A stretch of DNA of 64,000 nt from Candidatus Sulfopaludibacter sp. SbA3. GTDB taxonomy: Bacteria; Acidobacteriota; Terriglobia; Bryobacterales; Bryobacteraceae. Below the pieces are notes generated by a model. It ran no database searches and was not told where the DNA came from. It saw nothing but the letters and a program-made list of their open reading frames with translations. This document shows positions 1-64,000 of this stretch, piece after piece. The stretch's first letter is position 1, and each line of letters begins with the position of its first letter. Both the position numbers and the translations under genes were made by a program. The stretch is taken from positions 372,001 through 436,000 of the forward strand of contig CAMDCN010000002.1 in assembly GCA_945890485.1 (NCBI GenBank). The letters are read 5' to 3'.

Positions 1-707
1 TGCTCGAACACTTCCTGCGGGAAGATCTCAATCAGCGAGCCCTCCGCGCCATGGCCGTCCTCGATCCGCTCAAGGTCGTCATCACGAACTACCCCGACGA
101 TCTGGTCGAAGAGCTCGAAGCCGTCAACAACCCCGCGGACGAATCGGCCGGCGTTCGCAACGTCGCGTTTTCGAAGGTGATCTACATCGAGCAGGACGAC
201 TTCCGCGAGGTGCCGCCGAAGAAGTACTACCGCCTGTCGCCGGGCACGGAAGTCCGTCTCCGCTACGCCTACTTCATCAAGTGTACGGACGTGATTAAGA
301 ACGAAGCGGGCGACGTGGTCGAGGTGCATTGCACGTACGATCCCGCCTCCCGCGGCGGCAATTCGCCGGACGGCCGCAAGGTGAAATCGACCATTCATTG
401 GGTTTCGGCAGCGCACGCCGTTGACTGCGAAGCGCGCTTGTACGATCAGTTGATGCTGGAAACCACGGGCGAGGAGTCCGCCGATTCGGACTTCACCTCG
501 CAGCTCAACCCGGAGTCGCTGGTCATCCCGCCCCATGCCAAGGTGGAGCCGAGCGTTGCGACGGCGGCCCCCGGCACGAAGTATCAATTTGAACGCGTTG
601 GCTACTTCTGCGTCGATAAGGATTCGACGCCGGAGCGTCCTGTCTTCAACCGGACCGTGAAACTCCGCGACTCCTGGGCCAAGATCGATAAGGCCCAGAA
701 CGGATAG
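1..707 (+). CDS. glnS: Glutaminyl-tRNA synthetase, C-terminal part (5' end outside window)
   Basis: This is the C-terminal part of glutaminyl-tRNA synthetase, which charges tRNA-Gln in the cytoplasm. The frame is already open at base 3 and reads [14 protein letters not shown], the well-known junction leading into the anticodon-binding beta-barrels of GlnRS. The rest contains [12 protein letters not shown], a YYRLSPG segment and [10 protein letters not shown] near the end, all typical of the bacterial GlnRS anticodon-binding domain. The catalytic Rossmann domain with HIGH and KMSKS lies upstream of the window. The ATG at 51 is an internal methionine, not the start. The stop is TAG at 705-707. 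A GlnRS gene suggests direct glutaminylation of tRNA-Gln, although a GatCAB route elsewhere cannot be excluded. Confidence 0.93.
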
Positions 708-777
708 CTCTCGGTTAGCATGGCCCGGGAGGAGTCGTCATGCCGTTTGAGACTCAACAGCTCCGATATAGCGGCGA

Positions 778-1032
778 ATGAGCCAAGAGCGCAGTTGGTC
801 TGGCCGCACCTTTACGAGCGTCCAGACCCCCGCCGGTCTTTTCGACGCGATCGTCTGCAATAATCTCCATAAACACGGACAGACATTCAGGACCATCCTC
901 GTATTCACTCTCGAAGCGAATCGGTACTTCGAGGAAAACCGCGCGAATTCAGTGTCCAGAGAGGGCAACTTGCTCAAGCTTCCTCGCGGAATCTATGAAG
1001 GGGACGGCCGTAGCGTCAGCTACTTCGGCTAG
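778..1032 (+). CDS. Small hypothetical protein, weakly supported
   Basis: I do not recognise this 84-residue ORF. It has no signal peptide, membrane segment or known motif. Two things argue that it may be real. A GGAGG at about 729 precedes an ATG at 740 that opens a 13-codon leader ending in TGA, and that stop overlaps the ATG at 778 as ATGA, so translation could be coupled. Its TAG stop shares a CTAG with the stop of the convergent Uma2 gene, a junction seen at four other places in this window. Against it, the opposite strand is also open at 738-977, and base composition is less GC-rich than in neighbouring genes. The whole 708-1028 stretch may be non-coding or decayed. Confidence 0.3.
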   Translation: MSQERSWSGRTFTSVQTPAGLFDAIVCNNLHKHGQTFRTILVFTLEANRYFEENRANSVSREGNLLKLPRGIYEGDGRSVSYFG

Positions 1033-1595
1033 AGAATCTTCCGATAAAGCTCGTCGAGCAAGACAGAAATGCCCAGTCCGCTAAGGCGACACTCCGCCCC
1101 CGACCCCTCGGCCACCGCGTAGCGCCAATCCCCGTCCGGCAACTTCGTGAACCACTCGACGCGCATCTCATCCTGCGAGATCAGCAGGTACTCCCGGAGC
1201 GAGTCGACCATCTGATACCGCGCAAACTTCCCGCCCCGGTCCCAACTCTCCGTCGATGGCGATAGAACCTCGGCCACCAGAACAGGATTCTTCACAATAT
1301 CCGTGGCGCCCTCGTCATAGTCCGGATCGCCACAGATCACCATGAAATCCGGATAAACATACGCGTTCCGCTTGCCGATCCGCAGCCGCAAGCCGCTTAC
1401 GCTCGTGCCGCAATTACCATGCTCCAGCAGTCTCTCAAAAACGGCGCCGGCTCTCGCAATCAAGCGGGCGTGCGAGTGGGAACCACCCGACATCGCATAC
1501 ACCACTCCATCGACGTACTCGCTCCGGAACTCTGCCTTCCGATCCGCCTCTAAATAGGCCTCGTGTGAAACAAACGGTACCCCAACACCTGACAT
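1029..1595 (-). CDS. Uma2 family (DUF820) restriction-endonuclease-fold protein, copy 1
   Basis: The 188-residue product belongs to the Uma2/DUF820 family, proteins with a PD-(D/E)xK nuclease fold that are often present in many copies in cyanobacteria, Acidobacteria and Planctomycetes; their physiological role is not settled. Visible hallmarks are the SEYVDGVVYAMSG segment near residue 30, the YVYPDFMVI strand with the likely catalytic aspartate, and PVLVAEVLSPSTESWDRGGKF, followed by the aromatic YLLISQ...VEWF tail. The putative active site (D in YPD, E in VAEVLS) is intact. It lies 24 bp downstream of a second copy on the same strand. The two proteins are nearly identical at both ends and differ in the middle. 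The start is ATG at 1595. Confidence 0.85.
   Translation of the reverse strand: MSGVGVPFVSHEAYLEADRKAEFRSEYVDGVVYAMSGGSHSHARLIARAGAVFERLLEHGNCGTSVSGLRLRIGKRNAYVYPDFMVICGDPDYDEGATDIVKNPVLVAEVLSPSTESWDRGGKFARYQMVDSLREYLLISQDEMRVEWFTKLPDGDWRYAVAEGSGAECRLSGLGISVLLDELYRKIL
1491..1577. repeat. Direct repeat with 2082-2168 (Uma2 5' ends)
   Basis: These 87 bp match 2082-2168, 591 bp away, at all but three positions by eye. They encode the N-terminal third of the two tandem Uma2 proteins. Identity falls in the middle of the genes (about 1370-1490 against 1960-2080) and rises again towards the 3' ends. This pattern fits a tandem duplication followed by divergence of the central part, or gene conversion of the ends. 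Confidence 0.85.
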
Positions 1596-1619
1596 ATCTC
1601 GATTCTATTAGGCCGCCAT

Positions 1620-2186
1620 CTACAGGATCTTCCTATAAAGTTCGTGAAGCGAAACCGAAATGCCCAGCGCGCTAAGCCGACACTCTGCTCCCGGCCCCTC
1701 GGCCACCGCGTAGCGCCAGTCGCCATCGGGCAATTTCGTGAACCACTCGACCCGCATCTCTACCTGCGAGACCAAAAGGTACTCCCGCAGCGACCCGACC
1801 GCCTGATATCGGGCAAACTTCCCGCCCCGGTCCCAGCTCTCCGTCGACGGCGAAAGGACCTCGGCCACCAGGACAGGGTTCTTCACGACGTCTGTCGTGC
1901 CCAGTTCGAGTTCATACTCCTCGCAGAAGACCATTATGTCCGGATAGACATACGAATTCCGATTGCCGGTCCGCAGCCGCAAATCGCTGGCACTCGTCCG
2001 GCAAGGGCCACTCTCAAGCGCCCGGTCGATCAACGAGCCGAGCCGAAGAATCAACGTGGCATGCGCAGGAGAACCTCCCGACATCGCATACACCACGCCA
2101 TCGACGTACTCGCTCCGGAACTCTGCCTTCCGATCAGCCTCTAAATAGGCCTCGCGTGAAACAAACGGAACAGCGGCACCCGCCAT
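1620..2186 (-). CDS. Uma2 family (DUF820) restriction-endonuclease-fold protein, copy 2
   Basis: This is the tandem paralogue of the gene at 1029-1595, also 188 residues. It carries the same Uma2 signature: SEYVDGVVYAMSGGS near the N-terminus, YVYPDIMVF, and PVLVAEVLSPSTESWDRGGKF with the presumed catalytic Asp and Glu. The two copies differ mostly between residues 40 and 100 (for example TLILRLGSLIDRAL against RLIARAGAVFERLL). Transcription runs from this copy into copy 1, with 24 bp between them, so they are probably co-transcribed. The start is ATG at 2186. The role is unknown; association with mobile DNA is common for the family, but no transposase is visible nearby. Confidence 0.85.
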   Translation of the reverse strand: MAGAAVPFVSREAYLEADRKAEFRSEYVDGVVYAMSGGSPAHATLILRLGSLIDRALESGPCRTSASDLRLRTGNRNSYVYPDIMVFCEEYELELGTTDVVKNPVLVAEVLSPSTESWDRGGKFARYQAVGSLREYLLVSQVEMRVEWFTKLPDGDWRYAVAEGPGAECRLSALGISVSLHELYRKIL

Positions 2187-2204
2187 AGACCGATTCTACA
2201 CCGG

Positions 2205-2834
2205 CTACTCTTTCACCAACTCCCGGAACCGCCGGATTACCTTTACAACATAGTGCTGCGTCTCTTTGTACGGAGGAATCCCCCCAAACCGGTCCACCGC
2301 GCCCGGTCCCGCGTTATACGCCGCCAACGCCAACGCCAACCCGTTCCGCCGCCCCTCATACTTCGTCACCAACATATCCAGCAGCCGCGCCCCGCCTTCC
2401 ACATTCTGCGCCGGATCATGCGCGTTCACCTGCAAATGCTTCGCCGTCTGCGGCATCAGTTGCATCAGGCCAATCGCCCCCACCCGGCTCTTCGCCTTCA
2501 CCTGATACCCCGACTCCACTTCCATCACCGCCTGGATCAATTCCGGCCGCAAATTGTGCTTTCCCGCGTTCGGCGCAATCAACCGCGCCACCGGAGCCGG
2601 AATCTCCTTCCCGTTCGTCGCCTTCGGCAAAACCACCGGCGCCGCCGGAGCCACCTCCGCCGAATCGATCATCAGCGAGGTCCCGCCCGAACGCAGAAAC
2701 AGCGTCTCTCCCTCTCGGATCAGGCTGTCATACGCGATTCGCTGGCCGTTCTTCAGCACCAGAACGCTCTGCAACATCTCTTCCGCGCCGGCGCCCATCG
2801 CCAGGAGCAAGAATAAACCTGCAAATTTCACCAT
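2205..2834 (-). CDS. Lytic transglycosylase (SLT domain), exported
   Basis: A secreted soluble-lytic-transglycosylase-like enzyme that would cleave peptidoglycan between MurNAc and GlcNAc. I prefer the ATG at 2834, which gives an N-terminal signal peptide (MVKFAGLFLLLAMGAGA); the longer frame from 2870 would add twelve acidic residues in front of it. Residues 15-60 contain QSVLVLKNGQRIAYDSL, a short beta-rich module seen before SLT domains. The SLT domain occupies the C-terminal half: AVMEVESGYQ holds the catalytic glutamate, then GAIGLMQLMPQTA, NVEGGARLL and ALAAYNAGPGAV, the standard family 1 motifs. It lies 18 bp downstream-to-upstream from Uma2 copy 2 on the same strand and probably has its own promoter. 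Confidence 0.9.
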   Translation of the reverse strand: MVKFAGLFLLLAMGAGAEEMLQSVLVLKNGQRIAYDSLIREGETLFLRSGGTSLMIDSAEVAPAAPVVLPKATNGKEIPAPVARLIAPNAGKHNLRPELIQAVMEVESGYQVKAKSRVGAIGLMQLMPQTAKHLQVNAHDPAQNVEGGARLLDMLVTKYEGRRNGLALALAAYNAGPGAVDRFGGIPPYKETQHYVVKVIRRFRELVKE

Positions 2835-2882
2835 TATCCCATCATCGGCATCAGCCGCCGAAACGTACATCAGACAAAAACC

Positions 2883-4991
2883 CTACTTGCCGCGCCGCCA
2901 AGTCCATCCAACTAGGAGAAATCCGACCAACGCCAGCCCCGCACCCCAGAAAGCCGTCGCCGGACGATAGACCATCTCCACCCGATGCGCTCCCCCTTCC
3001 ACAACTACCCCCCGCAGGGCCCCATAAACCTCCAATATCTCCGCCGGTTGACCATCGACCGTCGCCGACCAACCTGGAAAGTACGTATCCGACAACACCA
3101 CCAGCCCCCGGCACGCCAACTTTGCATCGATCGCTACCCGGTTCGCCCGGTACGGCAACTGCAGAGCCACCCGCTCCTCTCCCCCACACAGCACCAAAGC
3201 CGGAGCCGCCCCCACCATCACCGCCTCCTCCCGAGCCGAGAACCCCTCCGAATCCAATCGCTGGCTCACCTCACCCCGGGAACCCACCGAACTCACCCGG
3301 TGCACCACCCACGCCCGCGGCAACGCCGCCGGATTCGAGAAGATCTGCAAACCGCTCCTACTATCTGCAACTTTCACTAATCCAGGCCGCGGCGCTTTCC
3401 CGCCGACGTAGAAGTTAATCCCCAGCAAATCGTGCATCCGAGGCTTCCAAGTCTCCAGTTCCAACAGGTTTTCCGTCACACTCGCGCCGAAACCCTGCTG
3501 CGTCGGAATCCCATGCCAATCCCCAAAGTTGTAGGGAATCTCCGCATCAGAAATACCCACCCGCACCGGTACGTTCTGCGCCCGCAAAAAGCTCGCGATG
3601 TCGCCGTGATGATACAGCCGGTCCAGATTTCCCGGGATATTCTCCCGCGTCAACCGGTTCGCCATCCCGACGGAAAATACGCTCCCCCATTCCATCATCG
3701 CCAGCACCACCAACGCCCCCGCCGCCAACTCCATCGACACGGCTCGCCGCCAAGCTGCCACGAGAACCGCCGCACCCGCCAAAGCCCAAAAGCCAGTAGC
3801 CCCACCTCCGGCCAGCAAACCTCCCGCCACCATCGTCCCTGCCACCCACGCCGGCCCGCGCCAACCCCTCCGCCGCAACGCATCCACGCCATACGCCGCC
3901 AACGGACCCATCGCGAATCCCAACAAAACCAGCGCTCGCGCCGGCACCCGCGCCTTCCCGAACACGGGAGCCACGGCATACAACACGCCATGTACAAAGT
4001 TTCCGTTCGCCAACGACAATACAATCCCCGCCGCCCCCAAACCCACCAGCCACCGAACCTGCGGCGCCCGCCGCCACCCCGCCAACACCCCCAGCATCAC
4101 CAGTGAAAAACCCACCACCCCCACAAATGGGTCAATATGCACACGCGGCCGTGGAGTCACCACTCCCCAAGCCGCCTCCAAACTCCACGCAAACTTCTCA
4201 TGCACCACATACGGAATCGGCTCGTTCCAGCGCAACGGGTCCGTCACCCCCGCCCAACGCTTCGCCAATGGAGCATACTCCTGCGCCGGAAGAATCTGCC
4301 AGGCCCCCACAAGCAACATCCCCGCCGCCGCCATGGCCGCCAACTGCCAGCGCACCCCTCGCAGCAAGGCCACAATCCAAACTCCCGCGACCGCCGTCGA
4401 AACGTAGATCGGTACTTCGTGATGGCCGCTCCACCACATCACCCCCACCAACGCCCCCGACATCGTCGCGCTGAACACCGGCGTCTTCCCCCGCATCGCC
4501 CGGAAGAGAAACAAGATGACCAACGGCAGCCATACGGCCGAATTCAAAATCTGCGGCCATTCCGTTCCCGCCATAAACCCGCTCAGCGAAAACGTCAGCC
4601 CCCCCAGGATCGACGCCCCCCGGCTCCGCTTCCAATCCCGGCATAACCAATAGCAGAACAGCGCCGCCTGAAAATGCAGCAGTACCAAATACCAGTGCAC
4701 CGTAGTCACGCTGAGCTTCCCTTCGCGGAACGGCGCCAAAGCCAGCAGCCAGTTCGCCGGATACGCCACCCCACTCACCTGCCCCAAAAAAGGCTGCCCC
4801 ATCCATTGGTAGGGATCCCAAAGCGGAAACCGTAGATGCCGCCACTCGGCCGCCTGAAAATGAAGCCGGGGAAAGTCGAAATTGGCCAGGTCCGGGCTGT
4901 CCAGAAACGAATACTGGCTGGTGAGCGTCAAACGCCAATAGAAGCCAATACACAGCAGGAACAGTAGTAGTGGCGGCGCGAGTCTTCGCAT
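2883..4991 (-). CDS. YfhO-like polytopic membrane protein
   Basis: A 702-residue integral membrane protein with many hydrophobic segments. It has an N-terminal anchor (MRRLAPPLLLFLLCIGFYWRL), then SPDLANFDFPRLHF and PLWDPYQWMGQPFLGQ. An early acidic loop of this type followed by a P-L-W-P/D-Y segment is characteristic of the YfhO family and of GT-C-type glycosyltransferases. The soluble region from about residue 450 to 660 includes RVWVVH-type beta strands and VLSDTYFPGWSATVDGQPAEI, a periplasmic domain motif typical of YfhO proteins, followed by a last transmembrane helix (AGLALVGFLLVGWTWRR). The family is thought to act in lipid-linked sugar transfer or cell-envelope glycosylation. The substrate is unknown. 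It is divergent from the HPF-like gene. Confidence 0.75.
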   Translation of the reverse strand: MRRLAPPLLLFLLCIGFYWRLTLTSQYSFLDSPDLANFDFPRLHFQAAEWRHLRFPLWDPYQWMGQPFLGQVSGVAYPANWLLALAPFREGKLSVTTVHWYLVLLHFQAALFCYWLCRDWKRSRGASILGGLTFSLSGFMAGTEWPQILNSAVWLPLVILFLFRAMRGKTPVFSATMSGALVGVMWWSGHHEVPIYVSTAVAGVWIVALLRGVRWQLAAMAAAGMLLVGAWQILPAQEYAPLAKRWAGVTDPLRWNEPIPYVVHEKFAWSLEAAWGVVTPRPRVHIDPFVGVVGFSLVMLGVLAGWRRAPQVRWLVGLGAAGIVLSLANGNFVHGVLYAVAPVFGKARVPARALVLLGFAMGPLAAYGVDALRRRGWRGPAWVAGTMVAGGLLAGGGATGFWALAGAAVLVAAWRRAVSMELAAGALVVLAMMEWGSVFSVGMANRLTRENIPGNLDRLYHHGDIASFLRAQNVPVRVGISDAEIPYNFGDWHGIPTQQGFGASVTENLLELETWKPRMHDLLGINFYVGGKAPRPGLVKVADSRSGLQIFSNPAALPRAWVVHRVSSVGSRGEVSQRLDSEGFSAREEAVMVGAAPALVLCGGEERVALQLPYRANRVAIDAKLACRGLVVLSDTYFPGWSATVDGQPAEILEVYGALRGVVVEGGAHRVEMVYRPATAFWGAGLALVGFLLVGWTWRRGK

Positions 4992-5050
4992 AGAAGGCCA
5001 GTTATCACTCTAGCGCCCCCTTCGTTCCCGTGTTGCCGCTCAGGACACCT

Positions 5051-5371
5051 ATGCAAATACAACTGAATAGTGATAGCTCCGTCGCCTTCAACCAGTCCGT
5101 GTCCGAAGAAACCGAAGCCATACTGCGCAGTCAATTGGACCGCTTCGCCTCCCATTTGACAAGGCTGGAAGTCCACCTCAGCGATGTGAATGCCGAGCGT
5201 GGCGGAGACGATGATAAACGCTGTCTGCTCGAAGCGCGACCGGCCGGGAGAGACCCCGTCGTCGTTACGCACGATGGCCCTTCGATTGCACTTGCTACCC
5301 GTGGCGCTGCCCAGAAAATGAACCGTCTTTTGAACAGTCTCTTTGGCCGCCTGGAGAACAAACAATCATGA
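5051..5371 (+). CDS. HPF/RaiA-like ribosome-associated protein
   Basis: A 106-residue protein of the ribosome hibernation factor (HPF/RaiA, S30EA) superfamily. The pattern LEVHLSDVNAERGGDDDKRCLLEARP resembles the central beta-hairpin of the family, and ALATRGAAQKMNRLLNSLFGRL resembles its last amphipathic helix. Such proteins bind the decoding and mRNA channel of the 30S subunit and silence ribosomes. I chose the ATG at 5051, preceded by AGGA at a good distance; the longer frame from 5030 adds seven poorly supported residues. Its stop overlaps the start of the next gene as ATGA (5368-5371), so the two products are probably made together. It is short and lacks the C-terminal dimerisation domain of long HPF. 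Confidence 0.72.
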   Translation: MQIQLNSDSSVAFNQSVSEETEAILRSQLDRFASHLTRLEVHLSDVNAERGGDDDKRCLLEARPAGRDPVVVTHDGPSIALATRGAAQKMNRLLNSLFGRLENKQS

Positions 5372-6471
5372 ACGCCTCAATTAGCCCCGACCAACTGAAA
5401 GCACTCCTCCAGCCCCACGACCCTCCCTGCCTCTCCATCTACCTGCCTACTCACCGACGGCACCCCGAGAATCAGCAGGATCCCATCCGCTACAAGAATC
5501 TCGTCAAGGAGCTCGAGGCCGCTCTCAAGTCGGGCTTCCCCGATGCCAACGCTGAGGAACTCCTCGCCCCATTCCACGCCCTCGGCGCCGATGCAGACTT
5601 CTGGAACCACACGTGGGATGGTCTGGCCGTTCTCGGGGCCGCGGGAAGCTTCCATACTTTCAAGTTGCAACGCACCGTCCCCGAACTGGCGACCGCCGCC
5701 ACCTCGTTCCACTTGAAACCCCTTCTCCGCATCCAGCAGTCCGCCGATCGCTACCAAGTCCTCGCCCTCAATCGCCGTGAGATCCGCCTCTTCGAAGGCG
5801 ACCGAGATCAACTCGACGAAATCACCCTCGCCGACGGCGTCCCCGCCACCATCACCGACGCCCTTGGCGACGAACACTCCGAGCCCCACCAGACTGTCGC
5901 CTCCTATGGCGGCGCCGCACTCGGATCCAGCATGCGTCACGGCCACGGCTCCAAAGCCGACGACGCCGATAACGACGAGGAGCGCTTCTTTCGCGCCATC
6001 GACCGCGCCATCCTCGAACAGTACTCCCGCCCGTCCGGCATGCCCCTCATCCTGGCCGCCCTCTCCCAGTACCATACGCCGTTCCGCAATGTCAGCCACA
6101 ACCCCTTCCTCTACGAAGACGGAATAGAAGCTGACCCGGCCGCCCTCTCGGCAGCCGACCTCTGCGAACGCGCATGGAAAGTAATTGAGCCGGAATTCCG
6201 CGCCCGAACGAAAAAGCTCGCCGATACCTACGGCGCCGCCCACGGACGCGCCCTCGCCTCGGACGACCTCGAATACGCCACCAAGGCCGCTTCGGACTCC
6301 CGCGTCGAGACCCTCCTCGTCGAAGCGGACCGCATCCTCCCTGGCCCCGACGGCGACGATCTCCTCGACGATCTCGCCGAACTCGTCCTCCAGCGTGGCG
6401 GACAAGTCGTTGTCGTCCCCGCGGCTGACATGCCCACCACCACGGGCCTCGCGGCCACGTTCCGCTTCTAG
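5368..6471 (+). CDS. Bacterial archaeo-eukaryotic release factor-like protein (baeRF family)
   Basis: A 367-residue protein that I assign to the baeRF families, bacterial relatives of eRF1/Pelota. The N-terminus (LKALLQPHDPPCLSIYLPTHR) is typical of these families, with LAVLGAAGSFHTF and LPTLLRI-like strands, then YQVLALNRREIRLFEGDRD, the characteristic middle-domain strands. A histidine-rich loop SSMRHGHGSK follows near residue 190, then RFFRAIDRAILE. The C-terminal region (VETLLVEADRI, DDLAELVLQRGGQVVVVP) resembles the L7Ae-like third domain of eRF1. A GGQ triplet occurs at 344-346, but in that third domain, not in the peptide-release loop, so it is probably coincidental. Coupling by ATGA to an HPF-like gene suggests a role at stalled or hibernating ribosomes. 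That role is inference. Confidence 0.72.
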   Translation: MNASISPDQLKALLQPHDPPCLSIYLPTHRRHPENQQDPIRYKNLVKELEAALKSGFPDANAEELLAPFHALGADADFWNHTWDGLAVLGAAGSFHTFKLQRTVPELATAATSFHLKPLLRIQQSADRYQVLALNRREIRLFEGDRDQLDEITLADGVPATITDALGDEHSEPHQTVASYGGAALGSSMRHGHGSKADDADNDEERFFRAIDRAILEQYSRPSGMPLILAALSQYHTPFRNVSHNPFLYEDGIEADPAALSAADLCERAWKVIEPEFRARTKKLADTYGAAHGRALASDDLEYATKAASDSRVETLLVEADRILPGPDGDDLLDDLAELVLQRGGQVVVVPAADMPTTTGLAATFRF

Positions 6472-7076
6472 GCCAGCAGATTCGCGAGATCGAGCAGGTA
6501 GCCCCGCTTGCCGGCGTTCACGCCGCGGGTATGGCCAATCATGCAGTCCACCCCCTCGGTCTCGTGGATATGCCCGCTGAAGAACCGCACCGGTTCATAG
6601 GCGTCCACAAACTCGCGCACCGCAACGCTCCCGAAGTGCGCGCCTTCCTTCACCCCGTCGAGCGGCGTATCCTTCGGCGGACAGTGGCAGATCAAAACCA
6701 ACGGAGCCAATTGGCGGAACGAACCCAACCGTTCCGCCAATTGCTCTTCCGTATACTCGCCCGGCGTCTTAAACGGCGTCAGGTTCGAATACCCCAACCC
6801 CGCCACCTGCACCCCGCCCATCTCCACGGCCTTCCCGTGCATCGCCGTAAATCCGAACCTGGCGCAAAACGCCGCGATGTCGGCCTCCGACTCGTGATTC
6901 CCCGGCAGCACGTACATCCGGTCCGCGCGAGGCTTCAGGATTTCACCCATCGCATCCAAGCCCCGCGCCCAACTCACCAGGTCTCCCGCGCACACATACG
7001 CATCGGCCTCAATCGCCATCAGCTTCTCGAGCGCCTTCTTGTCGTTATGAATGTCGGAGAAAACCAGCAGCTTCAC
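6468..7076 (-). CDS. Metallophosphoesterase (calcineurin-like)
   Basis: A 202-residue cytoplasmic calcineurin-like metallophosphoesterase. All five metal-binding motifs are present: FSDIHND at residue 6, CAGDLV near 30, GNHES near 60, LICHCPP near 127 and GHIHE near 171. The substrate is not evident; the closest architecture is the YfcE/Icc type of small phosphodiesterase, which includes enzymes acting on cyclic nucleotides or phosphodiesters. The GTG start at 7076 shares one base with the TAG stop of speA (TAGTG), so this gene is translationally coupled to arginine decarboxylase. Its stop shares CTAG (6468-6471) with the convergent baeRF gene. Confidence 0.85.
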   Translation of the reverse strand: MKLLVFSDIHNDKKALEKLMAIEADAYVCAGDLVSWARGLDAMGEILKPRADRMYVLPGNHESEADIAAFCARFGFTAMHGKAVEMGGVQVAGLGYSNLTPFKTPGEYTEEQLAERLGSFRQLAPLVLICHCPPKDTPLDGVKEGAHFGSVAVREFVDAYEPVRFFSGHIHETEGVDCMIGHTRGVNAGKRGYLLDLANLLA

Positions 7077-9019
7077 TATTCAACCGACTCCAGATACGTG
7101 TACCCATGGATGCCGTCCTCGTAAAACCGCAGCATCCGGCCGGCCTCTTCGTATCCCAATTTGCCATCGCGCACAGCCTTCTCCACGTCCTGCCGGAACG
7201 CTTCAATCAACGCCTTGGCGCTGAACTGCACGTAGTCCAACACCTCGCGCACCGTATCGCCGGCGATCACGTGGTCGAGAATAATCTCGCCCGTCTCGCT
7301 CAACTGCACGTGTACCGCGTTCGTATCGCCCAACAGGTTATGCAGGTCGCCCAGGATCTCCTGATAGGCGCCCACTAGAAACGCCCCCAGATAATACGTC
7401 TCCCCGCCTTTGAACTCATGCAGCGGCAGCGTATTCTTCACGTCGCGGCGGTCAATGAACCGGTCGATCTTCCCGTCCGAGTCGCACGAGATATCGCCCA
7501 GCACCGCATGATGCGTCGGCGTCAGCTCCAACCGGTGAATCGGCATCACCGGGAAAAGCTGCTTAATCGCCCAGCTATCCGGCATGCTCTGGAACAGTGA
7601 GAAGTTGCAGAAGTAGGTATCGGAAAGCATGCTCTCCAACCCTTCCAACTCCTCCGGCAAATACTCCAGATCCTTCGAAAGTTTAAGGATCTTCCGGCAG
7701 ATCGCCCAGTACATGTTCTCCGCCAGGCTCCGCTGCGTCAACGGCAGATAGCCCAGGCTGAACAGGTTCAGAGCCGAATCCAGCGCGCCCTGCGCGTCAT
7801 GGAACGACTCCAGCAGATTCTTCGCCGTAATGCTGCGAAACGTCTGGTGCAGGTCGATCAGCGGCTGTTCGCTCTCTTCGGAGATCTCGTTCGGAATAGC
7901 CTCTTCGCCGAATCCGCTCACGCCCAGCACGTTGAAGATCAGCATGGAATGGTAAGCCGCCACGGCCCGCCCGCTCTCGCTGATGATCGTCGGATGCGCC
8001 ACTTCGGCCTCATCGCAAACGTTCTGAATGTGATACACGACGTCGTTGGCGTACTCCTGCAGCGTATAGTTCACGCTCGATTCGAAGTCCGTCTGCGACC
8101 CGTCGTAATCAATGCCCAACCCGCCGCCGACGTCGATGAACTCCAGGCCCGCGCCCGACTTCACCATCTCGGTGTAAATCCGCGCCGCCTCAATCACCGC
8201 GCCCTTAATCTGGCGGATGTTCGTAATCTGGCTGCCCAAATGGAAGTGCACCAGCTTCAGGCAGTCTTCCATGCCCTCGCTGCGCAACTGTTCCAACGCC
8301 CGCAGCGCTTCCGATACCGTCAAGCCAAACTTCGACCGGTAGCCGCCCGACGATTTCCACCGTCCGCTGCCCCGGCTCGCCAGCTTCAGCCGGATGCCAA
8401 TCGACGGCCGCACGCCCAACTGCTTGGCATGCTTCAGAATCAAATTCAGCTCGGTATACTTCTCGACGACGGGCGTAATATTCCGGCCAATTTTCTTGGC
8501 CATCATCGCCAGTTCGATGTACTCGTCGTCCTTGAAGCCGTTGCACAGGATTGGCGTCTCGTTATCGGCGATCGCCATCACGGCCATCAGCTCCGGCTTC
8601 GAACCCGCTTCCAGGCCATAGCCAAACGGCCGGCCGTACTCGAACACTTCCTCGACCACCTGCCGCTGCTGGTTCACCTTGATCGGGAACACGCACTTGT
8701 AGGCGCCCTTGTAGCTGTGCTCGTTGATCGCCGTCCGGAACGCCGCATGCAAATCCGCCAACCGGTTCTGCAAAATCTCACCAAACCGGATCAAAATCGG
8801 AGGATTAATGCCCCGCATCACCAGCGTGTCGACCAGTTGTTTCAGGTCCACGCTCCGGCCCGCTTCTTTGTTCGGATGGACATAAACATGCCCATTCGCC
8901 CCCACGGAGAAATAGCCTTTCCCCCACGCCGCCACATCGTACATCTCCGCCGCGTCGGTGGTCGTCCAACGTTCGGTGGGGTCCATTCTCTTCGGGCTGT
9001 CAGCCAAATTCAAGTTCAA
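7076..9019 (-). CDS. speA: Biosynthetic arginine decarboxylase
   Basis: The 647-residue product is the PLP-dependent biosynthetic arginine decarboxylase of the alanine-racemase fold, which makes agmatine for polyamine synthesis. Key segments are DVAAWGKGYFSVG near the N-terminus, CVFPIKVNQQRQVVEE containing the PLP lysine, GLEAGSKPELM, LVHFHLGSQI, VGGGLGIDYDGS and ISESGRAVAAYHS, in the order and spacing of SpeA. The length matches the usual 630-660. The start is uncertain: TTG at 9019 has a GAGGGA nine bases ahead, while ATG at 8986 also fits (MDPTERWTTTDAAEMY). No agmatinase or agmatine deiminase follows in this window. The next gene in the unit is a metallophosphoesterase. Confidence 0.95.
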   Translation of the reverse strand: MNLNLADSPKRMDPTERWTTTDAAEMYDVAAWGKGYFSVGANGHVYVHPNKEAGRSVDLKQLVDTLVMRGINPPILIRFGEILQNRLADLHAAFRTAINEHSYKGAYKCVFPIKVNQQRQVVEEVFEYGRPFGYGLEAGSKPELMAVMAIADNETPILCNGFKDDEYIELAMMAKKIGRNITPVVEKYTELNLILKHAKQLGVRPSIGIRLKLASRGSGRWKSSGGYRSKFGLTVSEALRALEQLRSEGMEDCLKLVHFHLGSQITNIRQIKGAVIEAARIYTEMVKSGAGLEFIDVGGGLGIDYDGSQTDFESSVNYTLQEYANDVVYHIQNVCDEAEVAHPTIISESGRAVAAYHSMLIFNVLGVSGFGEEAIPNEISEESEQPLIDLHQTFRSITAKNLLESFHDAQGALDSALNLFSLGYLPLTQRSLAENMYWAICRKILKLSKDLEYLPEELEGLESMLSDTYFCNFSLFQSMPDSWAIKQLFPVMPIHRLELTPTHHAVLGDISCDSDGKIDRFIDRRDVKNTLPLHEFKGGETYYLGAFLVGAYQEILGDLHNLLGDTNAVHVQLSETGEIILDHVIAGDTVREVLDYVQFSAKALIEAFRQDVEKAVRDGKLGYEEAGRMLRFYEDGIHGYTYLESVE

Positions 9020-9098
9020 CGGTAGAGTTCCCTCGCAAAGTCTCAGTGTCCGATTAATAACACGGATGGAGCAAGAAGTTTTTCGTTACAAATAAAGG

Positions 9099-9872
9099 AT
9101 GCCTATTCAACTCTCCGGAAAGGTTGCTCTCGTCACTGGCGCTAGCAAAGGCGTCGGCCGCGGCATCGCGATTGCCCTCGCCCGCTACGGCGCAACCATC
9201 GTTATCAACTACAACAGTGATCTGCCCGGCGCCCAGGAAACACTCGCCTCCATCGAAGCCGCTGGCGGCTCTGGGATAACCGTCAAAGGCAGCGTCTCTT
9301 CCGCCGAACAAGTCAACGCCATGTTCGATCTCGTTAAACAGACCTACGGACGCCTCGACATCCTCGTCAACAATGCCGGCGTCCAAACCTGGAAGGCTCT
9401 CCTCGACCTCACCGAATCCGAATGGGACCACGTCCTCGACACGAACCTCAAAGGAACCTTCCTCTGCACCCAACGCGCCGCCGACATCATGAAGGAACAA
9501 GGCGCCGGCCGCATTGTCCACATCGGCTCTGGCTGCAATAAAGTCGCCTTCCCCAGCCTCGTCAACTACACCGCCAGCAAAGGCGGCATCGAACAGTTCA
9601 CCAAAGCCGCCGCCGTCGAACTAGGCAAGTTTGGCATCACCGTCAACTGCGTGGCGCCTGGCTCTATTGAAGTCGAGCGAACGAAGGAAGAAAGTGGAGA
9701 CTACGCCAGCACATGGTCCGCCCTCACTCCGCTCGGCCGCATCGGGACCCCCGAAGACATCGGCCGCGCCGTCGTATTCTTCGCGAGTGACCTATCTGAT
9801 TTCGTGTCCGGCCAAACCCTCTACGTCGATGGCGGTCTATTTGCCAAGCCCCACTGGCCGTATCCCGTGTAG
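9099..9872 (+). CDS. Short-chain dehydrogenase/reductase (FabG-like)
   Basis: A 257-residue classical SDR that should reduce a ketone or oxidise an alcohol using NAD(P). It has the nucleotide-binding TGASKGVGRGIA at residues 14-25, ILVNNAGVQTW near 90, the catalytic serine in HIGSGCN, YTASKGG with the catalytic Tyr and Lys, and the closing SGQTLYVDGG strand. The INYNSD segment after beta-2 suggests NADPH preference. AAAGG precedes the ATG at 9099. It is divergent from speA across a 79-bp gap that should hold both promoters. Its last 36 bp overlap the end of the convergent lipoprotein gene. The substrate cannot be read from the sequence. Confidence 0.88.
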   Translation: MPIQLSGKVALVTGASKGVGRGIAIALARYGATIVINYNSDLPGAQETLASIEAAGGSGITVKGSVSSAEQVNAMFDLVKQTYGRLDILVNNAGVQTWKALLDLTESEWDHVLDTNLKGTFLCTQRAADIMKEQGAGRIVHIGSGCNKVAFPSLVNYTASKGGIEQFTKAAAVELGKFGITVNCVAPGSIEVERTKEESGDYASTWSALTPLGRIGTPEDIGRAVVFFASDLSDFVSGQTLYVDGGLFAKPHWPYPV

Positions 9873-10775
9873 CTTCAATTTCTCTAAAGCCTTTTCGCCC
9901 TCAGGAGTATTCAGCTCCCAATACTTCATCCGCTCGCTCGCCAGCATCTCGGCTTTCACGCCTTCGCTGGTCTCATAGCGGACGACGCGGTGCGGCGCGG
10001 CCTTCTCTACCCAGTAGGCCCGCCACCGCTTGCCGGTCACGGCCCGATATTCGTCCAGCCCCTCGCCGCCGTCTTTCCGCGACAGCTCGGCCTCTTCCCA
10101 CCGCGCCGGGCCGTCTTTGAAGCGCGCCACCTGCAGCGCCAGCATCATTGGCACCTTCCGCGTCTCGCCCGGCTTCATCACCGGCCGCGCCATGCCCCGC
10201 GCCCACAGCATCAACGCATCTTCACTGATCCCCAAGTCCGGGTACCGCACCAGCACTTCCTGGTCGCCCTCGCCGTCGAAATAGCTATGACTTTCGACGC
10301 GAATCGCCGCCTCGTTAAAGACTGCCGATTTGAAGATGTTCCCGCACCACTCCTGGCTCGACCAGGTCACCTTCGTCGGCGCGCCAGCCGGTTTCCCGTT
10401 CACGGAAGCCAAGGCCACAAACGCCGAAAGCTGCAGGTTGTAGTCATAGATTCCCGTCTGAAAGTCCTCGACCAGGTTCAACTTCATCGCCGGAAACTCG
10501 TCGTTTTTCGGCCGCACCCCGGGGTCGCTCTTCACCCGCATCGAGTTGGCAAAGGTCTCGGCCACGGTGATCGCGACAGCCGTCCCCTTCCGCGGCGCGC
10601 CGTAGCGCGGATACGTCAGGTCATAGCTCGTCAGCTCCGCGTGCCCATCGCCCCACGTCTTCCAAAACGCGGCATCGTACACCGGCGAATCCACCGACGT
10701 CACCACCTTAGGCTTCTCCGGACCCCGCGTACATCCCGCCAGCAGCACCAGACTCAACAGCCAAATCTTCATCAT
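9837..10775 (-). CDS. Putative lipoprotein of unknown function
   Basis: A predicted lipoprotein of about 312 residues that I do not recognise as a named family. I place the start at the ATG at 10775, which overlaps the stop of the upstream methyltransferase gene as ATGA; this gives MMKIWLLSLVLLAGC with a clean lipobox (LLAGC) at the N-terminus. The longer frame from 10820 would bury the signal. The mature part is rich in charged and aromatic residues, with AFWKTWGDGHAELTSYDLTYPRYG near the start and ATKVTWSSQEWCGNIF around residue 135. It is probably anchored in the inner or outer membrane. Its 3' end runs 36 bp into the convergent SDR gene. Confidence 0.7.
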   Translation of the reverse strand: MMKIWLLSLVLLAGCTRGPEKPKVVTSVDSPVYDAAFWKTWGDGHAELTSYDLTYPRYGAPRKGTAVAITVAETFANSMRVKSDPGVRPKNDEFPAMKLNLVEDFQTGIYDYNLQLSAFVALASVNGKPAGAPTKVTWSSQEWCGNIFKSAVFNEAAIRVESHSYFDGEGDQEVLVRYPDLGISEDALMLWARGMARPVMKPGETRKVPMMLALQVARFKDGPARWEEAELSRKDGGEGLDEYRAVTGKRWRAYWVEKAAPHRVVRYETSEGVKAEMLASERMKYWELNTPEGEKALEKLKLHGIRPVGLGK

Positions 10776-11509
10776 CGACTCCTCAACTTCCACAGTATCT
10801 GACGGATCATCCCCTGCCACTGTACGGCATCCCGCGATCCCAAATTCATCCGCCGCACCAGCCGCCGCAGCTTCAGGTCCGTCGACTCCGCCACCCGCTC
10901 ATGCACGTACCCGCTCTCCTCGAGCGCCTCCCGCAACAACCCCGTAAACCGGTCCACCTCTGCCGTCGTCGCCAAGCCCTGCGCCACCGGCGGCGTCACC
11001 TTCCACCGCCCATCCCGGATCAACTCGTACAGCGTCACCGCCACAGCCTGCCCCAGGTTCATCGACCCGTGCGGCTCCCGCGTCGGAATGCGCATCAGAA
11101 AATGGCAGTAGCTCATCTCCTCATTCGACATCCCAAACTTCTCCGACCCGAACAGCAGCGCGGTCGGCCCGTTGTGCTTCCGAATGCGCCGCGCGGCATC
11201 TTCCAGCCGGTACAGCGGCAACTGCATCTCCCGCTTCCCCACCGACGACGTCCCCACCACCAGCGTCGCGTCCCCCACGGCCTCCGCGATACCCGGGTAC
11301 TCCTGCGCCCCCGTCACCACCTCGCCAGCATGGGTCGCCGACCGCGCCTCGTCCACCGCCACCCGGTAGGCGTCCACCAGCCGTAGGTCCGTCAAGCCAA
11401 AATTGCTCATCGCCCGCGCCACGGCGCCGATGTTGAGCGGATTGCGTGGACTGGCTAACACGACGCGAAACAAAGCAGGATCCAAGTCCTCAGTGTAAAC
11501 TGCCAGCAT
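10772..11509 (-). CDS. TrmH/SPOUT family RNA 2'-O-methyltransferase (TrmJ-like)
   Basis: A SpoU/TrmH-type RNA ribose methyltransferase. The N-terminal motif FRVVLASPRNPLNIGAVARAMSNFG and the knot-forming motifs LLFGSEKFGMSNEEM and GSMNLGQAVAVTLYEL are clear, and the order and C-terminal helical tail fit TrmJ (Cm32/Um32 in tRNA), though other rRNA or tRNA targets are possible. The ATG at 11509 gives 245 residues, the usual size. An upstream extension in frame to 11680 is low-complexity (Ser/Thr-rich) and lies within the divergent GDPD gene, so I reject it. The ATG at 11509 overlaps the ATG of that divergent gene in a CATG; a TTG a few codons downstream is an alternative start. Confidence 0.82.
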   Translation of the reverse strand: MLAVYTEDLDPALFRVVLASPRNPLNIGAVARAMSNFGLTDLRLVDAYRVAVDEARSATHAGEVVTGAQEYPGIAEAVGDATLVVGTSSVGKREMQLPLYRLEDAARRIRKHNGPTALLFGSEKFGMSNEEMSYCHFLMRIPTREPHGSMNLGQAVAVTLYELIRDGRWKVTPPVAQGLATTAEVDRFTGLLREALEESGYVHERVAESTDLKLRRLVRRMNLGSRDAVQWQGMIRQILWKLRSR

Positions 11510-12287
11510 GCGCTGCTGCCTCTTTCTGCTCCTCGCCGTCTCCTTGTCCGCCGAAACGCTCGTCATGGGCCACCGCGGCTGCCGCGCCCTTCGCCCGGAA
11601 AACACGATCGCCGCCTTTGAACACGCCCTCAAGGTTGGAGCCGACGTGCTCGAACTCGATGTCGTCGTCACGCAGGACAATCACCTGGTCGTTCACCACG
11701 ATCTCGACCTCGCCGGCAAATCGGTTCACTCGATGACGCTAGCCGAAGTCCGCGCCTTTGACCGCGGCGGCACTCGTAGCCCCAACTTCCCCAAACAGCA
11801 ACTCATCCCCGGCGAACGCATTCCGACGCTTGCCGAAGTCCTCACCCTCGCAAAGAAGCGCAAAGCCCGCCTGATGATCGAAACCAAAGTCGACCCCGCC
11901 GTCGACCCGCAATGGTTCGCCACGGCCGTCGATCAACAGATCCGCCAGTACGGCGTTACGAGCCAGGTGATGCTCCAAAGCTTCGACCATCGCACGCTCC
12001 ACGCCATGCGCAAACTCAACCCCGAGATTCCGCTGGTCCTCCTAAACCCCCGTCAGAAGCTCGCCGACTACATCACCCCCGCCCGCGCCCTCGGCTCCAA
12101 AGCCATCCAGATGGTTAACGTCGCCGTCGTCGACGCCGACATCGTAAAGACCCTCAAAGCCGCCAACATCCCTATCTACGTCGGCACCACCGACGACCCC
12201 GCCCAGTGGAAGCGCCTCATCGACCTCAAGATCGACGGTATCCTGACTGACGACCCCGAAGGCCTCCGCCGTCTCCTGCCGCGCTAG
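11508..12287 (+). CDS. Glycerophosphodiester phosphodiesterase, exported
   Basis: A 259-residue GDPD-family enzyme that would hydrolyse glycerophosphodiesters to glycerol-3-phosphate and an alcohol. A signal peptide (MRCCLFLLLAVSLSA) precedes the first motif GHRGCRALRPENT, with the catalytic HRG and the PENT loop. Then come VLELDVVVTQDNHLVVHHD, carrying the metal-binding Glu and Asp and the second catalytic His, and LMIETKVD. It ends with GILTDDPEGL, standard for the family. The protein should act in the periplasm. Only nine bases separate it from the next gene, so the two are probably co-transcribed. The start codon overlaps that of the divergent methyltransferase and no strong Shine-Dalgarno is seen. 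Confidence 0.9.
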   Translation: MRCCLFLLLAVSLSAETLVMGHRGCRALRPENTIAAFEHALKVGADVLELDVVVTQDNHLVVHHDLDLAGKSVHSMTLAEVRAFDRGGTRSPNFPKQQLIPGERIPTLAEVLTLAKKRKARLMIETKVDPAVDPQWFATAVDQQIRQYGVTSQVMLQSFDHRTLHAMRKLNPEIPLVLLNPRQKLADYITPARALGSKAIQMVNVAVVDADIVKTLKAANIPIYVGTTDDPAQWKRLIDLKIDGILTDDPEGLRRLLPR

Positions 12288-12296
12288 CATCAAGGC

Positions 12297-17427
<5,131 letters not shown>

Positions 17428-17637
17428 AAATTAGACCGTTATTTCTATAACCGGATTCGTAGGTGCTGTGGAAATGTGGAATCCTCCCTAAATTATACAA
17501 AATTCAACTGCTTCCTGCTCAAGCAACCAGTGGATCGCTCGGCGGACGGAGGAGGATAATCCGCCCTTGCCACTTTCCCTCACAGCCGTCCACCGGATAT
17601 TCTGGCGGGGGTCTGTGGAAAACAAACGTAAACGTAT
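17428..17637. other. dnaA-dnaN intergenic region with DnaA-box-like sites
   Basis: This 210-bp non-coding stretch contains TGTGGAAAA at 17614-17622 (reverse complement TTTTCCACA) and TGTGGAAAT at 17467-17475 (ATTTCCACA). Each is close to the DnaA-box consensus TTATCCACA. Between them is an AT-richer stretch around 17489-17510 that could act as an unwinding element. It should also carry the dnaN promoter. Together with the region upstream of dnaA it is a candidate part of a bipartite oriC; this is inference from position and motif only. Confidence 0.5.
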
Positions 17638-18939
17638 TTAGATTGAATCAGTTAGGCTGTGGAGCAGCCTGTTCAAATCTCCGTCGCGCTGCCGGAGTTT
17701 GTCAATCTTCTGCACCGAGTGCAGCACCGTCGTATGGTGCTTCCCGCCAAAGTGCCGACCAATCTCCGGTAAGGACGATTGCGTCAGCTCCTTCGCCAAA
17801 TACATCGCAATCTGCCGTGGATAGGCAATATTCTGCGTATTCGACTTCAACTTCAACTGCCCGGGCTGCAATCCGAACTTATCCGCCACCGATCGAACGA
17901 TCAAATCAATGGTCACTCGCCGCTCGCTGCCCCCGGAAAGCTGTTTTAAGACCTGCTGCGCCATCGAAAGCGTGATCGGGGAATCCATCACTGAACTGTA
18001 GGCCATCAGCTTCACCAGGGCCCCTTCCAGCTCCCGCACGTTCGACTTCGTCTTCGTAGCGATATAAATCCGGACATCCTCCGGCAGTTGAATTCCTTCC
18101 GCCTCGGATTTCTTGTCCAAAATCGCCATCTTCGTCTCAAGATCCGGTGGCTGCACGTCCACCATCAATCCCCACTCAAACCGGCTCCGCAGCCGGTCCG
18201 TCAACCCTTGCGTCTGCTTCGGCGGCTGGTCGGAACTCAAGACAATCTGCTTGCCGTTCTCGTGCAAAGCGTTGAAAGTATGGAAAAACTCTTCCTGTGT
18301 TCGCTCTTTATTCGCAAGCACCTGAATATCATCCACCAGAAGAATATCCGCGCTCCGATAGTGCTGGTGAAACGTAGACATCCGGTCGGTCTTGATGCAG
18401 TCGATCATCTCGTTCATGAACTTCTCGCTCGACGTGTAGATGATCTTCATCGAACCGTAGCGATCCGCCAGCGTCCGGCCAATCGCATGCATCAGATGGG
18501 TCTTCCCCATTCCCACGCCGCCATAGATGAACAGCGGGTTGTATCGTTCGGCTGGATTATCCGCGACAGCCTTCGCCGCCGCATGGGCGAACTGGTTGCA
18601 ACTCCCAACCACAAAATTCGCAAAGTTGTACTTCGGGTTCAGCGCGCTCATCGGGGTGTCGTTCGCCCCGTTACCCGGTCCAGCATGCACCTGCGCCGCC
18701 GGCACCGCCGCCACCTGATACTCCACCTGCTGAATATCCAACCCTAACGCCGCAATCGCCGTCCCGACGTACTCCGCGTACTCCTGCTCCATCCAGACCT
18801 TCGTCGCTTCACTCGACACCCCGACCACTAGCCGCCCGGCCGAATGGGTCTGCTGTTGCGTCGGAGCTAACCAGTTCTGGAAACTTTCTGAGCTCAACTT
18901 CTTGGCGAGCTCTCGCTTAATCTGATCCCAAACCGTCAT
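17638..18939 (-). CDS. dnaA: Chromosomal replication initiator DnaA
   Basis: The 433-residue initiator AAA+ ATPase. Domain I starts MTVWDQIKRELAKKL, domain II is a short Ala/Gly-rich linker around residues 80-100, and domain III opens with YNFANFVVGSCNQFAHAAA. Walker A is GGVGMGKTH near 140, Walker B is ILLVDDIQ, and sensor and arginine-finger segments follow (LRSRFEWGL). Domain IV has the box-binding FGGKHHTTVLHSVQKI near the end; the HH version replaces the more common RD/KD. I chose the ATG at 18939; the longer frame from 18990 adds 17 residues within the upstream control region. DnaA-box-like sites flank the gene on both sides, suggesting autoregulation. Confidence 0.97.
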   Translation of the reverse strand: MTVWDQIKRELAKKLSSESFQNWLAPTQQQTHSAGRLVVGVSSEATKVWMEQEYAEYVGTAIAALGLDIQQVEYQVAAVPAAQVHAGPGNGANDTPMSALNPKYNFANFVVGSCNQFAHAAAKAVADNPAERYNPLFIYGGVGMGKTHLMHAIGRTLADRYGSMKIIYTSSEKFMNEMIDCIKTDRMSTFHQHYRSADILLVDDIQVLANKERTQEEFFHTFNALHENGKQIVLSSDQPPKQTQGLTDRLRSRFEWGLMVDVQPPDLETKMAILDKKSEAEGIQLPEDVRIYIATKTKSNVRELEGALVKLMAYSSVMDSPITLSMAQQVLKQLSGGSERRVTIDLIVRSVADKFGLQPGQLKLKSNTQNIAYPRQIAMYLAKELTQSSLPEIGRHFGGKHHTTVLHSVQKIDKLRQRDGDLNRLLHSLTDSI

Positions 18940-19313
18940 AGTTCTTTCTTTTACTTTCAAATTCCAAACACACAGACGCACTCTTCCCACATGTTTTCCA
19001 CAACCTGTGGAAAAGTTACACGAACGGCTGTAACGGGGGTGGGGAGGTCTCGGAGGGGACCGTTCAAGCTACCTGGACTCTGCTATCCAACTGCCGAACG
19101 GACCCTCAGAATAGCACACGGCCGTGCAGCGGTGACAAGCGATTTCTCAAGAAATAAGTCCTTTGTTATCAACAAGAAGACAATTCAAAACCCTTTTGTT
19201 TCCATCCAGTTACATCCCGGATTTCCTCACCCAAATGGAGCATCTCCACAACATCTGGTAGCCCTTCCCCAACAAGATATCCACAGGTTGCGTAGGTGAT
19301 TACACCTACCACC
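18940..19313. other. dnaA upstream region, candidate oriC
   Basis: No gene is visible in these 374 bp. A perfect inverted pair of DnaA-box-like nonamers lies at 18994-19002 (TTTTCCACA) and 19006-19014 (TGTGGAAAA), separated by three bases. Further near-consensus sites are TTATCAACA at 19166-19174, ATCTCCACA at 19242-19250 and ATATCCACA at 19277-19285. The stretch 19150-19205 is notably AT-rich for this genome and could be the unwinding element. A 7-bp hairpin with a 4-base loop (19292-19309) lies just past the stop of the M14 peptidase gene and may be a weak terminator, although no T-run follows it. The region should also hold the dnaA promoter. Confidence 0.6.
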
Positions 19314-21926
19314 CTACTTCCAGTCGTTGAAGTGCTGTATAGCGTTAAAAAGTAGCGCGAACTCCCCGTGGTTCTGCCACCGGTAGCACGGGTTCGTCGC
19401 GAACAGCAGCACCCGTCCCTGGCCCGATGGCACACTCACCACAGCGGCCTTCTGCCGCAACTCCGCGCCTCCCCGGATAAACCCGCTCAGCACCGAAGCG
19501 TCCGTCCCCGCATACCGCATCAGCACCTGTTTCGGCCGGTCCTGCTCCCTCACTTCGAAAAGTGGGCCGTTCGCATACCGCACCGCCATCTTCTGCTTGT
19601 CGTACCCGTAAAAGATCGGATGCGACGGTTGCGCGATCTCTGCCTCCAGAATCGGACCCGGCCCGTAGAACTGGCCACTCGTCCGCCCCGCCTCCACCTG
19701 TCCCGCCAACCCATACTCCACCGGAAAATGGGAAGCGTTCCCCAAGGTAATCAACAACCCACCCTCATTCACAAAACGCTGTAACTCCAGCGCCCCCTCG
19801 AGACCCATCCCCCCGGTGATATCCTTCGACTCGCCATACCCATTGTTGTAGGCCAATGGCCGCCCCTTCGACTCCAAATCGAACACCAGTCCCTTAGCCG
19901 TCCGCCCCTGGTTCGGAATCAGGATCACGTCGTAGTCCCGCCGTAACGAACCCAACCGAACCCGGTCTTTGAAGATCAGGTCATAGGCCATCTCGATCTT
20001 GTCGAAAGCATGCCGAACCCAACCCACCTCCTGCGTATTCCCCCAGGTGCTGTACATCGCTAAGCGAGGTAGATCCACGGGATGCGTGGTCCCACCAGGC
20101 CTGTCTCCGAATAGCGTCGCCCGCAGCCCCAATTCCTCTACCAAAGCCCGCGCCCGCGGCGTCGCCTCAAGTAACAACGAACCCGCTGGCACCGCTCCCT
20201 GCGAAAGCTCGAACGCCTCCACCTTCACATCCCGCCCCAGCCGGTACCGCAGCGTCACCAATCCATGTGCTCCGTTGTGATGCACGGCCATCCATCCACC
20301 CTGCCCGCTCACCTCCCCACGTGGATCGAACCGGTCGACCCGTGTCGTCGGCAGATTCAAAATCGCCTTATCGTTGCTCTCCTTCACCTCGATATGCGCC
20401 AGCAAACCCATCGTCCAGCCCGTATCATCGTAGGTCCGCAACGTCGGGTCCGGATAGACCTGCTTCTCTAGCAACGACTTCACTAAGCGCCCGTAAGGCT
20501 GGTCCCGCTTAATAACGAACGAACCATCCGCCCCGCGCCCAATCTCAATCCCCTGCATTCGCAGCGTGTTCACCACCCACGCCACGCGCGTCATGTCCCG
20601 CTGCTTGTCCGGAATGATGTACGCATAGGGAGGCTCGTTCCGCCCGGCCTCGATCGAATGCAGGCTTTTCTTATAGAAGTTCTCCACGATCGTCCGGCCA
20701 TTCCCGGCCGCCAACTCAAGCGCCGTCAACACTCCGGTCTGTCCGTAGTTGATGTTGTTCCGGAACGACCATTCCACCTCCTTATAGGCGGGCAATGGCC
20801 GGTACCACTGCCGCCGCGCCGCACCAAACCGGTCCGACGGCTCCCCCGTATCCACCTTCCGCTTCATCGTATTCGCCCCGCCGTTCCCATACACCTCATA
20901 CATCCGCAGCATCCCGTTGTGGTTCGACGACATGAATCCCAAATACCCCGCCGACCACATATCCACGAACGCATGCGTCCACACTCCCGGCATGCCAAAC
21001 CCGATCATCTTCGTCATCTCGTAGTTGGCAAACCAAGGCAGCTCGGCATACAGAATCGGATCCAGGTTCGGGTTATGCGGAGGCTGCCCGCTGAAGGTAT
21101 AGAGAAAAGGAACCGACTCATGCAGGTCATGAATAATCGGTGGATGCCATTCCAGATACGCCTTTAGCCAGTTCTGCATCGTCACCTGCGAATAATGCAT
21201 GTCCCGGTTGTTGTCGTGATAGATGTACTTGCCCCAGTACGGCGGCCCCGGCAGCCGGTCGTCCTCCGTCTCTTCGCTGACTTTGTACTCGTTATACCAG
21301 GCGACATACCGGTCCCGGCCGTCCGGTTCCAAAACCGGAGTCAGGAAAACGATCAGATTTTTCCGTATCGATTCATACAGCGGGCCATCTTCCGCCACAA
21401 TCCGGTAGCCGAGCTCCATCAACATATCCGGTGGCCCGGTCTCGGACGAATGCAGCCCCGCCGTCACATGATAGATTGGCTTCGCTGAATTCAACAGAAT
21501 TGGCAATTCGCCCGGTCCAATCGTCCGCGGGTCGGCCAATTTCGCCAGATGCGCCTTGTAGGTATCCAACTGCCGGATGGTCGCCTCATCCCCAATCGCC
21601 ACCGTCCAGCACTCCCTCCCCTCGTCCGTCTTGCCCGTAAACAGGATCTTCACCCGTGGCGAAGCCTTCTCCAGGGCCTGGAAGTATGCCAGCATCTGCC
21701 CTGACGTCGCCAGCTTCTTTGGCATCCCGACGTGATAGCCCAAAATATCCTTCGGCGAAGGCACCCCTTTCCCTGTGGGAAGATGGTCCACAAGCGGGCT
21801 CAGGAACTCCGGCTTCGTCGTCCACTCCTTCACCCGAAGCGCGAAATCCGTATCGAAGGCCGGTTGACCAGCCAAATTTCCAGCTAAACTCCCAATCAGA
21901 AGCAGCATTCCAAGCAGCAGGCGCAT
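19314..21926 (-). CDS. Exported M14-family zinc carboxypeptidase
   Basis: An 870-residue exported metallopeptidase. The ATG at 21926 gives a signal peptide (MRLLLGMLLLIGSLAGNLAG); the ORF is open to 21968 but that part is not signal-like. The zinc site of M14 carboxypeptidases is seen as HVTAGLHSSETGPP (H-x-x-E) around residue 155, with TPVLEPDGRDRY and NNRDMHYSQ downstream, and DLHESVPF supplying a further histidine. The remainder (about 450 residues) is a C-terminal extension containing a glutamine-amidotransferase-like part (VILIPNQG, LLITLGNASHF). Large M14 proteins of this layout are common in Acidobacteria and probably degrade peptides outside the cell. It is transcribed towards dnaA. 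Confidence 0.82.
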   Translation of the reverse strand: MRLLLGMLLLIGSLAGNLAGQPAFDTDFALRVKEWTTKPEFLSPLVDHLPTGKGVPSPKDILGYHVGMPKKLATSGQMLAYFQALEKASPRVKILFTGKTDEGRECWTVAIGDEATIRQLDTYKAHLAKLADPRTIGPGELPILLNSAKPIYHVTAGLHSSETGPPDMLMELGYRIVAEDGPLYESIRKNLIVFLTPVLEPDGRDRYVAWYNEYKVSEETEDDRLPGPPYWGKYIYHDNNRDMHYSQVTMQNWLKAYLEWHPPIIHDLHESVPFLYTFSGQPPHNPNLDPILYAELPWFANYEMTKMIGFGMPGVWTHAFVDMWSAGYLGFMSSNHNGMLRMYEVYGNGGANTMKRKVDTGEPSDRFGAARRQWYRPLPAYKEVEWSFRNNINYGQTGVLTALELAAGNGRTIVENFYKKSLHSIEAGRNEPPYAYIIPDKQRDMTRVAWVVNTLRMQGIEIGRGADGSFVIKRDQPYGRLVKSLLEKQVYPDPTLRTYDDTGWTMGLLAHIEVKESNDKAILNLPTTRVDRFDPRGEVSGQGGWMAVHHNGAHGLVTLRYRLGRDVKVEAFELSQGAVPAGSLLLEATPRARALVEELGLRATLFGDRPGGTTHPVDLPRLAMYSTWGNTQEVGWVRHAFDKIEMAYDLIFKDRVRLGSLRRDYDVILIPNQGRTAKGLVFDLESKGRPLAYNNGYGESKDITGGMGLEGALELQRFVNEGGLLITLGNASHFPVEYGLAGQVEAGRTSGQFYGPGPILEAEIAQPSHPIFYGYDKQKMAVRYANGPLFEVREQDRPKQVLMRYAGTDASVLSGFIRGGAELRQKAAVVSVPSGQGRVLLFATNPCYRWQNHGEFALLFNAIQHFNDWK

Positions 21927-21993
21927 ATGCGAAGTAGAGTAGCAGTGTTGACACGACAAGCCCCTCATGAGAAACTGTTCTTTGTCGCGCTGA

Positions 21994-22069
<76 letters not shown>

Positions 22070-22090
22070 TACATTTCACGGCGGATCGCC

Positions 22091-23434
22091 ATGAAATTGA
22101 TTTTTGGGCTGCTTCTAGCCTCTATCGCAAGCGCACAGACCTGGGAAGTCCTTTTCGACGGCGTTTCCACCAAAGGTTGGCTGGAGGTGACCGGTGCGCC
22201 CTTCCCCACGTCCTGGAAAATCGAGGACGGATGCCTGAAAACCGTTCCTAATCCGCAGAATATGCAGGACTTAAGGACAGTGGCTTCGTTCCGTAATTTC
22301 GAGTTTCGCTTCGAATGGAGACTCGCCCCCGGGGGCAACTCCGGCGTCAAGTACCGCATCGAAAAGACCGACCGCTGGCAGCGCCCCGGCGAATCCGGCT
22401 ATCAGGCGCGCGCCCGCGGCCCGGAATACCAGCTCCTCGACGATCCCAAGGCCCCCGCCAACCAGCAATCCGGATCTCTCTACACCGTCCACGCCCCCCA
22501 GCTCAAAAAGCTCCCCGCCCCGGACGTATTCCACGAATCCAGCATCATCGTTCTCACCGATCGCGTCGAGCACTGGCTCGATGGCGAACGAGTCCTCTCC
22601 TATCCCCTCTCAGCCCCGCCGAAAGAGTCGTTCCTCTCGCTCCAGAATCACAACTCCGTCGTCTGGTTCCGCAATCTCCGCGTCCGCCGCCTCGACGCCG
22701 AAGCCAAGGCCATCGCCTATCTCCAAGTCGAAGTCCCCCGCTGGCGCAAGGAGAACGGCTGCTACTCCTGCCACAACAATGGCGACGGCGGCCGCGCCCT
22801 CACTCTGGCTGCCCAGCGCGGCTGGGCCGAAGCCCCCGAACCCGTCACCAATTGGGAAAACGACCGATCCAACCCCGCCTTCAGCGACAAAAAGCTCGCT
22901 CGCATCCATTTCGCTGACGGCGCCGCCCTCGCCGCCGACCAGCTACCCGACGGATCCTGGAAAATCGACGGCGAAGAGTCGCTCGGCTCCCCCGTTACCT
23001 ACGGCCGGCCCCTCGCGACCTATTTGACCCTCCAAAAAATTCGCGCCGGCGGCCTCTTTGAGGCCGCCAAGGAGGCGGACGCCTGGCTCCGAAGCCTAAA
23101 ACCAATCAGCGTGGTAGACGCTGCCGCCAAATCGATGACGACCGGCCAGCCCGAGCCGATTCTCCTCGCCGCCCAGAATGCCGACGGAGGCTGGGGTCCC
23201 TATCCAGGCCGCCCCTCGGAGGCCTTCGACACGGCGGTAGCCCTCCTTGCGCTGCACCGCCACAACCCTGCCGCCGTCGCCCGCGGCCGAGCCTATCTCG
23301 CCAAAACCCAACAGCCTACCGGCGGCTGGCCCGAAACCACCCGTCCCCCCGGCTCTCTCAGCTACGCGCAGCACATCTCGACGACCGCCTGGGCCACCAT
23401 CGCCCTGCTAACGACGCTCGATTCGGAACGGTAG
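22091..23434 (+). CDS. Secreted DUF1080 (3-keto-disaccharide hydrolase-like) protein fused to an alpha-toroid domain
   Basis: A 447-residue exported protein with two parts. After a signal peptide (MKLIFGLLLASIASA), residues 18-215 form a DUF1080 concanavalin-like domain: WEVLFDGVSTKGW, ENFEFRFEWRL-type strands, PGGNSGVKYRIE and a WFRNLRVRRL end. DUF1080 proteins include 3-ketodisaccharide hydrolases. Residues 220-447 contain CYSCHNNGDGG, a haem-binding-like CxxCH, followed by repeats such as NADGGWGPYPGR and QQPTGGWPET, the QxxxGGW pattern of squalene-cyclase/prenyltransferase-type toroids. The ATG at 22091 is chosen because the longer frame starts in the tRNA. The last 27 bases overlap the convergent gene. 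The function of the fusion is unknown. Confidence 0.72.
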   Translation: MKLIFGLLLASIASAQTWEVLFDGVSTKGWLEVTGAPFPTSWKIEDGCLKTVPNPQNMQDLRTVASFRNFEFRFEWRLAPGGNSGVKYRIEKTDRWQRPGESGYQARARGPEYQLLDDPKAPANQQSGSLYTVHAPQLKKLPAPDVFHESSIIVLTDRVEHWLDGERVLSYPLSAPPKESFLSLQNHNSVVWFRNLRVRRLDAEAKAIAYLQVEVPRWRKENGCYSCHNNGDGGRALTLAAQRGWAEAPEPVTNWENDRSNPAFSDKKLARIHFADGAALAADQLPDGSWKIDGEESLGSPVTYGRPLATYLTLQKIRAGGLFEAAKEADAWLRSLKPISVVDAAAKSMTTGQPEPILLAAQNADGGWGPYPGRPSEAFDTAVALLALHRHNPAAVARGRAYLAKTQQPTGGWPETTRPPGSLSYAQHISTTAWATIALLTTLDSER

Positions 23435-24415
23435 AGCCACCGTCTCACCGGTGATCTTGGTCGTCACTGGATTGAACACATCGACATCAAACGGCCGCCC
23501 CACGCGGTTCCCCGCCAAATCTTCGAGCGTCACGTCGATAGTCAGCCGATGATCTCCCGCCGTCCACGCCACCGCCGGCACGAACTCCCACCGCGTCTCC
23601 CCACTCCGCAACCTGGATTGCCCCGCCACATCCGCCGTAATCAGCCGCAGCGCCAATGCCGAATCGAGAGGTCGTCCGAACTCAACCGACAAAGGATCCC
23701 GCGTCCCGGCCATCGGGGTGACCACCTGCCAAGCCGACGGCTCAATCGGCCGCCGCTCCGCTTCTGTCACCGTAAACGTCTTCCGGTACCCCTTCCGCAA
23801 AGGGGCCCCCGCCGCATCCCGCCAAGCCGAATCCACCACCAACGTATACGTCTGGCCCACCACCAGCGCCGGACCCACTTCGTTCAACGGCAAAACCCCG
23901 CGTTTGATCCGCCCCGGATCAAACAAGATCGTAAATCGCCGGTTCCCCGGGTCCCAAAGCTCCTGGTCAATCTCCAGAAACGGTAATTCCACGGGTGTCC
24001 CGTCCGCCTTCAACAACTGTAGCCGCGTCCATCCCTCGCCCCGCTGCATCGGCCCCGAAAACACGACATAAAACTTCAGCAAATTCTCCGGCAACCGGTC
24101 GGTCGTCGGATAAACCGCCTCCACCAGCGTCGACGGCACCGCCGCCGCCCGCAGGGCGGGGAACCGCGTCACTACCCCCCGAAAAATCGCGCGGACTTCG
24201 TCCGCCAATAAAAACCGCGGCCTAAAAACAAGGCGCCCGTTCTCGGCGCTAAAAGCGCCAAGAACGGGCGGTACGTCGCCTTCGCCGACGTACACCTGGA
24301 ACGTCTCTCCAGGCGCCGCATTCTCTACCCAAAAGACCTTGCCATCCCCGCTGCGCAACACCGCCTGAGCATTCAGCACCAGCGTCAATGCGAGCAACAG
24401 CAGCAGAGTCCGCAT
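23408..24415 (-). CDS. Secreted Ig-like (SbsA-type) domain protein
   Basis: A 335-residue exported protein with a signal peptide (MRTLLLLLALTLVLNA) and no catalytic motif that I recognise. The chain is beta-rich. Two segments, around residues 95-210 (YPTTDRLPENLLKFYVVFSGPMQ and TYTLVVDSAWRDAAG) and 220-325 (DPLSVEFGRPLDS, LEDLAGNRVGRPFDVDV), look like bacterial SbsA/Big5-type Ig-like domains. The start is ATG at 24415, one base after the stop of the upstream propeller gene, so the two are co-transcribed. It overlaps the DUF1080 gene at its 3' end by 27 bp. A cluster of four inverted repeats lies within its coding region at 24145-24293. Confidence 0.6.
   Translation of the reverse strand: MRTLLLLLALTLVLNAQAVLRSGDGKVFWVENAAPGETFQVYVGEGDVPPVLGAFSAENGRLVFRPRFLLADEVRAIFRGVVTRFPALRAAAVPSTLVEAVYPTTDRLPENLLKFYVVFSGPMQRGEGWTRLQLLKADGTPVELPFLEIDQELWDPGNRRFTILFDPGRIKRGVLPLNEVGPALVVGQTYTLVVDSAWRDAAGAPLRKGYRKTFTVTEAERRPIEPSAWQVVTPMAGTRDPLSVEFGRPLDSALALRLITADVAGQSRLRSGETRWEFVPAVAWTAGDHRLTIDVTLEDLAGNRVGRPFDVDVFNPVTTKITGETVALPFRIERR
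24145..24293. repeat. Cluster of four inverted repeats inside a coding sequence
   Basis: Four hairpin-forming palindromes lie in 149 bp of the Ig-like protein gene: CCGCCC-GCA-GGGCGG at 24145-24159, GCGGAC-TTC-GTCCGC at 24191-24205, a 15-bp stem with a TAAAA loop and one mismatch at 24235-24269, and an 8-bp stem (GTACGTCG / CGACGTAC) at 24271-24293. The frame stays open through all of them. They could be REP-like elements accommodated in a coding region, or only regulatory or chance structure. Confidence 0.6.
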
Positions 24416-24416
24416 A

Positions 24417-25454
24417 CTACGGCAGGTTGATCGTCCGCACGTTCAGAGAGCCGGCCTCGTCGGTCAGCGTCAAGCCATGCGTCGCATCGTACTTATCGAG
24501 TTGCTGCACGCCCTTCAGGCTCTCGACCGTTTCATAGGGTACGCCCTGCTTCTCGGTCTGCGCGGTAATCGGCGCGTAGCCGTCCAGGCCCTCACCCGTC
24601 AGCTTCATCACACCCCGGCTGCTATTCGCCATCAGGATATAGGCGTGGCCGTCTTTTTCGTACGCGATCATGTCCAGCGGCCGATTCCGATTGCCGAGTT
24701 CAGCAATCGTCGTGCCCTTCACTTTCGCGCCCGGCTTCAGATCGCTCACCGGAATCCGCACCAACGGCGTGCAAGTATACGCCGCCAGAATATAGCCCTT
24801 GTCCTTGATCGTATAAGGAACAAACGTCCGCACCGGCGCATTGGTCTCAAACCGGCCGTGTGCACCATGGAAAATCTCGATCCCCGCACCCTTCGTCGCC
24901 GCCTGGAACGGATACGGAATCGACCGCAGGCTCGATGCGAAATCCTCGTTCGAAAGCCCCGCTACGACCACCTGTCCGTCCACGAACCCAAGATCCGTAA
25001 TCGCTTCCATTCTCTGTCGTCCGCCCTCGGCCGGCACATCGGTCAGGCTAACGGACGACTGTTTCGCCGCCGCCAGTCCGAATTCGGTAATGTTCCCCGC
25101 CGTATCCGCCCGCAGAATCACCGGCACCGCCTCCGGCCCCCGACCGCGCGCCACCGAGAAGTAGATCTGCTTAGAAATCGGGTTCACCGCCATATCAGCA
25201 ATCAGAATCTGATCCGCCGTCGTCCCGAGCAGCGCGGCAATCTTGGTGTTTACGCCCTTGATCTCAACCGTCCCACCCTTGCTCGGCTTCGTGTCGCCCG
25301 TTTCAAAAGCAAAAATCCGACCGGCGGCGGAGTCACCGGCAAAAAGTGTTCCATTGGGCCCGAACGTCAGCGGGCCAGCCGATTTGAGTTCCACGGCGGG
25401 GGCAGCAAGAGCCAACGCAGCGGTGAAGCAGAGAGAAGAGAAAACTTTCACCAT
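24417..25454 (-). CDS. Secreted beta-propeller protein
   Basis: A 345-residue exported protein with a signal peptide (MVKVFSSLCFTAALALA). The chain shows repeated propeller-like units: GPLTFGPNGTLFAGD, QILIADMAVNPISKQIYFSVARG, AITDLGFVDGQVVVAGLSNEDF and GYILAAYTCTPLVRIPVSDL. These resemble SMP-30/NHL/YVTN-type propellers, but I see no residue set that assigns an enzyme activity. It lies nine bases downstream of the GT4 gene that ends the glycan operon, and one base before the Ig-like gene. It could belong to the same transcript, although its content does not suggest glycan synthesis. Confidence 0.62.
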   Translation of the reverse strand: MVKVFSSLCFTAALALAAPAVELKSAGPLTFGPNGTLFAGDSAAGRIFAFETGDTKPSKGGTVEIKGVNTKIAALLGTTADQILIADMAVNPISKQIYFSVARGRGPEAVPVILRADTAGNITEFGLAAAKQSSVSLTDVPAEGGRQRMEAITDLGFVDGQVVVAGLSNEDFASSLRSIPYPFQAATKGAGIEIFHGAHGRFETNAPVRTFVPYTIKDKGYILAAYTCTPLVRIPVSDLKPGAKVKGTTIAELGNRNRPLDMIAYEKDGHAYILMANSSRGVMKLTGEGLDGYAPITAQTEKQGVPYETVESLKGVQQLDKYDATHGLTLTDEAGSLNVRTINLP

Positions 25455-25463
25455 GCGGGGATG

Positions 25464-26747
25464 CTAACACAGCTTGCTACAAAACAAATCCCCTACGGTC
25501 GTCGCCGCCGTGTCCACAATCGGCATATCGCTCGACACTTTCATCCGTCGCAATTCGGCCGCAATCCGGTCTGACAGTGCAAACAACGGTTGCGCATTCC
25601 GCACATCCCAAGCAAAACGCACCAAATCCCGTGCATAATTGTCGGCCCGGAACGTCGCTGCCGCATACGCCAACGCGCGCGCCCCCATCGCTTCCCGCTC
25701 CGCCGGATCCGTCAGTCTTGCGAACGCTGCCGCCAGCCCCGCCGCCTCGTTCGCCGGGTCCACCTTCACGACGCAATCCGCCGGCAGTTCCTTATAGAAC
25801 CCAATATCGTTCACCACCACCGGCTTGCCGTACAGCATCTCTTCGATCACTGACGCCGACGCGCCCTCGATCGCCGGTTGCCGCAAATTCAAGCAAATAT
25901 CGGCCGCCGCCAGGCACGTATGCAACAACTCGTCCGACACCCGGCCGAGAAACTGCACTCTGCCCCCCAGGTCCCGTTCGGCCACAATCCGATCCAGCCG
26001 CTTCTGATACACCGGATCCGATGGCCCCGCCACCACGTAATGCATCTCCGGCCCCATCGCCTCGAGCACGGCGTCCACCCGCTTATTCGGATTCACATGG
26101 CCAATCGTAACCAGCAGCAACTGGTCCGCCGGCACGTTCAAACTCGCTCGCCCCGCGGGCTTGTGATGCGCAGGCATCTCGTAGGGCAAATTGATCTTCC
26201 GCACCGGACCAGCGAACGCCACCCGCACCGCATCCAGCAGATACTCCGAATGCGCCACCACGCCCAGAGCGCCCTCCGTGCAGCGCTCGACCAACGGAAA
26301 GTTTACAACTTCGTCGCTCTCCCAAACTCGCTCGCCCCGCAAGCTCCGCTCGGCTGCCGCCCGGCCCCTCACCCCATACCAGTGCTCCATCTCTGCGATG
26401 TACGCCGCCGGATCCTGCCGCGTCTCCAGGTACAAGGCGGCAAAGAAATGGTGCATCACGAAGTCATGCAGAATGATGACTCCCGGATGCTGCCGCGAAA
26501 CGTTGAATATCTCCCCGTGAAACGGCAAATGGTTGCCGAAGTTGTAAACCACCAGGTCGAAGCTCGCCAGTCGTCCCAAGTCCGCACTCGGCGCAAACAC
26601 CGTCTTCACGCAGACCGGATGAACAGGCCCCTTTTCAAAATGCCAAAGTTCGACCTCGGCCACCTTCGCCAGCTCCCGCACAATGTAGGTGCTCGCGCGC
26701 CCGATGGCGCTACGTTCCGACAGTGGCGTGAACCAGGCGATCTTCAT
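25464..26747 (-). CDS. GT4-type glycosyltransferase
   Basis: A 427-residue cytoplasmic GT-B glycosyltransferase. The N-terminal domain begins KIAWFTPLSERSAIGRAS and the C-terminal domain has the family 4 features LLVTIGHVNPNKRVDAVLEAM, GRVQFLGRVSDELLHTCL and EGASASVIEEMLYGKPVVV, containing the E-x7-E-type sugar-nucleotide motif. The product likely transfers a sugar onto a lipid-linked or protein-linked glycan. It starts as ATGA across the stop of the DegT aminotransferase gene and is the last glycan gene of the operon. The tail beyond residue 370 contains a helical extension of unknown role. Confidence 0.85.
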   Translation of the reverse strand: MKIAWFTPLSERSAIGRASTYIVRELAKVAEVELWHFEKGPVHPVCVKTVFAPSADLGRLASFDLVVYNFGNHLPFHGEIFNVSRQHPGVIILHDFVMHHFFAALYLETRQDPAAYIAEMEHWYGVRGRAAAERSLRGERVWESDEVVNFPLVERCTEGALGVVAHSEYLLDAVRVAFAGPVRKINLPYEMPAHHKPAGRASLNVPADQLLLVTIGHVNPNKRVDAVLEAMGPEMHYVVAGPSDPVYQKRLDRIVAERDLGGRVQFLGRVSDELLHTCLAAADICLNLRQPAIEGASASVIEEMLYGKPVVVNDIGFYKELPADCVVKVDPANEAAGLAAAFARLTDPAEREAMGARALAYAAATFRADNYARDLVRFAWDVRNAQPLFALSDRIAAELRRMKVSSDMPIVDTAATTVGDLFCSKLC

Positions 26748-27871
26748 ATATTGCAGAGCCGGAGCAGGTGCCCGGCAATGTAAGCCACGTCTTCCTCGTT
26801 CAACCGGATATGCGTCGGCAAGCTCAGCCCTCGCGCGCTCAACCGCTCGGCCACCGGATACTTGGCACCATCTTCAAAGAACGGCTCCATCACATGCATC
26901 GGGTAGAACACCGGCCGCGTCTCAATCCCCGCCTCGGCCAAACCCGCCATGATCTCATCCCGGCTCGACCCAATCGCCGGACCCAGCACCAACGTAAACA
27001 GCCAATAGGCGTGCCGCGCCCAAGGCTCTTCCACCGGCAGCGCAATCGCCTCCGCCAACGGCGACAGATAGTGCGCATACCAACTCGCCACCGTCCGGTG
27101 ATGCGCCGTATACCGGTCAATCTGCTCCAACTGCGCCAACCCCAGCGCAGCCTGTATATTCGTCATCCGGTAGTTGTAGCCGATCACCGGAAACCAGTAG
27201 CGCTTGTCCGGCTGCATCCCCTGTCCGCGAAAGATGCGAATGCGCGCTGCGCGTTCGGGGTCGCGCAGGGTCACCATGCCGCCTTCGCCCGTCGTGATGA
27301 TCTTATTGCCGAAGAAGCTGAACGTCCCGGCGTCGGCGAGGCCCCCGACCTTTCGGCCCCGGTAGAGCGCCCCGTGCGCCTCCGCCGCGTCCTCAATCAC
27401 CCATAAATTATGCCGCCGCGCCACCGCGAGAATCGCGTCCATATCCGCCGGATGGCCATACAGATGAACCGCCAGGATTCCCCGCGTCTTCGGCGTAATG
27501 CACGCCTCCAGCAACGCTGGATCCAGATTCATCGTCCGTGGCTCGGAATCGATGAACACCGGCTTCGCCCCGCAATACGCCACCGCATTCGCCGTCGCCA
27601 CAAACGTCAGGGTCGGGACAATCACTTCATCGTCCGGCTGCAAATCCATTCCCAGCAAAGCCAAATGCAGCGCGCTGGTGCCATTGTTCGCGGCGACGGC
27701 ATGCTCCACTTCGCAATATTCCGCAAAGCCCGCTTCAAACAATGGAATAAACCGCCCAATCGAAGAGACCCACGTAGTGTCCAGACACTCCTGTACATAC
27801 TTGGCTTCGTTGCCCTGAAATTGAGGCGCCGAAACGGCAATCTTACGAGGGGCGGGTGCGGCAGCTGGCAT
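26744..27871 (-). CDS. DegT/DnrJ/EryC1/StrS-family aminotransferase
   Basis: A PLP-dependent sugar aminotransferase of the DegT family, 375 residues from the ATG at 27871 (a TTG just upstream is in frame). It carries EAKYVQECLDTTWVSSIG near the N-terminus, NGTSALHLALLGM, DEVIVPTLTFVATANAV and GTFSFFGNKIITTGEGGM with the PLP lysine, all in family order. It should install a 4- or 3-amino group on a keto-deoxy sugar nucleotide, for example giving UDP-4-amino-trideoxy sugars or GDP-perosamine. The NeuD/PglD-like gene in the same operon could acylate that amine. The dehydratase that would supply the keto sugar is not in this window. Confidence 0.9.
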   Translation of the reverse strand: MPAAAPAPRKIAVSAPQFQGNEAKYVQECLDTTWVSSIGRFIPLFEAGFAEYCEVEHAVAANNGTSALHLALLGMDLQPDDEVIVPTLTFVATANAVAYCGAKPVFIDSEPRTMNLDPALLEACITPKTRGILAVHLYGHPADMDAILAVARRHNLWVIEDAAEAHGALYRGRKVGGLADAGTFSFFGNKIITTGEGGMVTLRDPERAARIRIFRGQGMQPDKRYWFPVIGYNYRMTNIQAALGLAQLEQIDRYTAHHRTVASWYAHYLSPLAEAIALPVEEPWARHAYWLFTLVLGPAIGSSRDEIMAGLAEAGIETRPVFYPMHVMEPFFEDGAKYPVAERLSARGLSLPTHIRLNEEDVAYIAGHLLRLCNI

Positions 27872-27875
27872 CAAT

Positions 27876-29465
27876 TCAAGCGCGGGTCAGAAGAAGGTTC
27901 CAACTGATACAGTTGGCGGCAGCTTCCAGATCCAGCGGCAGCGGCTCTCCGGAGAGATCTTCCACCCGCTGAACCCGAAGGCCCAGAGTTACAAGTTCCT
28001 CCAGCCATTGTAACGGCTCTATCCCCGCGCGCCGTAGATGTTCCGGCCCAAACTCGACAAAGATCCGGATCTCCGGGTTGCCGGCGAGAATTTTCGCCAT
28101 GCCCCGAAGGATAAACGGCTCGCCGCCTTCGGCGTCGATCTTGATCACATCAACCCGCGATTCCCCGGCCAACGCCTCATCCAGGGTCACCGTCTCCACC
28201 GTCAGCGTCTCGCCCGCCGCCGTGCCTGCAAACAGCGTGTTATGCCCGGAGTTACCGGCATACGCCGTAAACGTCGCCGCCCCGGCCCGATCCGAAACCG
28301 CCCGCCGATCAAAACGGACCATCCCCGATTCGAGGAAACCATTCACCTGCACATTGTCATGCAGCAGAGCGAACGTGCGCGGCGTCGGCTCAAAGCTATA
28401 GACGCGCCCGTGACCGCCGAGTTGCCGCAGCGCGTAGAGCGTGTAGATGCCAATATGCGCGCCAATATCCACCACCACCACGCCCGGCTTCACCAGGCTC
28501 GAAAACAGCCGCATCATGCCCGGCTCCGGGAGTCCGCGCAAGCCGTAGTAAGCGGCCAGCCGCCATTCCTGACTGGGAACCCCCAGCAGAAAGCCATCCA
28601 CCTCGGTCACGATCACGTCGGGGCCGGCCTGGAAAACGGGGGCGCGCTGATGGGTCCGAACCTCAGTAACCCGCCCCTGCACTTCGCCGAGAGCAGCCTG
28701 GAGTTGAGCAAGTTCTGCTGCCGCATTTTGGGTCGCCTGCCGGGCGGCGTCCTGCATCGCCTGGAGCCGAGCCAAGTCGGCCGACGCCTTTGCCCCAGCC
28801 TGCTCCATGGCCTGAAGCTGCCGTTGCTGCGCCCGAATGTCGGCAGCTAAACCCTCCTGCGCCGCCCTGTTCTCGCGAGTCAGCGCAGCCAACTCCGTCT
28901 GCTTCACCACCAGATCCGCCACGTAGCGGTCCACTTTGTCGGAAATCGTGAACAGAGTATGGTCTAGCTTGCCCATACTGCGCTCTGCTTGCAGGGCGTT
29001 CTCTTGCAGGACGTAGTCCAACTTCAATTCAATCGCTTCGACGCGAGAAACCCGCAGAAAATACTCAAACAGTCGCCGGGCTCGGTTCCATAGCGCCACC
29101 TTGATCGACGCCAGCCATCGCGCCCCTGGCAACGTGGACCCGTCCTGCCCCGCGGGCCAAAGGCCAACATAGCGCCGCCCCGTAGCCTTGGCCTCCGTCG
29201 ACTCCACCAGTTGCAGAATCATGGATCGACGCGGATAGTGGTTCCGCAACAGCTCCCGGTAATGCACAAAGCCGCCTACGTCACATTCGCGGCCCAACAC
29301 CCGCAAATAGCTCTCCCGTACAAAACTGGCATCGTCGGCAATAGACAACAGCGGCCCCAAGTCGACCGTGGTCACCGTCGATGCCGCCGGGCTATTCGCC
29401 CTGGATTCGGCAGGTCCGATCTTTTCCACCAAGCGGCGCTTGATGAGGGCAGCGTTGAAATCCAA
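27876..29465 (-). CDS. FkbM-family methyltransferase with N-terminal DUF4214 and coiled coil
   Basis: A 529-residue protein with three parts. Residues 45-95 (SFVRESYLRVLGRECDVGGFVHY) are a DUF4214-like module. Residues 160-285 form a long Ala/Gln/Glu-rich coiled coil (for example LAADIRAQQRQLQAMEQ). Residues 325-529 are a FkbM-type SAM methyltransferase: VVDIGAHIGIYTLYALRQL as the glycine-rich loop, VYSFEPTPRTFALLHDNVQVN, and DVIKIDAEGGEPFILRGM. FkbM enzymes O-methylate sugars or related acceptors. The coiled coil could organise a complex at the membrane, an inference. The TTG at 29465 is the only start near the N-terminal module; no clear ribosome-binding site is seen. Confidence 0.82.
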   Translation of the reverse strand: MDFNAALIKRRLVEKIGPAESRANSPAASTVTTVDLGPLLSIADDASFVRESYLRVLGRECDVGGFVHYRELLRNHYPRRSMILQLVESTEAKATGRRYVGLWPAGQDGSTLPGARWLASIKVALWNRARRLFEYFLRVSRVEAIELKLDYVLQENALQAERSMGKLDHTLFTISDKVDRYVADLVVKQTELAALTRENRAAQEGLAADIRAQQRQLQAMEQAGAKASADLARLQAMQDAARQATQNAAAELAQLQAALGEVQGRVTEVRTHQRAPVFQAGPDVIVTEVDGFLLGVPSQEWRLAAYYGLRGLPEPGMMRLFSSLVKPGVVVVDIGAHIGIYTLYALRQLGGHGRVYSFEPTPRTFALLHDNVQVNGFLESGMVRFDRRAVSDRAGAATFTAYAGNSGHNTLFAGTAAGETLTVETVTLDEALAGESRVDVIKIDAEGGEPFILRGMAKILAGNPEIRIFVEFGPEHLRRAGIEPLQWLEELVTLGLRVQRVEDLSGEPLPLDLEAAANCISWNLLLTRA

Positions 29466-29474
29466 TCGTTTAGT

Positions 29475-30209
29475 CTAACGCGGAGCTTCCGCACTTTGTA
29501 ACGAATGTTCATACTCGGCGCAGACAGCGTCAAGCGGTCCGTCGCGCACCACCCGGCCGTGTTCCAGCCAAATGGCGCGATCACACAAGGTGGCAACGAT
29601 ACTGTGAACATGCGACGCACAGAGAATCGTCTTGCCCTGCCGCCGGAACTCGGCCATGCGGTCGAAACACTTCTTCTGAAAACGGTCGTCGCCTACGGCC
29701 AGAATCTCATCGATCAGCAAAATATCGGGGTCGGAGTGTACTGCGATCGCAAAAGCCAGCCGCAGCCACATGCCGCTCGAATACGTCCGCAGCGGATCGC
29801 CGATAAACTCTTCGAGTTCTGAGAATTCAACGATCGAAGCATAGCGATCGGCCGCCTGCGCGCGGGACAGCCCGAACAGCGAAGCATTCAGCGTCACGTT
29901 CTCGCGGCCGGTCAGGTCGGGATGAAAGCCGGTGCCGAGTTCGAGCAGCGCCGTCAAATGGCCCTCTGTCCGCAACGTCCCGGAAGTGGGCGGAACGACG
30001 CCCGAGATCAGGTTCAGCAACGTGCTCTTGCCTGCGCCATTGCGGCCTAGAATCGCGACCGACTCGCCATGACCAACCGTAAACGACACGTTCGCCAAAG
30101 CCGTGAATCGATCTGGCCGCAGCCGGCGCATCAGGCCGCTCGTCTGCAGCGCAAACGATTTGGTGACGTCCTTGAGTTCGATACTGTGTGGAAACGGCGT
30201 GCGCGCCAT
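29475..30209 (-). CDS. ABC transporter ATPase of the polysaccharide export (Wzt/TagH) type
   Basis: A 244-residue ATPase that would energise export of a lipid-linked polysaccharide or teichoic-acid-like polymer. It has Walker A GRNGAGKST at residues 55-63, a Q-loop-region ALLELGTGFHPDLTGRENV that is typical of Wzt/TagH proteins, the signature YSSGMWLRLAFA, Walker B ILLIDEILAVGD and the switch histidine in CASHVHS. It lacks the long C-terminal carbohydrate-binding domain of Wzt. No Wzm-type permease is encoded in this window, so the ATPase would need a permease from elsewhere. It lies between a glycosyltransferase and the FkbM gene with 10-bp gaps. Confidence 0.88.
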   Translation of the reverse strand: MARTPFPHSIELKDVTKSFALQTSGLMRRLRPDRFTALANVSFTVGHGESVAILGRNGAGKSTLLNLISGVVPPTSGTLRTEGHLTALLELGTGFHPDLTGRENVTLNASLFGLSRAQAADRYASIVEFSELEEFIGDPLRTYSSGMWLRLAFAIAVHSDPDILLIDEILAVGDDRFQKKCFDRMAEFRRQGKTILCASHVHSIVATLCDRAIWLEHGRVVRDGPLDAVCAEYEHSLQSAEAPR

Positions 30210-30219
30210 GGGTCCTGAA

Positions 30220-31260
30220 TTATGCGGCGGTCAACGTAGAAATTACATGTTCCCACGTTAAACCCATACTTTGTATTAAATCGTACCCTGCGCGTCCCAG
30301 TACTCGTGCCCTCGCCGGGTCTTCATACAGCCGGTCCATCGCGGCGGCCAGCGCAGGAGCGGTGGGCTCGGCCACATAGCCAGTCTCCCCTTCGCGCACC
30401 ACCTGCAGGATCCCGCCGGAATCGGTTGTCGTGATCACTGCCTTGCCGCTGTAGAAGGCCTCCATCGTTACGTACCCGTAGGAGTCCTCGTCGAACGGGA
30501 TATACGCTGCTCCCAAAGCGTCGGCGAAATATGCTGCCTTTTCCTCTTCGGAGATGAACCGGTCGATCACCGTCACTCGGCCCGCCAGGTTATGACGAGC
30601 GATAAGCTGCGCGATCTGCTGCGCGTCCGCGGCATCCTCTGACTTGCCGGCGATCACCAGCCGCACATTCGTTCGCGTGTGCTGCATCGCCTCGACGAGC
30701 AGGTGCTGCCGCTTCGACGTCGTGATCCGCCCGGCGCAAAAGATATAGTCGCCTGTCTCGCCAAAGCGGAAGTGTCTCGTATCAAGCAGCGGCGGATAGA
30801 GCACTTCGGAAGGAATCTGATTGAAGCGCTCGAGGCGTGCCGACGTCGTGGCGGAGTTGGTGTAGATCTTCCGCGCTTCCCGCAAATACGTGTTGTCCGC
30901 CTCAATAATGCTCCGGCGGACAGCCAAGTTCTCCGGCGTCTCTTCCATCCCCTGATACGGCGTTCCCCACAGGTCGTAAACCTGCCGGAACTGATGCACC
31001 AGCCAGAGAAACTTGTTGTCGTGCGGAAGATAATATGCCGGGAACTTGAACGCAATAATCCGGTCCACGTTCGGGCTTCGCATCAGCCGGCACGCCAACA
31101 TACTCTCCAGCATCTTCGCCGGCGGCTCCCAACGAAACGGGATGCGGACCAGCATCGCCTGATGCCCAAATTCGTTCAGTTTCTCCGTCAGAGCTTCCGC
31201 CAGATGCTCGGCGCCGCCGCGGACGAAGGGCACGCAGTTGTTGGCCACCAGGATCTTCAT
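30220..31260 (-). CDS. GT4-type glycosyltransferase
   Basis: A GT-B glycosyltransferase of family 4, 346 residues from the ATG at 31260. It begins MKILVANNCVPFVRGGAEHLAEAL, whose GGAE loop binds the acceptor-side phosphate, and the C-terminal half has FCAGRITTSKRQHLLVEAM, VTVIDRFISEEEKAAYFADA, SYGYVTMEAFYSGKAVITT and GETGYVAEPT. These are close to GT4 mannosyl- or galactosyl-transferases, but the sugar is unknown. Its start overlaps the previous stop as ATGA. It shares the SYGYxxxEAxYSGKAV motif with the upstream GT4 (31257-32300), so the two probably arose by duplication. Confidence 0.87.
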   Translation of the reverse strand: MKILVANNCVPFVRGGAEHLAEALTEKLNEFGHQAMLVRIPFRWEPPAKMLESMLACRLMRSPNVDRIIAFKFPAYYLPHDNKFLWLVHQFRQVYDLWGTPYQGMEETPENLAVRRSIIEADNTYLREARKIYTNSATTSARLERFNQIPSEVLYPPLLDTRHFRFGETGDYIFCAGRITTSKRQHLLVEAMQHTRTNVRLVIAGKSEDAADAQQIAQLIARHNLAGRVTVIDRFISEEEKAAYFADALGAAYIPFDEDSYGYVTMEAFYSGKAVITTTDSGGILQVVREGETGYVAEPTAPALAAAMDRLYEDPARARVLGRAGYDLIQSMGLTWEHVISTLTAA

Positions 31261-32300
31261 GACAGCATCCTGTCGAGCACGTGCGGCCAAGCGATGCCGA
31301 GATCGGCCATCCGCCCGCGGCCCGCCTCGCCCATAACCTTGGTCTGGTCCCGTTCCGTGAATAGCCGGTCCATCGCGGCGGCGATAGAGGCGGGCTCAGG
31401 CGTAGCGACCAGGCCGTTCAGCCCGTCTGTGATCAGTTCGAGCGTACCCCCCGCATCCGAAGTCGTCAGCACCGCCTTTCCAGAATAATGGGCCTCCAGG
31501 CTCGGGTAGCCATAGGAGTCTTCGTCAACGGGGAAATAAGCGGCAGCCAAGCACTCGGAAAAGAACTTCACCTTGCGTGCCTCATCAATCCAGTCGTCGA
31601 AAATCGTGACGCGGTCTTTTAACTTATAGCGATGCACGAGTTCATGCAGTTCATCGACATACGCCGCGGCGTCCGGGTCGGCCTTGCCCGCGATGAGCAG
31701 CCGGACATCGGTTTTCACATGGCGCATCGCTTCAATCGCCAGCCACTGCCGCTTATGGTGGACCAGCCGATTCAAATAAAGAATGGTGTCGTTGTACCCG
31801 GAGCAATGATAGTTCTCCGCGTTGGGCAGCGGCGGATAGAGCACCTCAGCGTCGATTGCGTTGAAGTGCTGCAGCCGCTTGGCGACGACCTGGGAGTTGC
31901 TGAAGATTCGGTGGCATTCCCCCAGGCCAAGGCGGTCTGCCGCGATGATGGAATCGCGGATTCGCGTGCCCTCGGGGGTCAAAGGGATGTCCTGATACCG
32001 GGTTCCCCACAGGTCGTACGCCCCTCGATGGTGATGGATGAACCAGACGACCTTTTTGGGGTGGCGGAGCAGGTAGCTCGGGAAGCGCACCGTGATCAGC
32101 CGGTCGCCGTGCTCGGTGAGATCGAGCAGCCGGAGCGCGGTCATCTGCTCGAGCAGCTCGTCATATTGGGACGAAAACGGAAACTTTAGGACCTCCACCT
32201 GATGGCCGGCCTTGGTCAGTTCATCGGCGAGGGAGTCGACGATGACGGTGTAGCCGCCATAGAGGAAGGGAACCACTGTGCTGGCGACGATGACCTTCAT
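31257..32300 (-). CDS. GT4-type glycosyltransferase
   Basis: A 347-residue family 4 GT-B glycosyltransferase. The N-terminus MKVIVASTVVPFLYGGYTVIVDSL carries the GGY loop; the C-terminal domain has LYLNRLVHHKRQWLAIEAM, VTIFDDWIDEARKVKFFSE, DSYGYPSLEAHYSGKAVLTT and TLELITDGLNGLVATPEP, giving the expected EX7E-like motif. It resembles the next gene downstream along its whole length, indicating paralogues. It overlaps both neighbours by ATGA (starts in the NeuD gene, ends in the next GT4), evidence for one polycistronic message. Donor and acceptor are unknown. Confidence 0.87.
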   Translation of the reverse strand: MKVIVASTVVPFLYGGYTVIVDSLADELTKAGHQVEVLKFPFSSQYDELLEQMTALRLLDLTEHGDRLITVRFPSYLLRHPKKVVWFIHHHRGAYDLWGTRYQDIPLTPEGTRIRDSIIAADRLGLGECHRIFSNSQVVAKRLQHFNAIDAEVLYPPLPNAENYHCSGYNDTILYLNRLVHHKRQWLAIEAMRHVKTDVRLLIAGKADPDAAAYVDELHELVHRYKLKDRVTIFDDWIDEARKVKFFSECLAAAYFPVDEDSYGYPSLEAHYSGKAVLTTSDAGGTLELITDGLNGLVATPEPASIAAAMDRLFTERDQTKVMGEAGRGRMADLGIAWPHVLDRMLS

Positions 32301-32926
32301 CGCAGGAGCCGCGTGGCGGGGACTCCGACGACAGTCACGCCGGCTGTGATATCCCGGATGACGACGCCGCCTGCGCCGACGGTGGCCCAGGGGCCGATGG
32401 TGACGCCGGGGATAGCGGCGGAGCCGGCCGCGATGAAAGCGCCTTCGCCGACGGTGACATTTCCGGCCAGATGGCAGCCGGGGGCGATGTGAGCGCAGGC
32501 GCCGATGTGATTGTCGTGATCGACGGATGAGGCGGTGTTCAGGATGGCGCCGTCTTCAATGGTGGAGTCGACGTTGACGATAGCGCCGGGCATGATGGCG
32601 ATAGCGGCGCCTAGTTTGGTGCGGGGCGAGAGAATGGCGTGGCGGCTGATGGCGTTAGGGAGAGAGAAGCCGAGCCTGCGGAGTTGGGCCAGCATGCGGT
32701 GTCGGATGCGATTGCTGCCGATGGCCGGGAAGGCGTGGGTGATTCCGCTGGCGAGGAGACGGGGGAGCTGGTCGTCGTTGCCAAGGTGGGGGTAGTCGAA
32801 GAGGGTTTCGGTGGGCGAGAGCGTAGTGAAGCCAGCGATATCGAAAGAGGAGGTCTCCTCGAAGATTTCCGCGATCACTTTCGCGTGGCCGCCGGAACCG
32901 AGAATGACGAGGCGGGGCTTCTGCAT
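32297..32926 (-). CDS. NeuD/PglD-type sugar O- or N-acyltransferase
   Basis: A 209-residue left-handed beta-helix acyltransferase. The N-terminal nucleotide/sugar-binding part has LVILGSGGHAKVIAEIFEE, the hallmark of the NeuD/PglD family. The C-terminal hexapeptide repeats run from about residue 95 (KLGAAIAIMPGAIVNVDSTIEDGAILNTASSVDHDNHIGACAHI, here split as GAAIAIMPGAIV and DHDNHIGACAHIAPG), including the catalytic-type histidine, to TVVGVPATRLL at the end. It may acetylate the amino sugar made by the DegT enzyme. It is the first gene of the seven-gene glycan operon. Unlike most of the window, its plus strand is G-rich (see findings). Confidence 0.85.
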   Translation of the reverse strand: MQKPRLVILGSGGHAKVIAEIFEETSSFDIAGFTTLSPTETLFDYPHLGNDDQLPRLLASGITHAFPAIGSNRIRHRMLAQLRRLGFSLPNAISRHAILSPRTKLGAAIAIMPGAIVNVDSTIEDGAILNTASSVDHDNHIGACAHIAPGCHLAGNVTVGEGAFIAAGSAAIPGVTIGPWATVGAGGVVIRDITAGVTVVGVPATRLLR

Positions 32927-32959
32927 GAGCCGTTTTTTACTCTAGCATGCCGACCCGTG

Positions 32960-32965
32960 TATACT
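32960..32965 (+). promoter_or_regulatory. Likely -10 element of the tRNA-Thr promoter
   Basis: TATACT, close to the sigma-70 TATAAT consensus, ends 20 bases before the tRNA. A matching -35 is poor (TTACTC at about 17 bp spacing), so only the -10 is well supported. It sits in the 59-bp gap between the divergently oriented NeuD gene and the tRNA. Confidence 0.4.
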
Positions 32966-32985
32966 AGAGAACGAGCGCCTGGAGA

Positions 32986-33061
32986 GCCACCCTAGCTCAG
33001 TTGGTAGAGCGGCTGATTCGTAATCAGCAGGTCGCCAGTTCGATCCTGGCGGGTGGCTCCA
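32986..33061 (+). tRNA. tRNA-Thr (CGT)
   Basis: A complete 76-base tRNA. The acceptor stem pairs GCCACCC with GGGTGGC, the D-loop has AGCTCAGTTGGTAGA, and the anticodon arm GCTGA-TTCGTAA-TCAGC gives anticodon CGT. The T-arm is CCAGTTCGATCCTGG, and the CCA tail is encoded. It lies between the glycan operon and the ABC-F gene. Confidence 0.95.
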
Positions 33062-33138
33062 GAAATCCTCCTTCACGGCGCTTTCGGTTTTCAGGCCGCA
33101 GCAGGCGGGTTGCTATACTCGCAATTGAATACTGCCGC

Positions 33139-34767
33139 ATGATTTCTGTAAGTTCCGTCTCCATGCGCTTCGGCGCCAAAGTACTGTTTGAGGATGTTTC
33201 CGTCGCGTTCGTCGCGGGCCGCCGCTACGGCCTCACCGGCCCCAATGGCGCTGGTAAGTCCACGCTGATGAAAATTTTTTCCGGGGAGATTGACGCCCAG
33301 AAAGGCACCGTCACCCGGCCCAAACGCATGTCGGTCCTGAAACAGGACCAGTTCGCCTTCGATGCCTATCGCGTTGTCGATACCGTCATCATGGGCAACC
33401 AACGCCTCTGGAGCGCTCTCGAAGAGCGCGAAGTCCTCTACAACAAAGCGGACATGACCGACGAAGACGGCATCCGCCTCGGCGAACTCGAAGGGGTCGT
33501 TGGCGAAGAGGACGGATACTCCGCCGACTCCGACGCCGCTATCCTGCTCGGCGGACTCGGCATCCCCGAAGAACTCCACGAACGCAAAATGAGCGAGCTC
33601 CAGGGCGGCCAGAAAGTCCGCGTCCTGCTCGCCCAGGCCCTCTTCGGCAACCCCGAAGCCCTGCTGCTGGACGAACCCACCAACCACTTGGACTTGGACT
33701 CCATCCACTGGCTGCAGGACTTCCTCAACAACTTCAAGGGCACCATGATCGTGATCTCCCACGATCGCCACTTCCTCAACTCCGTCTGCACCCACATCGC
33801 CGACATCGACTACCAAACCATCATCGTCTACACCGGCGGTTATGACGACATGGTGATGGCCAAGACCCAGGTCCGCGCCCGCGTTGAATCCGACAACGCC
33901 CAGCGCGAAAAGAAGATCGCGCAGTTGAACGAGTTCATCTCCCGCTTCAGCGCCGGCACTCGCGCCAGCCAGGTCCGCAGCCGCGCCAAAGAAGTCGAGC
34001 GCCTCGAAGTGTCGGACCTCAAGCGGTCGAACATCGCCCGCCCCTTCATCAAATTCGTTTCGAAGCGCCCCTCCGGCAAGCATCCTCTCGAGGTCAAGAA
34101 CCTGACCCGTTCCTACGGTGATCAGCTCGTCTTCAAGCCCTTCTCCGCCCACATCAGCCGCGGCGAACGCATCGCGATCCTTGGCCGCAACGGCGCCGGT
34201 AAAACCACGCTACTCCGCGCACTGCTCGACAACGGACCCGTCACCTCAGCCAAAGAGAAAGACCTATCCACCGGCTCCGGAGAAGTCACTTGGGGTCACG
34301 AAACCAGCATCGGGTACTTCGCGCAGGATCATAAAGAGTCCATCGAAAAAGGTACCACCGCCTTCGAATGGCTCCATACCTTCGACCCCCAGGCCAGTCG
34401 GGAAGAGATCCGCGGCACCCTTGGCCAAATGCTCTTCACTGGGGAAGAAGGCGCCAAGCCCACGCACGCCCTCAGCGGCGGCGAGGCCGCCCGTCTCATC
34501 TTCTGCCGCCTGATGCTCGAAAAGCCCAACGTTCTCGTCTTCGACGAACCCACCAACCACTTGGACCTCGAAGCCATCAACGCCCTGAATTTCGCCTTCC
34601 AGAAGTTCGACGGTACCGTCTTCATCGTCACGCACGACCACGACCTGATCGACGCCGTGGCCACCCGCATCTGGGCCGTCGACAACAACGAGATCGAAGA
34701 TTTCAAGGGCCCGTACGAAGAGTACCAGGCCGCTCACAACGCTACTGCGGGTTCGGGCCGCCGGTAG
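33139..34767 (+). CDS. ABC-F family ATPase (YbiT-like)
   Basis: A 542-residue soluble ABC-F protein with two fused ATPase domains. The first has Walker A GPNGAGKST, a signature LQGGQKVRVLLAQAL, and LLLDEPTNHLDLDS; the second has GRNGAGKTT near residue 355 and LSGGEAARLIFCRLM with VLVFDEPTNHLDLEA. The linker between domains is charged (QREKKIAQLNEF). Order, length and the TGGYDDMVM segment resemble YbiT. ABC-F proteins act on ribosomes, relieving stalls during translation, and lack membrane domains. The ATG at 33139 is chosen because the longer frame begins inside the tRNA. It overlaps the SWIM-domain gene at its 3' end by 26 bp (convergent). Confidence 0.9.
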   Translation: MISVSSVSMRFGAKVLFEDVSVAFVAGRRYGLTGPNGAGKSTLMKIFSGEIDAQKGTVTRPKRMSVLKQDQFAFDAYRVVDTVIMGNQRLWSALEEREVLYNKADMTDEDGIRLGELEGVVGEEDGYSADSDAAILLGGLGIPEELHERKMSELQGGQKVRVLLAQALFGNPEALLLDEPTNHLDLDSIHWLQDFLNNFKGTMIVISHDRHFLNSVCTHIADIDYQTIIVYTGGYDDMVMAKTQVRARVESDNAQREKKIAQLNEFISRFSAGTRASQVRSRAKEVERLEVSDLKRSNIARPFIKFVSKRPSGKHPLEVKNLTRSYGDQLVFKPFSAHISRGERIAILGRNGAGKTTLLRALLDNGPVTSAKEKDLSTGSGEVTWGHETSIGYFAQDHKESIEKGTTAFEWLHTFDPQASREEIRGTLGQMLFTGEEGAKPTHALSGGEAARLIFCRLMLEKPNVLVFDEPTNHLDLEAINALNFAFQKFDGTVFIVTHDHDLIDAVATRIWAVDNNEIEDFKGPYEEYQAAHNATAGSGRR

Positions 34768-35944
34768 TTCCGTTGGCCGCTGTTGGCAGCGGCTCACCAA
34801 GCAAAAACACGACCGCATGCTGGGAAGCCCGCTTATAAACGGGCTCCATGGCATCGAGCAGCGTCTTCTGGCCCTGCCAGAAGGGGAACGGGCCCAACCG
34901 GCGCGGCAGCGCGGCGGAAATCGCCGGCGGCGCGACATCGCCCATCGCGTCTTCCGGCATCCGGACAGCGCCCTTCCAGTAAATATCGGGGTCCAGCTGC
35001 AGAGCCTGCTTCGGCTCTTCCACCGGCGCCAACTCTTCGTCTTCCCGCTGCGCCTCGGCGTCGAGCGCCTGCGGCAGGTTCTTCTCGATGATCGCCAGCA
35101 GCTTATCCCGCCGCATCCCGCGCATCGTGAAGAGCAGAAACGGATCGCGGTCGAACTCTTCGCCGAGCAGCAGATAAACCGCCGCCAGGTGCTTGCAAGG
35201 GTTCGCCGTATCCGGACACGTACAACACGTTACCAGGTCCTGCTCGTTCTTCGGATACAGCGAAAGGCCCAGCTCTTCAAAAATCTCTTCAATGTCGCCC
35301 GGCATCTCGCCGGCCAACAGCGTAGCCGAAAACACGGCCTGCTCCGCTAATTTCGCCCCAACGCGGGTCCAATCCTCTTCCGGAATCGTGTTGATGTTGA
35401 TGTCAACGTCGTACGGCTTCGGCCGCGAACCACGCACCCGGGCATGCACATGCCCTTCGTCAATCGTGATCGCCAGCACATGGCCGCTCTTGGCGTAGTC
35501 CCGGCCCCGGTTGAGCCGCGAACCCATCTCGAAGCTTTCGAGCACTTCGATCCAACGCCGCGCCCACCAGTTCTCGCCGAAGCGCGAACCCTTCGTCTGC
35601 GCCCGAATCCCGCCGCCCCCCGGCGCCCGGAAGCCCCCGGCCCGCCGCTGCGGCCCGCGCCGCCGATTCCGATTGCCCCGCATATCGCGGTCATTCCGCC
35701 GGCCATTGCCATTCTGCCGGCCGTTGCCATGGCCACCCCCGTTCGCTTCACCGCTCCGCATCTGCTGCGGAGGAGGTGGCGCTGCCGCGGCCGTCGGTGG
35801 AGGCGCGCTCGCCGTCCCGACTCCTTCGCCACCCGCCGGCGTACCCCGTCGCCGGTTGTTGAACTTCCGTCTACCCCAGGAGCCCCGATTGCCGCCCCCG
35901 CCGCCGTTCCCGTTCCCACTTCCGCCGCCTGGCCGTTTACTCAT
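34742..35944 (-). CDS. SWIM zinc-finger protein with Gly/Arg/Asn-rich N-terminus
   Basis: A protein of 400 residues from the ATG at 35944. The first 115 residues are low-complexity, rich in Gly, Arg and Asn (for example RRKFNNRRRG and NGRRNDRDMRGNRNRRRG), a composition typical of nucleic-acid-binding disordered regions. Residues 130-230 hold WARRWIEVLESF and GRDYAKSGHV, the usual lead-in of this family. Then the SWIM zinc motif CTCPDTANPCKH (CxCx-n-CxH) occurs near residue 240, followed by LAAVYLLLGEEFDRDPFLLFTMRG. Such proteins are nearly always encoded beside SNF2-type helicases, as here: the start lies within the last eight bases of the helicase gene. It probably binds DNA and serves the helicase. 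Confidence 0.85.
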   Translation of the reverse strand: MSKRPGGGSGNGNGGGGGNRGSWGRRKFNNRRRGTPAGGEGVGTASAPPPTAAAAPPPPQQMRSGEANGGGHGNGRQNGNGRRNDRDMRGNRNRRRGPQRRAGGFRAPGGGGIRAQTKGSRFGENWWARRWIEVLESFEMGSRLNRGRDYAKSGHVLAITIDEGHVHARVRGSRPKPYDVDININTIPEEDWTRVGAKLAEQAVFSATLLAGEMPGDIEEIFEELGLSLYPKNEQDLVTCCTCPDTANPCKHLAAVYLLLGEEFDRDPFLLFTMRGMRRDKLLAIIEKNLPQALDAEAQREDEELAPVEEPKQALQLDPDIYWKGAVRMPEDAMGDVAPPAISAALPRRLGPFPFWQGQKTLLDAMEPVYKRASQHAVVFLLGEPLPTAANGTTGGPNPQ

Positions 35945-38900
35945 CCAGCGCCTCCGCACTCAACGCGAATACGTTCTTCAGCTCTTCGTTCGAAAGCTCC
36001 GTAATCCAGCCTTCGCCCGTGCCAATCACTTCGTTGACGATGCTCTTCTTGCTTTCGATCATCTCGTCAATGCGCTCTTCGAGAGTTCCCACACAAAGGA
36101 ACTTATGCACCTGTACGTTCCGCAACTGCCCAATACGGAACGCCCGGTCCGTGGCCTGATCTTCCACCGCCGGGTTCCACCAGCGATCGTAATGGAATAC
36201 GTGGTTGGCGCGCGTCAGGTTCAAACCCGTTCCACCGGCCTTCAACGATAGGATAAACACCCGCGGCCCGTTCGGCGACTTCTGGAACCGCTCCACCATC
36301 ATCTCGCGTTGCCGCATCGGCGTGCCACCGTGCAGATACAGCACCTCGTCCCCGAAGCTGTCCTGCAGATGCTTCTGCAGAATGCCGCCCATCTCCGTGA
36401 ACTGCGTGAACACCAGCGCCCGGTCGCCGCTCACCAGAACCTCTTCCACCATTTCCGTCAAACGCGTCAGCTTGCCCGACCGGTCCACCACCGGCGACCC
36501 GTCGCCGAGGAAATGCGCCGGATGGTTGCAAACCTGCTTCAGCTTCGAAAGCGTCGCCAGAATCGCGCCTCGCCGCGCCATGCCATCGGCGAACTCGATC
36601 TTCGAATGTGCGTCCTTCAGCACCTGCTGATACATCTCCACCTGCTCGCGCGTCAGCGTGCAGTAGACCTTGTTCTCGAACTTCTCCGGCAGGTCCGCGA
36701 TGATCTTCGTATCGGTCTTCAAACGGCGCAGCAGGAACGGCGACGTCAGCCGCTTCAATTGGTTCGCCGCGTCGTTGTCGCGATTGGTCTGAATCGGCAG
36801 GAAGTAGTTCCGGCGGAACTGTTCCCGCGTCCCCAGGAAGCCGGGGTTCAGGAACTCCATCACGCTCCACAACTCGCCGACGTTGTTCTCAACCGGCGTA
36901 CCCGTCAGCGCAATCCGGTAGTCGCTCACCAGCGCCCGCACGGACTTCGCCTGCCGCGTATCCGGGTTCTTGATGTTCTGCGCTTCGTCGAGGATCGCCC
37001 CGCTCCAGGTCACCTGCTTGAAGTACTCGAGATCCCGCTGCAGAATGCCATAGCTCGTAATCACAAGATGGTACTTGTGCATCTGCCGCGTAAACTCATC
37101 GCCCTTCAGCCGGTTCACGCCATGGTGCACCAGCACCTTCAACTGCGGTGTAAACCGAGCCGCTTCCTTGTGCCAGTTCCCCGCCACCGACGTCGGGCAG
37201 ATCAACAAGGTCGGCATCGTCGTGCCCTCTTCCTTGTCCAACTGCAACAGCGCCAGCGTCTGAATCGTTTTGCCGAGACCCATGTCATCGGCCAAACAAG
37301 CGCCCAGGCCCCACTTCCGCAGGAACTTGAGCCAGGAGTAACCGCGGATCTGATACGGCCGCAAAGTCCCCTTGAAGCCCTTCGGCGGCTTCAACTCTTC
37401 AAACACCTTCCGGCCTTCCAACTGGTCGAGCAGATCGCGGACCCATCCCGTCGCCACTACGCCTTCAATCGGCAGTTCGTGGTTCGAGTGGTAGTTGCCC
37501 AGCGACATCTGGATAATCTCGCGCACGGTCGCCGTCCCGCTCGCGTTCCTTCGCCAGAATTCGAGCGAATAGTCGATCTCGTCCGGCGTCACATGGGCCC
37601 ACTGCCCATGCACTTTCACGAGTGGCGACCGCAGCCGCTGCAGTTCCAGCAGCTCATCGCGCGTCGCCAGCTCCCCGGCCACCGCAATCCGCCAATCAAA
37701 ATTCAGAATCCAGTTCAGCGACAGCCCACCCTTCGGCGGCTTCTCCGGACTATCGACAATCGCCTTCACGCTCAGGCGAGCCCGCGTACCGTCGCGGCTC
37801 CACCACTTTGGCAGTTCCACGGCGAAGCCGCCCTGCTCCAGCGCCACGGCCTTCTGGTTCAGGAACTCGTAAGCGCCATTCGTATCGACATCGAATCCGG
37901 TCGGCACGCTCGCGCGCAGCGAGCTTTCAATGCGCGGCACAATCGACGTCGCCTGGGTCAACGACGTCAGGAGGAATTCGAGCGTCGGCTGCCGCGTCAC
38001 ACCCACCAGCCGTTCCCCGGTGCCGATCTGTTCGGCCCGCAGCACGTTGTCCGGATTGTCCACGCTCTGCACGAGATACCGCACGGTCCAAGCCGACCCC
38101 AATTCCGACGGCTCTTCCAACCGGAAGCAAAGCCGGAAGGGCGCATCGGCCGTCAACGCCACCGGGCGCCGCCACTGCCGAACCTGCTTCGAGATCCGTT
38201 CCAGAATGTCCGGGTAGCCTTCGACGAGTCCGTCCTCGGAAGCCAGCGCATACAGCCACCGTTCGTGCGGACTCTTCCCGCGTGGTGGTTTCCCCCCGTT
38301 GTAGCTGCCGCGAATCAGGTCGTCGAGCATCCAGGAGACAAACGCGTCCAGCACAATCCGCGCGGGAGTCGCGGGCGCGGCCTTATCTTCAAATGTGATC
38401 GCCCGCGCCGAAGCCGGCATCGCGGCGGCCAACGCGGCCAGCCGATGCCCTTCGATACCGGGGTAAACAGGCGTCCAACTCGCGGCGAAATCGCCGTCCA
38501 CCTCGTCGAGATCAGGCAGAAACTGCTGCCTTGCCACCAATCCACCTGCGAACCGAAGCGCCGCCACCCAAAACTGGACATCCGGGGCCACCATTAGTCC
38601 GGGCCGGATCAACCGCTGTCCAAACGTCGCCGCCAGAAAGTCGACAGTCTCTTTCGGTCCCAATTGCATGGACGCAATAGAGAACGGGGAGAGCGTTAAG
38701 CTCTCATAAACGGGGTGCTCGGCGATCAAAGCGCTTGATGCCACCGGCCCTTCGGGGGCGGCAGGCGCCCAGAGAACAACTCGTTGCATCTGGGCCTTTG
38801 CCAACTCCCCACAGTAGGGGAGAGAGGAAAGTATTTCGCGCAACAGTGCGGGCGGGGCTCCGTAAGGATAATCCGGCGGTCCGCTTCGCTGCGGACGCCC

Positions 38901-38996
38901 CGCGGTCGGGGCCGCCTTCGCCTGTTTATGATCTGCCGATGCCTCCAGCCATATCGAAAAGAAGCCGTCGTGTACGCCGGCGTGCAGGATAAGCAT
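35937..38996 (-). CDS. SNF2-family DNA-dependent ATPase/helicase
   Basis: A 1019-residue SWI2/SNF2 ATPase. The N-terminal 500 residues form the bacterial SNF2-associated region (FLAATFGQRLIRPG, then FVSWMLDDLIRG), with beta-rich modules. The helicase core has LRPYQIRGYSWLKFL, Walker A DDMGLGKTIQTL near 570, ICPTSVAGNWHKE, the DExx box ILDEAQNIKN near 670, LTGTPVENN, then in the second lobe VFTQFTEMGG, FILSLKAGGTGLNLT and WWNPAVEDQATDRAFRIGQ. It is a remodelling enzyme of DNA-protein complexes; the exact role in bacteria is unclear. It is coupled to the SWIM-domain gene. The start, ATG at 38996, is the first good one; residues 20-50 are an odd Pro/Gly-rich insert. Confidence 0.93.
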   Translation of the reverse strand: MLILHAGVHDGFFSIWLEASADHKQAKAAPTAGRPQRSGPPDYPYGAPPALLREILSSLPYCGELAKAQMQRVVLWAPAAPEGPVASSALIAEHPVYESLTLSPFSIASMQLGPKETVDFLAATFGQRLIRPGLMVAPDVQFWVAALRFAGGLVARQQFLPDLDEVDGDFAASWTPVYPGIEGHRLAALAAAMPASARAITFEDKAAPATPARIVLDAFVSWMLDDLIRGSYNGGKPPRGKSPHERWLYALASEDGLVEGYPDILERISKQVRQWRRPVALTADAPFRLCFRLEEPSELGSAWTVRYLVQSVDNPDNVLRAEQIGTGERLVGVTRQPTLEFLLTSLTQATSIVPRIESSLRASVPTGFDVDTNGAYEFLNQKAVALEQGGFAVELPKWWSRDGTRARLSVKAIVDSPEKPPKGGLSLNWILNFDWRIAVAGELATRDELLELQRLRSPLVKVHGQWAHVTPDEIDYSLEFWRRNASGTATVREIIQMSLGNYHSNHELPIEGVVATGWVRDLLDQLEGRKVFEELKPPKGFKGTLRPYQIRGYSWLKFLRKWGLGACLADDMGLGKTIQTLALLQLDKEEGTTMPTLLICPTSVAGNWHKEAARFTPQLKVLVHHGVNRLKGDEFTRQMHKYHLVITSYGILQRDLEYFKQVTWSGAILDEAQNIKNPDTRQAKSVRALVSDYRIALTGTPVENNVGELWSVMEFLNPGFLGTREQFRRNYFLPIQTNRDNDAANQLKRLTSPFLLRRLKTDTKIIADLPEKFENKVYCTLTREQVEMYQQVLKDAHSKIEFADGMARRGAILATLSKLKQVCNHPAHFLGDGSPVVDRSGKLTRLTEMVEEVLVSGDRALVFTQFTEMGGILQKHLQDSFGDEVLYLHGGTPMRQREMMVERFQKSPNGPRVFILSLKAGGTGLNLTRANHVFHYDRWWNPAVEDQATDRAFRIGQLRNVQVHKFLCVGTLEERIDEMIESKKSIVNEVIGTGEGWITELSNEELKNVFALSAEALDE
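38879..38911. repeat. Two inverted repeats inside the helicase 5' coding region
   Basis: GTCCGC-ttcgct-GCGGAC at 38879-38896 and CCCCG-CGGT-CGGGG at 38898-38911 lie back to back in codons 29-39 of the SNF2 gene. Their first stem uses the same GTCCGC/GCGGAC arms as the palindrome at 24191-24205. They encode part of the Pro/Gly/Arg-rich stretch that interrupts the N-terminus of the protein. Confidence 0.45.
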
Positions 38997-39077
38997 CGAG
39001 TAAGACTAAACAATCAATACCACATTGGATGACCCTTCCGGGCGGACCGGTTTCGCGTATAGTGTCAGAAACCTAAC

Positions 39078-40073
39078 ATGCATACCCCCTCTCCGCAAGA
39101 GCAAATCTTCGACATGGGCTTCGGCCTCATGCGCGCCCGCCTCCTCCAAGTCTTCGCTGAACTCAAGATCGCCGACTACCTCGCTGCCCAACAACCCATC
39201 CCCAATGCCCACGCGCCGTCGCTCGACCGCTTCCTCCGCGCTTGCGCCACCATCGGCCTCGTCACCACTCAGCCCGACGCGACATTTCAACTAACGCCCC
39301 TCGGCGAAACGCTCCGCACCGATGTGCCCGGTTCCCTGCGCGGCATGATCACCTCCATCTTCGGCGGTGGCCATCTCAAGGCCTGGTCCAATCTGCGCGC
39401 CTCCGTCGAACGCGGCGTCACCGCCTTTGACGACGCCCACGGCGAGGATATTTGGGCCTACTTCACGAAAACCAACCCCGCCGAAGGCGAGGTGTTTAAC
39501 CAGGCGATGAGCGATTTCAGCGGGGCCCTGATCCCAGCCATCCTAGCCAGCTATCAGTTCCCCGCGAGCGGAACCATTGTGGATGTGGCGGGAGGCAACG
39601 GAACGTTACTCTGTGCTGTGCTCAATCAGCAACCCGGCCTCGCCGGCATCGTCACGGACCTGCCCTTCACCATCCCCGCCGCCGAAGCTTACCTCGCCGC
39701 GCAGGGCATGACCGATCGCGCCATCGCCGTCGCCGCCGACTTCTTCTCTTCCGTCCCCGCCGGCGCCGACACCTACATGATGAAGTTCATCCTCCACGAT
39801 TGGAACGATCACGACTCCGGCCGTATCCTCGATAACATCCGTGCCGCCGCCAAGCCCGACAGCAAACTGATCATTCTCGAATCTGTCGTTCCCGATTCCG
39901 ATAAGGACGCCGGGCCGGCCCGGATCATGGACGTAAACATGATGGTGATGACCGGAGGAAAAGAGCGCACCGCCGCCGAATGGCACACGCTCCTGAACGC
40001 CCACGGCTTTACGATCGAAGAGATCGTCCCCACCCCGTCCCCGATGTCCGTAATTGCAGCGAGGCTCAGTTAA
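39078..40073 (+). CDS. O-methyltransferase family 2 (CrtF/hydroxyneurosporene-like)
   Basis: A 331-residue SAM-dependent O-methyltransferase. The N-terminal dimerisation winged helix (FDMGFGLMRARLLQVFAELKIADYL) and the C-terminal catalytic domain, with VDVAGGNGTLLCAVL, GIVTDLPF, YMMKFILHDWNDHDSGRIL and LIILESVVPDSD, match family 2 enzymes. The catalytic histidine in LHDWND is present. Members methylate phenolic or isoprenoid hydroxyls; the substrate here is unknown. A second methyltransferase of related layout starts three bases downstream, so they are co-transcribed. TATAGT at 39058-39063 could be a -10 element giving a short leader. Confidence 0.85.
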   Translation: MHTPSPQEQIFDMGFGLMRARLLQVFAELKIADYLAAQQPIPNAHAPSLDRFLRACATIGLVTTQPDATFQLTPLGETLRTDVPGSLRGMITSIFGGGHLKAWSNLRASVERGVTAFDDAHGEDIWAYFTKTNPAEGEVFNQAMSDFSGALIPAILASYQFPASGTIVDVAGGNGTLLCAVLNQQPGLAGIVTDLPFTIPAAEAYLAAQGMTDRAIAVAADFFSSVPAGADTYMMKFILHDWNDHDSGRILDNIRAAAKPDSKLIILESVVPDSDKDAGPARIMDVNMMVMTGGKERTAAEWHTLLNAHGFTIEEIVPTPSPMSVIAARLS

Positions 40074-40076
40074 GTC

Positions 40077-41069
40077 ATGGTCAGTCCCGAACGAATTTTT
40101 CATATGATGAGCGCCCACGTGGCGACGGAGGCCCTCCGCGGAGGCCTGGAACTAGGCCTGTTCACGGCGATCGCGGAAGGCAACACCACGGTGCCGGCCT
40201 TGGCCGCCCGCATCCGCGCAAGCGAGCGAGGCACGCGCATCCTCGCCGACTATCTCTGCGTATCCGGCCTCCTCACCAAGACGGAAGCCGAATACGGCCT
40301 CGCGCCGGACGCCGCCCTCTTCCTCGACGCCAACTCCCCGGCCTACATGGGCCTCGCCTCCAAGTTCCTGCATCACCCCGTCCTCATGCATGCCGCCAGC
40401 GATATCGCTCAGGTCGTCCGCACCGGCAAGAGCATTCTCGGCGGCGCCGGAACCATCGAAGACGAAAACCCCGTTTGGGAGGATTTCGCTCGCGGCATGG
40501 TCCCGATGATGACGCCCGCCGCCCAGTTCCTCGCCGAGCTCGCCGGATCCGGCCCACTCCGCGTCCTCGATATCGCAGCCGGACACGGTGTCTTCGGCAT
40601 CCACATCGCCGCCAAAAATCCGGAAGCGGAAATCACGGCCCTTGACTGGCCCGCTGTCCTGAAAGTCGCCGCCGAAAACGCCGCCCGCTTCGGCGTCGCC
40701 GCCCGCTGGACGCCCCTGCCCGGCAGCGCCCTCTCCGTCGATTACGGTTCCGGCTACGATCTTGTCCTGCTCACCAACTTCCTCCATCACTTCGACGAAG
40801 CAGGGTGCATCGATATCCTTCGCCGCGTCCACGCCTCGCTCAAACCCGGCGGCCGCGTCATCACTCTCGAATTCGTCCCGAATCCCGACCGCGTCACCCC
40901 GCCCATTTCCGCGTCGTTCGCCATGACCATGCTCCTCAATACGCCCTCCGGCGATGCCTACACGTTCACTCAATTTGAGAGCATGTTCCGCGCCGCTGGC
41001 TTTGCATCCACCGAGCAGGTGCCCACCGGCCCCATGCCCGAACAAGTACTGGTTAGCGTTCGGCGTTAA
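40077..41069 (+). CDS. SAM-dependent methyltransferase with dimerisation domain
   Basis: A 330-residue methyltransferase related to acetylserotonin/caffeate O-methyltransferase-like enzymes. The N-terminus (RIFHMMSAHVATEALRGGLELGLFTAI and RASERGTRILADYLCVSGLL) is a winged-helix dimerisation domain. The catalytic part has LRVLDIAAGHGVFGIHIA, ITALDWPAVLKVA, LVLLTNFLHHFDEAG and GGRVITLEF. The strictly conserved His-Asp/Glu-Trp pair of true O-methyltransferases is replaced by HHFDE, so the chemistry is not certain. It follows the first methyltransferase by three bases and precedes the DUF1592 gene by 20 bases, suggesting a single operon. Confidence 0.8.
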   Translation: MVSPERIFHMMSAHVATEALRGGLELGLFTAIAEGNTTVPALAARIRASERGTRILADYLCVSGLLTKTEAEYGLAPDAALFLDANSPAYMGLASKFLHHPVLMHAASDIAQVVRTGKSILGGAGTIEDENPVWEDFARGMVPMMTPAAQFLAELAGSGPLRVLDIAAGHGVFGIHIAAKNPEAEITALDWPAVLKVAAENAARFGVAARWTPLPGSALSVDYGSGYDLVLLTNFLHHFDEAGCIDILRRVHASLKPGGRVITLEFVPNPDRVTPPISASFAMTMLLNTPSGDAYTFTQFESMFRAAGFASTEQVPTGPMPEQVLVSVRR

Positions 41070-41089
41070 AAAGCAATAATATAAGGGCA

Positions 41090-43021
41090 GTGCTACGCCG
41101 CTGCCTTATCCTCTGCGCCGCTTTGCCCCTGCTCCTGAGCCAGAAGAACCTCAGTGCGCCCGGCGAGGCCTATTTCACCACGAAAGTGATGCCCGCCCTC
41201 GAAAAGGGCGGTTGTCAAAACTGCCACGGATCCAACGGCGTCGCCGGCGGCACCCGCTTCCGTCTTCCCGACGAAGGCGCGAGCGCCGAAGAGTTGCAGC
41301 TCTTCGGAAAGTCGCTGCACGTCCTTATCAATCGGGCCGATCTCTCGAAGTCTCTCCTCCTCAATAAGCCCACCCGCCGCGTCGCGCACGCCGGCGGCGT
41401 GAAGATTACCCCCGGCTCCGCCGAAGAAGCCACGCTGCGCACATGGATCGAGTACCTCGCCAGCAACACCAAGCCGGATGACCGCTTCCTCGTCGGCCAG
41501 CGCAAATTCTTAGCCCGCCCCGTCCTCCGGCGTCTCACCCACGCCCAGTACAACAACACCGTCCGCGACCTCCTCGGCGACGACAGCCGCGTGGCCGACC
41601 AGTTCCCCGCCGAAGACTTCGTCGGCGGCTATCGCAATCAATTCCAGTCTCAATCCATCTCGCCGCTTCTCGCCGAATCCTACGGCGCAGCCGCCGAGAA
41701 ACTCGCCCGCTCCGCTTTCCGCGGCGGCGACACGCATGGCCTCATCCCCTGCAAGACGCAGGACGCCGCTTGCCGCCAGAAGTTCATCCGCAGCTTTGGC
41801 GCCAAAGCATTCCGCCGTCCTCTCCTCGAAGCCGAAGTCGCCCGTTACGAAAAGTTGTTCCTGTCGGAGAAGAACTTCCTCGCCGGCGCTCAGCTCACTC
41901 TCGAAGGCATGTTGCAGTCACCCAACTTTCTGATGCGCACCGAGAACGGCGCCGAGCCTTCCTGGCGGCCCTACGAAACAGCCAGCCGCCTCTCCTACGC
42001 ACTCTTGAACTCCATGCCCGACGCCGAGCTCCTCCGCGCCGCGGCCCAGGGCGAGCTCAATACCCGCGAAGCCGTCGAGAAACAGGCCCGCCGCCTCCTC
42101 GCCGACCCCCGCGCCAAAGCCACCCTCGACGAGTTCGTCGCCGAATGGCTTCGTTTCGACCAGTTGCTCGACGCCGTCAAGGAACGCGCCCAGTTCCCCA
42201 TGTACTCGGCCGAACTCACCGTCGCGATGACGGAAGAAACCCGCCGCATGGTCTCCGATCTCGTCTGGCGCGATCAGGACTTCATGCAGCTCTTCTCCGC
42301 CGAACATAGCTTCGTGAACACTGGATTGGCCCAGCTCTATAAGGTCCCCGCCCCGAAGAACGAATACGATCGCGTGGCGCTGCCGCCCGAAACCGGCCGC
42401 GCCGGCATCCTCGGCCAAGCCATGTTCCTGGCCGCCACCTCCAAACCGGCCGACACCAGCGCCACTCAGCGCGGCCTCTTCGTTCGCGAACACTTCCTCT
42501 GTCAGGAAGTCCCCCAGCCGCCACCCGGCGTCAACGCCAACCTGCCCAACCTCGACAAGGGCAAGCCCATGACGAATCGGGAACGGCTCGCCATGCATCT
42601 AAATAATGAGAGCTGTGCCAGTTGCCATACGCTGGTCGACCCCATCGGGCTTGGCTTTGAGAAGTACGATGCAATTGGTCAGTTCCGTAATAAGCAGAAG
42701 CTTACTTTCCGTCCCGCTCGCAAAGAGGATGGCGATGTGGTCAACGTCGAACTCGATATCGACACGAATGGGTACGTAGCGGGAATCCCGAACTCCAGCT
42801 TCAACACCCCGCGTGAACTTGGTAAAATCCTCTCGGCTGCTCCGCAGTGCCAGGAGTGCGTGGCCAAGCAGCTATTTCGTTACTACACGGGCCGTCACGA
42901 AAACGCCCGTGATGCCGTTGTCATCAGTCGGGCCTTCGCCGATTTCCGCAGCTCCGGGTTCCACTTCCGGGAGTTGATGGTCAGCTTGTTGAAGTGGAGC
43001 GTATTTCCCCCGGAGTCATAA
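41090..43021 (+). CDS. DUF1587/1595/1592/1588/1585 cytochrome-like protein
   Basis: A 643-residue exported protein starting at GTG 41090 with a signal peptide ([17 protein letters not shown]). It has a haem-binding CQNCH near residue 42 in a cytochrome-c-like domain. Domains follow in the order known for planctomycetes and acidobacteria: DUF1587 ([19 protein letters not shown]), DUF1595 ([22 protein letters not shown]), DUF1592 ([30 protein letters not shown]), DUF1588 ([37 protein letters not shown]) and DUF1585 ([25 protein letters not shown]). The CASCH is a second CxxCH. The domains have no settled biochemical function but pair with DUF1552, here the next gene, four bases downstream. Confidence 0.9.
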
Positions 43022-43025
43022 ACCG

Positions 43026-44342
43026 ATGCCAGCCGTACACACAAAAGATCTTTCACTCTCGCGCCGCACCCTACTGCGCAGCCTGTCCGGTGTAGCCATC
43101 GGCCTGCCGCCGCTCGCGGCCATGTTCAACGCGAACGGCACGGCCTACGCTGCTCCCACCAAAGGCACGCCGCCCAACCGCTTCGTCATCTGGTTCAACG
43201 GCAACGGCATCCCGGAGAAGTATTGGATCCCCACCGAAACCGGCGCTGATTACATGATGACGCCGTGTCTCGCGCCCCTCGCGCCGTTCCGCAACGACAT
43301 CCATATCGTCACCGGTCTCGACAACCCCTCCGCCCGCCTGCCCGGCCCCGGCAACGATCACCATCGCTCCATGGCCTCGCTGATGACCGGCACCCAGTTC
43401 ACCGGCCGTGGCGCCGGCGGTCCGTCCATCGACCAGGTCATTGCGGCCAAGGTCGGCTCCGACACCCGCTTCCGTTCGTTGCAAATCGGCGTCTCCCAGG
43501 AATCCTTCGGCGAAAGCATCCAGCGCAACATGAGCTGGGCCGGCTACGACCGCGCCCTGCCGCCGGAAATGCTCCCGAACAAACTGTTCGACCGTCTCTT
43601 CGGCGCCCGCGAACTCACCTGGATCAACCGGAAGAAGAGCGTTCTCGATACAGTGCAGGAAGACGCCGCCGGCCTCCGCAAGGCCCTCGGCAAGGAAGAC
43701 GCGACGCGCGTCGACGAGCACCTGTCGTCCATCCGCGACGTCGAACGCGCCATCGCCAGCCTCCCGCCGAACTACCGCCGCGTCGATCCGCCGGAAGCCG
43801 AAGGCGACATGAAGGATTGGCCGCGTATCGCCAAGCTGCAAAGCGAGCTGCTCGTCCACGCCTTCGCCAGCGGCCAGACGAAGGTCGCCTCCTACATGCT
43901 CACCAAGTGCCAGGGCCTCTCCCGCTTCCCGTGGCTTGGCCACACCAACGGCCGGCATCATGACTACTCGCACAACGTCGGCAAGTCGGCCGCGAACAAC
44001 GGCCTGGAAGGTCTCCGCATCCAGCGCGACATCTGCCGCTGGCACGCCGAAGAGTTCGCCTGGTTGCTGGGCCGCCTGAAGTCGGTCAAGGAAGGCGACG
44101 CCACCTTGCTCGATCGCACCACGCTCCTCTACGTCCACGAGCACGCCGAAGCCAACGACCACAAGAACAATGGCCTCTCCGCCATCGTCGCGGGTCACGC
44201 CGGCGGCCTCCGTACCGGACTTCACACCCGCACCACGGGCACTGTCGCCGACCTCTATATGGCCACCGCCAATAAAGCGATGGGCGTAGGTCTCAACAAG
44301 TTCCCCAGCGGCTCCCGCGAAATCCCGGAGATCTTTGCGTGA
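43026..44342 (+). CDS. DUF1552 Tat-exported protein
   Basis: A 438-residue protein whose N-terminus [21 protein letters not shown] has a twin-arginine signal (SRRTLL). The body has the DUF1552 features [50 protein letters not shown] and GRHHDYSHN, with an alkaline-phosphatase-like layout near sulfatases. Family members occur beside DUF1592 proteins in the same order as here. The function is unknown. It overlaps the sulfatase start as GTGA (44339-44342), so the cytochrome-like protein, this protein and the sulfatase should be produced together. Confidence 0.88.
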
Positions 44343-45643
44343 ATCGGCGACAGTTCCTCGCAGGCATGTCCGCGGCCGCGCTGGGAGCCCAGCCGAAGCG
44401 CCCGAATATTCTCCTCATCCTGGCCGACGACCTCGGCTACGAATGCCTAAGCTGCTACGGCAGCCAAAGCTACAAAACGCCGAATCTCGACCGCATGGCC
44501 ACAGAAGGCATGCTGTTCCGCTACGCCTTCGCCCAGCCGCTGTGTTCGCCCACGCGCATGCAGTTGATGACCGGCAAGTACAACTTCCGCAACTGGCAGG
44601 CGTTCGGCATCATGGACCCGAAGGAGCGCACCTTCGGGCACCTGTTCCAGGAAGGCGGCTACCGCACGGCCATCGCCGGCAAGTGGCAGTTCTGGAGCTA
44701 TAACCCGCCCGACTTCGAGCCGGAGTGGCGGTCGAAGGGTAAGCGTATTGAAGACGCCGGATTCGACGAACACTACGTCTGGCACGCCGGCCACACCGAA
44801 GACAAGGGCTCCCGTTACGGCGACCCGACCATCTACACCGACGGCACGGTAAAGCCGAATCTCAAAGGTCAGTACGGCGAAGATCTCTTCGCCGATTTCC
44901 TCCTGAAGTTCGTAAAGAAGCCCGACCCCAAGCCGTGGTTCGTCTATTGGCCGCTCGCCCTCACGCACGATCCTTTCGTCCCCACGCCCGACAGTCCGGA
45001 GTTCAAAGGCCCCGACCGTCTGAAGCCCGACAAGCGCTTCTTCAAGGACATGGTGGAGTACATGGACAAGGTGGTCGGCCGTGTCGTCGATCAACTGCCG
45101 CCCGATACGCTCATTCTCTTCTTCAGCGATAACGGCACGCACCAAAGCCTCACCAGTCAGTTGAACGGCAAACCCTTCCGCGGCGGCAAAGGCCTCACGA
45201 CGGAAGCCGGCATGCGCGTCCCCATGATCGTCCGCTGGAAAGGCGTCACCCCGCCCGGCAAGGTCAACAACGACCTAATCGATTCCTGCGACTTCCTCCC
45301 CACAATCTGCGCCGCCGCCAACGTTCCCACCAAGAGTATGGGCAAGATGGACGGCGTCAGCTTCCTGCCGCAACTGCAAGGCCGAATCGGCGTGCCACGC
45401 CCTTGGATCTACTCCTGGTACGATCCCCGGCCCGGCTGGGGCAAAGAAGCCTGGAGCCGAACCCAGCGCTACGTCTTCGATCAGCAGTGGAAGCTCTACG
45501 ACACCGGCAAACTCTACAACTGGGCGCAGGATCCCACCGAAGCCAAGCCCGTCGAGAACGCCGCTGTGCGTACCCGCCTCCAGGCCGTCCTCGACCGCTA
45601 CGCCGCGATAGGCGGACGGCGAGAAATACCCCCCAGAAAATAG
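44339..45643 (+). CDS. Exported arylsulfatase-type sulfatase
   Basis: A 434-residue type I sulfatase. The GTG start gives [16 protein letters not shown], a Tat-like leader. [19 protein letters not shown] provides the metal-binding Asp pair, and [14 protein letters not shown] contains the C-x-P-x-R sequence in which the cysteine is turned into formylglycine by a maturase. The metal site is completed by FFSDNGTH around residue 260, and [16 protein letters not shown] is a family motif. It should remove sulfate esters from polysaccharides or small aromatics. The sulfatase-maturing enzyme is not in the window. Confidence 0.9.
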
Positions 45644-45659
45644 ATGTATCATCCAAGGC

Positions 45660-47051
45660 GTGAACCCGGCGCTGCTGCTCCTCCTCGTTCCTAGTCTTCT
45701 GGCCGCTGACTGGCTGCGTTTCCGCGGGCCCAATGGCGCGGGCGTCAACGACTCGAAGCCGCTCCCCCGCGAGATCGGCATCGACAAGAACGTCGTCTGG
45801 AAATCGGCCATCCCCCGCGGCAAATCCTCCCCCATCGTCACCGCCACCCGCATCTTCCTCACCGGCCACGAAAACGGCAAGCTGCTGACTTTCGCCCTCG
45901 ACCGCCGCACCGGTAAGCTCCTCTGGCGCCGCGAAGCCCCCGCCAATCAGGACGAAAAGCGTCACACCCTCAACGACCCCGCCTCCCCCAGCCCCGTCTC
46001 CAACGGCGCTAACGTCTACGTCTTCTTCGCCGGCTACGGCCTGCTCTCTTACACTGCCGATGGAGAAGAACGCTGGCGCCATCCCCTCGGCCCCTTCACC
46101 AATTTCCACGGCATGGGCGCCTCCCCCGTGCTCGCCGATGGCAAGCTCTACATGCTCTGCGACCAGGACCAGGGCGCCTTCCTGCTTGCCGTCGACCAAC
46201 GCACCGGCCGGACCGTCTGGAAGGTCGACCGCCCCGAAAACGTCCACAGCTTCTCGACGCCCCTCGCCCACGGCCGCGAACTCATCGTGCCCGGCTCCTA
46301 TCAACTCGATAGCTACGAACTCTCCACCGGCAAGCCCCTCTGGAAAGTACGCGGCCTCACCTACCAGGTGAAGTCGGTCCCCGTCGTCGACAATGGCGTC
46401 CTCTACTTCAACGGCTGGGCCCCCGGTGGAGAAGCCAGCGAACGCCTCGAACTCCCCGGCTTCCCGGACATGCGCCAGCGCTTCGACACCAACAAAGACG
46501 GCAAGCTCTCGAAGGACGAGATCCCCAAGAACTGGCTGCCCGGCAATTGGGACATGCAGGATCTCGACAAAGACGGCCTCCTCGACCAGCGCGACTGGCA
46601 ATATTATTCGATGCGCCGCACCTCCTCAAACGCCACCATGGCCATCCGCCTCGGTGGCTCCGGCGACATCACCGAAACCCACGTCCTCTGGCGCTACGAC
46701 AAGTCGCTGCCCGACGTCCCCGCCGTGCTCCTCTATCGGGGAGCGCTCTATCTTGTTCGCAACGGCGGCATCCTGCAAACCCTCGACCCCGCCACCGGCA
46801 AGGTGCAGAAACAGGGTCGCCTGCCCCAGGCCCTCGACGAGTATTACGCCTCGCCCGTCGCCGGCGATGGCAAGGTCTATTGCATCAGCCGCAATGGCAA
46901 CGTCACGGTGCTCGAAGCCGGCAGCCAATGGGGCGTCGCCGCGTCGAGCGACTTAGGCGAAGAGGTCTTCGCCACCCCCGCCATCGTCGATGGCCACATC
47001 TGGGTCCGCACCGCCACCCAACTTTACGATTTCGCCGCGCCGAAGCCCTAG
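45660..47051 (+). CDS. Exported PQQ-like beta-propeller protein with EF-hands
   Basis: A 463-residue secreted propeller. GTG 45660 gives a signal peptide (MNPALLLLLVPSLLAA) followed by WLRFRGPNG, the typical start of these proteins. Blades of the PQQ/WxxxTG type repeat: LLTFALDRRTGKLLWRRE, FLLAVDQRTGRTVWKVD and SYELSTGKPLWKV. Two calcium-binding EF-hands are inserted around residues 275-310: DTNKDGKLSKDE and DLDKDGLLDQRDW. Such proteins may bind PQQ or only use the fold for protein interaction; no quinoprotein active site can be confirmed. It is the last gene of the operon, 16 bp after the sulfatase. Its stop shares CTAG with the convergent LRR gene. Confidence 0.82.
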   Translation: MNPALLLLLVPSLLAADWLRFRGPNGAGVNDSKPLPREIGIDKNVVWKSAIPRGKSSPIVTATRIFLTGHENGKLLTFALDRRTGKLLWRREAPANQDEKRHTLNDPASPSPVSNGANVYVFFAGYGLLSYTADGEERWRHPLGPFTNFHGMGASPVLADGKLYMLCDQDQGAFLLAVDQRTGRTVWKVDRPENVHSFSTPLAHGRELIVPGSYQLDSYELSTGKPLWKVRGLTYQVKSVPVVDNGVLYFNGWAPGGEASERLELPGFPDMRQRFDTNKDGKLSKDEIPKNWLPGNWDMQDLDKDGLLDQRDWQYYSMRRTSSNATMAIRLGGSGDITETHVLWRYDKSLPDVPAVLLYRGALYLVRNGGILQTLDPATGKVQKQGRLPQALDEYYASPVAGDGKVYCISRNGNVTVLEAGSQWGVAASSDLGEEVFATPAIVDGHIWVRTATQLYDFAAPKP

Positions 47052-47866
47052 CGCCGGACCATCTCCACCTGCCCGGACTCAATCCGCGTATTCGACAGCG
47101 CCGCCTTCAGCTTCGCCACGCCCGCATCCGTTAGCAACGTATTCATCACGTTCAGGTGCTTCAGCTTTTGCATGCCGAAAATCTTGTCGATGCCCGCATC
47201 GGTGATCTTCGCGTTCCGAAGATTCAGCACTTCCAGGTCCTTCATCGTCCCCAGTAGCTCCAATCCCCGATCGGTAATCGTCACCTGCCAGAGGCCCGAG
47301 TCCGTCCGCTGCAATCCGCCCAAGTCCAGCTCCCGCAGCGTCGGAATCAGCTTCAGCGGGCTCAGCCCCACGTCCGTCATCTTGTTCCCGCCATACGCGA
47401 TGTGCCGCAGCTTCGGCATCGACGCGAAGTACTCGACGCCATTGTCCGTGAACAACGCAAAGCCCACATCAATCGACGTCATCTCCGGATGCCCCGCCAA
47501 ATGGCTCACGCCCGTGTCGGTCACCTTCGTCCCGCGCATGTTCAGCGTCTGTAGCTTTGGCCACAGCTTCATCACCGCGCACGCGCCATCGCCCACCAGC
47601 TCGGCATAGTACAGGTTCAACGAAGTCACGTTCCGCAGCTTCTTCAAATGCACGAAGCCCAGGTCCGTCACCCGCGTATGCGAAAGGTCGAGCGACCGCA
47701 GCTCCGTGAACGTGCCCACGCGCTGCAGGTCTGAATCGTTCACCCAAGTCCGGCTCAGGTCCAGCGTCACGATGCGCCCCTGCGCATCCGCCGTCGCCGT
47801 GCCGCCCACTTCCTTCACCCAATCCATCGGCCCCAAAACGGCCAACAACAACATCGTGGCGAACAT
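47048..47866 (-). CDS. Exported leucine-rich repeat protein
   Basis: A 272-residue LRR protein with a signal peptide (MFATMLLLAVLG). About ten repeats of roughly 24 residues occupy nearly the whole chain. They have the shape L-x-x-L-x-L-(x)-T-x-V/I-T-D-x-G-x-x-x-L, for example LRSLDLSHTRVTDLGFVHL, LQTLNMRGTKVTDTGVSHL and LEVLNLRNAKITDAGIDKI. Such repeats form a curved solenoid used for protein binding. The start ATG shares one base with the stop of the upstream LRR gene (TAATG), so the two are coupled. The shared GTWD-like first block (GTATADAQGRIVTLDLS) has also been noted in the neighbour. Confidence 0.85.
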   Translation of the reverse strand: MFATMLLLAVLGPMDWVKEVGGTATADAQGRIVTLDLSRTWVNDSDLQRVGTFTELRSLDLSHTRVTDLGFVHLKKLRNVTSLNLYYAELVGDGACAVMKLWPKLQTLNMRGTKVTDTGVSHLAGHPEMTSIDVGFALFTDNGVEYFASMPKLRHIAYGGNKMTDVGLSPLKLIPTLRELDLGGLQRTDSGLWQVTITDRGLELLGTMKDLEVLNLRNAKITDAGIDKIFGMQKLKHLNVMNTLLTDAGVAKLKAALSNTRIESGQVEMVRR

Positions 47867-49827
47867 TAGCTCTTCCTCCGGATGGGGATCGACGACTCGC
47901 GATCGAACAAAATATGCAGCCCCGGCTTCGCAGCCTTCAGCTTGTTAAACGCAGGCTCCGTGATCAGCGTATGGTAAATGCCCAGCGTCTTGAGCTTCGC
48001 CATTTTCACCAGCGTATCCACCGCCGCGTCCGTCAGGTTCGCCGTATCGAGCAGCAGCTCCTCCAACTCCGGCAACTGCAATTCAGCCAAGCCCTTGTCC
48101 GACAGCCCGGTGTAGTCCAAATTCAATCGGCGCAGCTTCGCAAAGTTGTTCAAGTGCGGAACCGCCGCATCGTCGAGGCGCGACCGCACCGACTCAAACA
48201 CCCGCAAATTTACGAGCGGCTTCAAATCCGCCAAGCCCTTGTTCGTATGCCGGCAGTAGCTCAAGTACAGCTCCTCCAGCGTAGTCATCTTGCCGATGTG
48301 GACCATCGCCTCATCGCCAATGTCGTTCGACAGAATATCGAGCTTCCGCAGCGGCAGCGCGCTCAGCGCCAGCAAGCCCTCCGCCGTAATGTCGGTATAA
48401 GAAAGCCGCAGCCCGCGCAACGTCGGCATCTTGGCCAGTGCCGCCGCGCTGCGGTCGTCGAACGTCGTATTCGAAATCTCCAGCTCTTCAATCGGTAGCG
48501 AAGCGGGCAACATGCCCTTGCTCAGCGTATGGTTCAGCGTCAGCCGCTGCAGCTTTGAAAGGCCGCCAAGATTCGCCAAACCCGTATCGGAAACCATCGT
48601 ATTCGCCAGATCCAGATCTTCGAGCGCCTTCAGCTTGGCGACATGCGCCATGCCCGCATCGCCAATCTCCGTCGTGTCCAGCCGCAGCTTCGTCAACGCC
48701 GTCAACCCCGCCAGATAAGCCAACTGCGCATCGGAAACCGGCGTCCGCGAAAGATCCACTGATCGAACCTTCCCGCCTTCCAGCGAACTGCGCCCACCCA
48801 ACTTCTCGATCCACCCCGCAATCCCCGCGTCCGTCATCGCCGCCGGCTTCGCCGTCCGCAGCGCCGGATCGGCCGCCTGCGGCGCCGCATCCTGAAACTC
48901 GACGCGCACCCGCGGATTCGCGGCCAGCAGATCGTCCACACCGCCCCGCGTCACCCGTGTATACCGCAGGTCCAGCGAAGTCAGATTCTTCAATCCCCGC
49001 AGCTTGCCCAAGCCGGAGTTCGTAATCTGCGTTCGGTACAGATTCAGCTCCGTCAATTCCTGCAGCGGCGTCAGTGCCGCCACCCCCGCGTCCGTCAACG
49101 AAGAGCCCAGAATGTTAAGCCGCTTCAGCTTCGTCAATCCCCGCAGGTACCCGATGCCCCGGTCCGTCAGCCGCAGCCCAAACAGATCCAGCGTCTCCAA
49201 ATCCTTCAACTCCGCCACGTGCCGCAACCCCTCATCGGTCACCGATGTATCGCGCAGGCTCAGATAGCGCAGCTTCTTCATGCCCGCAATCTGCGCCATC
49301 CCCTCGTCGTTCATTCGGGTATTGTTCAGGTCGAGCCGTTCCAGGTTTACGAACGTCTCCAGACCCGAGCCACGAATGTTGGCCATCGCCACCCGCATTT
49401 CGCGAATCTGCGTCAGGTTGGCGAACTCCTTCAGCCCCTTATCCTGCACGTTGATGTGCTCCAGAAAATGCAGCGAAAGCCCGAACTTCTCCAGCTTCGT
49501 CAACGTCTTCAGCGCCGCCAGTTCCTTGTTCGCATCCAGCGTCGAACCCGCACCAGGATTGAAGATCGTGCCCGGCAGGATCAGCTCCCGCAGCTCCGTG
49601 CACCCCGCCAACAGCTTCAAGTCCTTATGGTCAACAATTGTCCCCGCCAGGTCGACGCCTTCCAGGCGCAACGCCCCCGCGGGAAGCTTCTGCGCATCGA
49701 CGATCCAAGGAGAGTTCGCCACGCGAACCCTGCCGCCAAAGCGGAGAGCCCACTCCGCGGTCGCACGGTCATCGACCTGCGCACAAATCGCGCCACAAGC
49801 CAACAGGAGAAAAGTTAAAATTCGCAC
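47866..49827 (-). CDS. Exported leucine-rich repeat protein, large
   Basis: A 653-residue exported protein (GTG start at 49827; signal peptide MRILTFLLLACGAICA) made up of about 20 LRR units. Early units include LERLDLNNTRMNDEGMAQI, LRYLSLRDTSVTDEGLRHV and LETLDLFGLRLTDRGIGYL. A short non-repeat insert around residues 320-355 (AAPQAADPALRTAKPAAMTDAGIAGWIEKLGG, here cited as TDAGIAGWIEKLGG) separates two LRR blocks. The two blocks resemble each other, as if the protein grew by duplication. It is upstream of and coupled to the smaller LRR protein. The binding partner is unknown; it could sit on the cell surface or in the periplasm. Confidence 0.85.
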   Translation of the reverse strand: MRILTFLLLACGAICAQVDDRATAEWALRFGGRVRVANSPWIVDAQKLPAGALRLEGVDLAGTIVDHKDLKLLAGCTELRELILPGTIFNPGAGSTLDANKELAALKTLTKLEKFGLSLHFLEHINVQDKGLKEFANLTQIREMRVAMANIRGSGLETFVNLERLDLNNTRMNDEGMAQIAGMKKLRYLSLRDTSVTDEGLRHVAELKDLETLDLFGLRLTDRGIGYLRGLTKLKRLNILGSSLTDAGVAALTPLQELTELNLYRTQITNSGLGKLRGLKNLTSLDLRYTRVTRGGVDDLLAANPRVRVEFQDAAPQAADPALRTAKPAAMTDAGIAGWIEKLGGRSSLEGGKVRSVDLSRTPVSDAQLAYLAGLTALTKLRLDTTEIGDAGMAHVAKLKALEDLDLANTMVSDTGLANLGGLSKLQRLTLNHTLSKGMLPASLPIEELEISNTTFDDRSAAALAKMPTLRGLRLSYTDITAEGLLALSALPLRKLDILSNDIGDEAMVHIGKMTTLEELYLSYCRHTNKGLADLKPLVNLRVFESVRSRLDDAAVPHLNNFAKLRRLNLDYTGLSDKGLAELQLPELEELLLDTANLTDAAVDTLVKMAKLKTLGIYHTLITEPAFNKLKAAKPGLHILFDRESSIPIRRKS

Positions 49828-49960
49828 AGCTTTGCCTGTAGGTATTGTATTCCCTACTCAAAACCCGGCGGAAGCGGTGACTGTCGATTTGTTGTATTTC
49901 TCGGCCGGTCTCCGGCATCCTCCCGGCAGGAGCACGACGCTTCGCCTTGTGGCGGGACCC

Positions 49961-50201
49961 ATGAAAAGGGAACTCGAGCTGTTCTACGGACTCGTTGAAG
50001 AAATCGAGATCGCGATGATGACCACGCGGCAGCATGAAGGGCATTTGTGCTCCCGGCCCATGGCCAATCAGATGTCAGCGGCCGGAGCGGACCTCCGTCT
50101 CGGGGCTGGCCGTCATTTCACGCGACGGCCAGACCACCAGCGAACTCTGGGTCGAAGATTGAAAGATGTGGTTTCCCGGCGAAGGCGACCCGCGGCGATG
50201 A
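49961..50201 (+). pseudogene. Decayed general-stress/pyridoxamine-oxidase-like protein
   Basis: No intact gene lies in 49828-50283, but remnants of a Gsp26/YdaG-like pyridoxamine 5'-phosphate oxidase-like protein can be read. The frame from ATG 49961 gives LVEEIEIAMMTTRQHEGHL followed by CSRPMANQ, the usual N-terminal half. After about 50080 the match continues in another frame from 50085 as RTSVSGLAVISRDGQ and SELW. An in-frame TGA at 50160-50162 comes next, and then KMWFPGEGDPRR to a stop at 50199-50201, matching the family's VSVSG and WFPGG-D-P motifs. The middle beta-strands are missing, so there is a deletion plus a frameshift and a stop codon. The rest of the gap shows nothing else. Confidence 0.7.
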
Positions 50202-50283
50202 ACTCGTGAACGCTTGGCTAACCGGCGCGGCGCCGGAACTGGGCGGGATCCCCCGACGGAAAGAGCCAAGGCGTCCCGGGTAA

Positions 50284-52764
50284 CTACTCATAGCGAAGCG
50301 CGGTCATCGGATCGATCCGCGCAGCCTTCGCCGCCGGAATATAACCTGCCAACAGGGCCACCAACGCCAATGCCGCCGTCGCCGCGCCAATCGTCAGCGG
50401 GTCCTGCGGCTCCACGCCGTAGAGTTGGCTCTGAATGTACTGCGACGCAAACCAAGCCAAGGGCAGCGCAATCACCAGCCCGATCCCGACCAGCGCCACC
50501 ACCTCCCGCATCACCAGCCAAAGCACGTTGGCCGTCTCGGCCCCCAACGCCATGCGAATGCCAATCTCCCGCGTCCGCCGCGCCACGGTATACGCCATTA
50601 CGCCGTAAAGCCCCAACAGCGCCAGCCCCGTTGCCAATAACCCGAACAGGGTGGAGAGCAGCGCCACCAGCCGCTCATTTGCCAGCGAATGTTCCAACTG
50701 CTGCTCCAGCGTCCGCATGTCGTAGAGCGGCAGCTTCGGGTCCAACTCCTGCACAATCGAACGCACCGTCCGAAACATCTGCTCCGGCGGCAAGCTCGTC
50801 CGCACATAGCCGGCCATATCTGACGCCCATCCTTCCTGGAAGTAGCCCCGGTAGACAATCCGCGGAATCTCCTCCCGGAAGCCTTCGTACTTCGTATCCG
50901 AAACCACTCCGATAATCTCGATGTCCGTCTTCGTTCCCGGATTTGCACCCCAGCCAATATGCCGCCCCACGGCATCGCCCTTCGGGAAGTACATCTTGGC
51001 CATCTTCTCGTTGATCAGCACCTTCTTGCCCGAAGTCTTTGAATCGCGCTCGTCGAAGTCCCGGCCCGCCAGCAGCTTGATCCCCATCGTTGCGAAGTAT
51101 CCCGGCGACACGATATTGACGTGCGGATTCATGTTCTCGCCCTGCTTGGCTTGGTGTCCCTCCACCGTCACCGAAGAATCCCACTCCCAGCCACGCAGAA
51201 CGGGCACCACCGCCAGTGCCGCCGTCTCCACCCCCGGCGCCGCACTCAGCCGCCGGTTCAGCTCCCGGAAGAACGCCTCCGCCTGCTCTTCCTTGTAACC
51301 GCTCAAGCCCGGATCCGTCATGAACGTCACCAGATTCGACACCGTGAACCCCGGGTTCAATGACTTCAAATTCTGCAGGCTCTTCAAAAACAAACCCGCG
51401 CCAATCAACAACAGCAACGACAACGAAACCTGCGTCACCACCAGCGCCTTCCGCAGCCAAACCGAACTACTCGGCTTCAACGCCAACGTCGGCCGCGTCG
51501 CCTGCAAGGCCGGAATCAGGCCAAACGCCACTCCCGCGATCAAGGCGATGGAAAAATTAAACGCCAGAATCCGCCAATCCGGATTGGCGCTCAGGCTGAT
51601 CGGATCGTTGCCCTGCGGAGGCAACATCGCCAACAAACCCTTCACCCCCCAGCGCGCCAGGAACACGCTGACCACCGCGCCAGTAAACGCCAGCAAGCTG
51701 CTCTCCACCAGCAGCAGCCGCACAATGCGCCCCCGCGTCGCGCCAATCGAAAGCCGAATCGCGATCTCCTTCTCCCGCGCGCTGGCCCGGGCAATCAACA
51801 GGTTCGCCAGGTTCGCGCAAGCGATCAGCAGCACCAGCCCCACGATACCCATCAGCACCTGCAACGGCCGCTCCATCTGCCGCCGCAGATTGCTCGCCCC
51901 CTGCGCCCCCGGCATCACCCGAATCGTCATCTGCAGGAAACGCTCCCGCGTGTAGTTCGAAGCCTTCGCGAAAGCCTCCTGCGTCACCTCCATCCCAATC
52001 ACCTGCCGGAACACGGTCTGCAGATTTGCCGTCACCTGCTCCATCGTCACGCCTGGCTTCCGGCGCCCAAACACCTGCACCCAGCGCGATCGCCGGTCCT
52101 CCAACTTGCCGAAGCGCGGGTTCAACTGTTCCCGCATCGCCATCGGATACCGCACCTTCGGCAAGCTCCCCGGCGATAGCCCCGCGAACCCCGCGGCGCT
52201 CACCCCGATGATCGTCATCGGAAAATTGTTGATCAGGATCTTCTGCCCGATGATCTGCGGGTTACCCTGAAACCGGCTCTGCCAGTAGTCATACGCCAGT
52301 ACCGCCACCGGACTCCCGCCCGGCTTCTGGTCGTCCTCCGGCGTCAGCACCCGGCCGCTCGCCGCCCCCACCCCCAGCAACTGAAAGTAGTTCCCGGAAA
52401 CGATCTCGCCGAACGTCCGTTCCGACTCGCTGCCGAACATCACGGTGATCGAATCTTCGCGGCGCGCCAGCATGCCGCTCAGCGTTTCGTTCTTATCCCG
52501 CAGGTCCCGATACATCGGATACGCGAGCATGTCCCGCCCCGAGTTGTTGCCATAGTGCGACCCGCTCGAAGCGATCTGCACGATCTCCTCGGGATTCTGA
52601 ATCGGCAACAGCCGCAGCAACAATTGGTCTAGCAGCGTGAAGATGGCCGTATTCGCGCCAATCCCCAACGCCAGCGAAAGCACCGCGATCGTCGTAAACA
52701 GCGGGCTGCGGCGCAGCGAGCGCGCGGCGTAGCGGAGGTCCTGCCAAAGAAAAGCCATCGTCAT
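50284..52764 (-). CDS. MacB/FtsX-type duplicated ABC permease (ADOP type)
   Basis: An 826-residue permease with two copies of the MacB periplasmic core plus FtsX unit, and no linked ATPase. It opens LRYAARSLRRSPLFTTIAVLSLALGIGANTAIFTLL, a very characteristic sequence. Transmembrane segments follow at about residues 290-440 (MGIVGLVLLIACANLANLLIARAS; FGLIPALQAT), then a second periplasmic part and FGLLATGLALLGLYGVMAYTVARRTREIGIRMALGA with a final ...LAGYIPAAKAARIDPMTALRYE. This is the layout of acidobacterial duplicated orphan permeases. The substrate is unknown. It follows the lipocalin gene by 25 bp on the same strand. Confidence 0.9.
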   Translation of the reverse strand: MTMAFLWQDLRYAARSLRRSPLFTTIAVLSLALGIGANTAIFTLLDQLLLRLLPIQNPEEIVQIASSGSHYGNNSGRDMLAYPMYRDLRDKNETLSGMLARREDSITVMFGSESERTFGEIVSGNYFQLLGVGAASGRVLTPEDDQKPGGSPVAVLAYDYWQSRFQGNPQIIGQKILINNFPMTIIGVSAAGFAGLSPGSLPKVRYPMAMREQLNPRFGKLEDRRSRWVQVFGRRKPGVTMEQVTANLQTVFRQVIGMEVTQEAFAKASNYTRERFLQMTIRVMPGAQGASNLRRQMERPLQVLMGIVGLVLLIACANLANLLIARASAREKEIAIRLSIGATRGRIVRLLLVESSLLAFTGAVVSVFLARWGVKGLLAMLPPQGNDPISLSANPDWRILAFNFSIALIAGVAFGLIPALQATRPTLALKPSSSVWLRKALVVTQVSLSLLLLIGAGLFLKSLQNLKSLNPGFTVSNLVTFMTDPGLSGYKEEQAEAFFRELNRRLSAAPGVETAALAVVPVLRGWEWDSSVTVEGHQAKQGENMNPHVNIVSPGYFATMGIKLLAGRDFDERDSKTSGKKVLINEKMAKMYFPKGDAVGRHIGWGANPGTKTDIEIIGVVSDTKYEGFREEIPRIVYRGYFQEGWASDMAGYVRTSLPPEQMFRTVRSIVQELDPKLPLYDMRTLEQQLEHSLANERLVALLSTLFGLLATGLALLGLYGVMAYTVARRTREIGIRMALGAETANVLWLVMREVVALVGIGLVIALPLAWFASQYIQSQLYGVEPQDPLTIGAATAALALVALLAGYIPAAKAARIDPMTALRYE

Positions 52765-52789
52765 CCTTAACGGACGACTACGCGCAAAG

Positions 52790-53269
52790 TTACCTCGGAG
52801 TTCGGACCAATTTCGAAACGTTGTAGCCTTTCTTCGCGGCCAACTCTGTCAACCGGCGCAGTAGCTCCTCCGGCGGATTCTGCTCCCGCGTCAGAATCCA
52901 GAGATATTTCCGCTTGGGTTCTCCCACCACCACCCACCGGTAATCCGGATCCAAGTCCAGCACCCAATAGTCCCCGTAGAACGGCCAGAAGAACGTCACC
53001 TTCAGTTTCGCCGTCGAACCGGCCACCTTCGCTGACCCCTTCGCCCTCGACGTCTTGCCGTTTGCTTCCCGGCACTCGTTCACTACGCGAACCTTCCCCG
53101 GACCCTCCACCGTGTACGTCGCCCGCACGTCTCCCACGCACTTCTTCTGAAACCAGTTCGGCGTCCGCGCCGCTTCGTACCACGTGCCCGCATAGCGGGC
53201 CAAGTCCACGGACTCCACCGTCGTCAACGGCTCCGCCGCGGCCAGAAGAAACAACAAAGAAGCAAGCAC
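52790..53269 (-). CDS. Bacterial lipocalin (Blc-like)
   Basis: A 159-residue exported lipocalin starting at GTG 53269 with a short signal (MLASLLFLLAAAEP). The family motif GTWYEAARTPNWFQKKC is at about residue 29-45, followed by ATYTVEGPGKVRVVNECR and KVTFFWPFYGDYWVLDLDPDYRWVVVGEPKR, and the closing YLWILTREQ. These are the three structurally conserved lipocalin regions. There is no lipobox Cys, so it is a soluble periplasmic form. It may bind or move a lipid or a hydrophobic molecule. It lies three bases after the glycosyltransferase gene and 25 bp before the permease. Confidence 0.85.
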   Translation of the reverse strand: MLASLLFLLAAAEPLTTVESVDLARYAGTWYEAARTPNWFQKKCVGDVRATYTVEGPGKVRVVNECREANGKTSRAKGSAKVAGSTAKLKVTFFWPFYGDYWVLDLDPDYRWVVVGEPKRKYLWILTREQNPPEELLRRLTELAAKKGYNVSKLVRTPR

Positions 53270-53272
53270 ACT

Positions 53273-54421
53273 CTACCGATGCAGTAGCGCCCGCAGCTGT
53301 TGCGCTGTTTCCGCAAACGGGTGCGCCAGCGCAAACGCCTGCGCCGCCCGGCCCATCTCCCGCAGCCTCGCCCGATCCCTCGTCAACTCCTGCAGCGCCG
53401 GCAGAAATCCATCCGCCGACGCCATCCGCCCAAACTCCGCCCGCATCAAACTCCTCGCCCCCGCATGGTCCAGCGTCAACGCCGGCAGCCCGGCCGCGAA
53501 CGCCTCCATCAACGTCAACCCATACGACTCGTGGCTTGAAGGAAACACATACAGGTCCGCCTCGGCAAACTGGTCCGCCTTAGCCTGCCCCGTCACATGC
53601 CCCGGAAACTCCACTTCCACCTGCCGCAGCCGCCCCGCCAACTCCTTCAATTTCTCAAAGTACTCGCGGCCCTTCATGAACGCCGGCTGCCCGCAAAGCC
53701 GCAGCCGCATCGATGGCAACGTGCCCTGCCTCTCCCACTCGAGCAACGCCTCCAACAACACATGCTGATTCTTCTCCGGCGAAATCCGGCTCAACGTTAA
53801 CAGCGTTAGCTTCTTCTCCGCCGGACGCAGCTCGCTCGTATGCGTTGCCGGTGGAGTCCCCCACGGCAGCACCTCCACGCGAACCTGCGGCCCGTAGCAC
53901 CGGTGGATCACCTCCCGCATCTCCGGTGACGGCACAATGCAGGCCACCGAATGCAGCACGCAGTCCCGCTGCTTCTGAAACACAAGCTGCAGCACATCCG
54001 GGCACAGCCGCTCCCATCGCCGATGCCATCGTACCAGCGTCTCCGGCGCCACCCATCCGCGCCCGTAGATAGCCGCCACGTAGGCCACCACGTCCACATG
54101 GAAGATCGTGAACACCCGATATCCCGCCGCCGCCAACCGCGCGAAGTCCGGCCCTTCGGAGATGTCGTTTACCAGCACGACACACCCCTTGGCTTCGTTC
54201 CGTAAAATGGCCTCCGTCGATTCCGCCTCAAACCGCCGGCAGAAAGCAGCGTACTCCATCTCCGAAAACGTCACCAGCTGTTTGCCGGTCACCGCCTCCG
54301 GCACAATCGGCTCTACGTCCGGCCACTCCGCCCGCAGCATTTCAAAGACTGCCGCTCCGCCCCCCAGCGGCACCCGCTCCGCAGCGAACCCGCCATGGGC
54401 CGCCGTGTATAGGATCTTCAC
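53273..54421 (-). CDS. GT4-type glycosyltransferase
   Basis: A 382-residue family 4 GT-B glycosyltransferase from GTG 54421, whose first codon overlaps the cupin stop as GTGA. It starts VKILYTAAHGGFAAERVPLGGGAAVFEML, and the C-terminal domain has LTLLTLSRISPEKNQHVLLEAL, EVEFPGHVTGQAKADQFAEADLYVFPSSHESYGLTLMEAFAAGLPAL (cited as motifs GHVTGQAKADQF and SYGLTLMEAFAAG), containing the E-x7-E-like motif. Sugar and acceptor are unknown. It lies within a unit encoding an SDR, a cupin, this enzyme, a lipocalin and a permease, an unusual set for a glycosyltransferase. Confidence 0.85.
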   Translation of the reverse strand: MKILYTAAHGGFAAERVPLGGGAAVFEMLRAEWPDVEPIVPEAVTGKQLVTFSEMEYAAFCRRFEAESTEAILRNEAKGCVVLVNDISEGPDFARLAAAGYRVFTIFHVDVVAYVAAIYGRGWVAPETLVRWHRRWERLCPDVLQLVFQKQRDCVLHSVACIVPSPEMREVIHRCYGPQVRVEVLPWGTPPATHTSELRPAEKKLTLLTLSRISPEKNQHVLLEALLEWERQGTLPSMRLRLCGQPAFMKGREYFEKLKELAGRLRQVEVEFPGHVTGQAKADQFAEADLYVFPSSHESYGLTLMEAFAAGLPALTLDHAGARSLMRAEFGRMASADGFLPALQELTRDRARLREMGRAAQAFALAHPFAETAQQLRALLHR

Positions 54422-54894
54422 CGGATGAACTGGTCCACGAACTCCGCGCCCAGCCCGACTTCGATGTAGTGCTTCCGGCACATATCGATCTTGGTGAACA
54501 CGTCCTCAAAGCCCGTGTGGTTGCCATCCGCGTCCACGTAGTACATGCAGCCCGAGATATTGAAAAACGTGATCATCTCGTCCGCCGACTCCACCGTCAA
54601 CGTATGCGTCTCGCCCGGCGGCTCGAACACGTAGTCCCCCGCCCGCGCCACCCAATCATGCTCCAGATACCGCCAGCTCCCCTTGATCACATACCCATGC
54701 ACCGGGCCCGGATGCCGATGCCGGCTCAACACCCCAGCCTTCCGCACCCGCAACAGATTGCACCAACCGCCGTTCAGGGTATTCAGCATCAGCGGACGGA
54801 ACCACACGTCCTTGGCCTGCGGCACCCAGACGCGTTCATCGTCCGGCACAGCCGTCGCAACAATTTCAGGAGGAGAAAGTGGATGAGTCGACAT
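54418..54894 (-). CDS. Cupin, 2,4'-dihydroxyacetophenone dioxygenase-like
   Basis: A 158-residue cupin from the ATG at 54894 (the frame is open to 54924). It has LLRVRKAGVLSRHRHPGPVHGYVIKG, giving the metal-binding His triad of the first cupin motif (H-x-H-x-x-x-x-x-H), and EPPGETHTLTV with the second-motif His. TFFNISGCMYYVDADGNHTG and EDVFTKIDMCRKHYIEVGLG match what I recall of the 2,4'-dihydroxyacetophenone dioxygenase family, a ring-side-chain cleaving enzyme. The role is therefore tentative; other cupins share the fold. It lies four bases after the SDR stop and overlaps the next gene. Confidence 0.68.
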   Translation of the reverse strand: MSTHPLSPPEIVATAVPDDERVWVPQAKDVWFRPLMLNTLNGGWCNLLRVRKAGVLSRHRHPGPVHGYVIKGSWRYLEHDWVARAGDYVFEPPGETHTLTVESADEMITFFNISGCMYYVDADGNHTGFEDVFTKIDMCRKHYIEVGLGAEFVDQFIR

Positions 54895-54898
54895 AGGG

Positions 54899-55567
54899 CT
54901 AAGCCGCCGAGTAGCCGCCGTCAATCGGGATCACTGCGCCCGTCATGAAGCTGGCCGATTCGGAACACAAGAATAATACCAGCGGCGCCAACTCCTCCGG
55001 CTTGCCCCAGCGCCCCATTGGCGTCCGGCCCAACAGTCCCGCCGCCCGCGCCGGATCGTCCTGCAGCGACTGCGTCAGCGGCGTCGCAATCCATCCCGGC
55101 GCAATCGCGTTCACCCGAATCCCATCTCCAGCCCAAGCCACCGCCAGCGACCGCGTCAACTGCGCAATCGCCCCCTTGCTCGCCGCATACGCCGGCACCC
55201 GCGGCCCGCCGAAAAACGTCAGCATCGAAGCAATGTTCACAATCGAACCGCCCGCCGCCGCCAACTTCGGCTTCGCCGCCACGCAGCACCGCATTGCGCC
55301 CGTCAGGTTGATATCCAGCACCTGCTGAAACACCGGGATCTCGAACTCCGCATCCCGCCGGATCACCCCCGCCGCGTTCACGAGAAAGTCCACCCGGTCC
55401 AAGCCCGCAAACAAAGCTTCCACCGCCGCGTCATTCGTCACATCGAACCCCGGCAGCCCCGCCGCCACGGCCTTCGCCCCGGCGCTTTCAAACGCCACCA
55501 CGATCGCCGCGCCAATCCCGCTCGTCCCGCCCGTCACCACCGCAGTTTTTCCGCTGAAATCAAACAT
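54899..55567 (-). CDS. Short-chain dehydrogenase/reductase
   Basis: A 222-residue SDR from the ATG at 55567 (MFDFSGKTAVVTGGTSGIGAAI); the ATG at 55579 would add four residues. Motifs: TGGTSGIG at 11-18, NAAGVIRRD around 80, IVNIASMLT with the catalytic Ser, YAASKGAIAQLTRSLAVAW with Tyr and Lys, and the ending PIDGGYSAA. The protein is somewhat shorter than usual because the strand after helix B is compact (GLPGFDVTNDAA). It is the first gene of the unit with the cupin, and is divergent from pdxH with only about 30 bp between the two starts. Confidence 0.87.
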   Translation of the reverse strand: MFDFSGKTAVVTGGTSGIGAAIVVAFESAGAKAVAAGLPGFDVTNDAAVEALFAGLDRVDFLVNAAGVIRRDAEFEIPVFQQVLDINLTGAMRCCVAAKPKLAAAGGSIVNIASMLTFFGGPRVPAYAASKGAIAQLTRSLAVAWAGDGIRVNAIAPGWIATPLTQSLQDDPARAAGLLGRTPMGRWGKPEELAPLVLFLCSESASFMTGAVIPIDGGYSAA

Positions 55568-55596
55568 GGAAACATCCATTATGGGGGAATACGAAT

Positions 55597-56241
55597 ATGC
55601 AGACATCGGACCTGATTCAAGGACTTCGCAAGAGCTACGAAACCGGCACGCTCGAAGAGGCCAACCTCCTCCCGGACCCCATCCACCTCTTCCGCGAATG
55701 GATGGACACGGCCGTCGAAGCCAAGCTCGAAGAGCCCAACGCCATGACGCTCTGCACCGCCACTGCCGACGGTATGCCCGACGGCCGCATCGTCCTTCTC
55801 CGCTCGTTCGACGAGCGCGGCTTCGTCTTCTTCACGAACTACGAAAGCAGCAAAGGTAACCACCTCCTCCTGAACCCCCGCGCCACGCTCGTCTTCCTCT
55901 GGCACGCTCTTGAACGCCAGATCCGCATCCAGGGCGTCGTCGCGCGCGTCAGCGCCGCCGAAAGTGAAGCCTACTTCCGCACGCGTCCCCGAGGCCACCA
56001 ACTCGCCGCCTGGACCTCCCCCCAAAGCCAACCGCTCTCGCAGCGCGCCGAACTTGACGCCCGCCTCGCCGAACTCGAAACTCGCTTCCCCGAAGAGGTC
56101 CCCCTCCCCGATTTCTGGGGCGGCTATCGCCTCGTGCCCCAACGCCTGGAGTTCTGGCAAGGCCGCAAAAACCGCCTCCACGACCGCTTCGCCTACACTG
56201 CTGAAGCCGGCCTCTGGACCATCACCCGCCTGGCCCCCTAG
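55597..56241 (+). CDS. pdxH: Pyridoxamine 5'-phosphate oxidase
   Basis: The 214-residue FMN-dependent enzyme that makes pyridoxal 5'-phosphate from PNP or PMP in the cytoplasm. It has EPNAMTLCTATADGMPDGRIVLLRSFDERGFVFFTNYESSKG (seen as motifs NAMTLCTATADG, GRIVLLR and FFTNYESSKG), FLWHALERQIRIQG for FMN contacts, RPRGHQLAAWTSPQSQ, WGGYRLVPQRLEFWQGR and the C-terminal RLHDRF...RLAP, all in standard order. GGGGGA eight bases ahead supports the ATG at 55597. Its stop forms a CTAG with the convergent DUF2959 gene. Confidence 0.96.
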   Translation: MQTSDLIQGLRKSYETGTLEEANLLPDPIHLFREWMDTAVEAKLEEPNAMTLCTATADGMPDGRIVLLRSFDERGFVFFTNYESSKGNHLLLNPRATLVFLWHALERQIRIQGVVARVSAAESEAYFRTRPRGHQLAAWTSPQSQPLSQRAELDARLAELETRFPEEVPLPDFWGGYRLVPQRLEFWQGRKNRLHDRFAYTAEAGLWTITRLAP

Positions 56242-56876
56242 TTCGTCGGCAGCGTTGCAAGAAATTCATCGGCCTCTTTTGTTGAGGCCTCAATGTCCGC
56301 CACCAGTCTCGTCACTTCGGCGTCCATCTTGATCACGGTCATCTTCAGCGAACTCACGGCCTCCGCATTCAGGTTGTGCTTGATGTAGAGCACCTGATCC
56401 TCAAACGCCTTCAGCACCGGCTTCGCCCTCCGCTCCACGTCTTTCATCTTCTTGATCAACGGCGTGTACCGCGCCCGCGTGTCCCGCATTAGCACCCGGC
56501 TCTTTGCCTTCAAGTCGCGGTTGCCCATGGCCTCGATCTCCGTCTCCCATTCCGAGAACATGTCGCCGCTCACCTGCTCGATCGAGTCGATCCGATCGCT
56601 GACTTTCTTCGTCCGCTCCGCCGCCTCGTCGTACTCTTTCTTGAGCTTCTTGTAGATCTCTTCCGTCTTCCCGCCCGTGAACCCGGTCACCGCCTGGAAC
56701 GCCTCCAGCGTGGTCTTGTACTGCTCCTTCGCCTTCTCCTGGTCCTGCCGCCCTTTCTTCACCCGGTCGATCAGAATGTCGCGCTTCTCGTTGCCCAGCT
56801 TCTCCTGCGCCTTGTAGTAAAGGCTCTGGCAGCCGGAAAGAAGAAGGGCCGCCAGTAAAAGCGGAAGCGTACGCAT
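56238..56876 (-). CDS. DUF2959-type lipoprotein
   Basis: A 212-residue probable lipoprotein (MRTLPLLLAALLLSGC, lipobox LLSGC) of the DUF2959 family. The mature chain is helical and highly charged with heptad character: YYKAQEKLGNEKRDILIDRVKKG, QDQEKAKEQYKTTLEAFQAVTGF and KEYDEAAERTKKVSDRIDSIE, then KMKDVERRAKPVLKAFEDQVL. It would form a long coiled coil or helical bundle facing the periplasm. The function is unknown. It is separated from the receiver-domain gene upstream by only four bases, but the two have no obvious functional tie. Confidence 0.8.
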   Translation of the reverse strand: MRTLPLLLAALLLSGCQSLYYKAQEKLGNEKRDILIDRVKKGRQDQEKAKEQYKTTLEAFQAVTGFTGGKTEEIYKKLKKEYDEAAERTKKVSDRIDSIEQVSGDMFSEWETEIEAMGNRDLKAKSRVLMRDTRARYTPLIKKMKDVERRAKPVLKAFEDQVLYIKHNLNAEAVSSLKMTVIKMDAEVTRLVADIEASTKEADEFLATLPTN

Positions 56877-56880
56877 ACCC

Positions 56881-57231
56881 TCAGGATAGCGCCGCCAACA
56901 GTCGCCGCCGTGTCAAAGGCTTCGTCAGATACGCCGTAAACCCCGCCGCCAGCCCCCGCTGTTCGTCTCCGTCCATCGCATAGGCCGTAATCGCGAAGAT
57001 CGGAATCGTCTCCAAAGCAGCCTGCGCCCGCAGCGCCCGCAACGTCTCATAGCCATCCGCGCCGGGCATCTGAATGTCGAGCAGAATCAGGTCCGGCGGC
57101 GCCGCCGTCGCCATCGCCACCGCCGTCAACCCGTCGCCCGCCTCCTCCACCGTCCAACCCTCGTGCGCCAATACCGTCCGCAAGAACTCCCGATTACTCG
57201 GGCTATCGTCTGCAATCAACACCCGCCGCAT
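56881..57231 (-). CDS. Stand-alone receiver (CheY-like) protein
   Basis: A 116-residue single-domain response regulator without an output domain. The acidic pair is DD at 8-9 (LIADDSPSNREFL), the phosphorylation site is D52 in LILLDIQMPG, the switch Thr is in FAITAYAM, and the conserved Lys is in YLTKPLTRRR. It lies five bases downstream of the hybrid kinase gene in the same direction, so it is the likely phosphotransfer partner. It could act as a phosphate sink, or by binding another protein. Confidence 0.9.
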   Translation of the reverse strand: MRRVLIADDSPSNREFLRTVLAHEGWTVEEAGDGLTAVAMATAAPPDLILLDIQMPGADGYETLRALRAQAALETIPIFAITAYAMDGDEQRGLAAGFTAYLTKPLTRRRLLAALS

Positions 57232-57236
57232 GCGCC

Positions 57237-59003
57237 CTACTCCGCCGCTCGCAACAGCGCCTGCCGCAAACTCCGCAGCAACAGATCCCGTGTCACCGGC
57301 TTCGTCAACGACGCAAACGCCCCCCGCCGCACCGCCGATTCATCCGCCGCCACCGACGTCACCAGTACCGGAATCTCCCGCGTCTCCTGCAGATTCTTCA
57401 GTGCCGCCAATGCATCCCATCCACTCCCCTTTGGCAAATGAAGGTCCAGCACGATTGCGTCCGGCTGCAGCTCCAACGCCTTCACCAAACTCTCCCGCAC
57501 CGTCCCCGCCGCCACCAACGCAAACCCCTCAGGCTCCAAATACTCACGCAGCAGCTCCAGAGCCGATGGATCGTCCTCCAACGCAAGCACCAGCGGATGG
57601 CTCCGCCGCGCCGCCAACGCCGCCAGAGCCAGCGGCAGGGTGAACACAAACCGGCTCCCTCCCGCCGGCCCATCCTCCATGCGAATGCTGCCCCCCTGCC
57701 CCTCCACCAATCGCCGAGCAATCGCCAACCCTAGCCCCGTCCCCGTCGACCCCGGTCCCTGATAGAACACATCGAAGATACGGTCCCGCAACTCCGCCGG
57801 CACCCCCACCCCGGTGTCCAATACGGCGATCACTCCGAATCCCCCGTCAACGCCGGTTTCCACATACACCCGCCCACCCGGCGGCGTAAACTTCACCGCA
57901 TTCGTCAACAGATTCAGCAGCACCTGCTTCGACCGCATCCGGTCCGCTTCCACCGGCAACTCCGGATCCGCGAGGTTCGCCAGCGCAATCTCCTTCGCCT
58001 CGGCCTGCGGACGAACCATCGCCAGCGCCTCATCAATCAAGTCTCTCGCCGCGAACGTCTCTGGCCGCAGCTCAATCCGTCCGGCCTCAATCTTGCTCAA
58101 GTCCAGAATGTCGTTGATCAACGTCAGCAGATGCTGCGAGTCGCGCTGAATGTGCGAAGCGAACCGCTTCTGCTTCTCGTTCAGCGGCCCCTCCAACTCA
58201 TCCACCAGCAACTCGGTAAACCCGATAATCGTGTGCAGCGGAGACCGCAGTTCATGGCTCATGCTCGCGAGAAACTCACTCTTCGCCTGGCTCGCCCGCT
58301 CTGCTCGCTGCCGTGCTTCCTCGAGCGCCTCCTGAAACCGCCGCTGATCGGAAACGTTCTGCGCCACCATCAGCCGTGCCGGACGCCCTTGGTAGTTCAG
58401 TTCGTGCGACCGGATCTCGTAGTCCGCCTCCACGCGTGGCTGCAGCGTTGCCACACCCAGCGCCAGAAACTCCTCCCGGCTGCAACCCAGCGCCCGCAGC
58501 GCCTCCCGGTTCACGGCCAGGAACGTGGCCGTCGTTGGATCCTCTACCCACGCCGCCACCGGGCTCTCTTCAAACAACAGCCGCGCCTGCGCTTCGCTCT
58601 CCCGCATGGCCGCCAACAGGCTTAGCCGCTCCGTCACATCACGCACCACCGCCGCCGTATGCGTCTCTTCACCCACCCGCAGCGGGCTCAGCGTAATCTC
58701 CACCGGAAACTCTGAACCATCCTTCCGCAGCGCCTGGAACGATAGCCCCGATCCCATCGGCCGCGTCACCGGCTTCGCCGCATACACCTCCCGCCGATGC
58801 TCATGCCCCCGCCGCGCCGCCACCGGCACCAGCGTCTCAATCGGCTGTCCTATCAACTCCTGCCGCCGGTAGCCGAACATCCGCTCACAACTCTGGTTCA
58901 CTAAAACGATCAGCCCTCGCGCATCCACCTCAATCACGGCGTCCGGCGCCGCTTCGAGCAGCGCGACCTCTTTACTGGGTGGCATAGGCAATGGCGTCGG
59001 CAT
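57237..59003 (-). CDS. PAS-PAS hybrid sensor histidine kinase
   Basis: A 588-residue kinase without transmembrane segments, thus cytoplasmic. PAS 1 spans about 20-130 (ALLEAAPDAVIEVDARGLIVLVNQ; FGYRRQELIG), and PAS 2 about 140-235 (FEESPVAAWVED; LGCSREEFLAL). HisKA has the phosphoacceptor in SMSHELRSPLHT near 250. HATPase shows NLLTNAVKFTPPGG (N box), DTGVGVP (G1) and GTGLGLAIA (G2). The C-terminal receiver has EDDPSALELL and VLDLHLPKGSG. ATG 59003 is preferred; TTG 59024 and ATG 58985 are also in frame. The divergent sigma-54 activator lies 56 bp away and may be controlled by this kinase. Confidence 0.92.
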   Translation of the reverse strand: MPTPLPMPPSKEVALLEAAPDAVIEVDARGLIVLVNQSCERMFGYRRQELIGQPIETLVPVAARRGHEHRREVYAAKPVTRPMGSGLSFQALRKDGSEFPVEITLSPLRVGEETHTAAVVRDVTERLSLLAAMRESEAQARLLFEESPVAAWVEDPTTATFLAVNREALRALGCSREEFLALGVATLQPRVEADYEIRSHELNYQGRPARLMVAQNVSDQRRFQEALEEARQRAERASQAKSEFLASMSHELRSPLHTIIGFTELLVDELEGPLNEKQKRFASHIQRDSQHLLTLINDILDLSKIEAGRIELRPETFAARDLIDEALAMVRPQAEAKEIALANLADPELPVEADRMRSKQVLLNLLTNAVKFTPPGGRVYVETGVDGGFGVIAVLDTGVGVPAELRDRIFDVFYQGPGSTGTGLGLAIARRLVEGQGGSIRMEDGPAGGSRFVFTLPLALAALAARRSHPLVLALEDDPSALELLREYLEPEGFALVAAGTVRESLVKALELQPDAIVLDLHLPKGSGWDALAALKNLQETREIPVLVTSVAADESAVRRGAFASLTKPVTRDLLLRSLRQALLRAAE

Positions 59004-59059
59004 CTCAGCGGGAAAACTTTGCAAACGAAGGGCCAGCGTACAATGTCAGGGTGTCTGGG

Positions 59060-60417
<1,358 letters not shown>

Positions 60418-60418
<1 letters not shown>

Positions 60419-60453
60419 ACGGGGGCCCAGACGGGGGCCCAGACGGGGGCCTA
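60418..60453. repeat. Three tandem copies of a 12-bp GC-rich unit
   Basis: The 12-base unit GACGGGGGCCCA occurs twice and then as GACGGGGGCCTA. The array spans from the TAG stop of the NtrC-type gene to the stop of the barrel gene on the other strand (60451-60453), so it fills the whole convergent gap. Each unit contains the palindrome GGGCCC, and the G-runs could stack. It may act as a shared terminator or be a local slippage product; no T-run follows. Confidence 0.75.
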
Positions 60454-62313
60454 ACGGCTCAGCCGCAGCCCCACCGTAATCTGCTGCACCCCAAACGCCT
60501 CGTTCGTATAGAACGCCTGCCCCATAGAAACCTGCCGCCATTCGCCCAGCAGTTGCACGTGCTTCCGCACCGGCACCAGCAGTCGCACCAGCGGTTGATA
60601 GTAACGCGTCGGCCGCGATCCCGCCGACCGGAACAAACTACCGCCCAGCGTCAACGACGCCCGGTTCTTCGGCAGGCTCCACGTCGCCGCCAGCGCCGCG
60701 GTATGCGCGTTGTCCCGGTACAGGCTCCGCAACGATCCATACGTCTCCGGATCCAAAAACTGCAAATCGTTCCACAACGTCGACCGCATGTAGTCCGCTG
60801 TTACCGATACCGTCTGCCGCGTCCACTGCAGCGAAGCGCCCGCCTGCTGCGCCGAGAAACTCAGGTTCACCCCCGGCGTCGGGTTCCCGTTGTCCGTCCG
60901 GCCATACCGCACGCTTGCCTGCCACGCATCGGAAATCCGATACCGCGCCCGCAGCCGCACCTGCTCATAATCCTGCGAGCTTGTCCGGAAGTAAGTGCGG
61001 TCCCCCCGGCCAACCTCCGCGTTCGCATTCACCGTCAACCGGGAAGTCGGCCGCAGCACGAATCCAGCCAATCCCACATGCCGGCGCATCAGCCCCGCCT
61101 CCTGCGCCTCACCCGTCGACAGCGTCCCTCGCCGCACCTGGGCATCGCCCCACAGGTAGCGATGGCCGCCCTGCAGCGTCAGAAACTTGGTCACGTCAAC
61201 AAAGGCCTGCACCTGCTGCTCGCTCTGATTCCAAACCAACCGGTCCGACTCGCTCCGCCCCGGCAGCGCCGTCCGGTCGAGCGTCGTCAAAGCCAGCACC
61301 GCCCCCGCGTTGTGCGTCCGCACCGTCTGCCACGATTCGAGAATCCGCACCCGGCTCCACGGCCGCACTTCCACGTTGAACGCCCCCGAAGTCCGCGGCT
61401 GGTTCGCATACCCGGTCACCAGCGATTGCTGCCCGTTCACGAACCGCAGCGTCTCCAGCCAAATCAGCGTCCCCTGCGCGTTGTCCGTGAACCGCACATC
61501 GCTCTTCGGCTGCGAATAGAAGAACTGCCCCGTCAGGTCCACCCAACTCCAAGGCGAGAACGTCACCTCACCGGACGAATACAGATTCTCGCCCGTCACC
61601 GCATACGCCTGCGTCGCCCGGTCCAGCGCCAGCCGGCGGCCCAGGTACGGCAGCACCCGGTTTCCCGTGTCCCGGCTATCCAGGTTCAGCGTCGTATCAT
61701 CATGGAACCGTCCGCCGCCTTGCTCCAGCGTGAACCGCCAGCGCTCCGTATCGTAGTGGACGCCGCCCCGGAACTGCGTATACCCATAGTCAATCGCCGA
61801 AGCCGCCGGATAGCTGTTCTCGTCCACCACAATCGGGCTCACGCCGAACCCATTGCCGGACTGCCGACCCACGCTGAAGAACGGCTGCAGCCGCTTCCCC
61901 GGCCGCAAATCCAAATCGGCGTTCCACAGCCGCTGCCGCGTATCAAACGACCGCTGGCTAAACGTGTTCAAAGGATTCGCAAACGAGGGCAGGGCATTGA
62001 AGTACGCCATGTTGCGATACGAAAACGTGAACCGGTAAAGCGCCGCCTTGTCCATCGTCAGATGCAGCGAGTTCATCGGGTCGCCCCAATTGGCGCCGCT
62101 CAGCCGCACCGCGTCCAGCCAGCGATTCTCCCCCGGCGTCAACGATCCCGCGAAATTCAAGAGGCGCGGCCCTTCGGCCAGATTGTCGACGCTTCGATAC
62201 GTCTTCCAATCGCCCCGCGTCGAAGGCAGAAACCGGTAGCCCAAGTCCGTAGACACCTCCGGCGCCTGTCCGAACACCGCCATCGGAATCGCGAACCAAA
62301 GTGCCCATCTCAT
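60451..62313 (-). CDS. Outer-membrane beta-barrel, probable porin of a porin-cytochrome conduit
   Basis: A 620-residue exported protein from the ATG at 62313 (signal MRWALWFAIPMAVFG), overlapping the decaheme gene as ATGA. The body is made of alternating beta strands (YRFTFSYRNMAYF, YTQFRGGVHYDTERWRFTLEQGG, VNANAEVGRGDRTYF, VRLRARYRISDAWQASVRYGR), as in large barrels. The layout resembles the decaheme-associated MtrB/PioB type. It has no cysteine at all, so it lacks the CxxC of Shewanella MtrB, and its last residue is Arg rather than Phe. The assignment rests on the two cytochrome genes immediately upstream. It would hold the decaheme inside the outer membrane. Confidence 0.72.
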   Translation of the reverse strand: MRWALWFAIPMAVFGQAPEVSTDLGYRFLPSTRGDWKTYRSVDNLAEGPRLLNFAGSLTPGENRWLDAVRLSGANWGDPMNSLHLTMDKAALYRFTFSYRNMAYFNALPSFANPLNTFSQRSFDTRQRLWNADLDLRPGKRLQPFFSVGRQSGNGFGVSPIVVDENSYPAASAIDYGYTQFRGGVHYDTERWRFTLEQGGGRFHDDTTLNLDSRDTGNRVLPYLGRRLALDRATQAYAVTGENLYSSGEVTFSPWSWVDLTGQFFYSQPKSDVRFTDNAQGTLIWLETLRFVNGQQSLVTGYANQPRTSGAFNVEVRPWSRVRILESWQTVRTHNAGAVLALTTLDRTALPGRSESDRLVWNQSEQQVQAFVDVTKFLTLQGGHRYLWGDAQVRRGTLSTGEAQEAGLMRRHVGLAGFVLRPTSRLTVNANAEVGRGDRTYFRTSSQDYEQVRLRARYRISDAWQASVRYGRTDNGNPTPGVNLSFSAQQAGASLQWTRQTVSVTADYMRSTLWNDLQFLDPETYGSLRSLYRDNAHTAALAATWSLPKNRASLTLGGSLFRSAGSRPTRYYQPLVRLLVPVRKHVQLLGEWRQVSMGQAFYTNEAFGVQQITVGLRLSR

Positions 62314-63206
62314 CGCAAAAAGTCCCGATTCACGTGCGAACCATGAATCTTGGCGTGGCACGAAGTACAGTTCCGGTAGATCGGCAGCCGCAGGTCATGC
62401 ATCCCGGTCGCTACCGAACCCAACGTCCCCGTCCGGTTTGAAGGCGCCGGCAAATTCGAGTGGCACTCGAGACAAAGGTTCATCACCTCCGCCCGGTTCA
62501 ACATCCGCGGATTCGCCGACCCGTGCGCCTCGTGGCAACTCCCGCAACCCTCCAGCCGCATCGGCGCATGTTCAAACGCAAACGGCCCCCGCTTATCCGC
62601 ATGGCAGTTTAAGCAGCCCGGCTCGTTGTTCCGCGTCCGCGCCGTCCCGCGCAGCCCCGCATTCTGCAACGAGCCATGCGGATTGTGGCAGTCGACGCAG
62701 CCAACCGTTCCCTGCGTAATCCGATGCGCATGCGGCCGCAAGAACTGCGAGACCACATCGGAATGGCACGACGAGCACGTCGAAGCCGCCTTCGGCTTGG
62801 CATGATGCACCGAGTGGCAATTCACGCACGACACCTGCCCCGCACTATGCGACCCGTGTACCCGCCCCGCATGCGTCGCCTGATTCTTGTGGCACGTCAG
62901 GCAGGAAGCGTCCACCTCTTTCGCCGGCGCTTTGGCATGGTTTAAGATGAACTTCGCCTCCGCCGCCTCCCCATGCTTCAACCCCGCCCCATGGCAAGAC
63001 TCGCACGAGTAGTCCTTCCAACCCCGGCCAGTGTCCTTCTCAATTCCGCCGTGCCGCGTCTTTAGAAAGGCCTTGCCCAAATCTTCATGACAAGCCAGAC
63101 ACGCCTCCGTGCCCACAAAGCCCGCCGCTTCCCGATCTTTCTTGCCGGGTGCCGCGGCGGCCAGCGAAGCGAACAGCAAAAATGCAAACAGAAAGCGCAT
63201 CAGCAT
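62310..63206 (-). CDS. Decaheme c-type cytochrome (DmsE/MtrA-like)
   Basis: A 298-residue periplasmic cytochrome with a signal peptide (RFLFAFLLFASLAAA). Ten CxxCH haem motifs are visible in order: CLACH, CESCH, CLTCH, CVNCH, CSSCH, CVDCH, CLNCH, CGSCH, CLECH and CTSCH. Number, spacing and the FLKTRHGG start match the DmsE/MtrA-type decaheme family, which carries electrons through a barrel to an outer-surface cytochrome. ATG 63206 is chosen (63200 is also possible). It lies six bases after the OmcA/MtrC-like gene and overlaps the barrel gene, so the three are one transcript. Cytochrome c maturation proteins are not in this window. Confidence 0.93.
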   Translation of the reverse strand: MLMRFLFAFLLFASLAAAAPGKKDREAAGFVGTEACLACHEDLGKAFLKTRHGGIEKDTGRGWKDYSCESCHGAGLKHGEAAEAKFILNHAKAPAKEVDASCLTCHKNQATHAGRVHGSHSAGQVSCVNCHSVHHAKPKAASTCSSCHSDVVSQFLRPHAHRITQGTVGCVDCHNPHGSLQNAGLRGTARTRNNEPGCLNCHADKRGPFAFEHAPMRLEGCGSCHEAHGSANPRMLNRAEVMNLCLECHSNLPAPSNRTGTLGSVATGMHDLRLPIYRNCTSCHAKIHGSHVNRDFLR

Positions 63207-63212
63207 CAACCC

Positions 63213-64000
63213 TTACTGCGCATGCGCTTTGGCGACCGAGAACGCCGCGTTCGGTCCGTGGCAAACGTTGCAGCTCTCGCCCAGCGGAGCCGTCGTCAAT
63301 TGCACATGGGCCGCCGCGTCCTTCGACGTGTGGCAGGAAAGGCAAGCCGCCCCGGCCGGTCCCGGATTCGTCAGCCAACCCCGCGGGTCCACCACATTCT
63401 GTAAATTCTCCGCAATCGGCAAGCGCTCCGTGTTATTGATGTGGCAAGCCGAACAGTTCCGCGCATCGGTCGGCAGAGCCGCCTTGCTGAAGTCGTTCGC
63501 CGAACCGCCGAATCCATAGATCACATAGGGCCGTCCCTGCGTCGTCCCGGTATGAATCCGATGGATCATCGTCGAGAAGTTCACGCTCTCCGCCGGCATC
63601 TGCGCCGGTGTCCGCCGCGCGGCATCCGTCAGCGTCGGGTTGTGGCACTCCACGCAATGCTCAATCTGATTCCGATTCCGCCCATGCGCCTCAAGGTCCG
63701 AATGGCACGTGTTGCACTTATTCAAACTCACAATCGCCCGCCGCGGCTCCACCGCCTTCCCCTCTACGCTCAAGTATGTCGTGACGTTCTTCAACGTGTC
63801 CCGCACCGTCACTGCCGCCCGGCCCGGACCTTCAAAGGTCACGTTCCGATACCCCTCCGCCGTAATCGAGAATGAACCCGTCGCCCCGGCCGGAATCGCC
63901 CTGGCGAAATGGTGAGTTGCCGTTCCACCAGGGTTGGGAGGATCGTTCCGGCCAGCTTCCGACCAATAAGCGGCATAGTCCGATGTCGGACCCGCCAGCA
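63213..64000 (-). CDS. OmcA/MtrC-like multiheme cytochrome, C-terminal part (5' end outside window)
   Basis: The frame is open from the right edge and reads back through LAGPTSDYAAYWSEAG and HFARAIPAGATGSFSITAEGYRN, a typical OmcA/MtrC-type beta-domain end. The haem region then follows, with CNTCH, CVECH, CSACH, CLSCH and CNVCH (five motifs in the window) and the signature SLNKCNTCHSDLEAHGRNRN plus FSTMIHRIHTG. These resemble the outer-surface cytochromes that hand electrons to minerals or electrodes. Lipobox and any further haems lie beyond the window. The apparent GTG start at 63842 is internal. It is the first of the three conduit genes seen here. Confidence 0.87.
   Translation of the reverse strand, partial: LAGPTSDYAAYWSEAGRNDPPNPGGTATHHFARAIPAGATGSFSITAEGYRNVTFEGPGRAAVTVRDTLKNVTTYLSVEGKAVEPRRAIVSLNKCNTCHSDLEAHGRNRNQIEHCVECHNPTLTDAARRTPAQMPAESVNFSTMIHRIHTGTTQGRPYVIYGFGGSANDFSKAALPTDARNCSACHINNTERLPIAENLQNVVDPRGWLTNPGPAGAACLSCHTSKDAAAHVQLTTAPLGESCNVCHGPNAAFSVAKAHAQ

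Follow-up and report, generated by a model that had tools for sequence, protein, structure and literature searches.

The DNA analysed here, called the window throughout, is a stretch of 64,000 nucleotides from the 7.1 Mb genome of Candidatus Sulfopaludibacter sp. SbA3. It contains a short gene of the HPF/RaiA type that overlaps a downstream baeRF gene. The features considered are the following.

2883–4991, minus strand: divergent gene for a YfhO-family membrane protein, left edge of the HPF-baeRF unit
5042–5045, plus strand: Shine–Dalgarno-like AGGA ahead of HPF (by eye)
5051–5371, plus strand: short HPF/RaiA-type protein, 106 aa, in one subfamily with chain v of A. baumannii 7M4Z
5275–5290, plus strand: TGGCCCTTCGATTGCA, 16 nt, sigma-54-like −24/−12 element inside the HPF coding sequence, a lead only
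5353–5356, plus strand: Shine–Dalgarno-like GGAG, 11 nt ahead of the baeRF ATG (by eye)
5368–5371, plus strand: ATGA, overlap of HPF stop and baeRF start, also in L087, L096 and the L088 remnant
5368–6471, plus strand: baeRF family 3 protein, 367 aa, three-domain, Balon-type
5461–5466, plus strand: codons for H32-P33, which aligns with the HP motif of Balon
5884–5955, plus strand: codons 173–196, a loop, mostly disordered in the model, ahead of a long middle-domain helix
6468–7076, minus strand: convergent metallophosphoesterase gene, right edge of the HPF-baeRF unit

The preliminary description had reported a four-base overlap between an HPF-like and a baeRF-type reading frame, and this is borne out: the HPF-like ORF has its start codon at 5051 and its stop codon at 5369–5371, and ATGA at 5368–5371 is common to both ORFs. 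Since the neighbouring genes are divergent (YfhO) and convergent (metallophosphoesterase), a two-gene transcription unit would be the simplest reading. Stop and start codons overlap in five of the ten pairs with HPF upstream, the window included (ATGA in three, a 1-nt TGATG/TAATG overlap in two); the baeRF start is ambiguous in L130 and L145, and gaps separate the genes in L110, L125 and L135. The window genome has a single match to baeRF family 3 and one strong match to the short HPF, the next HPF match having an E-value of 0.009 and an internal stop. Elsewhere in the window, two tandem near-alike ORFs on the minus strand (1029–1595 and 1620–2186) resemble the Uma2 family by eye.

The 367-aa protein certainly belongs to baeRF family 3. 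Its score of 159 bits against Pfam PF18845 (cut-off 31.5) and its full-length profile match to Balon both agree with the baeRF-type assignment made earlier. Judged by sequence and by predicted fold, Balon is the nearest solved relative: phmmer relates the two with an E-value of 2.4e-16 and profile searches with 2.5e-33 and, over the full length, 1.7e-38, at an identity of 21–24%. The AlphaFold model of the window protein (46 sequences, mean pLDDT 86.5) gives a three-domain fold collinear with that of Balon (Z 24.1 over 334 residues), followed by the mycobacterial Balon homologues (Z 21.2 and 15.5), aRF1/eRF1 (Z 14.2) and Pelota, for which 11.6 is the best value among the matches listed. The likeness to Pelota suggested earlier thus holds for domain order and general fold, but the fold is nearer to Balon. 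The NCBIfam ribosome hibernation factor model NF052287 matches all 46 aligned baeRF relatives (E <= 0.001). The window protein itself scores 165.5 bits, half of the equivalog cut-off of 330, and should therefore be considered a relative of Balon rather than its equivalog.

In Balon the HP motif contacts the decoding centre according to the text of PMC10901736; H32-P33 of the window protein is aligned with it, and P33 is found in 80 and H32 in 63 of 81 baeRF proteins. A second conserved element lies where aeRF1 has its GGQ loop. Here the window protein carries HGHGSK (residues 191–196), at the end of a loop predicted to be disordered over residues 173–194 (pLDDT < 50). H191 and G194 are present in 81/81 proteins, G192 in 64/81 and K or R at place 196 in 79/81 (K 62, R 17, G 2), while Gln does not occur at this place in any of the 81. 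The mean conservation of the loop, 0.742, is similar to that of the rest of the protein (0.662–0.768), and the 181–190 stretch is 10 or 11 residues long in 67/81. A tentative correspondence between HGxGGK and the aeRF1 loop motif, HGRGGQ, is based on the position ahead of the helix. A profile search of the window baeRF family did not reach eRF1, and the loop region of Balon does not align with the conserved baeRF loop in profile alignments. The earlier statement that a recognisable release loop is lacking is consequently correct for GGQ, but the loop as such is conserved and not unrecognisable. We have considered and rejected an aeRF1-type release factor with a catalytic Gln, given that GGQ is absent and that no Gln is found at place 196.

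The conservation of this loop bears on whether the baeRF protein could act like Pelota in rescuing stalled ribosomes, perhaps hydrolysing peptidyl-tRNA by means of the HGxG(G)K loop, with HPF then parking the rescued ribosome. The loop and the remainder of the protein are conserved to about the same degree, and the nearly constant loop length is unlike the divergent loops of unconstrained length to which inactivity is tied in the text of PMC6514570. We nevertheless regard a rescue function as improbable: besides the missing Gln and a fold closer to Balon than to Pelota, Balon, to which the protein is most closely related, acts in hibernation, and the text of PMC10901736 describes it as keeping the catalytic site inert and preventing premature peptide release. 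The same text describes Balon as likewise devoid of GGQ, with a lasso loop that wraps A2602. The baeRF loop would be expected to contact the ribosome without hydrolysing peptidyl-tRNA, and to represent a distinct type of loop.

Taken alone, the window HPF matches PF02482 only weakly (21.4 bits for a cut-off of 23.7, E 4.2e-4). Once its relatives are included the assignment becomes firm at the sequence level, PF02482 matching 40 of 41 members of the subfamily (E <= 0.01); the HPF family proposed in the preliminary description is thus weakly recovered from the single protein and firmly from the group. The top solved chain for the subfamily is the ribosome-bound 7m4z_v (profile E 2e-32, TM 0.84), which phmmer also matches to residues 1–103 of the window protein (E 7.2e-16), and 8rd8_D, the RaiA seen with Balon, is a distant match (E 4.7e-4). 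The closest solved relatives of the pair are therefore a ribosome-bound HPF (7M4Z) and Balon, in line with the earlier view that both proteins come from ribosome-bound families. From its homologues, including 7M4Z, the window HPF may be expected to bind the ribosome.

No S30AE_C domain was matched in the 106-aa protein, whose fold stops after the second helix. The genome encodes a long HPF of 182 aa, with an S30AE domain and a C-terminal S30AE_C domain, beside rpoN (the rpoN-hpf locus, L001), and a 100S-type function would thus have a gene of its own. We have rejected the window HPF as a long, 100S-forming type, since it has no C-terminal dimerisation domain and the long form is encoded elsewhere. 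The 100S particles that had been proposed as a possible target are unlikely because the window HPF is a short form. The text of PMC8263017 describes A. baumannii hpf on 70S ribosomes and no 100S images.

Some unusual HPF-like proteins were encountered in other genomes. In L010, L022, L023 and L024, from other Acidobacteriota, short HPFs end in a long C-terminal tail that is rich in Lys and Ala and resembles histone H1 (by eye). Divergent short HPF-like ORFs at L014:1441-1776 and L019:1435-1737 directly precede genes for what look by eye like a TerC-like membrane protein and an HtpX-like peptidase; Pfam gave no match for the L014 HPF-like ORF itself. A bacterial ORF (L017:871-1791) has two CBS matches and, after them, an HPF-like domain with a weak score; archaeal HibA is arranged in this order too, with four CBS domains.

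How often the two genes occur together was determined in a scan with one genome per species, in which the best 80 of 535 baeRF relatives were used, so that the counts concern the nearest relatives. Among these 80 loci, an HPF of the window subfamily lies in the flank in 45 and is a same-strand neighbour in 43, upstream in 9 and downstream in 34 (L163, with HPF 2.5 kb off, was scored as none; L137, with HPF on the opposite strand, was left out). No HPF was present in the flank of 31 scored loci, and L111, L113, L118 and L128 had too short a flank to be scored. Four of the 43 adjacent HPFs are broken or cut (L123, L126, L148, L162). A tblastn repeat over the 80 loci recovered these 45 again and, in addition, the L088 remnant. 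A search for HPF elsewhere in 34 of 35 genomes without a same-strand neighbour (L113 left out; L111, L118 and L128 with short flanks) showed the subfamily in five, including the opposite-strand L137, and thus elsewhere in 4/33.

In a tree of 81 baeRF proteins, all cases with HPF upstream fall in one half and all those with HPF downstream in the other; the basal split between these halves has a support of 80 and is not starred. The gene-order states need 16 changes on this tree compared with 31.6 in shuffles, and 16 was reached in 0/200. Pairwise distances of HPF and baeRF are correlated with r 0.759 (40 pairs, from 39 of the 45 HPF loci plus the window), a value not corrected for organism phylogeny, and r was at most 0.249 in 2000 shuffles. 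Within the phylum the picture is different. Of 199 Acidobacteriota genomes sampled, 16 have the HPF, 13 the baeRF and two both, and the genes are adjacent in the window genome only (8 of the 18 other HPF matches were checked for a neighbouring baeRF). In 61 genomes of the family, HPF was matched in 12 and baeRF in 21; both occur in three: in the window genome, in G202, where an HPF remnant adjoins baeRF, and in G206, where 667 kb separate the two. The pairing is conserved widely across phyla, yet rarely within the Acidobacteriota samples, and the conservation of gene order put forward earlier as a check is obtained at the first level but not at the second. Chance adjacency of the two genes is ruled out by the 43/80 loci in two clade-specific orders.

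Close relatives of the window baeRF were found in six of 19 genomes of the genus, and in these HPF is intact in two (the window and L087), reduced to a 3′ remnant in one and absent in three. The remnant, in L088 (by its coordinates the same genome as G202), consists of codons 71–106 and the ATGA overlap; in L089-L091 no HPF was found at the baeRF locus or elsewhere in the genome. The simplest history would be a single ancestral loss, as L088-L091 group together on a starred branch next to the window and L087 in the 81-protein tree. A second, separate loss by deletion between the first HPF codons and baeRF is visible by eye in the more distant L094, in which only these first codons (MQIRLNSDSRVAVQ) persist at L094:4897, 95 nt ahead of baeRF. 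The pairing is thus not obligate. That baeRF was retained where HPF was lost suggests that it is worth keeping without HPF, and, with such natural losses in sister species, a comparison of relatives could show whether HPF is needed.

The loss of HPF might be linked to a sigma-54-like element within its coding sequence. TGGCCCTTCGATTGCA has the −24/−12 layout of the sigma-54 site consensus, and RpoN is encoded in the window genome. In the sister genomes TGGCCCYYCAATTGC is found 35–40 nt ahead of baeRF in L089-L091 (35 nt in L089) and 93 nt ahead in L088, the leaders of L088-L091 being poorly conserved outside it. For a single 15-nt segment this conservation has a P of ~0.004, uncorrected for the number of segments; the neutral rate used is 0.506, the proportion of four-fold sites that remain invariant among these four genomes. 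TGGCACTCTGGTTGCA, common to both genomes compared, lies 34 nt ahead of a response-regulator gene in G202. The sigma-54-like pattern is not enriched genome-wide, with 18 matches compared with 19 for the reversed control. When the regions upstream of 81 baeRF starts were scanned from homologous start codons, the core pattern appeared seven times where 1.43 were expected; six of these are in the genus and one is in L108. We have therefore discarded sigma-54 control of the whole baeRF family, and likewise the near-match TGGCCCCTCACATGCA, 27 nt ahead of HPF in L096, which does not fit the full pattern. A candidate internal sigma-54-like promoter surviving the loss of HPF is a weak lead.

Taken at face value, such a promoter would fit a situation in which HPF and baeRF are neighbours by descent only, separately regulated and used, with baeRF transcribed from its own promoter inside HPF. 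The four sister genomes that keep baeRF and the element after losing HPF, the RpoN gene and the site ahead of the response-regulator gene agree with this, but the adjacency recurs in two gene orders, the codons overlap in half of the HPF-upstream pairs, the pattern is unenriched and its conservation is modest and uncorrected. We consider such separate use very improbable.

A further aspect concerns the neighbouring genes in other phyla, where the scan covered 91 of 136 neighbour proteins listed. The order ATP synthase alpha, baeRF, HPF, gamma occurs in L107, L114, L142 and L164, with HPF and gamma overlapping by 4 nt; L104 has alpha, another gene, baeRF and gamma, without HPF. One side each of this arrangement is present in L118 and L162, and an alpha/beta-type subunit is located downstream in L132, L136 and L150. 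AtpR in L114 marks an N-type ATP synthase. A PPK2-like gene cluster near baeRF recurs in seven loci, and Pfam PPK2 was confirmed for L107. The text passages searched in PMC6514570 and PMC10901736, and the literature listings searched, make no mention of an ATP synthase link. One could imagine that baeRF family 3 and its dedicated short HPF form a hibernation module that is linked to energy status and coupled to ion-motive force. In several phyla the pair would have been inserted between alpha and gamma in ATP synthase operons of the N-type (Na+-type), and polyphosphate kinase 2 close by would mean that ribosome parking is made together with low-energy machinery. In the window's genus, baeRF would have its own sigma-54 promoter within the HPF gene, which would have let HPF vanish without silencing baeRF. 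This combined proposal is speculative and we would rather doubt it in its entirety. The N-type ATP synthase link is testable, as is the loop conserved where aeRF1 has GGQ.

The present data are in our opinion very probably explained by a two-gene ribosome-hibernation unit in which a Balon-type A-site plug is made together with a 70S-type HPF. According to this model the short HPF would occupy the mRNA channel of the 30S subunit and the tRNA sites, on one 70S ribosome only, and the baeRF protein would enter the A site of an idle ribosome, be it this one or another. The N domain of baeRF, carrying the HP motif, would touch the decoding centre without mRNA, the middle-domain loop would reach the peptidyl-transferase centre without causing peptide release, and the C domain would face the factor-binding side. 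Ribosomes finishing HPF would start baeRF via the overlap so that both are made together. HPF would be an optional helper, baeRF being kept when HPF is lost. The gene layout, the families, the predicted fold, the conserved residues and the recurrence and loss of the pair are what the present analysis shows directly. It is from the homologues that ribosome binding, co-binding, the lack of peptide release, co-translation and any role of EF-Tu may be anticipated. The suggestion that the two proteins act on the same particle is favoured by the presence of Balon and RaiA on one 70S ribosome and by the recurrence of the pair in 43/80 loci, but obligate joint action is unsupported, with four sisters having baeRF only.

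Much of this has been foreshadowed. The text of PMC6514570 (Burroughs and Aravind 2019) reports an HPF neighbourhood for several baeRF-1 families and proposes that baeRF, together with HPF, blocks the A site without catalysis, and that of PMC10901736 (2024) describes Balon and RaiA bound to a single P. urativorans 70S ribosome and RaiA as the most frequent gene neighbour of Balon genes. With the neighbourhood and the co-binding both published, the idea of a hibernation pair is essentially known. Our additions are the details of the pairing, the HPF losses, the conserved loop, the sigma-54-like lead and the ATP synthase neighbourhood.

Compared with known systems, the window HPF shares the S30AE domain with the long HPF of its own genome, but the latter has 182 aa with S30AE_C and lies beside rpoN, whereas the former has 106 aa and lies beside baeRF. 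A. baumannii hpf in 7M4Z (PMC8263017) is of the same short subfamily; unlike in the window, no baeRF partner is discussed in the passages searched from that paper. With aeRF1 and Pelota the baeRF protein has domain order and fold in common, but it contains neither GGQ nor NIKS, the HP motif standing where NIKS / loop A would be, and its fold scores are lower than for Balon. The baeRF-1 clade as presented in the text of PMC6514570 resembles it in Pfam assignment (baeRF family 3) and in having an HPF gene neighbour; the loop is divergent there and conserved in the window group, whose congeners show loss of HPF. The likeness to Balon of Psychrobacter urativorans (8RD8/8RDV/8RDW) comprises the three-domain aeRF1-like fold, the HP motif, the absence of GGQ and a partner of the RaiA family, the differences being the conserved loop and the RaiA partner (8rd8_D), which is of another HPF subfamily. 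Balon is further marked by A-site binding, contact with EF-Tu(GDP) and a bL27 trap. In Acidobacteriota, the window would bring together, as one coupled unit, a factor of the Balon type and a particular HPF subfamily of the 70S type.
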